A DNA stretch of 45,493 nt from Candidatus Roizmanbacteria bacterium RIFCSPHIGHO2_12_FULL_38_13. Its GTDB lineage: Bacteria; Patescibacteriota; Microgenomatia; UBA1406; GWC2-37-13. Of the stretch, positions 1 through 45,493 are shown piece after piece; the first letter of the stretch is position 1; each line of letters opens with the position of its first letter. Below the pieces are notes generated by a model that saw only the letters and a program-made list of their open reading frames with translations, did not search any database and had not been told where the DNA came from. The DNA lies in assembly GCA_001789555.1 (NCBI GenBank), contig MFZZ01000043.1:1-45493 (forward strand). Reading direction: 5' to 3'. A program made the position numbers and the translations under genes.

Positions 1-327
1 ATCAAGAGTATCCGACCCGATGCACCAGTAAAAAGTATCTGAAGGTCTTTCTTTTGTCAAAAATCCCAAAGTATCAATAGTGTAGCTTGTATCATTTCGT
101 TTTATCTCCAGGTCTGAAGCTTTTATTTTTTCGGTCTCCACCAATTTTGTCATGGCAAGGCGGTGGGAAGTAGGGGAGAGTGATTTTTGAAAAGGGTGAG
201 AATAGACGGGCATAAGCCAGACCTCATCAAGCTTCATTATCTCAAGTACCTGTTCTGCGACGATAATGTGTCCAAGGTGGGGAGGGTCATATGCTCCGCC
301 AAGAATGGCTATTTTCATTATTTTCAT
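1..327 (-). CDS. nadD: nicotinate-nucleotide adenylyltransferase, truncated at window edge
   Basis: The visible 109 N-terminal residues open with MKIAILGGAYDPPHLGH, the nucleotidylyltransferase signature G-G-x-F/Y-D-P-x-H-x-G-H, followed by a NadD-like continuation (DEVWLMPVYSHPFQK, then a Ser-Pro-x-x-x-R region). The family transfers AMP from ATP to nicotinate mononucleotide to make deamido-NAD in NAD synthesis, in the cytoplasm. The C-terminal ISSTxxR motif would lie beyond base 1. Two in-frame ATGs are possible, at 327 and 318; the first has TATCAT six bases upstream, the spacing seen at other genes in this window. It follows the small membrane protein gene on the same strand by 17 bases. 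The family call is firm. Coenzyme A adenylyltransferase (CoaD) shares the motif, but the downstream sequence fits NadD better. Confidence 0.87.
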   Translation of the reverse strand, partial: MKIMKIAILGGAYDPPHLGHIIVAEQVLEIMKLDEVWLMPVYSHPFQKSLSPTSHRLAMTKLVETEKIKASDLEIKRNDTSYTIDTLGFLTKERPSDTFYWCIGSDTLD

Positions 328-344
328 GTAGATATGATAACAAA

Positions 345-674
345 TTATCTTTGACCGAGGGGCCGAGAGTAATGATTATGAGCTTCCTGAATAGTAGAAC
401 ACGATTGCTTGATAGCAGCTGTTTGCTCTTGAGGAGTCCATCCCTTAGTTTTCATGAAATCAAGTGAATTAAGAAAATCTTGTTGCTGTGCCGTATCTGC
501 CTGTGCCATACACGTTGTCTCGGGTCGAGGTGGATAATCATGAGTACTAATCCAAAACTTCCCAGCGAGTAAAGCAAAAGCTAAAACTCCGGTAGCAGCC
601 AATGACTCCATTAAAAGTACATGCTCATGCGCATAAGTAGAAAAACGAGTCCGAGCTTCTTGTAAAGCCAACAT
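345..674 (-). CDS. small single-pass membrane protein of unknown function
   Basis: A 109-residue protein from the ATG at 674; a longer reading begins at TTG 686. It has one hydrophobic stretch at about residues 22-40 (ESLAATGVLAFALLAGKFW) preceded by a charged, amphipathic N-terminus. The C-terminal half is soluble and polar, with two cysteines and the segment KTKGWTPQEQTAAIKQS, which could form a helix pair. I do not recognise the family. It lies 17 bases upstream of nadD on the same strand, so the two may be co-transcribed. A short inverted repeat, ATTCAA-N5-TTGAAT, sits just before the start. Normal amino-acid composition and an uninterrupted frame support coding, but the evidence is modest. 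Confidence 0.55.
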   Translation of the reverse strand: MLALQEARTRFSTYAHEHVLLMESLAATGVLAFALLAGKFWISTHDYPPRPETTCMAQADTAQQQDFLNSLDFMKTKGWTPQEQTAAIKQSCSTIQEAHNHYSRPLGQR

Positions 675-739
675 ACTATCATTCAAGGCAATTGAATAAT
701 AGATCTTATTATACTATAAAACTATAGGTTATTATTTTC

Positions 740-3163
740 TTATTGATACTTCAATCTCAAACTATTTCCAACCACAGATACCGAACTCAAAGCCATCGCC
801 ACACTGGCGATAATTGGTGACAATAATAAGCCAAAGCCCGGATAAAGCAATCCTGCTGCAATCGGAATACCGATAATATTATAGCCAAATGCCCAGAATA
901 AATTTTGTTTTATAATCGCAAGAGTTTGACGTGAAAGTTTGATGGTTTGAACTACTTTTTCAAGCGTTCCTTTAACAAGGACAATGTCTCCGGTTGCGAT
1001 AGCTACGTCAGTTCCGGTCCCCATGGCAATGCCGACATCGGCTTGTGCCAAAGCCGGCGCGTCATTTATACCGTCTCCAACCATGGCGACAATCTGACGT
1101 TTGTTAGAAAACGTCATCCCGAATTCATTTCGGGATCTTTTAGATTCTGAAACAAGTTCAGAATGACGAATATTTTGAAGTTCTTTTATCTTTTTTGATT
1201 TATCTGCCGGCATTACTTCTGCCAAGACCTCATCAATGCCGAGTTCTTGCGCTACAGCTTGAGCCGTAATTTTATTGTCTCCGGTGATCATCATAGTTTT
1301 TATTCCCATATCGTGAAGTTTACTCAAAGTTTCCTTGGCGTCTTCTTTCACTGTATCCGCAATCCCGACAACCGCAAGCACCGCCTTGTCAACCACAACT
1401 AAAGAAACGGTTTTCCCGGAATGACGAAGATCATTTATTTTTTTATCAAAATCTCCCGAAATATTTATTTCATTTTCCCTTAAAAATTTTTCTGTTCCGA
1501 CAAGAATATGTTTATTATTTATTTTTGCTTCAATACCGAGTCCCGGGTGGTCTTTAAAAGATGAAACCTCCAATTCTTTTACACCTCCCCTTGATTCCCT
1601 CCTCGAGGAGGGAGTAAGGGAGGTGCTGTCTTCAAAATAAGAAACAACTGCTTCTGCAAGCGGATGGTGTGAGCGCCTCTCAATGGAGTAGAGAAGTGAG
1701 GAAATTGTCTTATCTCTAGGTTCGTAATCGACTACCTCCGGTTTACCTTTTGTTAAAGTGCCGGTTTTATCAAAAACGATAACATTTATCTTGTGTGCAA
1801 TCTCAAGTGCTTCAGCGTCTTTAATCAAAATTCCATGCCTTGCCGCTTTTCCCGTGCCGACAAGTACAGCGGTCGGCGTTGCCAGTCCCAAAGCGCAAGG
1901 ACAGGCGATTATGAGTACGGTAATGGCTATATAAGTTGCAAAGGGTATTGATGTAGTAAACCAAAAAGCGAATGCTAACGTGGCAATGATGATTACGGCC
2001 GGCACAAAAACAGAAGAAACCCGATCCGCCAGCCTTTGTATCGGTGCCTCTGTGGCCTGCGCCTCCTCGACCATACGGATAATTTGTGAAAGTAGAGTAT
2101 CGGCACCGACTTTGGTCGCTCTATATTTGATAAATCCTGATTTGTTGATCGTTGCACCGATCACCGCATCACCTTTTTGTTTATAAACCGGGATGGATTC
2201 ACCGGTCACCATTGATTCGTCAATTTCAGTCGAGCCTTCGACAATGGTTCCATCAACGGGAAACTTTTGTCCCGGCTTGACAACCACGGTGTCGCCAACC
2301 ATGACAAATTCAACCGGGATACGAATTTCTTTACCTTTTCTAATAACAATTGCCTCTTTAGCTTGAAGATGAAGTAGTGCTTTTATAGCTTGGGCAGCTT
2401 GACCTTTTGCCCGCATCTCAAGAAGCCGCCCGAGCAAAATAAAAAAAATTATGAATACCGAGGCTTCGAAATAGACCTCGCCTCCTGCCTCAAGGGTAGT
2501 AGAAAATGTCTGGGGAAAAAAGGTAACAATTGTTGAATACGCCCAGGCGGTGCCGGTGCCAAGAGCAATAAGCGTATCCATGTTTGAGGCTTTTATTTTT
2601 GCTGCAGTCCACGCGCTGACAAAAACATCTTTTCCGCCAATAAAAAGTATCGGTGTGGCGAGTAAAAACTGTAAAAAATTCACATTTGGCAAAATCTTAC
2701 TCAACTCAGGCAAACCAAACTTCATCCCAAATGCCATCCAAAACATATATATGAGAAAGGGTATTGCACCAAGTCCCATCAAAGTGACACGTCTTTTTAA
2801 ATTATTGTAGAGCTCATTGCGAAGTTTTTCATCAAGTGGAATTCCGTGATCATGTTGATCCGAATTTTCTTCGTCATGATGCATATTGTGATGTTCCATG
2901 GACATTTTTTCTACTTCAGGAGGTGAAGCCAGAACAGTAGTGCCTGAAGGGGTATATACCATTTGATATGTACCGGCGCTTGCCACCGCTTTTTTTAATT
3001 TTTCAATATTTACTTTGTCCTCATCATATTCGACGGTAATTTTTTCGGTTGCGAAGTTCACCATCACATTTTTTACACCGGTAAGTTCACCGACGACATC
3101 TTCGATCAAAGTTTTACATGAAGCGCAATGCATACCGACAATGGGAAAAGTTTTTTTTATCAT
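740..3163 (-). CDS. copA: Cu(I)-exporting P1B-type ATPase
   Basis: 807 residues with the full P1B-1 architecture. An N-terminal heavy-metal-associated domain carries GMHCASC (residues 10-16). A His-rich linker follows (about 91-107), then the actuator TGES (320-323), the membrane CPC metal site (421-423), the phosphorylation loop DKTGTLT (465-471), the HP dipeptide (500-501) and the hinge GDGINDAP (697-704). YN in the penultimate helix and MxxSS in the last helix are the Cu(I) selectivity residues of CopA. The protein exports Cu(I) across the cytoplasmic membrane at the cost of ATP. The start ATG overlaps the stop of the upstream fusion gene by four bases, so the two are translationally coupled. 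The cytoplasmic loop contains two in-frame palindromic insertions (about residues 513-527 and 666-685), listed separately. Confidence 0.95.
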   Translation of the reverse strand: MIKKTFPIVGMHCASCKTLIEDVVGELTGVKNVMVNFATEKITVEYDEDKVNIEKLKKAVASAGTYQMVYTPSGTTVLASPPEVEKMSMEHHNMHHDEENSDQHDHGIPLDEKLRNELYNNLKRRVTLMGLGAIPFLIYMFWMAFGMKFGLPELSKILPNVNFLQFLLATPILFIGGKDVFVSAWTAAKIKASNMDTLIALGTGTAWAYSTIVTFFPQTFSTTLEAGGEVYFEASVFIIFFILLGRLLEMRAKGQAAQAIKALLHLQAKEAIVIRKGKEIRIPVEFVMVGDTVVVKPGQKFPVDGTIVEGSTEIDESMVTGESIPVYKQKGDAVIGATINKSGFIKYRATKVGADTLLSQIIRMVEEAQATEAPIQRLADRVSSVFVPAVIIIATLAFAFWFTTSIPFATYIAITVLIIACPCALGLATPTAVLVGTGKAARHGILIKDAEALEIAHKINVIVFDKTGTLTKGKPEVVDYEPRDKTISSLLYSIERRSHHPLAEAVVSYFEDSTSLTPSSRRESRGGVKELEVSSFKDHPGLGIEAKINNKHILVGTEKFLRENEINISGDFDKKINDLRHSGKTVSLVVVDKAVLAVVGIADTVKEDAKETLSKLHDMGIKTMMITGDNKITAQAVAQELGIDEVLAEVMPADKSKKIKELQNIRHSELVSESKRSRNEFGMTFSNKRQIVAMVGDGINDAPALAQADVGIAMGTGTDVAIATGDIVLVKGTLEKVVQTIKLSRQTLAIIKQNLFWAFGYNIIGIPIAAGLLYPGFGLLLSPIIASVAMALSSVSVVGNSLRLKYQ
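1113..1167. repeat. palindromic element inside copA (GTCAT...ATGAC type)
   Basis: 55 bp bounded by GTCAT and ATGAC and made of two consecutive hairpins: a GATCCCGAAAT/ATTTCGGGATC arm pair and a GATTCTGAAAC/GTTCAGAATG arm pair. It is translated in frame as RHSELVSESK plus RNEFGMTF, between the TGDN and GDGINDAP motifs of CopA, where homologues need no such residues. The copy at 33750-33800 at the end of carA has the same layout and shared bases. Confidence 0.8.
1582..1625. repeat. GC-rich palindrome inside copA
   Basis: A 44-bp near-perfect palindrome centred on CTCCTCGAGGAG, with outer arms CACCTCCC and GGGAGGTG. It is read in frame as TSLTPSSRRESRGGVK, directly after the HP motif region in the nucleotide-binding domain. 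Its base composition is very unlike the surrounding AT-rich gene, which indicates an inserted mobile palindrome. Confidence 0.75.
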
Positions 3164-4533
3164 ATGACGCGGACTGAAATTGGCGGGACCATACCCATGG
3201 TACAGCTGATTTTATAGTTACCTTTTTTTTCCGGAGTAAACTCAACTTCAGTAATTTTTTCAGTTAGATAAATAACATTTTCATAAAGACCCGGCAGGTA
3301 CATCGCTTGCGCGCAACCGTAAGCCCCATTATTGTTGACTTTCAGTTTGACCGGGACACCTACCTTTAGCGTTAGTTCCTTTGGCAAATATTCAAAACCG
3401 GCAGCTTCAAGATTCACTTCCTGCAACTCTTTTCCATTTTCATTAATTATTGTTACTCCTGATCCTTCAGAAATTGAAGATGTATTCGTCGACTCATCAA
3501 TAAAAGACAAATCGCTCAAACTGGCGACACCTAAAACGTTAAGTGATGCATTGAAGTTATAAACCCCGAAAACAATAATAAATACAGCAACAACCAGATT
3601 AAAAACTTGGGCATAAATTTCATGGGTTTGAAATTTAAGGCTTGAGTAACTCAAAAAAGCAAGCACAGGTAAAGTTCCAAGCGCAAAAGCGCTCATTATT
3701 AACATGCTACTTAATGGATTGCCCGTTGCAAGTGCTATTGATTGAGCCATAAGAGTAAATCCGCAAGGGAGAAAAAAAGTGAGCGCTCCTGAAATAAACG
3801 GCATATATTTTCCGCTGAAGTTTTTTTCATCGCTTACATATCCTGTGATAAAATGGGGAAGCGAAAAATTAAAACGTTTTAAAAATGGCACCCCAAGCAT
3901 TTGCAAGCCCAAGATAATAATAAAAAAAGAAACAGCGCTTACAAAAATCGACATAAAACTTAAGGAAATTTTGAAAAATGAACCAATCAATCCAAGTGCA
4001 GCGCCGAGAAGCGCAAAAGAAATCAATCTCCCGATATTAAACATGGCAAAGGGTATGAAGCGCCTGTTTGTCTCTTTTCCACCATATAGTGACTGCCATT
4101 GCTTTGACAAAGATAAAAGCAGCCCGCCGACTAAAGCAGCGCAACTTGACAAACCGGCGACAATTCCAAGGATGAAAAATGCCGGCAAAGTAGAACTCTT
4201 AGTGACACTAAACCTGGCCAAAATTTTTGTATCTTCAATTACTAGATAAATAACGGTAAGAAAAATTAAAACAATAACCGCAGTAAACAAATTCTTAAAA
4301 TTCAATTGAGTTTGTCCCATGGCATTAGAACTGAATGAATAGCCAAGTTCAGAAAATTCTTCGTTAAGTTGCTCAATATCGACATGTCCCGTGATATCCA
4401 CCTGTCTGTCTTTTAGAGAAGCGACGACCGAAGTGACACGCGGCATTTTTTTGATTTTGCGCTCAATCACAAGCTCACATGCCGCGCAGTGCATGCCGGA
4501 AACGTATAAAGTACAGTATTTTTCTCTAGGCAT
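3160..4533 (-). CDS. HMA domain-TauE/SafE-like membrane domain-cupredoxin fusion, copper handling
   Basis: 457 residues with three parts. Residues 1-70 are a heavy-metal-associated domain with GMHCAAC (13-19). Residues 75-340 hold about seven membrane segments of the TauE/SafE / DsbD-like class, with cysteines in GLSSCAALVGG and FFLPCGFTLMAQS, the repeated helix pair typical of that fold. The C-terminal 95 residues form a cupredoxin-like beta domain with Cys407 and a SCTMGM segment (Cys444, Met446, Met448) as likely Cu ligands. The arrangement suggests that Cu(I) is bound on one side of the membrane and passed across or towards CopA. It sits between csoR and copA; its stop overlaps the copA start (ATGA). 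Copper involvement is well supported by context; the transport direction is inference. Confidence 0.85.
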   Translation of the reverse strand: MPREKYCTLYVSGMHCAACELVIERKIKKMPRVTSVVASLKDRQVDITGHVDIEQLNEEFSELGYSFSSNAMGQTQLNFKNLFTAVIVLIFLTVIYLVIEDTKILARFSVTKSSTLPAFFILGIVAGLSSCAALVGGLLLSLSKQWQSLYGGKETNRRFIPFAMFNIGRLISFALLGAALGLIGSFFKISLSFMSIFVSAVSFFIIILGLQMLGVPFLKRFNFSLPHFITGYVSDEKNFSGKYMPFISGALTFFLPCGFTLMAQSIALATGNPLSSMLIMSAFALGTLPVLAFLSYSSLKFQTHEIYAQVFNLVVAVFIIVFGVYNFNASLNVLGVASLSDLSFIDESTNTSSISEGSGVTIINENGKELQEVNLEAAGFEYLPKELTLKVGVPVKLKVNNNGAYGCAQAMYLPGLYENVIYLTEKITEVEFTPEKKGNYKISCTMGMVPPISVRVI

Positions 4534-4549
4534 AGAATTTTTTTCCTAA

Positions 4550-4631
4550 GAACGCGAAGAATACTCGATCGAGCACGCTCACGGAGCGAAGCGACTTGAG
4601 AGGTACGCAGAGCCGACGTATTCGAGCGTTC
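4550..4631. repeat. imperfect inverted repeat between csoR and the HMA-TauE fusion gene
   Basis: The ends GAACGC..GAATAC.TCG and CGA.GTATTC..GCGTTC pair imperfectly around a GC-rich middle containing CACGCTCACGGAGCGAAGCG. Composition and layout resemble the inverted-repeat elements at 7076-7183, 37113-37221 and 44028-44095. It fills most of the 107-bp gap inside the copper operon. It could be a processing or attenuation structure, or simply an inserted repeat. Confidence 0.5.
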
Positions 4632-4640
4632 ATTATAAAA

Positions 4641-4907
4641 TTATTTAAACTTATAAATTCCGATAAGCTCCTGCACTGTTTTTTTTTCTTTTCCCTCTTT
4701 TATCTGATGAATCGCGCAGGTATTTAAATGATCTTCCATCATGAGCATATCAATTTGTTTCAAAGCCTTTTGTACGGCAAGCGAGTGATGTAGTACATCG
4801 ATACAGTATTGGTCGGCTTCAATCATATCATATACTTTTTGCAGGTGTCCTTTAACTATTTTTAATCTATGAAGAATACGATGTTTATTGTTTTTTATGT
4901 GTACCAT
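4641..4907 (-). CDS. csoR: CsoR-family copper-sensing repressor
   Basis: An 88-residue all-helical DUF156/CsoR protein. Counted from the ATG at 4907, the Cu(I) ligands are Cys35, His60 and Cys64 (in YCIDVLHH and EDHLNTC), matching the Cys-His-Cys triad of characterised CsoR proteins and not the ligand sets of nickel- or formaldehyde-sensing relatives. It should repress the copper operon and release DNA on binding Cu(I). I prefer ATG 4907 over the in-frame ATG at 4922: GGGGAG lies seven bases upstream of 4907, and the upstream codons overlap a perfectly placed operator palindrome. It is the first gene of the operon with the HMA-TauE fusion and copA. Confidence 0.9.
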   Translation of the reverse strand: MVHIKNNKHRILHRLKIVKGHLQKVYDMIEADQYCIDVLHHSLAVQKALKQIDMLMMEDHLNTCAIHQIKEGKEKKTVQELIGIYKFK

Positions 4908-4910
4908 ATC

Positions 4911-4933
4911 TAATCTCCCCATAGGGGATTAAT
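4911..4933 (-). promoter_or_regulatory. CsoR-type operator
   Basis: Read on either strand this is an AT-flanked palindrome with the core CCCCATAGGGGAT, the shape of known CsoR sites (a C-run facing a G-run between TA-rich arms). It begins just downstream of the -10 box at 4936-4941 and covers the presumed transcription start and the Shine-Dalgarno of csoR, so a bound repressor would block initiation. Binding is inferred from the motif and the adjacent csoR. Confidence 0.7.
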
Positions 4934-4935
4934 CG

Positions 4936-4964
4936 ATCATAATATACGGTTGTCAATAAGTCAA
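4936..4964 (-). promoter_or_regulatory. csoR-copA operon promoter
   Basis: On the minus strand, TTGACT (4959-4964) and TATGAT (4936-4941) are separated by exactly 17 bases, a standard housekeeping sigma-factor promoter. The operator palindrome follows immediately. Confidence 0.7.
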
Positions 4965-4977
4965 GAGAATTAATATA

Positions 4978-6384
4978 ATGATATTTATGAAGCTTGCTTT
5001 TGTTGATGTTGAGACGTCAGGATCGCATATGCGTCACGATCGCATCATCGAGATCGGTATCCTGCGGGTAGAAAACGGCAGACTTACACGCACCTATAAT
5101 CAACTTATCAATCCGGAAATGCCGGTTGCGCCTTTTATTCAAGATCTAACCGGTATCGATCCAAGTGAACTTGAATTTGCGCCTACATTTGAACAAGTGA
5201 AGGAAGAAATTCTAGAGATTTTGGATGGAGTAATTTTTGTTGCCCACAATGTCAGGTTTGATTACGGTTTTTTGAGAAACGAGTTTCGACGCTACGGTAT
5301 GGGTTTTATGACCAAACAGCTATGTACCGTAAAACTTTCTCGAGCTTTATTTCCGGAGTATCGAAGGCACAATCTGGACTCGATCATTGATCGATTTAAT
5401 TTACGTATAAACTATCGGCATCGTGCGTACGATGATGCTCAAATAATCTGGAAGTTTTATGATTATTTGATCGCTAAATTTTCCGAAATAAAGATCGAAC
5501 AAACCATTGAAAAAGTGATGTTTAGACCCTCACTCCCTCCGACGCTGACTGAAAAACACATCGAAGCACTGCCCGATGGACCTGGAGTCTATATTTTTTA
5601 CGGACCGGAAAAATTACCGCTATATATAGGCAAAAGTATCAACATCCGCGACCGTGTTTTGTCACATTTTGAGAGCGATCAGAATTCATCCCGCGAGTTT
5701 AATATCAAACAACAACTCCAAGAGATTGACACAATCACAACGGCAGGCGAGTTCGGTGCCTTACTTACCGAGGCAAAGCTTATCAAAGAGATGCAGCCTA
5801 TATACAACCGTCGACTCCGCTTGCTAAAAACAATTGTTGTAGTTACAAAGACTTCAGACAAAAAAGGTTTTTTTGTTCCGTTAATTGAACAAGTCAAACA
5901 AATTGACCCTGACACAGTCGATGATGTGTTAGCGATTTTTCCGACCAAAAAGGTGGCTAAAGAATATCTTATCAGACAGGCACAAAAGTATGGTTTATGT
6001 CAAAAAATTCTTGCTCTTGAAAAAGCGACCGGATCTTGTTTTGCCTATAAAATTGAGCAGTGCAATGGCGCTTGTGTCGGAAAGGAAAACCATCTTGCTC
6101 ACAACATCAGATTTATCGAAGCTCTAAGCGAGTACAAGATCAAGCAATGGCCCTTTCAAAGACCAATAGTGATCACAGATTACGATCCTATTGATGCCAA
6201 AAAAGAAGAATATCTGGTTGATAAATGGTGTCTGATTTCACAAGAATCGGATGAGTTGATTTTTGATTATGACATCTACAAAATCTTGGTCAGATATATT
6301 TATAAAAAAACCAACCAACACAATATCCATCAACTTAGTCGTCAGAGTGATCTTCATCGCAACAGCTACTCTTTGATTTATTGA
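4978..6384 (+). CDS. DEDDh 3'-5' exonuclease fused to GIY-YIG (UvrC/Cho-like) nuclease
   Basis: 468 residues. The N-terminal 170 form a DnaQ-like DEDDh exonuclease: FVDVETSG (Exo I Asp/Glu), AHNVRFDYGFL (Exo II) and HRAYDDAQ (Exo III His/Asp). Residues about 200-290 are a GIY-YIG domain (GVYIFYGPEK, LYIGKSINIRDRV), followed by a UvrC-like segment with the pattern CQKILALEK...CFAYKIEQCNGAC. Exonuclease plus UvrC-N fusions are known from other bacteria and are thought to act in DNA repair, with the GIY-YIG part nicking DNA and the DEDDh part trimming 3' ends. The start may be ATG 4978 or ATG 4987 (MKLAFVDVET). It is divergent from csoR, with the promoter region between them only 70 bases long. 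Confidence 0.88.
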   Translation: MIFMKLAFVDVETSGSHMRHDRIIEIGILRVENGRLTRTYNQLINPEMPVAPFIQDLTGIDPSELEFAPTFEQVKEEILEILDGVIFVAHNVRFDYGFLRNEFRRYGMGFMTKQLCTVKLSRALFPEYRRHNLDSIIDRFNLRINYRHRAYDDAQIIWKFYDYLIAKFSEIKIEQTIEKVMFRPSLPPTLTEKHIEALPDGPGVYIFYGPEKLPLYIGKSINIRDRVLSHFESDQNSSREFNIKQQLQEIDTITTAGEFGALLTEAKLIKEMQPIYNRRLRLLKTIVVVTKTSDKKGFFVPLIEQVKQIDPDTVDDVLAIFPTKKVAKEYLIRQAQKYGLCQKILALEKATGSCFAYKIEQCNGACVGKENHLAHNIRFIEALSEYKIKQWPFQRPIVITDYDPIDAKKEEYLVDKWCLISQESDELIFDYDIYKILVRYIYKKTNQHNIHQLSRQSDLHRNSYSLIY

Positions 6385-6393
6385 CAAATGCTT

Positions 6394-6399
6394 TATAAT
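6394..6399 (+). promoter_or_regulatory. -10 box of the DsbA-like gene, leaderless layout
   Basis: TATAAT lies seven bases before the ATG at 6407, so transcription would start at or next to the start codon. A weak -35 (TTTGAT) lies 16 bases upstream. Confidence 0.55.
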
Positions 6400-6406
6400 A
6401 GTACAC

Positions 6407-7066
6407 ATGAACAGGAATACACTTCTTGTAACGACGCTGTCAATAATTGGTATGATGGTTTTTTTGGTTGCAGCATACATGTTCACGAGCGGCAGTGGTC
6501 CCGCGGAAACAGAATATCAAGAACTTAAATCTGTAAGAAAAAGTGATCATACAAAATGGTCAAAAAATAACAAAATATTGTTCATCGAATATAGCGACTT
6601 TCAATGTCCTGCCTGCGGAGTCTATTACAACCTTATAAAAAATATCAGTGATGATGCGGATTCAAAAAAAATATTGCAAAACGTTACTTTAGTCTACCGT
6701 CATTTTCCACTTGATTCTGCTCATAAAAATGCTCGCTCTGCAGCTCATGCGGCCGAAGCAGCAGGATTACAAGGAAAATTTTTTGAGTTCCACGATCTTC
6801 TTTTTGAAAAACAACCAGAGTGGTCGGAAACTGACAAGCCCGAAGAAATATTTACGGGATACGCCAAGTCGCTAAAACTAGATCTTGAAAAATTTAAAAC
6901 TGATATGAACTCAAAGACTGTCAAAGACATCGTCCAAGCCGATCTGGTTTCGGGACGTGATTTTGATGTTCAAGGTACACCAACATTTTTTTTAAACGGT
7001 AAAAAAATCGACAACCCGCCTTCAATTGAGGAGTTAAAAAAAGTATTACTTGAAGGAATAAAATAA
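6407..7066 (+). CDS. membrane-anchored DsbA-like thioredoxin-fold protein
   Basis: 219 residues. One N-terminal membrane segment (about 6-27) is followed by a DsbA-type thioredoxin domain with the active site FQCPACG (Cys67, Cys70), the helical insert and the cis-proline loop GTPTFFLNG. Proteins of this kind (BdbD-like) introduce or isomerise disulfides on the outer face of the cytoplasmic membrane. No DsbB or VKOR partner is present in the window. It follows the nuclease fusion by 22 bases but has its own TATAAT. No lipobox cysteine is seen, so it is probably held by an uncleaved anchor. Confidence 0.88.
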   Translation: MNRNTLLVTTLSIIGMMVFLVAAYMFTSGSGPAETEYQELKSVRKSDHTKWSKNNKILFIEYSDFQCPACGVYYNLIKNISDDADSKKILQNVTLVYRHFPLDSAHKNARSAAHAAEAAGLQGKFFEFHDLLFEKQPEWSETDKPEEIFTGYAKSLKLDLEKFKTDMNSKTVKDIVQADLVSGRDFDVQGTPTFFLNGKKIDNPPSIEELKKVLLEGIK

Positions 7067-7075
7067 CAATAAATC

Positions 7076-7183
7076 CGAGCGAGTAATCAAAATTTACGAG
7101 TTTCCACGCAACATGCCACTCACGACTATATGGATACTAATGATATCTTTGCTTGGAACCGAGTAAATTTTAGGTTACGAGCG
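7076..7183. repeat. inverted-repeat element A, upstream of the hydrolase gene
   Basis: Begins GAGCGAGTAATCAAAATTTAC and ends GTAAATTTTAGGTTACGAGCG; these ends are imperfect inverted repeats of each other. The right end is shared almost base for base with elements at 37113-37221 and 44028-44095. It fills the gap before the gene at 7201 and ends 17 bases before its ATG. Confidence 0.65.
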
Positions 7184-7200
7184 AAAGATTTAATCTAATT

Positions 7201-7953
7201 ATGTATATACGTATCGATAATCGAAAGATTCATTACAAAAAGTTCGGCCGGGGCAATACGATATTGTTTGTTCATGGCTGGGGCGGAAACCTCTATAGCT
7301 TGCACAAGCTGGCAATACTGGCGTCAAAAAAATATACTGCGATCTTGATAGATCTGCCCGGGTTTGGCAAAAGCGACAATCCGCCTCCAAACTGGGGAGT
7401 AGATGGTTATGCGGAAAATCTTGCCTTTTTTATCAAAGGTTTAAAACTCAAAAATATTGCATATTTTGGCCACTCTTTTGGCGGAGAGCTTGGTATTTAT
7501 CTTACAGTTCATTATGCGCTATACATTGACAAACTGATCTTATGTAACAGCTCATTTAAAAGAGAAAGAAAAATATCAAAACTCGCAAGATTGTTTAAAA
7601 CTTTTCCCAGAAATAAAATCGTGGTTTTAAAAACACTTGAACCTTATATCAAAAATTTTTACTACAAAATTTTTCACAAAGATTCTGATCTTACAAAGTA
7701 TCCACATCTTGAAATTAACTTCAGGAAAATCATCACTCAAGATCTTACAAGTGAAACCAAAAAAATAAGAAAAAAAACTTTGATATTATGGGGCGAAGAT
7801 GACCATACGACTCCTGTTTTATGGGGTTATGAATTAGAAAAAAACATCCCAAATTCGATCATAAAAGTCATGCCACAAACACGACATAATTTACCGATTG
7901 TCCATCCGGAGCTCATCTGGCCAGAAATCAAAACCTTTTTATGTTTGGCATAA
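7201..7953 (+). CDS. alpha/beta-fold hydrolase
   Basis: 250 residues with the full alpha/beta hydrolase pattern: oxyanion loop FVHGWGG (24-30), nucleophile elbow GHSFGG (Ser92), acid Asp200 or Asp201 in LILWGEDDHTTPV and His229 in QTRHNLP. No signal peptide is visible. The substrate cannot be told from sequence. It is the first gene of a tight four-gene set whose next members are a Mur-ligase-like protein (13-base overlap), an aminotransferase and a FemX-like transferase, so a role in cell-wall precursor or surface-polymer metabolism is plausible but unproven. It is preceded by repeat element A. Confidence 0.85.
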   Translation: MYIRIDNRKIHYKKFGRGNTILFVHGWGGNLYSLHKLAILASKKYTAILIDLPGFGKSDNPPPNWGVDGYAENLAFFIKGLKLKNIAYFGHSFGGELGIYLTVHYALYIDKLILCNSSFKRERKISKLARLFKTFPRNKIVVLKTLEPYIKNFYYKIFHKDSDLTKYPHLEINFRKIITQDLTSETKKIRKKTLILWGEDDHTTPVLWGYELEKNIPNSIIKVMPQTRHNLPIVHPELIWPEIKTFLCLA

Positions 7954-9368
7954 TACTTTTAACCCTTATTGTTATCTTTCTCAAAAGCCTTCATCTGATC
8001 TACCTGTTTCAGATCAAAGAATACCGTTTTGACAGGTTTATGAGCATGGCACGAGAAGAAGGATTTTTTAAAATATTCTACAGTTTCCATATCCGGTTTC
8101 CTGCATTAAGCGCCAGAAATATACTTATTGCTTTATTGATTTTATTCTACGAAACCGTTTTGTTACTTAGTGTTTTCGAACTTCCGATTGTTTATTTTCT
8201 TTTAAATATACTGCTTCCTTTTGCGCCGTATATTTCATTTATTTTCGTAGTTATTAGTGTTCTAATTACTGATATACCTGTCGGTATTTATCGAAGCTAT
8301 GTCATAATGGACTCTTATCTAAGAGTAAGACGATCAAAGACTATTTTTATAGCAATTTCGGGAAGTTACGGTAAAACCACAGTGAAAGAATATGTTTATC
8401 GACTGCTTTCAGCCACTTTTCAGACAGGTAAGACTGACGAAAATATGAATACCGACATCGGCGTTGCCATCTCAATTATCAAAAATCTTAAAAAAGACAC
8501 CGAATTTTTTGTGGTAGAGCTTGGAGCTTACAAAAGAGGGGAAATACAAAAAGCCTCATGGTATATCCCGTTTCAATATGCGGTGATAACCGGACTTGGC
8601 AACCAACATATTGACCTATATGGTGATCGTGAAACTCTAATTACCGAAGAAACATCAATTCTGCAAAATGTTCAAGAACAAGGTGCGGTTTATATAAATT
8701 CGGATATTTCCAAAGATCATGAAGTTTTCAAGTCCGTAAAAACAAAAAAAACGTTTTTTGGCTTTTCATCTAAAGATACTATCTGGGCTCGTGTGCTTGA
8801 AAATAAACCCACACAGACAAAGTTTGTCATCCATTATAAAAGTTGGCATTTCGTAGCACAAACTTCGCTGCTGGGAAAACATAATGTCAACAATTTATTA
8901 CCGGCTGTCGCACTTGCACTTGACCTTGGAGTGACAGAAAAGACAATCATTAAGTCAATAGCAAAAATGTCTCCCTTGGAAGGCAAACTTTCGCTTCACA
9001 AAGGGGAAAAAAAAGCGACGATATTAAATGACTCTGTAAACTCAAACGTAGATGGATTTGTGGCGGCAATAAAAGTATTAGGAAATTTTTCTCATAAAAA
9101 TAAGGTTGTCATTTCTCAAGGCATTATCGAGCTTGGAGTAGAGAAGAAGTCTTCATACGAACGCATCCTGCACGAGCTTTATGAAACTGATATTCGCATC
9201 TTTACCACCGACAAATTGTTTGCGGATTTAGATAGTAAAAATCTAGTTAAAACATTTAACGACGTTACAGCACTACAACGTTCACTACTATCGATATTAA
9301 ATAAACATACAATTGTTCTTGTCGAAGGTCGATTTCCAGAAAAAATTATAAACACTTTATTGATATAA
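7941..9368 (+). CDS. membrane-anchored MurF-like Mur ligase
   Basis: 475 residues. The first 120 contain about four hydrophobic segments, which soluble MurF lacks. The Mur-ligase core follows: P-loop GSYGKTTVKE (141-150), NMNTDIG, VELGAYKRGEI, a central GNQHIDLYG, LGKHNVNNLLPAVALAL and NDSVNSNVDGFVAAI. The motifs are close to MurF, the ligase that adds D-Ala-D-Ala to UDP-MurNAc-tripeptide, but with systematic differences and a membrane anchor. It could be MurF working at the membrane or a relative that joins another amine or amino acid to a precursor. It overlaps the hydrolase gene by 13 bases and is followed after two bases by the aminotransferase. Confidence 0.8.
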   Translation: MFGIILLTLIVIFLKSLHLIYLFQIKEYRFDRFMSMAREEGFFKIFYSFHIRFPALSARNILIALLILFYETVLLLSVFELPIVYFLLNILLPFAPYISFIFVVISVLITDIPVGIYRSYVIMDSYLRVRRSKTIFIAISGSYGKTTVKEYVYRLLSATFQTGKTDENMNTDIGVAISIIKNLKKDTEFFVVELGAYKRGEIQKASWYIPFQYAVITGLGNQHIDLYGDRETLITEETSILQNVQEQGAVYINSDISKDHEVFKSVKTKKTFFGFSSKDTIWARVLENKPTQTKFVIHYKSWHFVAQTSLLGKHNVNNLLPAVALALDLGVTEKTIIKSIAKMSPLEGKLSLHKGEKKATILNDSVNSNVDGFVAAIKVLGNFSHKNKVVISQGIIELGVEKKSSYERILHELYETDIRIFTTDKLFADLDSKNLVKTFNDVTALQRSLLSILNKHTIVLVEGRFPEKIINTLLI

Positions 9369-9370
9369 AT

Positions 9371-10570
9371 ATGATTCTCACCGATTTTGCTCCTAATGAA
9401 AAATTTCAGGATTCTCTGACGGCACTAAAAAACTTTTTTCTGCCATGGAAATGGCATCACGGCGGCGAAACAGCAAAACTCAAACAAAGAATAAGACAAA
9501 AATTTTTTTCATCAGACACTTCGATACACTTTTATTTATCTGGCAGGAGTGCGTTGTATTATTTTCTAAAATCTCTGTCCCTTCAACCAAACACCGAAAT
9601 TCTCGTCCAAGCTTTCACCTGTGCCGCGGTCGTCCTTCCGATCCAAAAACTTGGTCTGAAACCGGTATACATCGATATCAACTCCGATGATTACAGCATG
9701 AACATACAAGATTTTAAAAAAAAGCTTACCACCAAAATAAAGGTTTTGATACTGCAACATACTTATGGCATTACTCCAAAGAGCCGAACAGAGATCCTGG
9801 ATCTTGCGAAAGAAAATAACATCGTTGTTATTGAAGATATTGCACACGGGGCGGATTTTACTCTTTTTAAAAGCAATAAAGAGAGATTTAATTTACTTAT
9901 GTCCTTCGGTCGGTCTAAATTTATTTCCAGTGTTTTTGGTGGCGCCATCGTTACTAAATATAAACGCCTCGATGCCAATCTTCATGAAATTGATAAGAAT
10001 TTAAAAAATCCAAGATCGATCTTCCTTATTAAGTTGCTTCTATATAAATTTTGGAGCTTTATAATAACAAAAACTTACTCAATCGGTCTGGGAAAACTCA
10101 TTCATGGGATTGCAAGGTTTTTGGGCATATTTACGCCGGAAGTTACAAAGCTTGAAAAAAAGGGTTTTTTTGATTTACTTTTTTTGAAATCATTTCCAAA
10201 TATTTGCGCAATATTTTTGCTTTCGCAGTTCCAAACATTTAACGACGTTGTTAAAAAAAGAACGGTAATATCAAACTATTACGGTAAATCTTTTAATTCG
10301 AAAATTAAAGATCTGGCATTAATCAGATACCCATTTTGTATTAAAGATAGATCTCAATTCATTGCAAAAGCCAAAAAAAAAGGTATGATGTTTGGCCAGT
10401 GGTATGATCAAATAGTAGGACCACAGAGCTTTGACATGTCAAAGACAAACTATAAAAAAGGAAGTTGTCCAGTTGCGGAAAAGATTGTGAATGAAGTTGT
10501 TAATTTACCTACACAGGTGTCTTTATTCCAAGCAAGCAAGATCGTCGATCTGGTGAAAAATCAAACTTGA
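9371..10570 (+). CDS. DegT/DnrJ/EryC1/StrS-family PLP aminotransferase-like protein
   Basis: 399 residues with the fold of the sugar-aminotransferase family: LSGRSALYYFLKSL near the start, VQAFTCAAVVLPIQKLG, YIDINSDDYSMN, LQHTYGI, the PLP-ring Asp in VVIEDIAHG, and SFGRSKFISSVFGG with Lys183 as the probable Schiff-base lysine. Family members make amino sugars or related amino compounds from keto precursors, usually for surface glycans. The C-terminal half is more divergent. Its place between a MurF-like ligase and a FemX-like transferase suggests it supplies an amino compound for the cell envelope; that is inference. Confidence 0.8.
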   Translation: MILTDFAPNEKFQDSLTALKNFFLPWKWHHGGETAKLKQRIRQKFFSSDTSIHFYLSGRSALYYFLKSLSLQPNTEILVQAFTCAAVVLPIQKLGLKPVYIDINSDDYSMNIQDFKKKLTTKIKVLILQHTYGITPKSRTEILDLAKENNIVVIEDIAHGADFTLFKSNKERFNLLMSFGRSKFISSVFGGAIVTKYKRLDANLHEIDKNLKNPRSIFLIKLLLYKFWSFIITKTYSIGLGKLIHGIARFLGIFTPEVTKLEKKGFFDLLFLKSFPNICAIFLLSQFQTFNDVVKKRTVISNYYGKSFNSKIKDLALIRYPFCIKDRSQFIAKAKKKGMMFGQWYDQIVGPQSFDMSKTNYKKGSCPVAEKIVNEVVNLPTQVSLFQASKIVDLVKNQT

Positions 10571-10579
10571 GTAAATCAT

Positions 10580-11659
10580 ATGGTAATCAATGAAATAACC
10601 GCCAAAAACGTCTGGGAAAAATTTTTTAGTGAGGTTGGGTCGCCGTCATTTCATCAGTCCTGGGCTTGGGGTGAGTTTCAGAAATCTTTAGGATACAAGA
10701 TCATGAGGCTGGGTATATATCATAAAGACGATCTCATTGCGATAGCTCTAACTATCAAAATACGCTCAAAACGAGGTAAATTTTTGTTTATTCCCCACGG
10801 TCCTCTTTTTCATATTCACGAAACAAAATTATCAGTTTCTATAAATGAGAATAAAATCGATACAGTGACCGAAGGCCTCAATTCTCTGACCGGTTATCTC
10901 AAACAAGCTGCTCAAGAACAAGGATTTTCATTTATTAGGGTCGCTCCGATTTTTACCAATAATCCGGAAAATAATAAACTTTTTGCCAAACTTGGGTATC
11001 GTAAATCACCAATTTATATTCATGCTGAAACCATGTGGGTTTTAGATATTACTCAAAATGAAGATGAAATTTTGCAAGGCATGCGCAAAACTACTCGCTA
11101 CTTAATTCGCAAAAGCATAAAAGAAAATATCAAAGTTACAAAATATAATGATGAATCTGCCTTTAATGAATTTTGGAAATTGTATGAAGCAACTTTTAAT
11201 CGTGAAGGTTTTACTCCATATCCCAAGCAATTTATACTGAAAGAGTTTCAGGCATTTAATACAGATCAGAATTCTCTTTTTTTTCTAGGCAAAGTACCCT
11301 CAAAATTTGCCCAGGAAGGCCTGCCAATATTTCAAGCCGGCTCATTAGTCCTCTTTACAAAATCTTCAGGCTTTTATCACCAAGGTGCTTCGGTTCACTC
11401 ACCATATCCTGTAACATATGACTTGCAATGGCATTCGATTTTGGAGGCAAAACGGCGTGGATGTAGATACTACAATTTTTATGGAATTTATAAACCCGGC
11501 CGCACACCTACATCATGGAAAGGCTTGACTCTGTTTAAGCAAGGATTTGGCGGATTTGAGGTCGACTACGTACCTACTCATGATTACGTTGTTGCCAAAA
11601 GCGGTTACTTCATTAGCTCATCAGTTGATAAATATCTAGCTTGGCGTCGGGGAATATAA
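10580..11659 (+). CDS. FemAB/FemX-like peptidyltransferase (GNAT fold)
   Basis: 359 residues. The double-GNAT FemABX signature is clear: SFHQSWAWGEFQKSLGY near the N-terminus, FLFIPHGPLF, the central RKTTRYLIRKSIKENI helix, then SLVLFTKSSGFYHQGAS and YYNFYGIYKPGRTPTSWKG. FemX-like enzymes use aminoacyl-tRNA to add the branch amino acid to the stem peptide of lipid II. It ends the four-gene envelope set, nine bases after the aminotransferase gene. The amino acid added cannot be inferred. A similar fold acting on another acceptor remains possible. Confidence 0.85.
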   Translation: MVINEITAKNVWEKFFSEVGSPSFHQSWAWGEFQKSLGYKIMRLGIYHKDDLIAIALTIKIRSKRGKFLFIPHGPLFHIHETKLSVSINENKIDTVTEGLNSLTGYLKQAAQEQGFSFIRVAPIFTNNPENNKLFAKLGYRKSPIYIHAETMWVLDITQNEDEILQGMRKTTRYLIRKSIKENIKVTKYNDESAFNEFWKLYEATFNREGFTPYPKQFILKEFQAFNTDQNSLFFLGKVPSKFAQEGLPIFQAGSLVLFTKSSGFYHQGASVHSPYPVTYDLQWHSILEAKRRGCRYYNFYGIYKPGRTPTSWKGLTLFKQGFGGFEVDYVPTHDYVVAKSGYFISSSVDKYLAWRRGI

Positions 11660-11869
11660 GAGAGTAGGGAATTTTGAAAAAAATAACGATTTATACCTTC
11701 ACAACAATCTAAATAGGGCAGTGGCCAAAACAAAAATAGACCAGACTTATGGTCGGGACACAAGGTGATGCGGATTAATAAATTAAAAGCAATATAAAAA
11801 ATAAAAAAGGAGTTTTTGTAAAAAGTAAAAAAATCAAAAAAAATGCACTTCTCCGCCATGTTTTGAAGT

Positions 11870-11901
11870 TAACGTCGTAAAAGATGCAATTTACGACGTT
11901 A
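11870..11901. terminator. strong hairpin, possible terminator of the FemX operon or operator
   Basis: Arms TAACGTCGTAAA and TTTACGACGTTA are perfect 12-bp inverted repeats around an 8-base loop. No clean U-run follows, so it is not a textbook intrinsic terminator. It lies 210 bases past the FemX-like gene. Confidence 0.4.
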
Positions 11902-11955
11902 TGTATATTTACTTCTCTTACTTCTTGTATCGGTTATTTTTATGTATTTCATAAA

Positions 11956-11990
11956 GTGTAGTAATATTCAAATAGACAGAAATACTACAC
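11956..11990. repeat. spaced inverted repeat GTGTAGTA-N19-TACTACAC
   Basis: Perfect 8-bp arms. The inner 7 bp (TGTAGTA/TACTACA) also occur, spaced 11 bases, across the -35 and -10 boxes of the polX promoter near 32384-32411. It could be a binding site; this rests on two occurrences only. Confidence 0.4.
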
Positions 11991-12205
11991 GATTTTATTT
12001 ACGTCTTATTTTATTTATTGTTCCATATAAACTCTGCCTATTTCCGATTATTTTACCTCTCTTCCAGGAAGAGTGCTTAAGCAGAGGTTTAGTGTTTGTT
12101 GAATATTAAAGAAAGAATTTGAATTACCGCATTATTGTAAGAATTGGGCTGTCGCAAAGCCTTTATGGAAGATTTTTTGGAATTGAAAGGTTCAGATTGC
12201 TTATG

Positions 12206-12250
12206 ATTTAGACTGTTATAATATTCTAAAATACCAATTTTGAGCTTAAA
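12206..12250. repeat. degenerate 45-bp direct repeat, copy 1
   Basis: Begins ATTTAGACTGTTATAA and ends AATTTTGAGCTTAAA. It matches copy 2 at 38 of 45 positions by eye and contains a TTTAGA/TCTAAA stem with a 12-base loop. Confidence 0.65.
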
Positions 12251-12281
12251 AATCTCTTATTTTATTAACAAAAAACATTAT

Positions 12282-12326
12282 ATTTAGACTGTTATAAAGT
12301 TCTAAAGATAGAATTTTGAGCTTAAA
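12282..12326. repeat. degenerate 45-bp direct repeat, copy 2
   Basis: Second copy, 76 bp downstream of copy 1, with the same TTTAGA/TCTAAA stem and the same AATTTTGAGCTTAAA end. The 31-bp separating sequence is unrelated AT-rich DNA. No third copy was found. Confidence 0.65.
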
Positions 12327-12355
12327 TTATCATTAATATAGAGTGTGTGATAGAG

Positions 12356-12378
12356 TTATCCACACTATATGATACACA
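12356..12378 (+). promoter_or_regulatory. pair of DnaA-box-like sites
   Basis: TTATCCACA at 12356-12364 is a perfect consensus DnaA box. TGATACACA at 12370-12378 differs by one base, on the same strand, 14 bp apart start to start. They lie next to the direct repeats. No dnaA or dnaN gene is in the window, so an origin is only a possibility. Confidence 0.4.
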
Positions 12379-12457
12379 GTGATATGTTTAATTTGAATTT
12401 TAAACAAACGTTTATTTACCTTATAATAAAATAAAAATAAAATACTATAGGATATAT

Positions 12458-12475
12458 TATTCACGTTCGTGAATA
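12458..12475. repeat. 18-bp palindrome TATTCACG-TT-CGTGAATA
   Basis: Perfect 8-bp arms with a two-base centre, the size of a dimeric repressor site. It lies beyond the 3' end of the membrane protein gene at 12573, so it is not an obvious promoter operator. Confidence 0.4.
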
Positions 12476-12572
12476 TTTCTTTATTTGTAACAAAACACTC
12501 TCTCTCCTCTCTTCTCTACTTTGTCATGGCGCATATTTTTTTTTGACGAAGAAAATAATTTCAAATAAACTT

Positions 12573-13403
12573 TTACCAACGTAGGGTCAAAAAAGCGATA
12601 AAAAATACAAAAAAGGCAACAAACAGGTATTCACGAATGACATTACGGAAGAGTCTTCCATCGAAGTGATGGTATAAAATTCCCGTTAAACTATAATAAA
12701 TAGTAGTGACTACAAGAGAGGCTACATTTGTCTTAAATGGAACAAATGACAATATCGTCACGACTTCAGAAAGTAGAATCGCTGTTGACGCGCAATACAA
12801 AAACAAATTTTTGTCAAACTTTGCATCGGGTTTGACAGTCCAATAAAGTTGTATGGATAATAACAGGGCGATTATAAAAACAATAAATACATTCACAAAT
12901 GCATGTAGTTTGAAAGAAAAAACTACTTGCATTAAAAGTAACATCACTAAAACATGTAGTAAATAATTTACCGAAAATGCAGCTCGATACAATTGAAGAC
13001 TCTTCTCTACTCCAATGTTAAATATGTTTTCTGTAAGTAAGATTGCATAGTAAACAAGCGCAAACAAAATTACAAAAGGAAGTCTTGTCAACCACCTTAC
13101 CGGCAGTAGGAAGTAAAAGAGATAGGCTGCGAGTGTAAATAAGATCGGCATGATAAAAAGCATGTACCACTCGACCTTATCAATACCTTCAAATATTGCC
13201 AAGTAGGCCGTTAGATAAGCTGCCGCACCAATCAGAAAAATAAACATCCACCATGTGTCTCCAAATGAAAAAAATGTTGAGAGCAGAAATACAAGCGTCA
13301 TTACTCCAGTTGCGATGACGATCCTTATACGTTTTGGAATAAAATTGACAAATCGGAACCATCTTTTATAGACGTCTTCATGCAAATTTTGAATAACGTT
13401 CAT
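12573..13403 (-). CDS. multi-pass membrane protein of unknown function
   Basis: 276 residues with about eight hydrophobic segments, starting after a short cytoplasmic N-terminus (KRWFRFVNFIPKRIR, positively charged) and running nearly end to end. I see no catalytic motif and do not recognise the family. The gene is divergent from the TPR protein gene. The 75-base gap holds two back-to-back promoters, and on this strand TATACT lies eight bases before the ATG with GTGAAA 17 bases upstream of it, which suggests leaderless transcription. It has no same-strand neighbour close enough for an operon. Coding is well supported by length and by the promoter. Confidence 0.75.
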   Translation of the reverse strand: MNVIQNLHEDVYKRWFRFVNFIPKRIRIVIATGVMTLVFLLSTFFSFGDTWWMFIFLIGAAAYLTAYLAIFEGIDKVEWYMLFIMPILFTLAAYLFYFLLPVRWLTRLPFVILFALVYYAILLTENIFNIGVEKSLQLYRAAFSVNYLLHVLVMLLLMQVVFSFKLHAFVNVFIVFIIALLLSIQLYWTVKPDAKFDKNLFLYCASTAILLSEVVTILSFVPFKTNVASLVVTTIYYSLTGILYHHFDGRLFRNVIREYLFVAFFVFFIAFLTLRW

Positions 13404-13411
13404 AGCTTCAT

Positions 13412-13440
13412 AGTATAAAATATTGTCGAGCAGATTTCAC
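13412..13440 (-). promoter_or_regulatory. promoter of the membrane protein gene, leaderless layout
   Basis: GTGAAA (13435-13440), a 17-base spacer and TATACT (13412-13417); eight bases then separate it from the ATG at 13403. Confidence 0.6.
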
Positions 13441-13442
13441 CC

Positions 13443-13470
13443 TTGACATACCCGCTAATTTTCTTATACT
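13443..13470 (+). promoter_or_regulatory. promoter of the TPR gene, leaderless layout
   Basis: A perfect TTGACA (13443-13448), a 16-base spacer and TATACT (13465-13470), with the ATG at 13479 eight bases further on. The TTG of this -35 is also the first codon of a longer in-frame reading, which argues that the longer reading is not the gene. Confidence 0.7.
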
Positions 13471-13478
13471 CAAGTGAA

Positions 13479-14279
13479 ATGACACCCCAAGAAATTTTGG
13501 AACAAAAGGCTATCGATGCAGCTATAAGTGGTTTTTGGCAAGAAGCTATTGAACATAATCGACATATTTTAAAAATTGATTCTCGCAATATCGACGCCTG
13601 TTTACGGTTAGGCTATGCCTATCTACAGGTCAGCGATCTAAAATATGCCCAGAAATTTTATCGTAAGGCACTTCGTTTACAACCAAAAAACAATATCGCA
13701 ACTGAACATCTTGAAAAAATTCAGATCCTCGAAAAGAAAAAAAAATTAAAAACAAACAATACCAATAAGTTTGACCCAGATTTATTTCTCGAAGTTCCCG
13801 GAAAAACCCGAACAGTTCAGCTAGTAAATCTCGGGAAAAAAGAAGACCTAGCCGGTCTTAGTGTCGGCGTTGAGATCAAGCTGAAATCAAAAAAACGCCG
13901 ACTAGAAGTACGCTCAATGGATAATGAATATATTGGTACACTACCTGACGATATTTCAAAACGTCTCCTCTATTTCATCAAAGAGTCGAGTCGCTATAAA
14001 ACATATATAAAGGAAATTGATCTTACCCAGGTTGCAATTTTTGTTGTCGAAATCTCAAAAGGCAAGAAGGTGAAGCACTACCCCTCTTTTCCCTCAAATC
14101 CTCATACCATGCTAAACGACATACAAAAGATTGAAAATGAGGAGAAAGAAAGTACAGACGGAGAGCATGAAGATTCTGGTGAAATTGACGAGGACGATCA
14201 ATGGGTAGATTTTGAACAAGAAGAGGACAAAGAAGATCTCAAAAATTATGTTGATGTTGAAGAGGAAGATGAAGAATAA
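13479..14279 (+). CDS. tetratricopeptide-repeat protein with acidic tail
   Basis: 266 residues from ATG 13479. Residues about 5-85 form two TPR-like helix pairs (FWQEAIEHNRHILKIDSRN, ACLRLGYAYLQVSDLKYAQ, FYRKALRLQPKN). A basic linker (KKKKLKTNN) is followed by a beta-rich middle (TVQLVNLGKKEDLAGLSVG, RRLEVRSMDNEYIGTLPDDI) and a strongly acidic C-terminus rich in Glu and Asp. TPRs usually bind partner proteins; the partner is unknown. No signal peptide is present, so it is probably cytoplasmic. An upstream TTG start is rejected because it falls in the -35 box. The 3' end overlaps a small opposing ORF by 34 bases. Confidence 0.8.
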   Translation: MTPQEILEQKAIDAAISGFWQEAIEHNRHILKIDSRNIDACLRLGYAYLQVSDLKYAQKFYRKALRLQPKNNIATEHLEKIQILEKKKKLKTNNTNKFDPDLFLEVPGKTRTVQLVNLGKKEDLAGLSVGVEIKLKSKKRRLEVRSMDNEYIGTLPDDISKRLLYFIKESSRYKTYIKEIDLTQVAIFVVEISKGKKVKHYPSFPSNPHTMLNDIQKIENEEKESTDGEHEDSGEIDEDDQWVDFEQEEDKEDLKNYVDVEEEDEE

Positions 14280-14434
14280 TGGGTTATTTTGTCTTTAAAA
14301 AAGATGATAGTTCCTCTGATTTTACGAAGCGAAATTAGTCGTGAAATCTCTTGTGGAGTATGAAAATCCTTCATAGAATAAAAAGCCATTATTAGAGAAA
14401 TAACAAAAAGTACCATTACAACAATTATTATCAT
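14246..14434 (-). CDS. small single-pass membrane protein (62 residues), uncertain
   Basis: It starts with a strong membrane segment (residues 1-20, MIIIVVMVLFVISLIMAFYS) followed by a basic tail (SRLISLRKIRGTIIFFKDK). It begins 12 bases after the stop of the upstream gene on the same strand, so it could be the last gene of that transcript. The Ser/Thr-rich last ten residues are only the reverse reading of the acidic tail of the opposing TPR gene. No Shine-Dalgarno is visible. It may be a real small protein or a chance reading. Confidence 0.4.
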   Translation of the reverse strand: MIIIVVMVLFVISLIMAFYSMKDFHTPQEISRLISLRKIRGTIIFFKDKITHYSSSSSSTST

Positions 14435-14446
14435 GATTTTTTAAAC

Positions 14447-15340
14447 TTATACTACTTCCCAATCGTCCTCAATATTACCGAGCACAAAAATTATATCATA
14501 AACGTCGGTTTTACCCTTTACAATAGAACAATCAAAGTAATCGGCCATGTCTACCACAGTACTCGAGAATTGATTTGAGTCTGGTCTATCCTCGATAAGA
14601 AGACATTTTTTCTTATCAATGAAGTTTATACTAATATCGTTCACTCTGATACCATTTCCCTCCAGTAAACTGGCAATGTTTTTTGCAACCTGGTAACGAT
14701 CATCGTAAAGTATTTGGACGCTTTTGTGTTCGGTTCTGTATTTTTTCTGGAACAAAAGACCAATACTCTCTTGTTTAAATGACTCCTCTTGAAAAAAGAT
14801 ATCTTTTTTAGCACTATTTGTCCTTTCGAGATAATCAATAAGTGTAATGTCTGCCTGATTTATGCGAAAAAAAGTTAATAGCAAATAGATTCTATCAACG
14901 ATGCTTGCATTACTGCGATACTTGATGAAATCGAAAAACGATGGCTGTGTAACTGTCTTTGACACTTTTTCACCATAGTAAACTTCTTGACCTGCGGGAT
15001 AAAAATAATAATCTACAAATGCAGTTGTGGCAAATGCAAATGTTTTTCTATAAATATCCTGATTACCATCTAATTTTGCAAGTTTACCAAGAGAACCTAC
15101 CCGATAGTTTCCATATCCTCCAGGAACCTGCATTTTCAAGTCTGGAGGAAAATAAAGAACATAATGCCTGCTTTCATTTGTATCTATAGAATAAAGAGCG
15201 CTCTGCTGACCATATATGACCATGTTGATCCTGTCTTTATTTTTGAAAAACAATGAATCACCGAAGATCTGTGCGAATTTAAAAGATAAATAACCACCAA
15301 CAAACAAAACCAAAATTATGTAAACATACCTTACTCTCAT
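14447..15340 (-). CDS. membrane-anchored protein resembling LytR/CpsA/Psr proteins with a LytR_C-like end
   Basis: 297 residues. One N-terminal membrane anchor (about 4-25) precedes an extracytoplasmic part containing INMVIYGQQSALYSIDTN and YVLYFPPDLKMQVPGGYGNY, which recalls the start of LCP domains (a strand with a D-x-N/T, then a P-R/P-D loop). The segment SVQILYDDRYQVAKNIASLL, followed by GNGIRVNDI, resembles the LytR C-terminal domain. LCP proteins attach polymers to peptidoglycan. The conserved arginines of active LCP enzymes are not obvious, so it may be a degenerate, non-catalytic member. I give the family call with low confidence. Confidence 0.45.
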   Translation of the reverse strand: MRVRYVYIILVLFVGGYLSFKFAQIFGDSLFFKNKDRINMVIYGQQSALYSIDTNESRHYVLYFPPDLKMQVPGGYGNYRVGSLGKLAKLDGNQDIYRKTFAFATTAFVDYYFYPAGQEVYYGEKVSKTVTQPSFFDFIKYRSNASIVDRIYLLLTFFRINQADITLIDYLERTNSAKKDIFFQEESFKQESIGLLFQKKYRTEHKSVQILYDDRYQVAKNIASLLEGNGIRVNDISINFIDKKKCLLIEDRPDSNQFSSTVVDMADYFDCSIVKGKTDVYDIIFVLGNIEDDWEVV

Positions 15341-15369
15341 GTCTCTACTCTATCATACTTCTGTTTTGG

Positions 15370-15723
15370 TCATGTTTTGATTTCTGACTCACACTTGACG
15401 CAGTAAATTGTCTCTGGGATTAGCTCCAGCCGTGCGTACGGAATTTTTGTATTGCACCGTTTACAATATCCGTATCTACCCTTTTCAATGCGCTGTAGAG
15501 CTATACGTATATCTTGTTGACGTTCCTTTATAGTATCGATTTCCGCCTCTATTCGCTGATGAGTTTCTTGTTCTCGTACATCATGGTCTACTGCAGCATT
15601 GTTATTTACATGCTCCGGATCGTTAAAAGGGTCGTCAGCTTGAAGTTCGGATATCTGTTTTTTTATCTTATCAAGTTCGTCCAATAGACTTTTTTTAATT
15701 TTCTCTAAGATATTTGGTTTCAT
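15370..15723 (-). CDS. DksA/TraR-type C4 zinc-finger protein
   Basis: 117 residues. A long helical hairpin (residues about 1-80) is followed by the zinc finger GRYGYCKRCNTKIPYARLEL and ETIYCVKCESEI, with the four cysteines C-x2-C and C-x2-C. The layout matches TraR/DksA-like regulators, which bind the secondary channel of RNA polymerase and modulate initiation. The Asp pair at the DksA coiled-coil tip is not evident, so its effect on polymerase may differ. It lies between the Lgt-like gene (upstream on the same strand) and the LytR-like gene, with gaps of 24 and 29 bases, and these may form one transcript. Confidence 0.85.
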   Translation of the reverse strand: MKPNILEKIKKSLLDELDKIKKQISELQADDPFNDPEHVNNNAAVDHDVREQETHQRIEAEIDTIKERQQDIRIALQRIEKGRYGYCKRCNTKIPYARLELIPETIYCVKCESEIKT

Positions 15724-15747
15724 AAATGTTATTGATTATAAACTTTT

Positions 15748-16536
15748 TTAGCTTTTTTTGTGTTTGTTTTTTAATTTAAAAAAACCTAACAAATAAGTCC
15801 TAAAATAATAGACGAAATACCCGCTTATTGTCAATAGGGTTAAACTGCTTATAACCATATCAAAACTCACACCTGATATTATAATTCTAAATGATTTTAG
15901 AGAATCAAATAAAGTGATCACAAGCGATATGTACCATATAAAAAAGATCAGGTTAAATCCTTCATAAAACTTCTCCTTTCTAATATACATGAGGAGATTA
16001 TAAGAAAAAACTGCGCCCAAAAAATAAAAAATACTTTCATACAGTGCGGTTAAATGACGTTGACCATCCAGTTGTGGATACTTTAGGGAAATAAAAAATT
16101 TAGTTTGTGCCCCAATTTCACTACCCGAAAAAAATCCTCCAAGTTTCACTATCGCAAACGCAAGCAGCAAAGGCGTGACGATATAATCAACAAATTTAAG
16201 ATATCCGATATTTCGGACACTGGTAAAAAAATAAACAAAAATAAAAAAGCCAATTATTGCCGAAACCGCATGAATTCCCGGGTAACCGTTTATGAGTATC
16301 ATTTTAAGTATGTTAAATTTGAAGGTCTCAAAATTGAGTAAAACATATGCAGTTCTTCCAACAATCAAGCCTCCAAAAAGACCGATAAATACCCCATCGA
16401 AAACCTCGTCTTCATGGAAAGAAGTAAGTGCTACGTGTTTCCAAAGTATAAATGTACTCCATAAGAAGGCGAGCACCAGAAAAACCCCGTAGGTATAGAT
16501 TTTCAAGACTCCAAAATCAAGAATTACTGGTAACAT
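15748..16536 (-). CDS. prolipoprotein diacylglyceryl transferase-like membrane protein
   Basis: 262 residues from ATG 16536, with seven or so membrane segments. Lgt features visible are the first helix ILDFGVLKIYTYGVFLVLAF, GGLIVGRTAYVLLN, the PGIHAV loop and LGGFFSGSEIGAQT, which matches the Lgt signature around G-N-x-x-N-x-E-x-x-G. A YESIFYFL segment corresponds to the next conserved helix. In this signature the usual Arg-x-Gly-Asn reads Lys-Leu-Gly-Gly, so the catalytic fit is imperfect. The family attaches diacylglycerol to lipoprotein cysteines. A longer reading starts at 16620 but overlaps the divergent HAD gene. Upstream of 16536, TTGATT and TATACT, 16 bases apart, give a usual 30-base leader. 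Confidence 0.7.
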   Translation of the reverse strand: MLPVILDFGVLKIYTYGVFLVLAFLWSTFILWKHVALTSFHEDEVFDGVFIGLFGGLIVGRTAYVLLNFETFKFNILKMILINGYPGIHAVSAIIGFFIFVYFFTSVRNIGYLKFVDYIVTPLLLAFAIVKLGGFFSGSEIGAQTKFFISLKYPQLDGQRHLTALYESIFYFLGAVFSYNLLMYIRKEKFYEGFNLIFFIWYISLVITLFDSLKSFRIIISGVSFDMVISSLTLLTISGYFVYYFRTYLLGFFKLKNKHKKS

Positions 16537-16600
16537 ATAAAATAAGTGACAACTTAATGTTTCAAGTATAATAAAATTTCTTTGATAATCAACGTTCTTA

Positions 16601-16606
16601 TATAAT
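16601..16606 (+). promoter_or_regulatory. -10 box of the HAD gene, leaderless layout
   Basis: TATAAT lies five bases before the ATG at 16612. No good -35 hexamer is seen at 17 bases. Confidence 0.45.
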
Positions 16607-16611
16607 GCAAT

Positions 16612-17199
16612 ATGCCACATAAAAATCAGGAAAATCCCCTTCGGATAGGCTTTGACCTTGACGGCGTACTACTTTACAATCCAGCCCGAATATTTCGACC
16701 TCTGACAGTCACTCTCAAACAACTATTGCCTAAAAAAAAATTAAATAACAGCGTAAATTTTTACTACCCGAAATCACATCCGGAAAAAATACTTTGGCGT
16801 CTGGTTCACTGGTCAAGTCTATTTATCGCTCAAGGTGTTGAAAAAATAGACGATTTGGTTAAAAAGAAAAAAATTAAGGCATATATAGTAACTAGTCGCT
16901 ATGACTGTCTGAAAACAGATTTCGATCAATGGATAAAAAAACTAAATAAAGATATTACGTTTGCGGCCGTCTATCATAATAAAAACGATTTACAACCACA
17001 TATTTTTAAAGAAGAAAAAATTAAACAATTGAAACTGGATTATTTTATTGAGGATAATTTCGACATCGTACAGCATATTAATAAAACAACCAATGCCCGT
17101 TGTATCTGGATAACTAATCTGTTTGATCAGAGTCTAGATTACAATCCAAAATTTTTATCGTTACAAAAGGCTATGGACTACATAGAAAATCATGTTTAG
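16612..17199 (+). CDS. HAD-superfamily phosphatase (5'-nucleotidase-like)
   Basis: 195 residues. HAD motifs are present: IGFDLDGVLL (nucleophile Asp15, acid Asp17), AYIVTSRYD (motif II), a following Lys-rich stretch (motif III) and DYFIEDNFD (motif IV). The small cap and the layout resemble the 5'(3')-deoxyribonucleotidase class, but the substrate is unknown. It precedes a GT-C glycosyltransferase and overlaps its start by eight bases, so the pair is translationally coupled. It could dephosphorylate a lipid or sugar intermediate of that pathway, which is speculation from context. Confidence 0.75.
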   Translation: MPHKNQENPLRIGFDLDGVLLYNPARIFRPLTVTLKQLLPKKKLNNSVNFYYPKSHPEKILWRLVHWSSLFIAQGVEKIDDLVKKKKIKAYIVTSRYDCLKTDFDQWIKKLNKDITFAAVYHNKNDLQPHIFKEEKIKQLKLDYFIEDNFDIVQHINKTTNARCIWITNLFDQSLDYNPKFLSLQKAMDYIENHV

Positions 17200-18892
17200 A
17201 AAAATTACTTTTATTCCAGTTTTAATTGTAGTTTTAGTCGGGTTTTTGCTTCGGTTTCATGGGCTAAACTGGGACGAAGGTTATCACTTCCATCCCGATG
17301 AAAGAATGCTGATGATTGTAGCAGAGAGGATAAATTTTTTTACGAGACTTGATCCTGACTTTTTTAACTATGGTTCGCTTCCTGTTTACCTACTTAAAGG
17401 TTTAAGTCAGATTACAGATAGCATTTTTGGCTCTCACATTGCGACTTACGATGGCATGCTTTATGTGGGAAGAAGTATGTCGATATTTGTAGACCTGATC
17501 GTTTTGATAATGATATATCGCATCTCGCTGCTTCTTTTCAAGAATGGGTTCATGGCGTTTCTCTCATCTTTTTTGTATGCGTTGGCATTTTTTCCGATTC
17601 AAAACACGCATTTTTTTGTGGTAGATGTATTTTTGAATCTTTTCATTACAATGCTGATTTATCTTATCGTTAAATATCTCCAAAACCCAAATAAAAAGAC
17701 AGCGATTTTTATAGGAGTTTTTTTTGCCGCAGCAATAACTACAAAAGTTACTGCGGCGATTTTTATCCCGTTAATTTTGACGGCTATTGCTCTTCCCTAT
17801 TTTAGAAATACGAAATACCTGCCTCGCGGGCAGGCAGGCAAAATACAAAATTTCCTTCAGATTATCCCATATGGTCAAATTTTTATCTTCATCGTTACAG
17901 CTGTGATTTTTACCTTTTTGTTTATGCCATATGCTTTTTTACTTTATGACAGATTTATTTCCGATATTAAAGTACAAATAGCCATGAACAGCAATGCTTA
18001 CATCTTTCCCTACACTTTGCAGTATGTAGGTTCGATACCGTATGTATATTACCTTAAAAATATTGCTGTGTGGGGCCTGGGACCGTTCATTTTTGTACTT
18101 TTTCTGCTTGGACTTTATGAACAAATAGTCAAAGTGAATATTAAAACTCTAACAAACAATTTTCTGAATTCAGTAATCAAAAATCAAAAATTAACAATAT
18201 TAATCTTTTTCTACGCCTGGTACATGTGGTATTTTTTGTTTATCGGACGGTCTGCAGTTAAATTTATGAGATATATGCTACCAATGTATCCTTTTTTTGT
18301 TCTTGTAGCAGGTTATGGACTTGGTCTTGCCTCAAAAAATTTGAGAGCAATTCAAAAAATCATTGTAATTTCGTTGATCTTTCTTTTAATTGCGGTATGG
18401 ACATCGGCATTTATCAAAATTTATAATCATCGTCCTACCCGCATTTTGGCCAGTGAGTGGATAAATCAGAACGTTCCACAAGGTGCTTCAATCGCTGTAG
18501 AACACTGGGACGACCGCGTGCCGGTAAATGACAGGGTTCCTTACCAATATGTTGAACTTACACTTTATGATCGGCCAGATAATGAAGTTAAATGGTCATT
18601 ATTAAATGAAAAACTAAATCGCAGCGATTACATCGTGATCGCATCTAATCGTCTTTATGTTCCGCTTCAAAAACTAGATGACTGCGACAAATACGAGTTC
18701 TGTTTTCCATTGACTTCAAAGTATTACAGTGATCTTTTTTCCGGAAAATTGGGATTTAAAAAGGTCGCTGAATTCACGAGTTATCCTACCTTCCAAATAG
18801 GTCCCTGGAAAATGGAGATCATAGATGATGCGGCTGATGAGTCATTCACAGTATACGATCATCCCAAAATTATAATTTTTGAAAAGGTCTGA
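17192..18892 (+). CDS. GT-C fold glycosyltransferase (PMT/ArnT-like)
   Basis: 566 residues with about eleven membrane helices. The first loop has the GT-C pattern LNWDEGYHFHPDERMLM, where the D-E pair is the likely catalytic or metal-binding site, followed by FNYGSLPVYLLKGL. Such enzymes take a sugar from a polyprenyl-phosphate donor and pass it to a protein or lipid at the outer face of the membrane. A C-terminal soluble region (about 450-566, VPQGASIAVEHWDDRVPVND) fits a periplasmic substrate domain. The reading contains the in-frame palindrome at 17818-17838, translated LPRGQAG in a loop. Its 3' end overlaps the convergent glycosyltransferase gene by 23 bases. Confidence 0.85.
   Translation: MFRKITFIPVLIVVLVGFLLRFHGLNWDEGYHFHPDERMLMIVAERINFFTRLDPDFFNYGSLPVYLLKGLSQITDSIFGSHIATYDGMLYVGRSMSIFVDLIVLIMIYRISLLLFKNGFMAFLSSFLYALAFFPIQNTHFFVVDVFLNLFITMLIYLIVKYLQNPNKKTAIFIGVFFAAAITTKVTAAIFIPLILTAIALPYFRNTKYLPRGQAGKIQNFLQIIPYGQIFIFIVTAVIFTFLFMPYAFLLYDRFISDIKVQIAMNSNAYIFPYTLQYVGSIPYVYYLKNIAVWGLGPFIFVLFLLGLYEQIVKVNIKTLTNNFLNSVIKNQKLTILIFFYAWYMWYFLFIGRSAVKFMRYMLPMYPFFVLVAGYGLGLASKNLRAIQKIIVISLIFLLIAVWTSAFIKIYNHRPTRILASEWINQNVPQGASIAVEHWDDRVPVNDRVPYQYVELTLYDRPDNEVKWSLLNEKLNRSDYIVIASNRLYVPLQKLDDCDKYEFCFPLTSKYYSDLFSGKLGFKKVAEFTSYPTFQIGPWKMEIIDDAADESFTVYDHPKIIIFEKV
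17818..17838. repeat. GC-rich palindrome inside a glycosyltransferase gene
   Basis: CCTGCCTCGCGGGCAGG with a GCAGG extension, read in frame as LPRGQAG. It belongs to the same CCTGCC/GGCAGG family as 20527-20548 and the core of 31379-31462. Confidence 0.65.
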
Positions 18893-20399
18893 ACTCGCCG
18901 ATCCAGATTTCAGTCAAGCCATTTGGCAGATAAATTCTTTCAAGCGTGTGGAATTTTAACTTAGGATAACGCTCCCTTGCTTCATTAAGATCGTCAAATC
19001 GGACAGCAAAAATCTGTTTTCTTTTTTGATCAATCTCGATCGGATTGTTCATGACGCTGCATTTTTTACAGTTAATAATAGTGCTGTAAAAATTTAATAA
19101 CTCACTTCCGGAGTTGTAACGGTGTGTAATACGAAGATCGTCATATTGAGCTTCTTTTGACTTAAAGTAACTTATGACGTCGCGATATCCGTACTGCCAG
19201 CCCCAGTAATCGGCTGATTTTAAAGGATAATTTTTTAGTGCAAAGAAAAAATGAATAACCGAGAATACAACAACGAGTACAACCATGACACGAGCTGTAA
19301 CAAGCAATGATTTTTTGCGTATCAATGCAAAAAACTCCGTGATCCCAACAGCAGTAATGATCTGGAAAGGAATAATGCCGGCGCTTGCTCTTGTAGCCTG
19401 CGGCACCACCTCGGTAAACATCGATCCCAAGGGATAAATAATCAGAAACGAAAGATAAAAAAGATAATTTTTTTTTAAGCTTTTTCTAAAACTTATTAAA
19501 GCAATACCCAAGATCAAAAACGGTGCCTGAAACCAGTAAAGCTCCCCCACACCATGTATTGAATGTCTCTGGACACTTTCATCGGGAAACTCGCTGTTGC
19601 CTTTTTCAAAAAGAAAAACCGGTGAAAAGTGATTAATATAACTTTGAGCAACTTTCTGAACATTAAAATCTTTCCGTTCAACCTGTTGCCAGCGTTTAAA
19701 AAATGTGCCATCCAAAAGATATGGGTAAATCAAAATGATAACAACAGCGATCCCGACCGCCGTCATAGTCCATATCTGCCATTTTTTTAAAAGAGTAAGT
19801 AGCTCGTGTGGACGTGATATAAGAAACAATATCGGTAACACAGCTAAATACAATTTAATCGAACTATATGAGAAAAAAGTTAGGATAAATCCACATAGCG
19901 CCAATGCAAACCAGTGATAATTCTTAAAAGATTTATGGAAAAAATACAAGCCAAAAATGAGCCAGAAAATGCTAGCTATGAGCTGAAAACCGACCCGACT
20001 GAAAAGCACATGCCAAGGAGATATAGCAAGTAAAAATGCTGACCAGAGGCCGACTTTCTGTCCACCAATCTGGCATCCCAGAAAATAGATCATGATGACT
20101 GCGGCAACACCATAGATTGCGCTGACAAATCGGACCGAATATTCATTGAGACCAAGCCAGGCAATAATAGGTACCGACGAATAGATCATCACCGGATCAC
20201 GATAATCACCAACCGCTTCAAAATAAACCGGAAATGGACGGTCGTATGTGTCGGCACCTGTCTGCAGGATTGAATAAGCGTTGAGACCAATGCTTGCCTC
20301 ATCGGTAAAAAATCCGGCCGGATTTGCACCGAGTTGATAAAAACGGAAAAAAATGGCCAATAAAACGATTATAAAAAAGATAACAATCGCATTTTTCAT
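18870..20399 (-). CDS. GT-C fold glycosyltransferase (GT39/PMT_2-like)
   Basis: 509 residues. The N-terminal helix is followed by the loop GFFTDEASIGLNAYSILQTG with the D-E pair typical of the PMT_2 (GT39/ArnT-like) family. About ten further membrane helices and a C-terminal extracytoplasmic part (YRDVISYFKSKEAQYDDLRI) follow. It is expected to transfer a sugar from a lipid-linked donor on the outer face of the membrane. It converges on the other GT-C gene with a 23-base overlap of the 3' ends, so no terminator separates them. The acceptor is unknown. Confidence 0.82.
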   Translation of the reverse strand: MKNAIVIFFIIVLLAIFFRFYQLGANPAGFFTDEASIGLNAYSILQTGADTYDRPFPVYFEAVGDYRDPVMIYSSVPIIAWLGLNEYSVRFVSAIYGVAAVIMIYFLGCQIGGQKVGLWSAFLLAISPWHVLFSRVGFQLIASIFWLIFGLYFFHKSFKNYHWFALALCGFILTFFSYSSIKLYLAVLPILFLISRPHELLTLLKKWQIWTMTAVGIAVVIILIYPYLLDGTFFKRWQQVERKDFNVQKVAQSYINHFSPVFLFEKGNSEFPDESVQRHSIHGVGELYWFQAPFLILGIALISFRKSLKKNYLFYLSFLIIYPLGSMFTEVVPQATRASAGIIPFQIITAVGITEFFALIRKKSLLVTARVMVVLVVVFSVIHFFFALKNYPLKSADYWGWQYGYRDVISYFKSKEAQYDDLRITHRYNSGSELLNFYSTIINCKKCSVMNNPIEIDQKRKQIFAVRFDDLNEARERYPKLKFHTLERIYLPNGLTEIWIGEFRPFQKL

Positions 20400-20582
20400 A
20401 CCATATTTGCTAGATTAAAGCAACTAGATAAAATCTATTATAAACATTACGCGGAACAGGTGGCGCGAGCCAGAGACCTTGAAACAATGCGGGCTATCTT
20501 CACGCATTTTTCGAGGCGGCGAGCGGCACCTGCCTGCCGGCAGGCAGGGAATCTGGAATGAAGACTGTATAGCAAAAATAAA
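20400..20582. other. 183-bp intergenic region with GC-rich segment
   Basis: The part next to 20400 is AT-rich and probably holds the promoter of the glycosyltransferase on the minus strand. From 20450 to 20550 it is GC-rich (GCGGAACAGGTGGCGCGAGC and a CGAGGCGGCGAGCGG stretch) and includes the CCTGCC/GGCAGG palindrome. I see no tRNA or known RNA in it. Confidence 0.4.
20527..20548. repeat. CCTGCCTGCCGGCAGGCAGG palindrome
   Basis: A perfect 20-bp palindrome in a non-coding gap, of the same family as the in-frame copies at 17818 and 31379. Confidence 0.7.
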
Positions 20583-21626
20583 TTACAGAAACTTCTTAAA
20601 AAGTCCCAACACTCCCTGCTTCCAGCCTACAGTATGCGTCGTCCCAGAACCACGGGACTTGATCTCATCATAATGTTCTTCATACCAGCGGTATGCTTTC
20701 ACTAAGCTTTCGGTGTTTGAGTACCGAGGTCTCCAGCCGGTGACTTTCATGATCTTGTCAATCGAGACAAAAGAATCTTTATCGGCAGTCGCATAGACCC
20801 ATTTGTAAAGTGGTGAAAGCTTCAGATATTCAAAAATCATAAGTGCAGTTTTTATCGGAAAAGCAGGTGTCGGCAATATTTTTGATTTTGATTCGACGTT
20901 TTTAAACATTGCCTGCAAATCTTCGCGCACGGTTTTAAATTTTGAAGCTCCGACGTTGAAAACAGTATTAATCGCTTTTTTATTTTGATGAGAAATACAA
21001 CTATAAATAGCGTAAACCAAGTCTGAAACCTCAAGAAGTTGATATCTGTTTTTGCCCGATCCGATAAGAGGGATTTTTTTATTATCTTTGATCCAATCAA
21101 ACAAAATCTCAAAAACCCCAAGCCGATGTGTCCCGACAAAAGTTTTTGGCCGGATAATGGTTACGATAAGGCCTTTATTTTGATACATCCTACAAAGTTC
21201 CTCTGCGTCTATCTTGCTTTGTCCGTATGGCCCAACACCCACAAGCGGATCGTCTTCATAAACCGGATGTTTTTCGGGCACTCCATATACGGCGGTTGAA
21301 GAAATATAGACTACATTCTTGATATGAAAATTCAAACATGTTTCAAGGACATTTTTAGTGCCTTGGACATTGGTTCTCATGATCTCTTGACTACTTTGAA
21401 GTGGTAATGCGGCGGCAGCGTGTATGACAACTTCAACGCCCTTCATGGCTTTTGCGAGAGACTTTTTGTTGCGGACATTACCTGTCAAACATTCAACAGA
21501 CGACGGATACTCCGCTTTTGGATATGGAGCAACATCAAAAAGTTTTACGTGCCAACCTTTTTTTATGAAAAAATGTGCAAGATGCAGTCCCAAAAATCCA
21601 GCCCCGCCTGTGATTAAAATCGTCAT
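20583..21626 (-). CDS. NAD-dependent epimerase/dehydratase (extended SDR)
   Basis: 347 residues from ATG 21626; a TTG 9 bases upstream is a weaker choice. The Rossmann signature ILITGGAGFLGLHLA starts the protein, followed by HAAAALPLQ, the serine in VVYISSTAVYG and the catalytic YGQSK. The C-terminal part (TGWRPRYSNTESLVKAYRWY) is typical of UDP-sugar epimerases and dehydratases. It probably acts on a nucleotide sugar or a related substrate in the cytoplasm, possibly supplying the glycosyltransferases next door. The exact reaction cannot be told; a hydroxysteroid-dehydrogenase-like member is also possible. Confidence 0.85.
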   Translation of the reverse strand: MTILITGGAGFLGLHLAHFFIKKGWHVKLFDVAPYPKAEYPSSVECLTGNVRNKKSLAKAMKGVEVVIHAAAALPLQSSQEIMRTNVQGTKNVLETCLNFHIKNVVYISSTAVYGVPEKHPVYEDDPLVGVGPYGQSKIDAEELCRMYQNKGLIVTIIRPKTFVGTHRLGVFEILFDWIKDNKKIPLIGSGKNRYQLLEVSDLVYAIYSCISHQNKKAINTVFNVGASKFKTVREDLQAMFKNVESKSKILPTPAFPIKTALMIFEYLKLSPLYKWVYATADKDSFVSIDKIMKVTGWRPRYSNTESLVKAYRWYEEHYDEIKSRGSGTTHTVGWKQGVLGLFKKFL

Positions 21627-21651
21627 AATGAACAATTATAAACAAAAAGCA

Positions 21652-22725
21652 TTACTGATTTCTAATCGCCTGTTTTATTTCTTTAACCAGTTTTACCGGA
21701 TCCTTTCCTTCGCGTTCAAAAACTCGCACTTCACCTTGTTCCGGCTCCAGGAAAACTGAGATCTTAAAAAGACCGCCGTTTTTTTCAATATCAAAACGTA
21801 CTCTTGCGCTACGAACCTTCTTGTCTTTGGCTATATGCGAACGTACAAATGTTTCAAGATCCGTTTCTAATTTTTTGTATCTGGATTCGTTGTGTTTTGT
21901 TGAGACTTCAATTTTTTTGGGTACTTTGCCTTTTTGAATAAGTTGCATGATGTCACGTGTTGTAACAATACCGATTGGATGCGATTCATGATCAACGACA
22001 ATGACGCTACCTATTGAACGTGTAAGAATAAGCTCTATAGCCTCACTGACTTTAGCATTTTCATGAAGTGCAATTACTGTGGGCTTGGCATAGTTTTTCA
22101 CTTTCATCTTATTAAACTGTTCTTTTTCACCGGCACGCATACTTCGATTGTTGCGTACACCCGGAGCCATCAAATATGGAATCAGGTCGTAATAAGTCAA
22201 AACACCTTGCAGCTTCATATTTTTATCAATGATTACAAGTTTTGAAATTTTATTTTCTTTAAATAAATGTAAGGCTTGTGCGATCGTATCATGTTCATAT
22301 AGAGTCACCAATGGCCTTTTTTTGTTCAGGAGCACATCACCGAGACTCAGTCTGGAAACGGTAAGATCCTTTAACAGATTTAAAACTCTTCTTGCCGTCA
22401 TAATACCTATAAATTTATTTTCTCCATCAAAAACCGGCAGATAATGAATTTTGGACTCGATCATCATCTTGGAAACCCGTTCAAGAGAATCGTTGATGAT
22501 GATGCGCGGAGGGTGAAAAAGGCAATGTTCGATTTTTGTCGTTCCTGGGAATGATGAATGAATAAGACTATAATATGGATTTACCACCCCTAAAAATGCA
22601 CCTTTTTCAGAAAAAACAAATGCTGCATCATGTGAGCTTGTGAGATGTGAGAGAGTCGTATTAAGTGTGTCTTGCGGAGACCCTTTGATGATATTTGTTG
22701 TTTTTACATTTTCTTTTTTAACCAT
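21652..22725 (-). CDS. four-CBS-domain protein with HPF/RaiA-like C-terminus
   Basis: 357 residues. Four CBS modules can be read in order: a degenerate first one (to about 55), FHPPRIIINDSLERVSKMM (70-120), VTLYEHDTIAQALHLF (135-185) and VIALHENAKVSEAIELI (215-262), each ending in a GI/GV-x-T/S motif. CBS pairs bind adenine nucleotides and act as energy sensors. The last 75 residues (SARVRFDIEKNGGLFKISVF and the GKDPVKLVKEIKQAIRNQ end) resemble a ribosome hibernation factor domain; this is my inference from the pattern. A clear AGGAG lies ten bases before the ATG. Confidence 0.75.
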   Translation of the reverse strand: MVKKENVKTTNIIKGSPQDTLNTTLSHLTSSHDAAFVFSEKGAFLGVVNPYYSLIHSSFPGTTKIEHCLFHPPRIIINDSLERVSKMMIESKIHYLPVFDGENKFIGIMTARRVLNLLKDLTVSRLSLGDVLLNKKRPLVTLYEHDTIAQALHLFKENKISKLVIIDKNMKLQGVLTYYDLIPYLMAPGVRNNRSMRAGEKEQFNKMKVKNYAKPTVIALHENAKVSEAIELILTRSIGSVIVVDHESHPIGIVTTRDIMQLIQKGKVPKKIEVSTKHNESRYKKLETDLETFVRSHIAKDKKVRSARVRFDIEKNGGLFKISVFLEPEQGEVRVFEREGKDPVKLVKEIKQAIRNQ

Positions 22726-22735
22726 GTTGTAAATT

Positions 22736-22740
22736 CTCCT
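22736..22740 (-). promoter_or_regulatory. Shine-Dalgarno of the CBS gene
   Basis: AGGAG ten bases upstream of the ATG at 22725. It is one of the few clear Shine-Dalgarno sites in the window, so both leadered and leaderless starts appear to be used. Confidence 0.6.
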
Positions 22741-22750
22741 AACTGATAAT

Positions 22751-24085
22751 TTAGAAAAGAGTTCCGCTTGAAAATTGCCATTTTTTGATGTGAAGTGTCG
22801 GCATAAGATTCACAAGTTCACCTTCAAAACTGGCAAGGCGGGTCAATTTATTTTCTATCGAAACAACGTTATTTAAAGCTTTTGGAATACTTTGATTAAA
22901 ACGCAAATTTTTAACCGGTTTCACTATCTTTCCGTTTTCAATAAGAAATGTTCCATCGCGAGTCATGCCAGTCACATTTAAAGTTTTTGGATTTAAAACT
23001 CGGACGTACCAAAGCCGTGTCACGAGTAATCCCCTTTTGACTGATTTGATCATATCTTTCCTAGTTTTATTACCTGGTTTAATATACAAATGCAATGGTA
23101 TCGGTCCCATCGTGTTTGGTGCCGGTAATGCATGACCGGTATTTTTCTTTTTATATATATTTGCATAATAAGAATCGTAAGCAATATTTTTTAGGATTCC
23201 GTTTTGAACGATGGTCAATTTCTTTTTTGGCTGACCTTCATAATCAAACGGCATTGGAAAAATATCGGGATGAAAAGGATCGTCTATGATCGTAATATTT
23301 TCTCCAAACACCTGTTTTCCCATTTGTCCCGAAAGACAACTTGCTTGTTCATGATAAATACGAGCATTTGGACCATACCACTGGAAAAATGCCAACATTT
23401 CAGATACCGCTTGTGGTTCAAGAATTACTTCGTACTCTCCGGGATCAATATCTTGAGGCTCTGTACTGTCGAGTGTTTTCTTGATGGCTATATTTGCTAC
23501 TTTTTCAGCATCCACACCTTTGACTTTACGAGCAACATCTGCCGCAAATCCACTTGATGACTTACCCAAAATGATAGTCGATAAATTACATGAAGATCCT
23601 GCGTGATATGCCCAAACACCTCGCGAGTTGGCAACGGCCATTTCTGAATTATCATTTGCATAAGCTCCTGAAGCAGTCAGTTTATTTATTTTTGCCTTTT
23701 TAATAACTGTATAAACTCCCCTAGCAAGCTCATCTTCTTTTGCGTCATAAATAATATTTTTTACTTTTGGAATTTTATTTTTATCCGGAAGTGATATAAA
23801 ATATTTGTCAGGTTTTTGCAACTTTGCAAGCTCAATCGCTTTATCAACCAATTTTTTTAATGATTCGTCATCAAATGCATTAGTTGAGGCAACTCCGATT
23901 TTTTTATCGTTAACAATGCGAATCGAGATGCCAAGATCATGCCAAGCCACATTTTGATGAATTTGATTATTAGCAAAACGGGTCAATGAATTATTTCCGA
24001 CAAAAAGCAGCACTTCAGTTTCTTCAGCTGTTGAAAACTTCAATACTTTGTCAGCAATTTGTTTTAAATTTTTTTCTCCCTGCAT
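22751..24085 (-). CDS. pmbA: PmbA/TldE-like metallopeptidase partner
   Basis: 444 residues of the TldD/PmbA (U62) family. The N-terminal part (EVLLFVGNNSLTRFANNQIH) and the C-terminal beta domain (NVTGMTRDGTFLIENGKIVK) are typical. It lacks the HExxxH zinc motif of its TldD neighbour, as expected for the non-catalytic TldE subunit. TldD and TldE form a heterodimeric barrel that degrades unfolded or modified peptides; known roles include microcin maturation and antitoxin turnover. It starts four bases after the tldD stop, so the two are co-expressed. No peptide-modifying gene is seen nearby. Confidence 0.88.
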   Translation of the reverse strand: MQGEKNLKQIADKVLKFSTAEETEVLLFVGNNSLTRFANNQIHQNVAWHDLGISIRIVNDKKIGVASTNAFDDESLKKLVDKAIELAKLQKPDKYFISLPDKNKIPKVKNIIYDAKEDELARGVYTVIKKAKINKLTASGAYANDNSEMAVANSRGVWAYHAGSSCNLSTIILGKSSSGFAADVARKVKGVDAEKVANIAIKKTLDSTEPQDIDPGEYEVILEPQAVSEMLAFFQWYGPNARIYHEQASCLSGQMGKQVFGENITIIDDPFHPDIFPMPFDYEGQPKKKLTIVQNGILKNIAYDSYYANIYKKKNTGHALPAPNTMGPIPLHLYIKPGNKTRKDMIKSVKRGLLVTRLWYVRVLNPKTLNVTGMTRDGTFLIENGKIVKPVKNLRFNQSIPKALNNVVSIENKLTRLASFEGELVNLMPTLHIKKWQFSSGTLF

Positions 24086-24089
24086 ATGT

Positions 24090-25571
24090 TTACCAATTTA
24101 CAACTCCGATTTTTACTTTTCGAAAACGTGCCGGACTGGCACCGTGGCCGGTGTACATAACCTGACTCGGTTGACCTTTACCGCAATTTGGAGTTCCCCA
24201 CACCGTCCACTCCGGACGTCCACAGATAGCGTCACAACTGTTCCAAAACTGTGGAGTAATGCCCTGGTATGTCGGGTTTTTGAGCATGCGTCCAAGTTTG
24301 CCGTTTTTTATTTCCCAGCCGATTTCTGTTCCAAACTGAAAGTTATAACGCTTGTCATCGATGCTCCATGAGCGATTGGTCGACATAAAAATTCCATATT
24401 TTGTATCCGCGATAAGATCTTTAAGTTTCCAGCCTTTTCCTGTGCCCTCTTCTCCCCCTGGCTCAAGATTGATATTTGTCATTCTGATCATTGGCAATCT
24501 ACTCCAAGATGAGGCGCGAACAGTACCGTTACTATTTTTCTTGTATTTTGGATTAATTTTCTGAAGTTCAACTGAAGTTTCACGAGAAGTAATATAATCT
24601 TGGAAAATGCCTTTTTTTACTAAATAAGTTCGCTGTGCTTTTGTACCTTCGTCGTCATATCCAAATGTACCAAGTCCGTGAGGAATCGTGGCATCGGCTG
24701 TGAGATTGACTATCGGTGATCCGTATTGAAAATTAAATAATTTCTCCGGTGTCAAAAAACTTGTACCGGCATATGAAGCTTCATATCCAAGTGCACGATC
24801 AAGCTCTACCGCATGCCCACAACTTTCGTGAATTTGTAATGCAAGTTGATTACCATCTAAAATGAGATCGAATTCTCCACTTGGACATAAATCTGCCGAC
24901 AATAAATCTACTGCTTCTTTTGCGACCCGACCGCCATGTTTTTCAAGTTCAAGTTCGCGCACAAGTTCAAATCCTTGTGTTTGGTTTTGACCGCGAAAAG
25001 AATTGGGGTAAGAACGATTTTGAAATTCGGCGCCAGATACTGCCGAAGCTTCTATACCTACGCCAGTCCAGATAATTTCCTGATCTATCTTTGAACCATT
25101 ACTTGAGACAAAATATTTTCGTTCTTTATTTGCTTGATATGTCGATTGAGAAATAACAATTTTGGGACTCACCTTTTGAGCCTGGTCTGCTTTCAATAAA
25201 AGATCAATTTTCTCCTCAAGAGGAACTTTAAATGGATCTTCTTTAATAGGGGTTTTGTAGGATGCGGTTATTGATTTTTGAGAATCCAAGGCGACGTCTG
25301 TGGTTTTGTATTTTGCTGAAGAATTGGCAATTTCCATTGCCTTTTTGATTGTTGCGTCAATTCCTTTTGCAGAAAAATCGTTGGATGCGGCAAATCCCCA
25401 GACTTCATGATGTAGTACTCGGACGTTGTAACCGAGCGAATGTCCTGATGCAAGAGCTTCTACAATACCATCTTTTGTAGCAATGTCCTCGTTTTCCTGA
25501 TCAACTATCCGCACATCCGCGTATTCTACTTTGGGTATCTTGTCAAGTATCTCTTCTGCCAGTTTCAACAT
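24090..25571 (-). CDS. tldD: TldD-like zinc metallopeptidase
   Basis: 493 residues from ATG 25571. The zinc motif is IHESCGHAVELD (H-E-x-x-x-H, around residue 249), the TldD form. The distal Cys-containing segment near the C-terminus (FWNSCDAICG) and the end PARFRKVKIGVVNW fit the family. It is the active subunit with the PmbA protein encoded four bases downstream. Longer readings start at GTG 25589 or ATG 25577, but TATAAT lies six bases before 25571, and that ATG gives the leaderless spacing seen at other genes here. It probably acts in the cytoplasm as a heterodimer with PmbA. Confidence 0.88.
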   Translation of the reverse strand: MLKLAEEILDKIPKVEYADVRIVDQENEDIATKDGIVEALASGHSLGYNVRVLHHEVWGFAASNDFSAKGIDATIKKAMEIANSSAKYKTTDVALDSQKSITASYKTPIKEDPFKVPLEEKIDLLLKADQAQKVSPKIVISQSTYQANKERKYFVSSNGSKIDQEIIWTGVGIEASAVSGAEFQNRSYPNSFRGQNQTQGFELVRELELEKHGGRVAKEAVDLLSADLCPSGEFDLILDGNQLALQIHESCGHAVELDRALGYEASYAGTSFLTPEKLFNFQYGSPIVNLTADATIPHGLGTFGYDDEGTKAQRTYLVKKGIFQDYITSRETSVELQKINPKYKKNSNGTVRASSWSRLPMIRMTNINLEPGGEEGTGKGWKLKDLIADTKYGIFMSTNRSWSIDDKRYNFQFGTEIGWEIKNGKLGRMLKNPTYQGITPQFWNSCDAICGRPEWTVWGTPNCGKGQPSQVMYTGHGASPARFRKVKIGVVNW

Positions 25572-25577
25572 GCGCAT

Positions 25578-25583
25578 ATTATA
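25578..25583 (-). promoter_or_regulatory. -10 box of the tldD-pmbA operon, leaderless layout
   Basis: TATAAT lies six bases before the ATG at 25571 on the minus strand; an alternative ATG directly abuts the box. The -35 region is poor. Confidence 0.5.
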
Positions 25584-25661
25584 ACGCACGAATTATTAAA
25601 AGGATGTAATAAGTTGCTTAGTAGCATTCCGCATCTGGTAACCTATTCTTTCCGAAAATGC

Positions 25662-25667
25662 TATATT
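25662..25667 (+). promoter_or_regulatory. extended -10 box of the unknown membrane protein gene
   Basis: TGCTATATT (an extended -10 form) lies six bases before the ATG at 25674, a leaderless layout. Confidence 0.5.
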
Positions 25668-25673
25668 TAATCT

Positions 25674-26828
25674 ATGTCTGATTTGGGATTTGTAATTCCA
25701 TCTGCTGAGGATATTTTTATTTTTTTTATTAGAGCTTATTTCCTTATTATTACATTTGGCATCATTGTAAAGCTACTTGCTTTAAAATTTATCAAAAGTT
25801 ATCCGAGCCGTAGAAGAATCATTAATGTAATTTTTGCTTACCTTCTCTCCTTCATAATTATCTTTCCTTTATTACTGTCACAAATAATTAATATCTTCTC
25901 TCTTTATTTTGATGACCTTTTAAATACACTATTTATTGTATTTAAATTTGTTATTGCAGGAGTGATACTTCATGGACTTTTTGAGCTTATTGATAATCTG
26001 ATTAATAAAGGACTGAAAGGTTTTGCAGTCATTATAATTTTATACGTTTTTATGGTCATGCTAGTTTTTCCTTCAAAATTGAGTGGCTACTTAGATGAAG
26101 AAGAAAACAAATATATTGCAAATCAATGTCAATGTGCTGGTTTTAAGTCCCAAAACTATTGCTTCGGAATACATTTCTTCTGTAAAAAAATCATAACTGA
26201 AAACTATTGTACTTTCTATAATAAAGGGGAAATATCAGTAGAACTTAATACCACTAATCCTGATTTTTCTAAAGTTGATGCTGTTGATTTACTTAAAAAT
26301 TCTGACATAAAAGTTGAGACAATCTCAATTGAACCTAAAAATGTAACAGGCATTTATCTCCCAAATACCAGTATTTATACTGTAGACATACCTTTACCTC
26401 AATTTGAAGTGCTTCGTGAGGAATATAGAGCTCTATATGATGATAACGAGATAGACAAAGCAGACTTATTAAGAAGATCATTTATTGAACAAGTGCTTAC
26501 AAATCATTTTAATAATATTTCTTATCTAGAAAGAGTTGGATACGATGTAAATGTTAAAACAGGTCCTGATCTTATATTTGAATTTAATAGAGAACTTTCA
26601 CCGATGAAAGCAAAACAGATAATAGAATCAAGTTTAGAAAAACCTGTTAGAATCGGAACTACTATTCTAAATAAATTTGAAGAAATCAAGTATGATAAAT
26701 TACATGTAGTATATAAAACTGAAAGAAAGGATCTGTCGGTGCTCAAAAATATATTAAGGAGTAATTCTATTTTTACTCAAGTATCAATACTACAACAGTC
26801 TTCATGTGATGTAATTAAGGCTTATTAA
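25674..26828 (+). CDS. membrane protein with C-terminal soluble domain, unknown family
   Basis: 384 residues. Four membrane helices (about 12-37, 48-80, 84-105 and 116-135) are followed by a cysteine-rich stretch with QCQCAGF, YCFGIHFFCKK and YCTFY (about 158-185). A soluble region of about 200 residues then contains VDIPLPQFEVLREEYRALYD and LSPMKAKQIIESSLEKPVRI. The last part faintly recalls the ferredoxin-like head domains of SecD, but I do not regard that as an identification. GC content is lower than in most neighbours, which may indicate recent transfer or weak constraint. It stands alone between divergent tldD and the MgtC gene. Confidence 0.7.
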   Translation: MSDLGFVIPSAEDIFIFFIRAYFLIITFGIIVKLLALKFIKSYPSRRRIINVIFAYLLSFIIIFPLLLSQIINIFSLYFDDLLNTLFIVFKFVIAGVILHGLFELIDNLINKGLKGFAVIIILYVFMVMLVFPSKLSGYLDEEENKYIANQCQCAGFKSQNYCFGIHFFCKKIITENYCTFYNKGEISVELNTTNPDFSKVDAVDLLKNSDIKVETISIEPKNVTGIYLPNTSIYTVDIPLPQFEVLREEYRALYDDNEIDKADLLRRSFIEQVLTNHFNNISYLERVGYDVNVKTGPDLIFEFNRELSPMKAKQIIESSLEKPVRIGTTILNKFEEIKYDKLHVVYKTERKDLSVLKNILRSNSIFTQVSILQQSSCDVIKAY

Positions 26829-26887
26829 TTTTCAAAATAAACACATGTATGAATTATGAAAGATATGTAACAATGAAACATTTTCTG

Positions 26888-26893
26888 TATACT
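26888..26893 (+). promoter_or_regulatory. -10 box of the MgtC/DUF4010 gene, leaderless layout
   Basis: TATACT lies seven bases before the ATG at 26901. No strong -35 is seen. Confidence 0.5.
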
Positions 26894-26900
26894 AAATCCA

Positions 26901-28238
26901 ATGGAGCTATCAACATTCCTAAAATTGATAATTTCCCTCTGCATCGGTGCTGCCGTCGGACTTGAGCGAGAGGTTCACGAAAAACACGAACTTGACAAAT
27001 ATGAAAAAGAACATACTCCAACGATTGGCGTGCGCACACTAGCATTAACTACAGCATTAGGAACAATCTCCGGCTTACTTTACCATGACTACTTCAGCCT
27101 ATTTTTGATTCTGACAATCACTTCAATGTTCCTGATTGGCGCACACTATGTTTTCACCAGTCTTCAATCGAAAAGATACGGAATAACGACCGAAATTGCA
27201 ACAATATACACTTATCTAATCGGACTCTTCATCGGACTTGAGGTTTTCCCCATCGGATTAACCCTTTCTCTTGTTGTACTGCTCATGATTATTCTTGCCA
27301 ACAAGGAACGTGTTGCCCACGTTGTTCACGACGTGCATGAACAGGATCTTAAGGCAATCATCAGTTATGCTCTAATCGCGATGGTTATTCTGCCATTTCT
27401 CCCCAATCGGGAAATTACACTTAAAGAAATTCCCTACATGACAGGCATATTAAATGCAGTAAACATTTCAGCAACATGGAATAATTTGCCGATCATCAAT
27501 CCATTTCTCACCTGGCTCATCGTTGCCGTGATAAGCGGTGTTGATCTTTTGGGATACATGCTTGAAAAAATGTTTAGAAAAGGCCGCGGTTTTATATTGA
27601 CAAGCATCCTTGGGGGGTTTGTTTCATCAACGGCCACCACCCAGTCACTGGCCGCGCATAGTAAAAAAACAAAAAAGACTTTGCCGCTAGTTGCTGGCGC
27701 TCTGTTTTCGACATTGGCAAGTTTTTTTCCAGCGATCATTGTCCTTCTTCCCTTAAACGCTATCTATATTTTTAACCTTCTTCCAACACTAAGTATTCTA
27801 ATAGTCGGATTTGCCATAGCAGGAAGTATATTTTGGTACTTATCAAAAAACAACAAAAATGAAGAATTTGTGCAAAAACATCACAATGAAAACATACTTT
27901 CAATAAAACCAGCGCTCTTCTTCGCCTTTTTGTATATCAGTATCAAGCTTGTAACAAGGATTACACTTGAGTTATTTGGACAACAGGGATTTTTGGTCGC
28001 TGCTTCGCTTGCCGCGTTTACCGGCATTGACGCCGTCGCCATAAACATTGCCGAGCTTTCAGGAAAATCGATTAACTACTATACAGGTGTACTTGCTTTT
28101 ATATTGATAAATTCGGTCAACCTGCTGGCAAAAACAATTTACATAAACTTTCAGGGCCAAAAAGACATGGCTTTAAAATTTGGTTTTGCTGCTGGAATTG
28201 TTGTGATCTTCAGCTTTTTAGGTCTTCTTTTTGTGTAG
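26901..28238 (+). CDS. MgtC/SapB plus DUF4010 membrane protein
   Basis: 445 residues with about twelve membrane helices. The N-terminal third has the MgtC pattern (LCIGAAVGLERE, GVRTLALTTALGTISGL), and the rest (GILNAVNISATWNN, LGGFVSSTATTQSLA, GIDAVAINIAELSGK) is the DUF4010 domain. MgtC proteins are inner-membrane proteins tied to magnesium limitation and membrane potential; the function of the DUF4010 fusion is not established. It converges on the HAD gene with a 25-base gap, and no terminator is evident there. Confidence 0.85.
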   Translation: MELSTFLKLIISLCIGAAVGLEREVHEKHELDKYEKEHTPTIGVRTLALTTALGTISGLLYHDYFSLFLILTITSMFLIGAHYVFTSLQSKRYGITTEIATIYTYLIGLFIGLEVFPIGLTLSLVVLLMIILANKERVAHVVHDVHEQDLKAIISYALIAMVILPFLPNREITLKEIPYMTGILNAVNISATWNNLPIINPFLTWLIVAVISGVDLLGYMLEKMFRKGRGFILTSILGGFVSSTATTQSLAAHSKKTKKTLPLVAGALFSTLASFFPAIIVLLPLNAIYIFNLLPTLSILIVGFAIAGSIFWYLSKNNKNEEFVQKHHNENILSIKPALFFAFLYISIKLVTRITLELFGQQGFLVAASLAAFTGIDAVAINIAELSGKSINYYTGVLAFILINSVNLLAKTIYINFQGQKDMALKFGFAAGIVVIFSFLGLLFV

Positions 28239-28263
28239 TTTTTTGTAACTTGATACTCGTAAC

Positions 28264-28899
28264 TTACAAACTATAAACTATCTTAATTAGCTCCTTAATA
28301 TCACTAATAACATAATCAGGATGGGTTTTTGTAATATGTTCTCCATGAAATCCGTAAGTCACTCCCACAGTTTTTGTACCGGCATTTTTTCCGGCATAAA
28401 CGTCGACTTCGCTGTCTCCGACCATAATTGCATCTTTTGGTGATACTTCTAAAAATTTGAGAGCCTTGAGAAGGGGTTCTGCATCAGGCTTGGGTCGAGT
28501 GACATCTTCGAAACCGATGAAATATTTGAAGTACTGTAAAATTCCGGCGTCCTCGAGTGTTTTTTTGGCGGTTTTGCGAGCGCGGGTCGTGATTGCGGCC
28601 ATAGCAAAACCCTTATTTTTTAATTCTTCGAGTGTTGGTACTGTATTAGGAAATGTCTTTGAAAGGTGGTAATTTTTACTTTGAAACTCACGATGACTAT
28701 CTGCTAAATCCCCGACATCGTCAAGATCAGTTAAAATCTGATAACATTCCTCAAGTGGTTTACCCATAATTTTTTTAATCTCTTTCCTACTTAGAAGCTT
28801 GTGATGTTTTTTAAGACTGTGTTCAAAGGCTTGATAGACATATTCGTGAGTATCAAGAAGTGTTCCATCAATGTCAAAAAGTATTGCTTTAATTGTCAT
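28264..28899 (-). CDS. HAD-family phosphatase (phosphoglycolate phosphatase/PpaX-like)
   Basis: 211 residues. Motifs: LFDIDGTLLDT (Asp9, Asp11), ITTRARKTAKKTLEDAG (motif II Thr and motif III Lys region) and IMVGDSEVDVYAGKNAG (motif IV). The helical C1 cap between motifs I and II (HSLKKHHKLLSRKEIKKIMG) is that of Gph/PpaX-like enzymes, which hydrolyse phosphoglycolate or pyrophosphate. The exact substrate is uncertain. TATACT lies only three bases before the ATG. It is divergent from the orphan protein gene at 28955. Confidence 0.85.
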   Translation of the reverse strand: MTIKAILFDIDGTLLDTHEYVYQAFEHSLKKHHKLLSRKEIKKIMGKPLEECYQILTDLDDVGDLADSHREFQSKNYHLSKTFPNTVPTLEELKNKGFAMAAITTRARKTAKKTLEDAGILQYFKYFIGFEDVTRPKPDAEPLLKALKFLEVSPKDAIMVGDSEVDVYAGKNAGTKTVGVTYGFHGEHITKTHPDYVISDIKELIKIVYSL

Positions 28900-28912
28900 A
28901 ACAGTATAAATA

Positions 28913-28941
28913 TTGAACTCTTGATACTGTCATTATATACT
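28913..28941 (+). promoter_or_regulatory. promoter of the orphan gene at 28955
   Basis: TTGAAC (28913-28918), a 17-base spacer and TATACT (28936-28941). The ATG is 13 bases further on, leaving a leader of about six bases. Confidence 0.6.
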
Positions 28942-28954
28942 ATGCCAGTAATAT

Positions 28955-29602
28955 ATGAATATTACTGAACAGCTAATTCAATCAAGTCTACTGACGTCCA
29001 CTCTTTCAGAGAGATATCCGGAATATAATGAAGCAGCAGCAATCAAAGCTCAAAATCTTGTAAGGTATTTAGTGAGCAAAGATTCTTATCAGTGGAATGC
29101 TGCGGCAAATATTCTTCATGTAGAAAAACCCAGCAGACAACAATTGGATGACGCAGTTGATTTATTACAAACGCCAGTAGTGGAGACTAATGGTAAATAT
29201 GGACAGATTTATTCACTGGTTTACGCTCAAGATGGACATGAAGACGTGGCTGTCGGAATGAAATGGCGTAATGGTAAGAACAATTTAGTTATGGCTAAAA
29301 TAATGGATATCTATTTTCTTTTTTTTAATTATAATCCCTATAGAAAGGATCGTGAACAATATAATGAATTGATGTGGGATTACTTGTATTTTAATGAAAG
29401 GGAAAAAACAAAACGAAAAGACATTTACACTTTAACAAACAACAATCGACTTACACAGTTAATTTTTAATTGGCAACATTACCATATCTTAAGTTCTTTA
29501 AGCGAAAGTAGAGTTACTTTTTATAGATATGATGAAATGAATTTACCTAATCAGTCCTTTTATGGAGGAACCTTTATAACAACAAATTGCTCAATTGTTT
29601 AG
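28955..29602 (+). CDS. hypothetical cytoplasmic protein, no family recognised
   Basis: 215 residues with no membrane segment or signal peptide and no catalytic motif that I recognise. The N-terminal 80 residues look helical (NEAAAIKAQNLVRYLVSK). The middle has beta-strand character (GQIYSLVYAQDGHEDVAVGM), and the C-terminal half is rich in Tyr, Asn and aromatic residues (YLYFNEREKTKRKDIYTLT). It has a good promoter of its own and no same-strand partner. Its 3' end stops seven bases before the opposing dehydrogenase gene. It is probably a real gene given its promoter and length. Confidence 0.7.
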   Translation: MNITEQLIQSSLLTSTLSERYPEYNEAAAIKAQNLVRYLVSKDSYQWNAAANILHVEKPSRQQLDDAVDLLQTPVVETNGKYGQIYSLVYAQDGHEDVAVGMKWRNGKNNLVMAKIMDIYFLFFNYNPYRKDREQYNELMWDYLYFNEREKTKRKDIYTLTNNNRLTQLIFNWQHYHILSSLSESRVTFYRYDEMNLPNQSFYGGTFITTNCSIV

Positions 29603-29609
29603 GATTGCC

Positions 29610-30509
29610 CTAGATTTTATGTAAAAAATCATAAATGATTTTTTCTGTTTCTTCCGCTATCTTTTTCACCGATGCATCAGAATAAAATGCAATATGCGGT
29701 GTGATGACGACATTATCGAACGTCAATAAAGGATGTTTTTTGGTAAATTTTTCTTCATCTTCCAAAACATCAAGACCAACCCATCTAAACTTCTTAATCT
29801 CATTGACTAACGCTCTTGTATCAATAAGTCCTCCTCGTGCAGTGTTGATAAGAATTACTCCCTTTTTCATAAGTCTGATAATTTTTTTATTAATCATGTG
29901 TTTCGTACTGTCCAGTAAAGGCGCATGTAGAGTGATAACATCTGAAGTTTTTGCTAATTCTTCTAAAGTAATGTATGGAAAATCGAGTTTCTTTGCGGCT
30001 TTTTCATTTTTATAAACATCGTAAGCCACAACTTCCATTTCAAATCCTTTTGCTCTTTTGATTACCTCAAGGCCAATTTTTCCTGTTCCGACGACACCAA
30101 TGCGTTTATTTTTTAATGATATCCCTAAATAGTTAGTATAGGAAAAAATCCCTTTTTGGATTTCTTTTTGCGAATTTATAATATTTCTTGTTCCTGACAG
30201 TAAAAGTGCAAATGCATGTTCGGCGATATTAAAGGAACCATAATCGAGAATATTGTTTACGACTATTCCCATCTTTTTGCAATAATCCAAGTCGATATGA
30301 TCCATACCGACGGTACGGGTGACAATGAGTTTTAATTTGGGGAAAAAAACTAGCGTCTTTTTATTTATATATGAGAAAGATTTGATAGTAATACACTCAA
30401 CTTCAGAAAATTTTTTTTTGTCAGTTATTTCTTGTAGTGTATATGGATATTTTTCACCGTCAAAGTATTTGTTTAGTTCCGTATCAACGTCGAAATGAAT
30501 AATTTTCAT
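29610..30509 (-). CDS. D-2-hydroxyacid dehydrogenase family protein
   Basis: 299 residues from ATG 30509. The NAD-binding GTGKIGLEVIKRAKGF, the conserved Arg/Glu region (NTARGGLIDTRALVNEI, then GLDVLEDEEKF) and the catalytic His in VVITPHIAFYSDASV are all present. The family reduces 2-keto acids to D-2-hydroxy acids; a D-lactate dehydrogenase or VanH-type role is possible. The start ATG overlaps the polX stop as ATGA, so it is translated together with polX. A 5-residue longer reading starts at 30524 but is less likely. Confidence 0.87.
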   Translation of the reverse strand: MKIIHFDVDTELNKYFDGEKYPYTLQEITDKKKFSEVECITIKSFSYINKKTLVFFPKLKLIVTRTVGMDHIDLDYCKKMGIVVNNILDYGSFNIAEHAFALLLSGTRNIINSQKEIQKGIFSYTNYLGISLKNKRIGVVGTGKIGLEVIKRAKGFEMEVVAYDVYKNEKAAKKLDFPYITLEELAKTSDVITLHAPLLDSTKHMINKKIIRLMKKGVILINTARGGLIDTRALVNEIKKFRWVGLDVLEDEEKFTKKHPLLTFDNVVITPHIAFYSDASVKKIAEETEKIIYDFLHKI

Positions 30510-32377
30510 GTTTTGTTTAGCCAATTTTTGATCTCCTTGAAAGGTTTTGTATTAATTACTTCATTTTTAGTCAGCCAACCTCGTCTTGCAACCGAAACTC
30601 CGTACTGCATAAAATCCATGTGGTCCACTTTGTGAGCATCGGTATTAATGATAAATTTGACTCCGGCTTCTTTTGCTTCACGGACAAGGGTGTCCGGAAG
30701 ATCAAGTCTTGGAGGTGCGGAATTAATCTCCAAGGCTATGTGACGGTCCTTGGCAAATGAAAAAATTTTGTCCCAATCTAGTTCTACTCCTTCGCGTTTT
30801 CCAAGAAGACGCGCTGTCGGGTGCCCGAAAATTTTGACTTTTGGATAGGATAATGCTTTCAAGACGCGATTTGTCATTTCTGCATTATTCATAGTGAAAG
30901 AGCTATGAAGTGAAACTATAAGGTAATCGACATAGTCGAATGCTTTTTCAGGTAAGGCAAGTTCTCCTGATGGTAAAATGTCAACTTCAAGACCTATAAA
31001 GTAATGTATGTCTGATGATGAAAGAGTTTTATCAATATACTCCTTTCGCTTTTTCATGATGGTCACTATCTCCTCGTCTGAAAGATTGGATTTCTTGGGA
31101 TTATGATCCGAAAATCCGATATATTCATATTTTAAAGATTTCGCTTTTTCAACTAGTTCTGAATATGAATTTAAGCCCATGTCGTGTGATGGTTGAAGAT
31201 CATAAGACGAATGTGTATGAAAATCTCCCTTTATATTTTCAAGCTCAACAGGATGTGGAATCTGATTAACTTTGGCAAAATCGATCTCATTGGTACCTTC
31301 TCTGATCTCGGGCGGAATATATTGAAGGCCTAAAAATGAATACAGCGATTCCTCGTCTTTGAATTCAATTATTTGCTTGTCATCCCCGACTCGGACCTGC
31401 CTGCCGTCAGGCACGGTCGGGGATCCATTTTTTTTCTGGATTCCCGCCTGCGCGGGAATGACATTTTTTACCTTCTTGATTCCATACTCCGAAAGCGAAT
31501 ATCCTTTTTTCAAAGCATACTCTCGAAGTCTAATATTGTGTTCTTTACTTCCTGTAAAATATTCCAACATAGAGCCATAACTCTTCTGATTCTGTACTCG
31601 AAGATCTATACGTATATTGCCCGCGGCAAGTATCGACGCTTTTGCATCGCCCGCCCCCTCTACTGATCGTAGTCCCGGATATTTTAAAAAATGTGCCACG
31701 ATTTCTTTAGAGTCTCGATCGTCCGCAACAACCGCGATGTCTACATCGCCTATTGTTGCAACTCGACGACGTAGTGAACCCAATGCATCTGCACGTTTGA
31801 CTTTAGTCATTTCCTTTAGATATTTTATTACTTCTTCAGAAAGGTCTAAAGCATATGGCAAAGGCATGCGCTCCACTAATCGGTCGCGTTTTTGATAAAC
31901 TTCCAAGCCCTCAATAATATCATCCTGTGATTTTTGGCCAAATCCCTCTAGACTTGAAATCTTATTTGCACGACCAACATTAAGTAGATCATCAACCACG
32001 GTTTCTTTTTCTGTAAGTCCAAATTCCATCACGAGTCTAAAGGCTCTCTTAGGCCCAATGCCAGGGACTTTCATGAGTGTAAATACCGATTCCGGAATAC
32101 CTTTTAGTATTTCATTAAAATGTCGCGACTCGCCGGTTTTAAAATATTCCTCAAGACTCGACCCGATTCCAGGACCGATCCCTGGGACTTTATAAAGTTT
32201 GCCGTCCTGCCAGACATCACGAAGTTCACGTGATAAATGTTCGACAGCGTCTGCCGCCTTTTCATAGGCAATGATTCGAAACCGATTTTCTTTTTCTCCC
32301 TTTAAAACATACGCAGCGGAAACTTTACGAAGAAGCTCTGCTATTTCTTTGTTTGAATTTTTCTCTTCTGTTGACAT
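30506..32377 (-). CDS. polX: PolX family DNA polymerase with PHP domain
   Basis: 623 residues. Tandem helix-hairpin-helix segments (YKVPGIGPGIGSSLEEYFK, MKVPGIGPKRAFRLVMEFG) lead to the nucleotidyltransferase palm GSLRRRVATIGDVDIAVVAD, and the C-terminal PHP domain begins at about 383 with GDFHTHSSYD and contains GFSDHN, GLEVDI and NTDAHKVD. Bacterial PolX fills short gaps and the PHP part is a 3'-5' exonuclease or AP-site nuclease. An in-frame palindromic insertion lies at about residues 306-333, between the two catalytic modules. The promoter gives a leaderless start. The stop overlaps the dehydrogenase start. Confidence 0.92.
   Translation of the reverse strand: MSTEEKNSNKEIAELLRKVSAAYVLKGEKENRFRIIAYEKAADAVEHLSRELRDVWQDGKLYKVPGIGPGIGSSLEEYFKTGESRHFNEILKGIPESVFTLMKVPGIGPKRAFRLVMEFGLTEKETVVDDLLNVGRANKISSLEGFGQKSQDDIIEGLEVYQKRDRLVERMPLPYALDLSEEVIKYLKEMTKVKRADALGSLRRRVATIGDVDIAVVADDRDSKEIVAHFLKYPGLRSVEGAGDAKASILAAGNIRIDLRVQNQKSYGSMLEYFTGSKEHNIRLREYALKKGYSLSEYGIKKVKNVIPAQAGIQKKNGSPTVPDGRQVRVGDDKQIIEFKDEESLYSFLGLQYIPPEIREGTNEIDFAKVNQIPHPVELENIKGDFHTHSSYDLQPSHDMGLNSYSELVEKAKSLKYEYIGFSDHNPKKSNLSDEEIVTIMKKRKEYIDKTLSSSDIHYFIGLEVDILPSGELALPEKAFDYVDYLIVSLHSSFTMNNAEMTNRVLKALSYPKVKIFGHPTARLLGKREGVELDWDKIFSFAKDRHIALEINSAPPRLDLPDTLVREAKEAGVKFIINTDAHKVDHMDFMQYGVSVARRGWLTKNEVINTKPFKEIKNWLNKT
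31379..31462. repeat. nested palindromic element inside polX
   Basis: 84 bp bounded by GTCAT and ATGAC like the copy in copA. A GTCATCCCCGACT/GGTCGGGGAT hairpin holds within its loop a CCTGCCTGCCGTCAGGCA unit of the CCTGCC family, and a second hairpin TTCCCGCCTGCGCGGGAA completes it. It is read in frame as NVIPAQAGIQ and PDGRQVRVGDD. One palindrome thus appears inserted within another. Confidence 0.8.
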
Positions 32378-32383
32378 ATCACA

Positions 32384-32411
32384 ATTGTAGTAAAGTAAAT
32401 TTATACTACAA
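32384..32411 (-). promoter_or_regulatory. polX promoter within an inverted repeat, leaderless layout
   Basis: TTGTAG (32406-32411), a 16-base spacer and TACAAT (32384-32389), six bases before the ATG at 32377. The two boxes lie in the arms of TTGTAGTA-N11-TACTACAA, so a repressor site is possible. Confidence 0.55.
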
Positions 32412-32485
32412 GTTTATTTTAATGTATTCTTTATGATTTGAGCCGGAATATGAAATCTTGTTGAAAAAACATTTTTATCTTATTA

Positions 32486-32503
32486 ATTCAATAATTATTC
32501 AAA
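32486..32503 (+). promoter_or_regulatory. ARG-box-like palindrome, distal
   Basis: ATTCAATAATTATTCAAA matches the ArgR box consensus (TNTGAATWWWWATTCANW) with two mismatches at fixed positions. The region is very AT-rich, so chance cannot be excluded. Confidence 0.35.
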
Positions 32504-32528
32504 AAGTGAAGTAAATTTCAAATATTAA

Positions 32529-32557
32529 TTGCAATTTTTCGAATAATAATTTATAAT
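32529..32557 (+). promoter_or_regulatory. promoter of the carA leader ORF and carAB
   Basis: TTGCAA (32529-32534), a 17-base spacer and TATAAT (32552-32557). The start would fall near 32564, about 16 bases before the ATG of the small ORF. Confidence 0.65.
32538..32555 (+). promoter_or_regulatory. ARG-box-like palindrome, promoter-overlapping
   Basis: TTCGAATAATAATTTATA fits the ArgR box consensus with two mismatches at fixed positions. It covers the spacer and -10 of the carA promoter. It lies 52 bp centre to centre from the distal box. Confidence 0.4.
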
Positions 32558-32579
32558 TTTCCTTAAATTTAAAATATCG

Positions 32580-32690
32580 ATGCGTTCAAAAAAACCATTT
32601 ATCGTAGGCACTGCCAAGAAAATTCTTTCCTATTTCGGATCACATCTAAATCAGCTTATCATGGGGAAATCTGTTGAAATATATTTATGA
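32580..32690 (+). CDS. 36-residue ORF coupled to carA, possible leader peptide
   Basis: Encodes MRSKKPFIVGTAKKILSYFG and 16 more residues, ending TTA TGA, where the TGA overlaps the carA ATG (ATGA, 32687-32690). It lies directly behind a good promoter. Its base composition rises relative to the AT-rich DNA before it, as expected of coding DNA. The peptide is basic and amphipathic with no run of arginine or pyrimidine-related codons, so classical attenuation is not obvious. It may be a small protein, a translational-coupling device or a chance frame. If carA starts at a different codon, the coupling argument weakens. Confidence 0.5.
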   Translation: MRSKKPFIVGTAKKILSYFGSHLNQLIMGKSVEIYL

Positions 32691-33799
32691 AATCCAAACA
32701 AGCAAGACTAGTAATGCAGGACGGAAGCAGTTTCGTTGGAATGAATTTTGGACATCACTCCTCGGTTGCCGGCGAAGTAGTTTTTACAACCGGCATGGTA
32801 GGTTATCCGGAAAGTATGACTGACCCTTCTTATCGCGGACAGATACTCATATTCACCTATCCTCTCATAGGAAATTATGGTGTGCCGGAAAATCAATCAT
32901 GGGAGTCAAGACAAATAAATGTTGCCGGTATCGTGGTCTCCACTTACATCGATGACAATTCTCATCCAAGCTCAACTCGAACTCTTGGCGAGTGGTTGAA
33001 ATCAGAAAAAAAGCCTGGAATTGAGATTAAAGACACGAGGCTCCTGACACAGAAACTTCGTGAAAAGGGCGCAATGCTCGGGAAAATAATTATTGACAAA
33101 GACATACCCTGGTATGACCCAAACGTAATAAATATCGTCGACGAGGTCTCGACTAAAAGCGTCTATACTGTGACTCCGGAAAACACAAAAAAAACGAAAA
33201 AAATTGTACTTATCGATTGCGGTCAGAAACGAAATATCGTTCGTTCACTTGTGAGGCATGGTGCGACAGTGACTGTAGTTCCTTGGGATTTTGATCTTAC
33301 AAAATATAACAAAACATATGACGGTGTAGTGGTCTCAAACGGTCCCGGCGATCCAAAAATAGTTAAATCGACTATTGCTACTGTCGCGGCTTTATTAAAG
33401 AAAAATACTCCGGTTCTAGGTATTTGTTTAGGACACCAAATTCTTGCTTTAGCGGCCGGGGGCGACACGTATAAACTCAAATATGGTCACCGTAGCCAAA
33501 ATCAGCCATGTAAAATACACGACGGTTCGGAGAAGTACTTTCTGACTACGCAAAACCATGGTTTTGCCGTAGGTAAAATCCCGAAAGGTTTTCAAGAATG
33601 GTTCTCAAATGGCAACGACGGGACAAACGAAGGTATAATTCATGCACGTTGGCCGTTTATGTCCGTTCAGTTTCACCCAGAAGCTTTCCCAGGTCCAAAC
33701 GACACCAGATGGATATTTGATTATTTTCTAAAAAAAACTGGATTATTACGTCATCCTGAATTTATTTCAGGATCTGATCCCGAAACTAGTTCGGGATGA
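32687..33799 (+). CDS. carA: carbamoyl-phosphate synthase small (glutaminase) subunit
   Basis: 370 residues. The N-terminal CarA domain (VAGEVVFTTGMVGYPESMTD) is followed by a class-I glutamine amidotransferase domain with GICLGHQILALAAGG (nucleophile Cys about 247), SVQFHPEAFPG (His/Glu) and the interdomain loop GPGDPK. It hydrolyses glutamine and channels ammonia to CarB to make carbamoyl phosphate for pyrimidines and arginine. The last 18 residues (LLRHPEFISGSDPETSSG) and the stop codon come from the palindromic element at 33750-33800, so the native C-terminus was probably shorter. The gap to carB is 12 bases. Confidence 0.95.
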   Translation: MKSKQARLVMQDGSSFVGMNFGHHSSVAGEVVFTTGMVGYPESMTDPSYRGQILIFTYPLIGNYGVPENQSWESRQINVAGIVVSTYIDDNSHPSSTRTLGEWLKSEKKPGIEIKDTRLLTQKLREKGAMLGKIIIDKDIPWYDPNVINIVDEVSTKSVYTVTPENTKKTKKIVLIDCGQKRNIVRSLVRHGATVTVVPWDFDLTKYNKTYDGVVVSNGPGDPKIVKSTIATVAALLKKNTPVLGICLGHQILALAAGGDTYKLKYGHRSQNQPCKIHDGSEKYFLTTQNHGFAVGKIPKGFQEWFSNGNDGTNEGIIHARWPFMSVQFHPEAFPGPNDTRWIFDYFLKKTGLLRHPEFISGSDPETSSG

Positions 33800-33800
33800 C
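33750..33800. repeat. palindromic element forming the 3' end of carA
   Basis: 51 bp, GTCAT...ATGAC, with two hairpins homologous to the copy at 1113-1167 in copA. It supplies the last CarA codons and the TGA stop (33797-33799) and reaches to 11 bases before the carB ATG. Confidence 0.8.
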
Positions 33801-33811
33801 AAATTGATTAT

Positions 33812-36800
33812 ATGAAAAAAATTAAAAAAGTACTAATCCTAGGCTCCGGAGCTTTAAAAATAGGTCAAGCCGGAGAGTTTGACTACTCGGGTTCACAGGC
33901 AATAAAAGCTCTGAAAGAAGAAGGGATAAAGTCTGTCGTAATTAATCCAAATATTGCTACAGTTCAAACGTCCCAGTTTTTGGCGGATCGAGTATATTTT
34001 CATCCCGTTACTCCCTACTTTGTAGAAAAAATCATACTGAAAGAAAAACCCGATGGTATCTTTCTTTCATTTGGAGGTCAAACGGCCCTCAACTGTGGAG
34101 TAGAACTTTATAAATCCGGTGTTTTGAAAAAAAATAATGTCCGGGTTCTAGGCAGTCCTATTGAATCGATAATATTAACAGAAGACCGTGATGAATTTGC
34201 AAAACATCTTAAAAAAATTCGTCAAATGACTCCGATAAGTTTTGCGGTCACTACGGAAAAATCTGCGCTTGATGCTGCTGAAAAGATCGGTTACCCTGTC
34301 ATGATGCGTTCAGCGTTTGCGCTTGGCGGTCAAGGATCGGGAGTTGTTCGCAATAAAGAAGAAATGACACTTCATGCAAAAGAAGCTTTTGCCTTTTCTC
34401 CGCAAATCTTGGTGGAACAATACCTGCATCACTACAAGGAAGTTGAATACGAGGTCGTTCGGGATCGTGATGACAATTGTGTGACAGTCTGTAACATGGA
34501 AAACTTTGATCCTCTTGGCATTCATACCGGTGAGTCGATAGTTGTTGCTCCTTCACAGACATTGACAAATTTTGAGTATCATACTTTACGACGAGCTTCT
34601 ATAGATATTGTTAGAAGTCTTGGAATTATCGGAGAGTGCAATATTCAGTTTGCATTAAATCCCAACCCTAAAAATAAGTTAAACAGTGAAGACACGGCGC
34701 CTATCGAATATGCCGTTATCGAGGTCAATGCCAGGCTTTCACGCTCGTCTGCCCTGGCCTCGAAAGCAACAGGATATCCGCTGGCATACGTTGCAGCGAA
34801 ACTTGCACTCGGTAAAAGATTGTGGGAGATAAAAAATCAGGTTACTCAAGTTACGCAGTCATTTTTTGAACCGGCATTGGACTATGTCGTGGTAAAGTTT
34901 CCTCGCTGGGACATAGAAAAGTTTAAAGGAGCTGACGAACGTATCGGCAGCAGTATGAAATCGGTGGGTGAAGTCATGGGTATAGGTAGAACTTTCCCGG
35001 AAGCTTTACAAAAGGCCGTACGCATGCTGGAAATTGGAGTAACGAGTGCGTCTTCGACGAAACTGCTTGAAGACGATAAAAATGACACAGATTTAAACAA
35101 AATAATTGCCGATCATATCAGGCGCCCCACTCCCAAACGGTTGTTTGCAATTTGTTACGCCCTATATAGAAACATTTCGATTGAAGAGCTTCATAAAATG
35201 ACCGGTATCACAAAATGGTTTTTACAGGAACTTCAGAAAATCGTCGATGTATACAAACATCTTCATAATCAGAAAGGCAGTTTGACGTCATTAACCACCG
35301 AAGATCTGATTTGGTTCAAACGGATGGGTGTCACTGATAGCGAGATCGCCAAACAATTTAAAACAAAAGAAATTACTGTTCGCGCATATCGTAAGAAAAA
35401 AAATGTCACACCGGCAATATTTCAGATCGACACATTGGCTGCAGAATTTCCGGCAAAAACAAATTACCTTTATACCACCTATCACGGCAGCCATCATGAT
35501 GTAAAACCACTTCATAAAAAAGGCGTCATCATTTTGGGATCAGGACCATACAGAATTGGATCTTCCGTAGAATTTGACTGGAGTTGTGTCAGCACGGCAA
35601 TGCGGCTGTCAAAATATAAAAAAGCGTCGATTATTATAAACTGCAATCCAGAAACCGTGTCAACAGACTACGATATGAGTGCGAGACTGTATTTTGAGGA
35701 GCTCAATCTGGAGCGCGTTATGGATATTTATGAGTTTGAGAAGTCGTTTGGTCTTGTAGTTTCTGTTGGGGGTCAGACACCAAACAATCTGGCACACGAG
35801 TTACATAAATATAAACTACCGCTTCTTGGCACCTCTGCAGTCAATATCGATCGGGCCGAAGACAGGAATATATTTTCGGAAGTGCTTGACAAACTGGGTA
35901 TCAGGCAGCCTCGTTGGGTAAGCGCAACGACCGAAAAACAGGCCATAGATTTTTCAAAAACGGTTGGATTTCCGGTTTTAGTCAGACCATCATATGTGCT
36001 TTCAGGTAGCGCTATGAATATTTGTGAAACCTCGGAAGAGCTTTCGGCGTTTTTACAAAAAGCTTCAAAAGTAAATACCAATCATCCTGTGACTGTTTCC
36101 AAATTTTGGGAAAACGCCAGTGAAATCGAACTTGACGCCGTCGCCCAAAACGGGCAAATCGTGCTGTATGCTCTTTCAGAGCATCTGGAGCAAGCCGGAG
36201 TCCATTCCGGAGATGCAACGATCATCTTCCCTGCTCAAAGAGTATATTTGGCAACAGCACAAAAAATCATTGATGCCGCGAAAAAACTTGCCAAGGAATA
36301 TGCGATCACCGGTCCATTTAATATACAATTTTTGGCAAGAGAAGATACGACCGTATCTGTCATTGAAATGAATCTTCGGGCTTCCCGGACTTTCCCGCTG
36401 ATCTCAAAAGGCAGCGGTTACAACTTCGCGTTCACTGTGGTCGACTCTTTTTTTGGAAAGGCAATAAAACATAAATATGAATACCCAAGCTATAGCGTCA
36501 TAAAAGCTCCTCAATTTTCATTTTCCAGGTTAACAGGTGCTGATCCGATATTGCGGGTAGAAATGGCTTCGACCGGTGAGGTCGGTTGTTTTGGTCCGGA
36601 TGTCAAAGCGGCATTTCTTACATCCATGCTGGCAGTCGGGCATGTAATTCCCAAAAAAGCAGTGTTACTTTCTGTTGGTAATGCATACAAGGAAGATTTT
36701 GCATCATACATGCAAATTCTGCATAACTTGGGCTACACACTTTACACAACCGAAGGCACGAGTAGTTTTCTCAAACACAGACTTAATATTCAGACAAAGT

Positions 36801-37096
36801 CCGTGCCAAAAGGCTATCAGGGTGGGGCACAAACCGTAGTTGACTTAATTCAAAATGGCATAGTGGATTGTGTAATCAATATTCGCGATAAGAAAGCTCT
36901 AAAAAACGGTGAGCGCATTTATAAAAAAGAAATAACAGACGGTTTCAAAATACGCAGGGCATCGGCCGATCACAATATTCCATTAATTACGAACATTCAT
37001 GCGGCCAAACTCTTCGTGTCATCATTAAAATATAATAATCTGAATAAATTACCAATTGAACCTTGGGATCATTATGTTCCAGTTGTTAAAAATTAA
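33812..37096 (+). CDS. carB: carbamoyl-phosphate synthase large subunit
   Basis: 1094 residues, the family's usual size. Two homologous ATP-grasp halves can be seen (ALKIGQAGEFDYSGSQAIKA and GSGPYRIGSSVEFDWSCVS), each with its NPE/NPN and VEVNAR/EMNLR loops, and a C-terminal MGS-like allosteric domain (about 945-1060, VLLSVGNAYKEDF, TDGFKIRRASADHN). The first half makes carboxyphosphate and carbamate, the second carbamoyl phosphate. The MGS domain binds UMP or IMP in characterised CarB. A region near 560 (TKEITVRAYRKKKNVTPAIF) is the standard inter-half oligomerisation segment. It follows carA closely. Confidence 0.96.
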   Translation: MKKIKKVLILGSGALKIGQAGEFDYSGSQAIKALKEEGIKSVVINPNIATVQTSQFLADRVYFHPVTPYFVEKIILKEKPDGIFLSFGGQTALNCGVELYKSGVLKKNNVRVLGSPIESIILTEDRDEFAKHLKKIRQMTPISFAVTTEKSALDAAEKIGYPVMMRSAFALGGQGSGVVRNKEEMTLHAKEAFAFSPQILVEQYLHHYKEVEYEVVRDRDDNCVTVCNMENFDPLGIHTGESIVVAPSQTLTNFEYHTLRRASIDIVRSLGIIGECNIQFALNPNPKNKLNSEDTAPIEYAVIEVNARLSRSSALASKATGYPLAYVAAKLALGKRLWEIKNQVTQVTQSFFEPALDYVVVKFPRWDIEKFKGADERIGSSMKSVGEVMGIGRTFPEALQKAVRMLEIGVTSASSTKLLEDDKNDTDLNKIIADHIRRPTPKRLFAICYALYRNISIEELHKMTGITKWFLQELQKIVDVYKHLHNQKGSLTSLTTEDLIWFKRMGVTDSEIAKQFKTKEITVRAYRKKKNVTPAIFQIDTLAAEFPAKTNYLYTTYHGSHHDVKPLHKKGVIILGSGPYRIGSSVEFDWSCVSTAMRLSKYKKASIIINCNPETVSTDYDMSARLYFEELNLERVMDIYEFEKSFGLVVSVGGQTPNNLAHELHKYKLPLLGTSAVNIDRAEDRNIFSEVLDKLGIRQPRWVSATTEKQAIDFSKTVGFPVLVRPSYVLSGSAMNICETSEELSAFLQKASKVNTNHPVTVSKFWENASEIELDAVAQNGQIVLYALSEHLEQAGVHSGDATIIFPAQRVYLATAQKIIDAAKKLAKEYAITGPFNIQFLAREDTTVSVIEMNLRASRTFPLISKGSGYNFAFTVVDSFFGKAIKHKYEYPSYSVIKAPQFSFSRLTGADPILRVEMASTGEVGCFGPDVKAAFLTSMLAVGHVIPKKAVLLSVGNAYKEDFASYMQILHNLGYTLYTTEGTSSFLKHRLNIQTKSVPKGYQGGAQTVVDLIQNGIVDCVINIRDKKALKNGERIYKKEITDGFKIRRASADHNIPLITNIHAAKLFVSSLKYNNLNKLPIEPWDHYVPVVKN

Positions 37097-37112
37097 ACTT
37101 TTCTTAAAAGCA

Positions 37113-37221
37113 GTGAACCTCAAGCGATCCCTCGCATTGCGGGGAAGAGCGAAGAGGTGAAGGGTCCGCCGTTTTTAGGCGGGATGCGAGTTCACCTTCG
37201 AGTAAATTTTAGTTACGAGCG
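37113..37221. repeat. inverted-repeat element C, upstream of pyrB
   Basis: Contains nested arms GTGAA/TTCAC, CTCGCAT/ATGCGAG and CCGCC-TTTTT-GGCGG. It ends in CGAGTAAATTTTAGTTACGAGCG, the same right end as elements A and B. It fills the gap between carB and pyrB and ends 24 bases before the pyrB ATG. The inner hairpin might also act as a terminator or attenuator, though no U-run follows. Confidence 0.6.
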
Positions 37222-37245
37222 TTATTATAAATTTGTTTTAAATTT

Positions 37246-38187
37246 ATGAAAAAAATAAACGGTCGTTTTTATAAACAAAATATTTTGAGCACCGAACAAT
37301 TTACCAAATCAGATATTGATACGGTTTTTAAGCTTGCAATCAATTATCGAAAAAAAGTTGAATCTGGTAAAGCGATCACCGATCTGAAAGGAAAAATTCT
37401 CACTGCTCTATTTTATGAACCAAGTAGTAGAACATTTGGATCGTTTATCGCAGCGATGCAAAGGTTAGGAGGCGGAGTGATACCAATTCAGGGAATTACC
37501 TTTTCCTCCGTCTCAAAAGGTGAAACCCTCGAGGACACAATTAGGGTTTTTGCCAATTATTCAGATGTCATAGCTATGAGACACAACGAAACTGGTGCTG
37601 CCCAAAAAGCAGCCGATGTCTCACCTGTCCCTATTTTGAATGCCGGCGACGGTGTTGGTGAACACCCGACTCAAGGACTTCTTGATCTTTTGACAATAAA
37701 AGAACGTCTAGGTAGATTGGATAAAATACATATTGCCATGGTTGGCGATTTGAAATATGGCAGGACAGTTCATTCGCTCACAAAACTTCTTTTGCTTTTC
37801 CAAAATATTACTTTTACGTTTATCTCTCCTCCGCTTTCGCCGATGCCGGATGAGATTTTGAAAATGGTCCGAAAAGTCGGAGCAAAAATCCAAAAAAAAT
37901 CAGCAATCGTCGACATCATCAAAGACATCGATGTGATTTACATGACGCGGATTCAAAAAGAAAGAATGGATCCAAAAATTTACAAAAAGATGAAGAATAT
38001 GTTTATCCTCGATGCAAAACTAGCAAACAAGATGAAAAAAAACTCGATCATCTTGCACCCGCTTCCTAGAATCGGAGAAATAACTACCGAAGTTGATAAA
38101 AATCCAAGATCGGTTTATTTGACTCACCAGATGAGAAGTGGTATGTTTGTGAGAATGGCGCTTTTAAAGCTTATTTTGACGAAGTGA
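37246..38187 (+). CDS. pyrB: aspartate carbamoyltransferase catalytic chain
   Basis: 313 residues. Carbamoyl-phosphate binding EPSSRTFGSF (the S-x-R-T loop), the HPTQGLLDL segment, GDLKYGRTVHSL and the C-terminal HPLPRIGEI are all present. It joins carbamoyl phosphate and aspartate to N-carbamoylaspartate, the first committed pyrimidine step. SSRT replaces the commoner STRT; this is a mild variant seen in the family. It is third in the carA-carB-pyrB set and separated from carB by an inverted-repeat element. No regulatory chain (pyrI) is present. Its stop is one base from the stop of the convergent pyrC. Confidence 0.94.
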   Translation: MKKINGRFYKQNILSTEQFTKSDIDTVFKLAINYRKKVESGKAITDLKGKILTALFYEPSSRTFGSFIAAMQRLGGGVIPIQGITFSSVSKGETLEDTIRVFANYSDVIAMRHNETGAAQKAADVSPVPILNAGDGVGEHPTQGLLDLLTIKERLGRLDKIHIAMVGDLKYGRTVHSLTKLLLLFQNITFTFISPPLSPMPDEILKMVRKVGAKIQKKSAIVDIIKDIDVIYMTRIQKERMDPKIYKKMKNMFILDAKLANKMKKNSIILHPLPRIGEITTEVDKNPRSVYLTHQMRSGMFVRMALLKLILTK

Positions 38188-38188
38188 A

Positions 38189-39535
38189 TTATTTTTTTCT
38201 TTTCAGCCAAAGGCCTTTTTTCACTGTGAGGATTTTACCGTTTTCATACACAAGCTCCCCCCGCAAAAAAGTGGCTTGTGGACGACCAATCAATTTCATG
38301 CCATCGTATGCCGACCACTTAAGTTTGGTAAATAGTTCTTCCCGTTTTACTTTCCAGGAATTTTTGACATCGATAATCACAAAATCAGCGTCATTTCCGA
38401 CTTTAATGCCCGACTTTTGTGAATGGCGAAAAAAGTTGGCGACATTGGTCGAGCTCATCTTTGCAAGTCTCATGAGTCCTTCTTCCAATGTCTTTTTACC
38501 AAATTGTCGAACCCATCCGGTGATAAATACAGCAACTGACTCTTGAATGCCGGGTGTACCACTTGCTGCCTGCCAGATATCCCCTTTCTTTTCATCAAGT
38601 AAATGCGGAGTGTGTTCCGAACAAAAACCGTCAATTCTTCCTTCACGCACCATTTCCCATAGTTTTTTATTTACTTTTGGAGTTCGTAAAGCTGGACTCA
38701 CCTTAATTAAGGTTCCATATTTTTTGTAATCTTTTGTCGTAAAAAAAAGTTGATAACCGGTTACCTCTCCAGCTGCAACTAATCCTTGTTTTCTGGCATA
38801 ATCAATTGCGTCAAATTCGCCTTCGGTACTTGCATGCAGAATCCAGAGTTTTGTACCAAAATATTTTGCCAAAATTACTGCTTCCCAGGCGGCCATCTCC
38901 ACAACCATCTCATTGCGTGCATCTGAATATGCAAGTATATTTTTTTCTTTTTTCCTTGCCTCTTCCCTGCTCGTTACCAAATCCTGATTTTCTGCGTGGA
39001 CGAGAACCGGATAACCACGGCGCGCGGCAATTTCCCAAATTTTTGCCTGATCGGATAAGTTTGGAATTGTAGTTGGCGTGGTTTGATGGCCAGCCGTAAA
39101 AACCTTGACCCCGTTGATTTCAAGCGGATTGGCCTTCTCAAGTTCGGGAATGTCTTTAACTGAAGCTCCAAAATTTATAGCAAAATCACATAATGATTTT
39201 TTTTTATACCGCTCAATTTGTTCACGAAGCAGTTTGACAGTGGTTGTAGGCGGCTTGGTATTTGGCATGTCAAAAACCGTAGTAAAGCCTCCGGCAAGCG
39301 CTGCTCGCGTACCGTGTGGAATATCCTCTTTATGTTCCAAACCGGGTTCACGAAAATGGCCATGAGTTTCGATAAGTCCCGGCAAGACATATTTGCCTTT
39401 TGCATCATAAGCTTTTGAATAACCCTTTCCTTTTTTAATTGCAGTAATTTTTCCATTTGAAAACAGTATTGAGCCCTCAATAATTTTTTCAGGTGTAACG
39501 ATTTTAACGTTTTTAATCTCACTATATTGATCCAT
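38189..39535 (-). CDS. pyrC: dihydroorotase, class I
   Basis: 448 residues of the amidohydrolase fold. The metal site is visible: GLIETHGHFREPG (H-x-H), HAENQD, LHASTEGE and SEHTPH (catalytic Asp equivalents nearby), and NGVKVFTAG carries the lysine usually carboxylated. It cyclises N-carbamoylaspartate to dihydroorotate. The length and order fit class-I bacterial dihydroorotases (often named PyrC), not allantoinase, given the neighbours. It is last in the minus-strand set argG, flavoprotein, pyrC, with a 14-base gap upstream. Its stop nearly touches pyrB's, so transcription must terminate or run antisense across it. Confidence 0.92.
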   Translation of the reverse strand: MDQYSEIKNVKIVTPEKIIEGSILFSNGKITAIKKGKGYSKAYDAKGKYVLPGLIETHGHFREPGLEHKEDIPHGTRAALAGGFTTVFDMPNTKPPTTTVKLLREQIERYKKKSLCDFAINFGASVKDIPELEKANPLEINGVKVFTAGHQTTPTTIPNLSDQAKIWEIAARRGYPVLVHAENQDLVTSREEARKKEKNILAYSDARNEMVVEMAAWEAVILAKYFGTKLWILHASTEGEFDAIDYARKQGLVAAGEVTGYQLFFTTKDYKKYGTLIKVSPALRTPKVNKKLWEMVREGRIDGFCSEHTPHLLDEKKGDIWQAASGTPGIQESVAVFITGWVRQFGKKTLEEGLMRLAKMSSTNVANFFRHSQKSGIKVGNDADFVIIDVKNSWKVKREELFTKLKWSAYDGMKLIGRPQATFLRGELVYENGKILTVKKGLWLKRKK

Positions 39536-39549
39536 AGTTACTCTTTCTT

Positions 39550-41190
39550 CTACAATTTTATTGTTGGACGAACAATAGTTTTAATTTTCCCACTTACGTT
39601 TTTGACAATTATGTTTTTCTCCCATTTTTTATTCATTTTTGGATAATCGCTTCTGAAATGCGCTCCCCTGCTTTCCTTGCGTACAATTGCGCAGGCAATG
39701 ATGATTCTTGCGAGTTTGACCATTTCAAATGTTTCAAGTACTGGCTGTAGAGTCTTTTTTGTAGCTTTCATTTTTGCCGCTTTTTTAATCAAAGATTCTA
39801 TGTCTTCTGCAGCGGACACCAGGGTTTTTTCATCTCTGACAATCCCTACCTTGTCCCACATTATTGATCCCAACTCTTTTCTTATTTCCTTAAATGAAAT
39901 TCCCTTTGTTCTTTTTACAAGATCGTCAAGTCGTTTGGTTTCGTCTTTTATTATTTTGTCGGAAAATTTTCTGTGCTTGATTTTACTGACAAATATACTT
40001 GAGCTTATTCCGGTACGTCTCGCAAACACTTGTCCCTCTGCAAGAGAATTACCTCCCAGTCTATTTGCACCGTGAATGCCTGTTCCTACTTCACCGATGG
40101 CATAAAATCCAGGAATATTTGTTTCACCCCACTCATTGAATCTGATTCCGCCCATCATATGGTGCATCGTTGGAGTAATCTCCATCATTTCTCGTGAAAT
40201 ATCGACACCGTATTTTTTAAACTTGGCATACACTTCAGGAATATGTTTTTTAATATCTTTTAATCCTAGTTCACGAACGTCTAAATACACTCCTCCATGT
40301 TTTGTGCCGCGGCCTTCCTGGACTTCGGTATATATCGCGCGAGCAACTTCATCTCGACCCGCAAGTTCCATCCTTTCCGGTTGGTATCTTTTCATAAAAC
40401 GCTCACCCTTGCTATTTATCAGCTTTCCTTTGTGACCACGGACTTTTTCTGTGATAAGGCTTCCCTTCTCCGATTCCGGAAAAGCCATTCCTGTCGGATG
40501 AAACTGAATGAATTCCATGTCCTGCAGTTCGGCGCCAATATTAAACCCCCAAACATATCCTTCACCAGTATTACTGGGTTCATTTGAAGTAATTTTATAT
40601 AACTGACCTGCCCCACCGGCTGCGGCAATAACCGCTTTTGTATGGAAAAAAACCGGCCTGTTATTTTTCTGATTAAAAGCATAAACGCCGTAAACTCCTT
40701 TTTTATCCGCAAATATTTTTGTTACAAAGTAATGCGCATAAAATGGTACTTTGAGTTTTTTGACCTCTGAAGCAAGTCCATGCATCATTTCTCGACCGGT
40801 ATAATCACCCGCACATAAATTTAACGGGGCCGATTGTTTCCCTCCTGCCCATGTATAAAATGAGCCATCGGGAAGTCGATCAAATTTAACACCGTACGAC
40901 ACCAAATCATAAATTCTATCTGGCATTTCATGAGTGAAAATATGTACCAGTTTGTGATTATTTAAATACCATCCCCCTTTGATTGTATCCTGATAATGTT
41001 GTTCGGGACTTGCTGGTGGTTTTATTGCTACATTGAGTCCGCCCATTGCCTTTTCTGTATGTGCTCGCCCAAACGGTTCTTTAGAAATAACTGCCAGTCT
41101 TGCTCCCATTTTTACCGCCTCAATTGAAGCTCGAAGACCTGCTCCTCCTGCGCCGATAACAACAATATCAGTAGTTATGGTTTTAATCAT
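39550..41190 (-). CDS. FAD-dependent fumarate reductase/succinate dehydrogenase-like flavoprotein
   Basis: 546 residues. FAD-binding VVIGAGGAGLRASIEA is at the N-terminus and the fumarate site follows: LQDMEFIQFHPTGMAF, GRDEVARAI and HHMMGGIRFNEWGET, then GEVGTGIHGANRLGGNSLAE and the C-terminal RKESRGAHFRSDYP. It resembles the FrdA/TfrA (thiol:fumarate reductase) group more than NadB. No iron-sulfur or membrane subunit gene is next to it. It lies between argG and pyrC and could handle fumarate or serve the missing dihydroorotate oxidation; that is inference. An L-aspartate oxidase function is an alternative. Confidence 0.85.
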   Translation of the reverse strand: MIKTITTDIVVIGAGGAGLRASIEAVKMGARLAVISKEPFGRAHTEKAMGGLNVAIKPPASPEQHYQDTIKGGWYLNNHKLVHIFTHEMPDRIYDLVSYGVKFDRLPDGSFYTWAGGKQSAPLNLCAGDYTGREMMHGLASEVKKLKVPFYAHYFVTKIFADKKGVYGVYAFNQKNNRPVFFHTKAVIAAAGGAGQLYKITSNEPSNTGEGYVWGFNIGAELQDMEFIQFHPTGMAFPESEKGSLITEKVRGHKGKLINSKGERFMKRYQPERMELAGRDEVARAIYTEVQEGRGTKHGGVYLDVRELGLKDIKKHIPEVYAKFKKYGVDISREMMEITPTMHHMMGGIRFNEWGETNIPGFYAIGEVGTGIHGANRLGGNSLAEGQVFARRTGISSSIFVSKIKHRKFSDKIIKDETKRLDDLVKRTKGISFKEIRKELGSIMWDKVGIVRDEKTLVSAAEDIESLIKKAAKMKATKKTLQPVLETFEMVKLARIIIACAIVRKESRGAHFRSDYPKMNKKWEKNIIVKNVSGKIKTIVRPTIKL

Positions 41191-41237
41191 AATTTTTCTG
41201 ATTTTTAAATAATAATTCGAAATTACAATGTCTGTCT

Positions 41238-42866
41238 TTATCTTATTTTATATGAACTTAGCTTTTCGACAAACTCTTTAGCTACACCTGTACTTGTTAT
41301 GAGTTTAACATTATTTTTCACAGCCATATGACGTATGACCTGTCCATCTGTGATCTCTTTCTCAGTAGTATCTTTTTCATGTAAAGTTGGGATATTGATA
41401 ATAAGGTCAAATCTATTGGCGTCAAGCAAATCTTGCAAATTTGGTTTTTTATGAGGTTGGGATATTTTATGAACCAAGATCGCCTCAATATTATGTGATT
41501 GTAAAAACTTATGAGTCTTGTACGTGGCATAAAGCTTATATTTCATTTCCTTGAGTTGTTTGATTGTAGATAATAGTTTTATTTTATTGTTTCGACGACC
41601 TATTGAAAGCAATACTGTTTTTTCACCTCTTTGAGCAAGCCTCATCTGAAGTGTGAAGAGTTCGATAAATCCCGAAGAGGCATTTTGATTAAATCCAGTT
41701 TGGGCCATGAATGTGGCTAGTTTTTCTTCAAAAATTGAATTTGGTGTATCGACTGCAACTGTTTCTGCAATACCTTTATAAAGTTTTAAGGTGGCTTTAC
41801 CAGTGACTTTTTCATTCACATTATCTATGAAAGCATTAAGGTCATCCATTAGTGGTTCGTACCATAAACCAGCATAGCAAATATAAGCCCATTTTGTGTC
41901 GACTTCAGATTTAAACTCATTTTCAAGACCAGTACACACATATTTTTCGAGATTTCGATGTGCTTGAATGATGATTTCAGCCCCCGGCGCCTCATAAACG
42001 CCACGAACTTTAAGACCCACTACCCGATCTTCAATATGATGAGTTATGCCAATTGCATGTTTTGCTCCTAATTTATTTAGATAAGATATCAAATCAGATA
42101 ATTTTTTTTGTTTTCCGTTGACTACGACCGGAATGCCTTTCACAAACTCAAGTGTTATAAACTCTGGTTTGTCAGGAGCATTTTCAGGTAAATTACAAAT
42201 CGAAAGAATATCTTTAAGAGGTGGTATCATAGCTGGAATCTCGATCTCTCCCCCTTTGCTGGTCACTCCCCACATATTGTCATCGTAAGAATAAGGTTTG
42301 GCAGCAGTTTGCTTGACGGGAATCTTATTTTTTTTTGCATAAATCAGCTCTTCATCACGTCCCATTTTCCACTCGCGTACTGGGGCAATAATCTTAATAT
42401 CTGGATTTAATGCAAGTACGATTCCTTCTATTCGTACCTGGTCATTACCCTTCCCACTGCAACCGTGTGCTATGGTGTCTGCGCCCTCTTGTGAAGCTAT
42501 TTTCACCGCCCATTTAGCAAGAAGTGGGCGTCCAATAGGAGTTGAAAGGTGATAATTACCTTGATATGAAACATTGGCTTTGATGCCTTTTGTTATGTAT
42601 TCATTGGCAAACTCGTCTTTTGCGTTAATCACAAAAGCTTTGATGGCTCCAAGATTGAGTGCCTTCTTGCGAATCAATTCCAGGTCGTCAACTTGTTGTC
42701 CGATATCGACCGTGAGCGTGATTACTTCAGCCTCGTATTCATCTTGAATCCATTTTAGTATGATGGATGTATCCATGCCCCCTGAATACAAAAGAACTAC
42801 TTTTTTTACTTCTCCTTTGTGGCCCTCATATGAAGCGACCTTTATATACTCGGATTTTTTTTGCAT
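41238..42866 (-). CDS. argG: argininosuccinate synthase fused to a CarB-type MGS-like domain
   Basis: 542 residues, about 130 longer than usual ArgG. The N-terminal 415 residues are standard: ATP loop VLLYSGGMDTSIILKW, HGCSGKGNDQVRIEG, and citrulline/aspartate-binding segments to QMRLAQRGE. ArgG joins citrulline and aspartate with ATP. The added C-terminus (about 416-542) has the MGS-like layout of CarB: KTVLLSIGRRNNKIKLL, KYKLYATYKTHKFLQ, FDLIINIPTL, TEKEITDGQVIRHMAVKNNV and STGVAKEFVEKL. The same domain in CarB of this cluster reads VLLSVGNAYKEDF and NIRDKKALKN, then KKEITDGFKIRRASADHN. It leads the argG-flavoprotein-pyrC set. The extension suggests allosteric control by a nucleotide, which is inference. 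Confidence 0.92.
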   Translation of the reverse strand: MQKKSEYIKVASYEGHKGEVKKVVLLYSGGMDTSIILKWIQDEYEAEVITLTVDIGQQVDDLELIRKKALNLGAIKAFVINAKDEFANEYITKGIKANVSYQGNYHLSTPIGRPLLAKWAVKIASQEGADTIAHGCSGKGNDQVRIEGIVLALNPDIKIIAPVREWKMGRDEELIYAKKNKIPVKQTAAKPYSYDDNMWGVTSKGGEIEIPAMIPPLKDILSICNLPENAPDKPEFITLEFVKGIPVVVNGKQKKLSDLISYLNKLGAKHAIGITHHIEDRVVGLKVRGVYEAPGAEIIIQAHRNLEKYVCTGLENEFKSEVDTKWAYICYAGLWYEPLMDDLNAFIDNVNEKVTGKATLKLYKGIAETVAVDTPNSIFEEKLATFMAQTGFNQNASSGFIELFTLQMRLAQRGEKTVLLSIGRRNNKIKLLSTIKQLKEMKYKLYATYKTHKFLQSHNIEAILVHKISQPHKKPNLQDLLDANRFDLIINIPTLHEKDTTEKEITDGQVIRHMAVKNNVKLITSTGVAKEFVEKLSSYKIR

Positions 42867-43068
42867 TTTTAGTAAATTTTATTTTTGGCGAGATATAAAC
42901 GTTTTTTTTAAAAAATCGTTTTTTTCCACCCAAAATATAATGCTTTTTTGAAGAAAAGTCAATTACAAATTCAAATTGAATATAGAAAATTTTAAGTTAT
43001 TTTCTCAAAACCGATAAATTTTCTGTGCCAAAATCTCGTATATGGGATTATTAATACCTGCAATGTGC

Positions 43069-43074
43069 TAGAAT
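43069..43074 (+). promoter_or_regulatory. extended -10 of the ABC transporter operon
   Basis: TGCTAGAAT (extended -10) lies 11 bases before the ATG at 43086, giving a leader of about four bases. The divergent argG start lies 219 bases away, and the DNA between contains an AT-rich A/T tract near 42900. Confidence 0.5.
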
Positions 43075-43085
43075 ATTTTTTTAGA

Positions 43086-44021
43086 ATGGCAAAAATTATT
43101 TCAGTAAAAAATCTTGTTAAGAGGTATCATAAAGCGAAATTCAACGCGGTTGATAATATCTCATTTTATGTAAATGAAGGTGAATTTTTTGCTTTCTTGG
43201 GGCCAAACGGCGCCGGCAAAACCACGACAATCTCAATTCTCACGACAACTCTTTCAAAAACTTCGGGCACGATAGCTATCGGTGGACATGATATCGAAAA
43301 AGAACACAGTAATGTCCGACGCAGCATCGGAGTCATTTTTCAAAACCCAAGCCTAGATCGCAACCTCACTGCCGAAGAAAACATCAGATTTCACGCGATT
43401 TTATATGGTCTTTACCCTTTCCGACCGGCCTTCGGACTGATGCCCGAAAGTTATAAAAAAAGAGTTCGTATACTCGCCGAAATTTTGGATTTGGAAAAAA
43501 ACCTTTTTGAAAGTATAAAAACCTTTTCCGGAGGCATGAAAAGAAAACTCGAAATTGTCCGTAGCCTCATGCACAAGCCCAAAGTGTTATTTTTGGATGA
43601 ACCGACAGCCGGACTTGACCCAACAAGCAGACGCAACCTCTGGCAGTATCTAAACGGTGTTCGTAAAAATGAAAAAACCACAATCTTCTTGACTACTCAC
43701 TATCTTGATGAGGCTGAAGACGCCGATCATATCTGCATCGTCGATCATGGTAAAATCGTGAACTTTGGAACTCCCGAAAAAATCAAGTCCGATCTCATTG
43801 ATGAGTATCTGCTGACCGATGCAGATAATCGTGAAAAACTCATCACCGAACTAAAGTCCAAACACATACCTTTTAAAATCGAGGATCACGTCAAAATTGA
43901 TTTGAAGCAGAGACGCGTGCAGCATCTTTTGAAAACGATCGACACCGAGCTGTCATTTGTACAAATTCATAGACCGACACTCGAGGATGCATATTTAGAA
44001 ATTGTTGATAATAGTGATTAA
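43086..44021 (+). CDS. ABC-2 type exporter ATP-binding protein (DrrA/NodI-like)
   Basis: 311 residues from ATG 43086; a GTG 21 bases upstream is in frame but lies before the -10 box. Walker A GPNGAGKTTTI, the Q-loop FQNPSLDRNLT, signature FSGGMKRKLEIVRSL, Walker B VLFLDEPTAGLDP and H-loop TTHYLDEAED are intact. The C-terminal regulatory extension (about 230-311) is that of multidrug/polyketide or O-antigen exporters. It powers the membrane protein encoded 86 bases downstream. The cargo is unknown; drugs, lipids or surface polymers are all possible. Confidence 0.92.
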   Translation: MAKIISVKNLVKRYHKAKFNAVDNISFYVNEGEFFAFLGPNGAGKTTTISILTTTLSKTSGTIAIGGHDIEKEHSNVRRSIGVIFQNPSLDRNLTAEENIRFHAILYGLYPFRPAFGLMPESYKKRVRILAEILDLEKNLFESIKTFSGGMKRKLEIVRSLMHKPKVLFLDEPTAGLDPTSRRNLWQYLNGVRKNEKTTIFLTTHYLDEAEDADHICIVDHGKIVNFGTPEKIKSDLIDEYLLTDADNREKLITELKSKHIPFKIEDHVKIDLKQRRVQHLLKTIDTELSFVQIHRPTLEDAYLEIVDNSD

Positions 44022-44027
44022 TAATTT

Positions 44028-44095
44028 GAGCGAAGCCACGTCTGACGTGGCGAAGTAATCAAAAAAAACCGAGTTAAATTTTCGTGTTACGAGCG
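44028..44095. repeat. inverted-repeat element B, between the ABC genes
   Basis: Starts GAGCGAAG and ends CGAGTTAAATTTTCGTGTTACGAGCG-like sequence, the right end shared with elements A and C; an inner hairpin GCCACGT-CTG-ACGTGGC lies at 44035-44051. It ends 12 bases before the permease ATG. Confidence 0.65.
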
Positions 44096-44107
44096 AAATA
44101 TTTGAAA

Positions 44108-44887
44108 ATGAACGAACTAAACGCCATAATGATGATTGCTTATCGAGATCTGATGAGGTTTTTGAATGATCGCTCGCGGCTGCTAATCACATTTATCTTT
44201 CCGGTGATTTTCATCGGTGTTTTGGGCGGCAGTCTCCAGCGAAATTTAGGTCAAAACATTGGATTTAATTTTATGACATTCGTGTTTACCGGTGTCCTTG
44301 GTCAAACTCTGTTTCAGTCAACTGCTTCAGGCATAATTTCGCTTATTGAAGATCGGGAAAACAATTTTACCCAAGAAATTTTTATCTCCCCGATTTCACG
44401 CTACTCGATAATGATAGGTAAAATCTTGGGCGAATCACTGGTGTCATTTGCCCAGTTGATAGGCATAGTACTTTTTGCTCTAGTAGTCGGGGTTCAGTTT
44501 ACCCTTCTGCAAATTCTCATCATGATACCTGTAGGTTTGATTGTCTGTTTTTTTGGTGGCGCGTTCGGGATATTGGTCTTGGCAAATTTGAGCGGTCAAA
44601 GAGCGGCAAACCAGATTTTTCCGATAATCATTTTTCCCCAGTATTTTTTGGCCGGAGTTTTCAACCCAATAAAAGATTTACCTCCAATACTACTTTTTTT
44701 CTCTAGAATAAGCCCGATGACCTATGCTCTTGATTTTGTAAGAAGCATTTTTTACCTGGGCAGTCCGGAGTATGATAAAGTGGTTATCTTTAATCCATTT
44801 ATTGATTTTACTGTTATCGGATCCATGTTTATTGTCTTCATGATTTTAGGTACTTTTCTCTTCATTAGGAATGAAAGAAACCGCTAA
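44108..44887 (+). CDS. ABC-2 type exporter permease
   Basis: 259 residues from ATG 44108. A short charged N-terminus (YRDLMRFLNDRSR, typical of ABC-2 permeases) leads to six membrane helices, with the conserved FIFPVIFIGVLGG start, the region DRENNFTQEIFISPISRYS and LPPILLFFSRISPMTYALDFVR near the end. It forms the membrane path for the ATP-binding protein encoded upstream. The inverted-repeat element B separates the two genes. A GTG 24 bases upstream is also in frame but lies within the repeat and is unlikely to be the start. Confidence 0.9.
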   Translation: MNELNAIMMIAYRDLMRFLNDRSRLLITFIFPVIFIGVLGGSLQRNLGQNIGFNFMTFVFTGVLGQTLFQSTASGIISLIEDRENNFTQEIFISPISRYSIMIGKILGESLVSFAQLIGIVLFALVVGVQFTLLQILIMIPVGLIVCFFGGAFGILVLANLSGQRAANQIFPIIIFPQYFLAGVFNPIKDLPPILLFFSRISPMTYALDFVRSIFYLGSPEYDKVVIFNPFIDFTVIGSMFIVFMILGTFLFIRNERNR

Positions 44888-44924
44888 ATGATATAATAAT
44901 TTTGCAGATCTCAATCCCGACATT

Positions 44925-45007
44925 GCCGCAGTGCTGGAATGGCAGACAGACCAGTCTCAAAAACTGGTGGTAGCAATACCGTGTGAGTTCGACTCTCACC
45001 TGCGGCA
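44925..45007 (+). tRNA. tRNA-Leu (CAA)
   Basis: 83 bases forming a full cloverleaf: acceptor GCCGCAG paired with CTGCGGC, a D arm, anticodon stem CCAGT/ACTGG with loop CTCAAAA (anticodon CAA), a long variable arm of the Leu/Ser kind, and a T arm with TTCGA. The discriminator is A. CCA is not encoded. TATAAT at 44892-44897 upstream may be its -10. Confidence 0.92.
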
Positions 45008-45091
45008 CAAATAGGGACGATCCCTCGGCACTTTTATTCCAACTCTTTGTCTGCAAACATTAAATGCAACCTATGTCTATAATTAAAGCAA

Positions 45092-45493
45092 ATGTTTTAC
45101 ATTGCTGGAGTTCTAATAATTTGTTTGATTATTTACTACTTCGTTGCCAAAAACCTAAATCCCGTCCCCTACTATCCAACCAACCCTAAAGACATAAAAA
45201 GGATTATAAAATTACTTGAGTTGAAAAACGATCAAACGGTGATCGATCTTGGCGCAGGCAACGGTGAAATAATTTTTGAAGCAGCAAACACAGCAAATGA
45301 AAAAGAATTAAATACCCGTTTCGTAGCAATCGACATAAATTTTTTTTTAGTTTTAATAATGTTTATCCGAAGTTTATTTCATAAAAATAGAAGCAAAATC
45401 AGGTTTGTTTGGAAAGATATTTTCAAATATGATTTTCGTCAAATAATTAGAAAAAATCACACTACGACGATCTATGTTTATTTTGCGCCCTGG
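45092..45493 (+). CDS. membrane-anchored SAM-dependent methyltransferase, truncated at window edge
   Basis: The visible 134 residues begin with one membrane segment (FYIAGVLIICLIIYYFVA), then YYPTNPKDIKRIIKLLELKN, TVIDLGAGNGEIIFEA (SAM-binding motif I with D-x-G-x-G) and FVAIDINFFLVLIMFIR (motif II Asp). This matches small anchored methyltransferases of the FAM173/DOT1-like kind. The substrate is unknown. The gene runs off the right end of the window, so the C-terminal part is not seen. It lies 84 bases after tRNA-Leu on the same strand. Confidence 0.75.
   Translation, partial: MFYIAGVLIICLIIYYFVAKNLNPVPYYPTNPKDIKRIIKLLELKNDQTVIDLGAGNGEIIFEAANTANEKELNTRFVAIDINFFLVLIMFIRSLFHKNRSKIRFVWKDIFKYDFRQIIRKNHTTTIYVYFAPW

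Follow-up and report, generated by a model that had tools for sequence, protein, structure and literature searches.

An argininosuccinate synthase carrying a CarB-type MGS domain may provide an alternative entry into pyrimidine synthesis

Results

The ArgG-MGS fusion and its neighbours

The window, that is, the whole stretch of 45,493 nucleotides analysed here, comes from Candidatus Roizmanbacteria bacterium RIFCSPHIGHO2_12_FULL_38_13 and carries, next to a set of classical pyrimidine genes, an argininosuccinate synthase (ArgG) gene extended by an MGS-like domain (ArgG-MGS):

32687-33799, plus strand: carA
33812-37096, plus strand: carB, with its own MGS domain at 36704-36991 (residues 965-1060, E = 5e-14)
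37246-38187, plus strand: pyrB, aspartate carbamoyltransferase (340 bits, cut-off 237)
38189-39535, minus strand: pyrC, dihydroorotase
39550-41190, minus strand: TfrA-like fumarate reductase/succinate dehydrogenase flavoprotein, directly downstream of ArgG-MGS
41238-42866, minus strand: ArgG-MGS fusion gene, 542 aa
42318-42803, minus strand: ArgG HUP ATP-pyrophosphatase domain, residues 22-183 (PF00764 Arginosuc_synth, E = 4e-63)
41637-42293, minus strand: ArgG C-terminal domain, residues 192-410 (PF20979 Arginosuc_syn_C, E = 8e-62)
41295-41576, minus strand: MGS-like allosteric domain, residues 431-524 (PF02142, E = 7.7e-15)

The first-pass annotation of this DNA had read ArgG as running on without a frame break into a domain of the type that ends CarB, in a window that also encodes pyrB, pyrC, carA and a CarB with its own MGS domain. 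All of this is borne out, and the fusion is genuine. Indeed, the 542 codons form a single unbroken frame, which NCBIfam recognizes as argG (NF001770, 497 bits for a cut-off of 334) and whose tail it matches to the C terminus of CPS large subunits. The PF02142 score of this tail, 55 bits for a cut-off of 24, is far beyond chance, and the tail alone retrieves the MGS domain of human CPS1 from the PDB (2yvq, E = 2.4e-8). An AlphaFold2 model of the whole protein, built with 41 homologues as input (pLDDT 80.8, pTM 0.80), was matched by Foldseek to ArgG structures (1kh1, E = 3e-36), and CPS structures were returned too. Moreover, the full-length fusion recurs in 13 of 56 related genomes (64-77% identity) and at 45 loci of a named-genome collection, so that a frameshift, a chimeric contig or any other assembly artefact is ruled out.

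The protein shares with argininosuccinate synthase (ArgG/ASS1) the fold, the ATP P-loop and the aspartate and citrulline residues, and is 56-58% identical to the canonical ArgGs of its lineage; it differs from them by its C-terminal domain, its pyrimidine gene neighbourhood and its position in a separate ArgG clade. Likewise, the tail has the PF02142 fold and the UMP/IMP-site residues of the CarB allosteric domain, but it is joined to ArgG and not to CPS.

Conservation of the effector and substrate sites

The effector residues predicted in the window protein are K428 (just upstream of the MGS domain), T448, T451, K467, N491 and D507, which align with K954, T974, T977, K993, N1015 and D1025 of E. 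coli CarB; we take K954, T974, N1015 and D1025 to be effector-site positions from the CPS structures. Conservation among the ArgG-MGS proteins is complete (46/46) at the positions of T974, T977, K993 and D1025, and reaches 45/46 for K954 and 39/46 for N1015. In CarB, inhibition by UMP and its binding depend on Thr977 and Lys993 (PMC6245113). In contrast, the CarBs encoded in the carAB-argF operons of Fluviispira and of genome G175 have lost the UMP site: the Lys993 equivalent alone is kept, and PF02142 finds no match. The conservation of these residues suggests that the MGS domain of ArgG-MGS is probably nucleotide-sensing, and a displacement of feedback control from CarB to ArgG is plausible.

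The citrulline and aspartate contacts of human ASS are Tyr87, Asn123, Arg127, Ser189, Glu270, Tyr282 and Thr119 (PMC13289927); by our own motif-based mapping they correspond, in that order, to Y105, N141, R145, T/S202, E279, Y291 and T137 in the window numbering. Among 41 ArgG-MGS sequences, Y105, N141, R145 and E279 are found in all, as is T or S at 202, and Y291 is found in 39. The citrulline, aspartate and ATP residues are invariant or nearly so, the exceptions in the window copy being T137S and E204K. Judging from the citrulline and aspartate contacts conserved in these 41 sequences, argininosuccinate is the likely product.

ArgG-MGS is a paralogue of the arginine enzyme

The window genome encodes a second ArgG, of 416 aa and devoid of MGS domain, between argH and an ornithine carbamoyltransferase (OTC) gene (L037). 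The same argH-argG-argF arrangement is found in G002, and the second ArgG of G053 adjoins a probable argH. ArgG-MGS is a paralogue and probably not the arginine-pathway enzyme; that it might be the sole arginine ArgG is ruled out by the second copy in argH-argG-argF.

The tree of the catalytic part places 44 of the 45 MGS-type rows in one clade (99/92), which includes two Silvanigrellales copies cut short or devoid of tail. The remaining one, from G108, has the same operon type and an MGS domain, and its catalytic part falls among canonical ArgGs; constraining all 45 rows to one clade is rejected (p-AU 0.0006). This implies two separate fusion events or else a replacement of the catalytic part.

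Distribution and partner genes

A survey of ArgG homologues for the same extension, which the first-pass annotation had proposed, shows that the fusion is conserved across phyla. The 45 loci of the named-genome collection belong to Patescibacteria (Roizman-, Gottesman-, Davies-, Pace-, Woese-, Magasanik-, Moran- and others) and to Silvanigrellales, among them the cultured Fluviispira multicolorata. MAGs titled Betaproteobacteria or Proteobacteria (L141, L142, L139) carry an ArgG-MGS that groups with those of Silvanigrellales, and are probably mislabelled. In Spirobacillus, the ArgG of the same operon (L158:9905-11305) has no MGS domain.

In many genomes the usual order around ArgG-MGS is a PRK06886 amidohydrolase gene (NF005365), pyrD, pyrE and pyrF, sometimes with pyrG. 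A full-length PRK06886 gene lies within 10 kb at 35 of the 45 loci and a cut copy at others, the partners scoring up to 503 bits with NF005365 (cut-off 340); most loci with PRK06886, that of the cultured Fluviispira included, also have pyrD, pyrE or pyrF alongside. In a class draw of 137 genomes, picked without regard to either gene, PRK06886 occurs in 7, ArgG-MGS in 9 and both in 6 (Fisher p = 7e-8, kinship ignored). A plasmid search with PRK06886 returned distant amidohydrolases only (26-27% identity). At some loci (L028:7100-7909, L124 and L126) a dimethylargininase (DDAH)/arginine-dihydrolase-like gene, a possible citrulline source, comes right after ArgG-MGS. In several genomes, e.g. Magasanikbacteria and some Roizmanbacteria, argH is near, and the argininosuccinate may then also feed arginine.

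What does PRK06886 do? AtzC, its best sequence match in the PDB (E = 2e-18), is the N-isopropylammelide isopropylaminohydrolase, which takes an alkylamine off a ring. The PRK06886 model (pLDDT 94.3) matches both cytosine deaminase and AtzC (Foldseek TM 0.77-0.84), and its copies keep the HxH, H, H, D pattern of the metal site. PRK06886 resembles this family in sequence and fold but is shorter, and its presumed substrate, argininosuccinate, is different. Furthermore, the position that we aligned to the catalytic Glu217 of cytosine deaminase is a Gln in 28 of 34 sequences, which indicates that PRK06886 is probably not an ordinary deaminase and that its reaction cannot be read from homology. By analogy with AtzC, it could release ornithine from argininosuccinate or from its cyclic form.

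Most carriers have no classical entry genes

Profile searches found no CarB in 14 relatives with ArgG-MGS, and neither pyrB nor pyrC over cut-off in any of them (0/14); four of these genomes are 99% (G019, G108) or 100% (G053, G054) complete, and pyrD is present in most. In six CarB-type control genomes, CarB, ATCase and dihydroorotase matches are all present and PRK06886 is not found. No protein of the 27 genomes reached via the named loci passes the TIGR00670 cut-off for ATCase, and among these genomes CarB was found neither in the 20 Patescibacteria nor in Spirobacillus. OTC-like matches that could be mistaken for ATCase were checked with NCBIfam: it makes those of Fluviispira, G175, G180, G002 and the window genome ornithine carbamoyltransferases, and for the G054 and G039 proteins OTC is the best-scoring family, at about the cut-off.

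In Fluviispira, the argF gene of carA-carB-argF codes for an ornithine carbamoyltransferase (418 bits); an arginine deiminase is present too, with no ATCase over cut-off and no PyrC/dihydroorotase match. Spirobacillus keeps arginine deiminase, ArgG, PRK06886 and pyrD; no CarB, OTC or ATCase was found there, and its matches to PyrC models are weak (best E = 1.8e-5). In both, the gene content indicates that carbamoyl units reach citrulline, but no classical path that would take them to pyrimidines is visible. In most of the Patescibacteria tested, neither OTC nor arginine deiminase gave a match.

There are exceptions. CarAB, PyrB and PyrC are all present, among related carriers, in the window genome only, and the two systems occur together there and in a few other genomes. 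A Bacteriovorax MAG (G179) has both, its ArgG-MGS contig being only 3.7 kb long. In G149, PRK06886 accompanies the classical genes; G200 encodes an ATCase-like but divergent protein (155 bits), and G002 retains a PyrC-like gene together with a CarB devoid of MGS domain in an arginine operon.

Operons without PyrD and related fusions

Three genomes (G005, G032 and G056) have no pyrD and no PRK06886 matches. In these genomes, genes for an 8-oxoguanine-deaminase-like amidohydrolase and for a radical-SAM-like protein, both weak matches, come after ArgG-MGS. Such clusters lie at L035:7604-12671, L028:1038-9530 and L033:3470-7686; uracil phosphoribosyltransferase-like genes are found near the first two, and pyrG (CTP synthase) in the first. 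This variant may run from the amidohydrolase through the radical SAM protein to uracil phosphoribosyltransferase; these clusters support a pyrimidine role of ArgG-MGS and suggest a second way to UMP, through uracil.

The MGS domain is also found fused to an AsnRS/asparagine-synthetase-like class II domain devoid of anticodon domain, in pyr operons or beside pyrG:

L022:7092-8582, AsnRS-like-MGS fusion
L021:10180-11598, AsnRS-like-MGS fusion
L023:8756-10297, AsnRS-like-MGS fusion
L024:5133-6626, AsnRS-like-MGS fusion
L240:1903-3405, AsnRS-like-MGS fusion
L241:634-2100, AsnRS-like-MGS fusion

It occurs in G017, G100 and G094, where no ArgG-MGS was detected. We speculate that it might make dihydroorotate from asparagine, bicarbonate and ATP. 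In the MGS tree, the domains of ArgG and of this AsnRS-like neighbour derive from a single source, separate from CarB (99/97), and the pair carried by one genome (L155) are sisters; this common source and these sister copies suggest that the module was copied between neighbouring entry enzymes. At the locus of one of these fusions, the 639-aa product of L022:5192-7111 is probably PyrD joined to PyrE; it matches DHO_dh and, weakly, a phosphoribosyltransferase.

Discussion

Textbooks present CPS, ATCase and dihydroorotase as the three enzymes that open de novo pyrimidine synthesis, and these steps are treated as near universal. The first-pass annotation had proposed that a regulatory module shared by ArgG and CarB lets one nucleotide signal divide precursors between arginine and pyrimidines. 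The nucleotide control agrees with the conserved effector residues, and the pyrimidine neighbourhood is real; the balancing of the two pathways is not the best reading. We rather propose, with a probability of about 0.68 that applies to the family and not to the window copy, that ArgG-MGS catalyses, under feedback control, the first committed step of a pyrimidine route which bypasses ATCase and dihydroorotase. Given that most carriers are devoid of CarAB, ATCase and dihydroorotase, and that the gene is linked to the amidohydrolase and to pyrD/E/F, ArgG-MGS is more likely to stand in for the classical first steps of pyrimidine synthesis.

In the proposed route, the ArgG part would convert citrulline, aspartate and ATP to argininosuccinate, AMP and PPi, as its conserved substrate residues predict, and UMP or a related nucleotide bound to the MGS domain would slow the enzyme as it does in CarB. 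PRK06886 would then hydrolyse argininosuccinate, or its cyclic form, to ornithine and N-carbamoyl-aspartate or dihydroorotate, and PyrD, PyrE and PyrF would take the product on to UMP. The presumed product, dihydroorotate, and the downstream pyrD/E/F would be those of the classical CarAB-PyrB-PyrC entry, but there would be no carbamoyl transfer from carbamoyl phosphate to aspartate, the carbamoyl unit coming from citrulline instead. With somewhat less assurance than for the role of the enzyme itself, we favor the view that this constitutes an undescribed de novo pathway, present in many Patescibacteria and in cultured Silvanigrellales, in which a UMP-controlled ArgG-MGS and PRK06886 replace CPS, ATCase and dihydroorotase, and of which a PyrD-less variant may exist.

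In Thermococcus kodakarensis, arginine synthetase/OTC supplies carbamoyl phosphate, through which pyrimidine synthesis is entered (PMC13260591). There, as proposed here, the pyrimidine precursors derive from arginine or citrulline; however, T. kodakarensis makes carbamoyl phosphate, whereas the ArgG-MGS carriers are devoid of an ATCase over cut-off. Among open-licence papers we found no description of the fusion or of the route; an earlier description elsewhere is possible.

The most serious competitor, which we nevertheless judge improbable, keeps ArgG-MGS in arginine biosynthesis, its MGS domain letting nucleotides tune arginine against pyrimidine synthesis. The conserved ArgG active site would fit, as would the argH genes found nearby in Magasanikbacteria and some Roizmanbacteria and the carAB-pyrBC genes of the window. 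Against it speak the separate ArgGs in argH-argG-argF or adjoining argH (the window genome, G002 and G053), the operon partners, which are PRK06886 and pyrD/E/F, with no carB and with neither pyrB nor pyrC over cut-off, and the several ArgG-MGS genomes where neither OTC nor CarB was found, so that there is no local demand to balance. Slightly less probable still, the ligase could join aspartate to another ureido compound, such as urea or a carbamoylated compound, the amidohydrolase then deaminating the product to carbamoyl-aspartate or dihydroorotate. Pyrimidine synthesis would in that case also be entered by an alternative route, but from another first substrate. PRK06886 does resemble deaminases as well as AtzC, and many Patescibacteria carriers have no visible citrulline source; however, the citrulline-binding residues are invariant or nearly so and the same as in the canonical ArgGs of the lineage, enzymes that produce citrulline are present in Fluviispira and Spirobacillus, and at the three loci noted above ArgG-MGS is followed by a DDAH/arginine-dihydrolase-like gene.

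The TfrA-like gene directly downstream of ArgG-MGS in the window, and the pyr operon of G020 with TfrA, TfrB and aspartate ammonia-lyase, might evoke another role, in which ArgG-MGS and ArgH supply the fumarate with which a class 1A PyrD or TfrA oxidizes dihydroorotate. We consider this very unlikely: it leaves unexplained both the missing carB, pyrB and pyrC, with pyrD/E/F kept, and the linkage to PRK06886, and TfrA is found with carB and pyrB, in the absence of ArgG-MGS, in L226 and L246. Indeed, the genes at L226:10041-15022 (G020), TfrA/TfrB and an aspartate ammonia-lyase-like one, belong to a classical pyr operon, and in L246 TfrA follows pyrB, which rules out TfrA as a specific partner of ArgG-MGS. 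The least likely reading makes the MGS tail a leftover domain with no regulatory role. The tail-less ArgG of the Spirobacillus operon would agree with it, but the effector residues are nearly invariant over two phyla, and the association with MGS has more than one history, for ArgG and for the AsnRS-like protein alike.

The window copy itself is a special case. Its genome, which is 89% complete, has carAB-pyrB-pyrC alongside ArgG-MGS, and a profile search did not find PRK06886 in it. The substitutions T137S and E204K (codon 204 is AAA) are unique to this copy among 41 sequences, and S137 and K204 are the equivalents of human Thr119 and Glu191. Both are mutation-sensitive positions of human ASS1 (PMC13289927). 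Its deviations at near-invariant positions are high by count, yet it is no outlier, and its MGS effector site is intact. The presence of the classical genes, the missing PRK06886 and the two substitutions make its activity uncertain: that it acts in the proposed pyrimidine-entry role is, on its sequence, somewhat doubtful, and it may be redundant, altered or decaying beside the classical pathway. The pathway claim thus rests on the family and not on the window gene. Elsewhere in the same genome (contig C37, L214:6749-8320), a VKOR domain is fused to a quinone-type dihydroorotate dehydrogenase; frames of similar length are present in many relatives.

In conclusion, genomes devoid of CPS, ATCase and dihydroorotase tend to be labelled pyrimidine auxotrophs. 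If our proposal is true, many episymbiont-type bacteria judged incomplete could make their own UMP, ArgG would have taken over feedback control from CarB, and nucleic acid synthesis would draw directly on arginine/citrulline metabolism. The cultured carrier Fluviispira makes this pyrimidine-entry proposal testable now.
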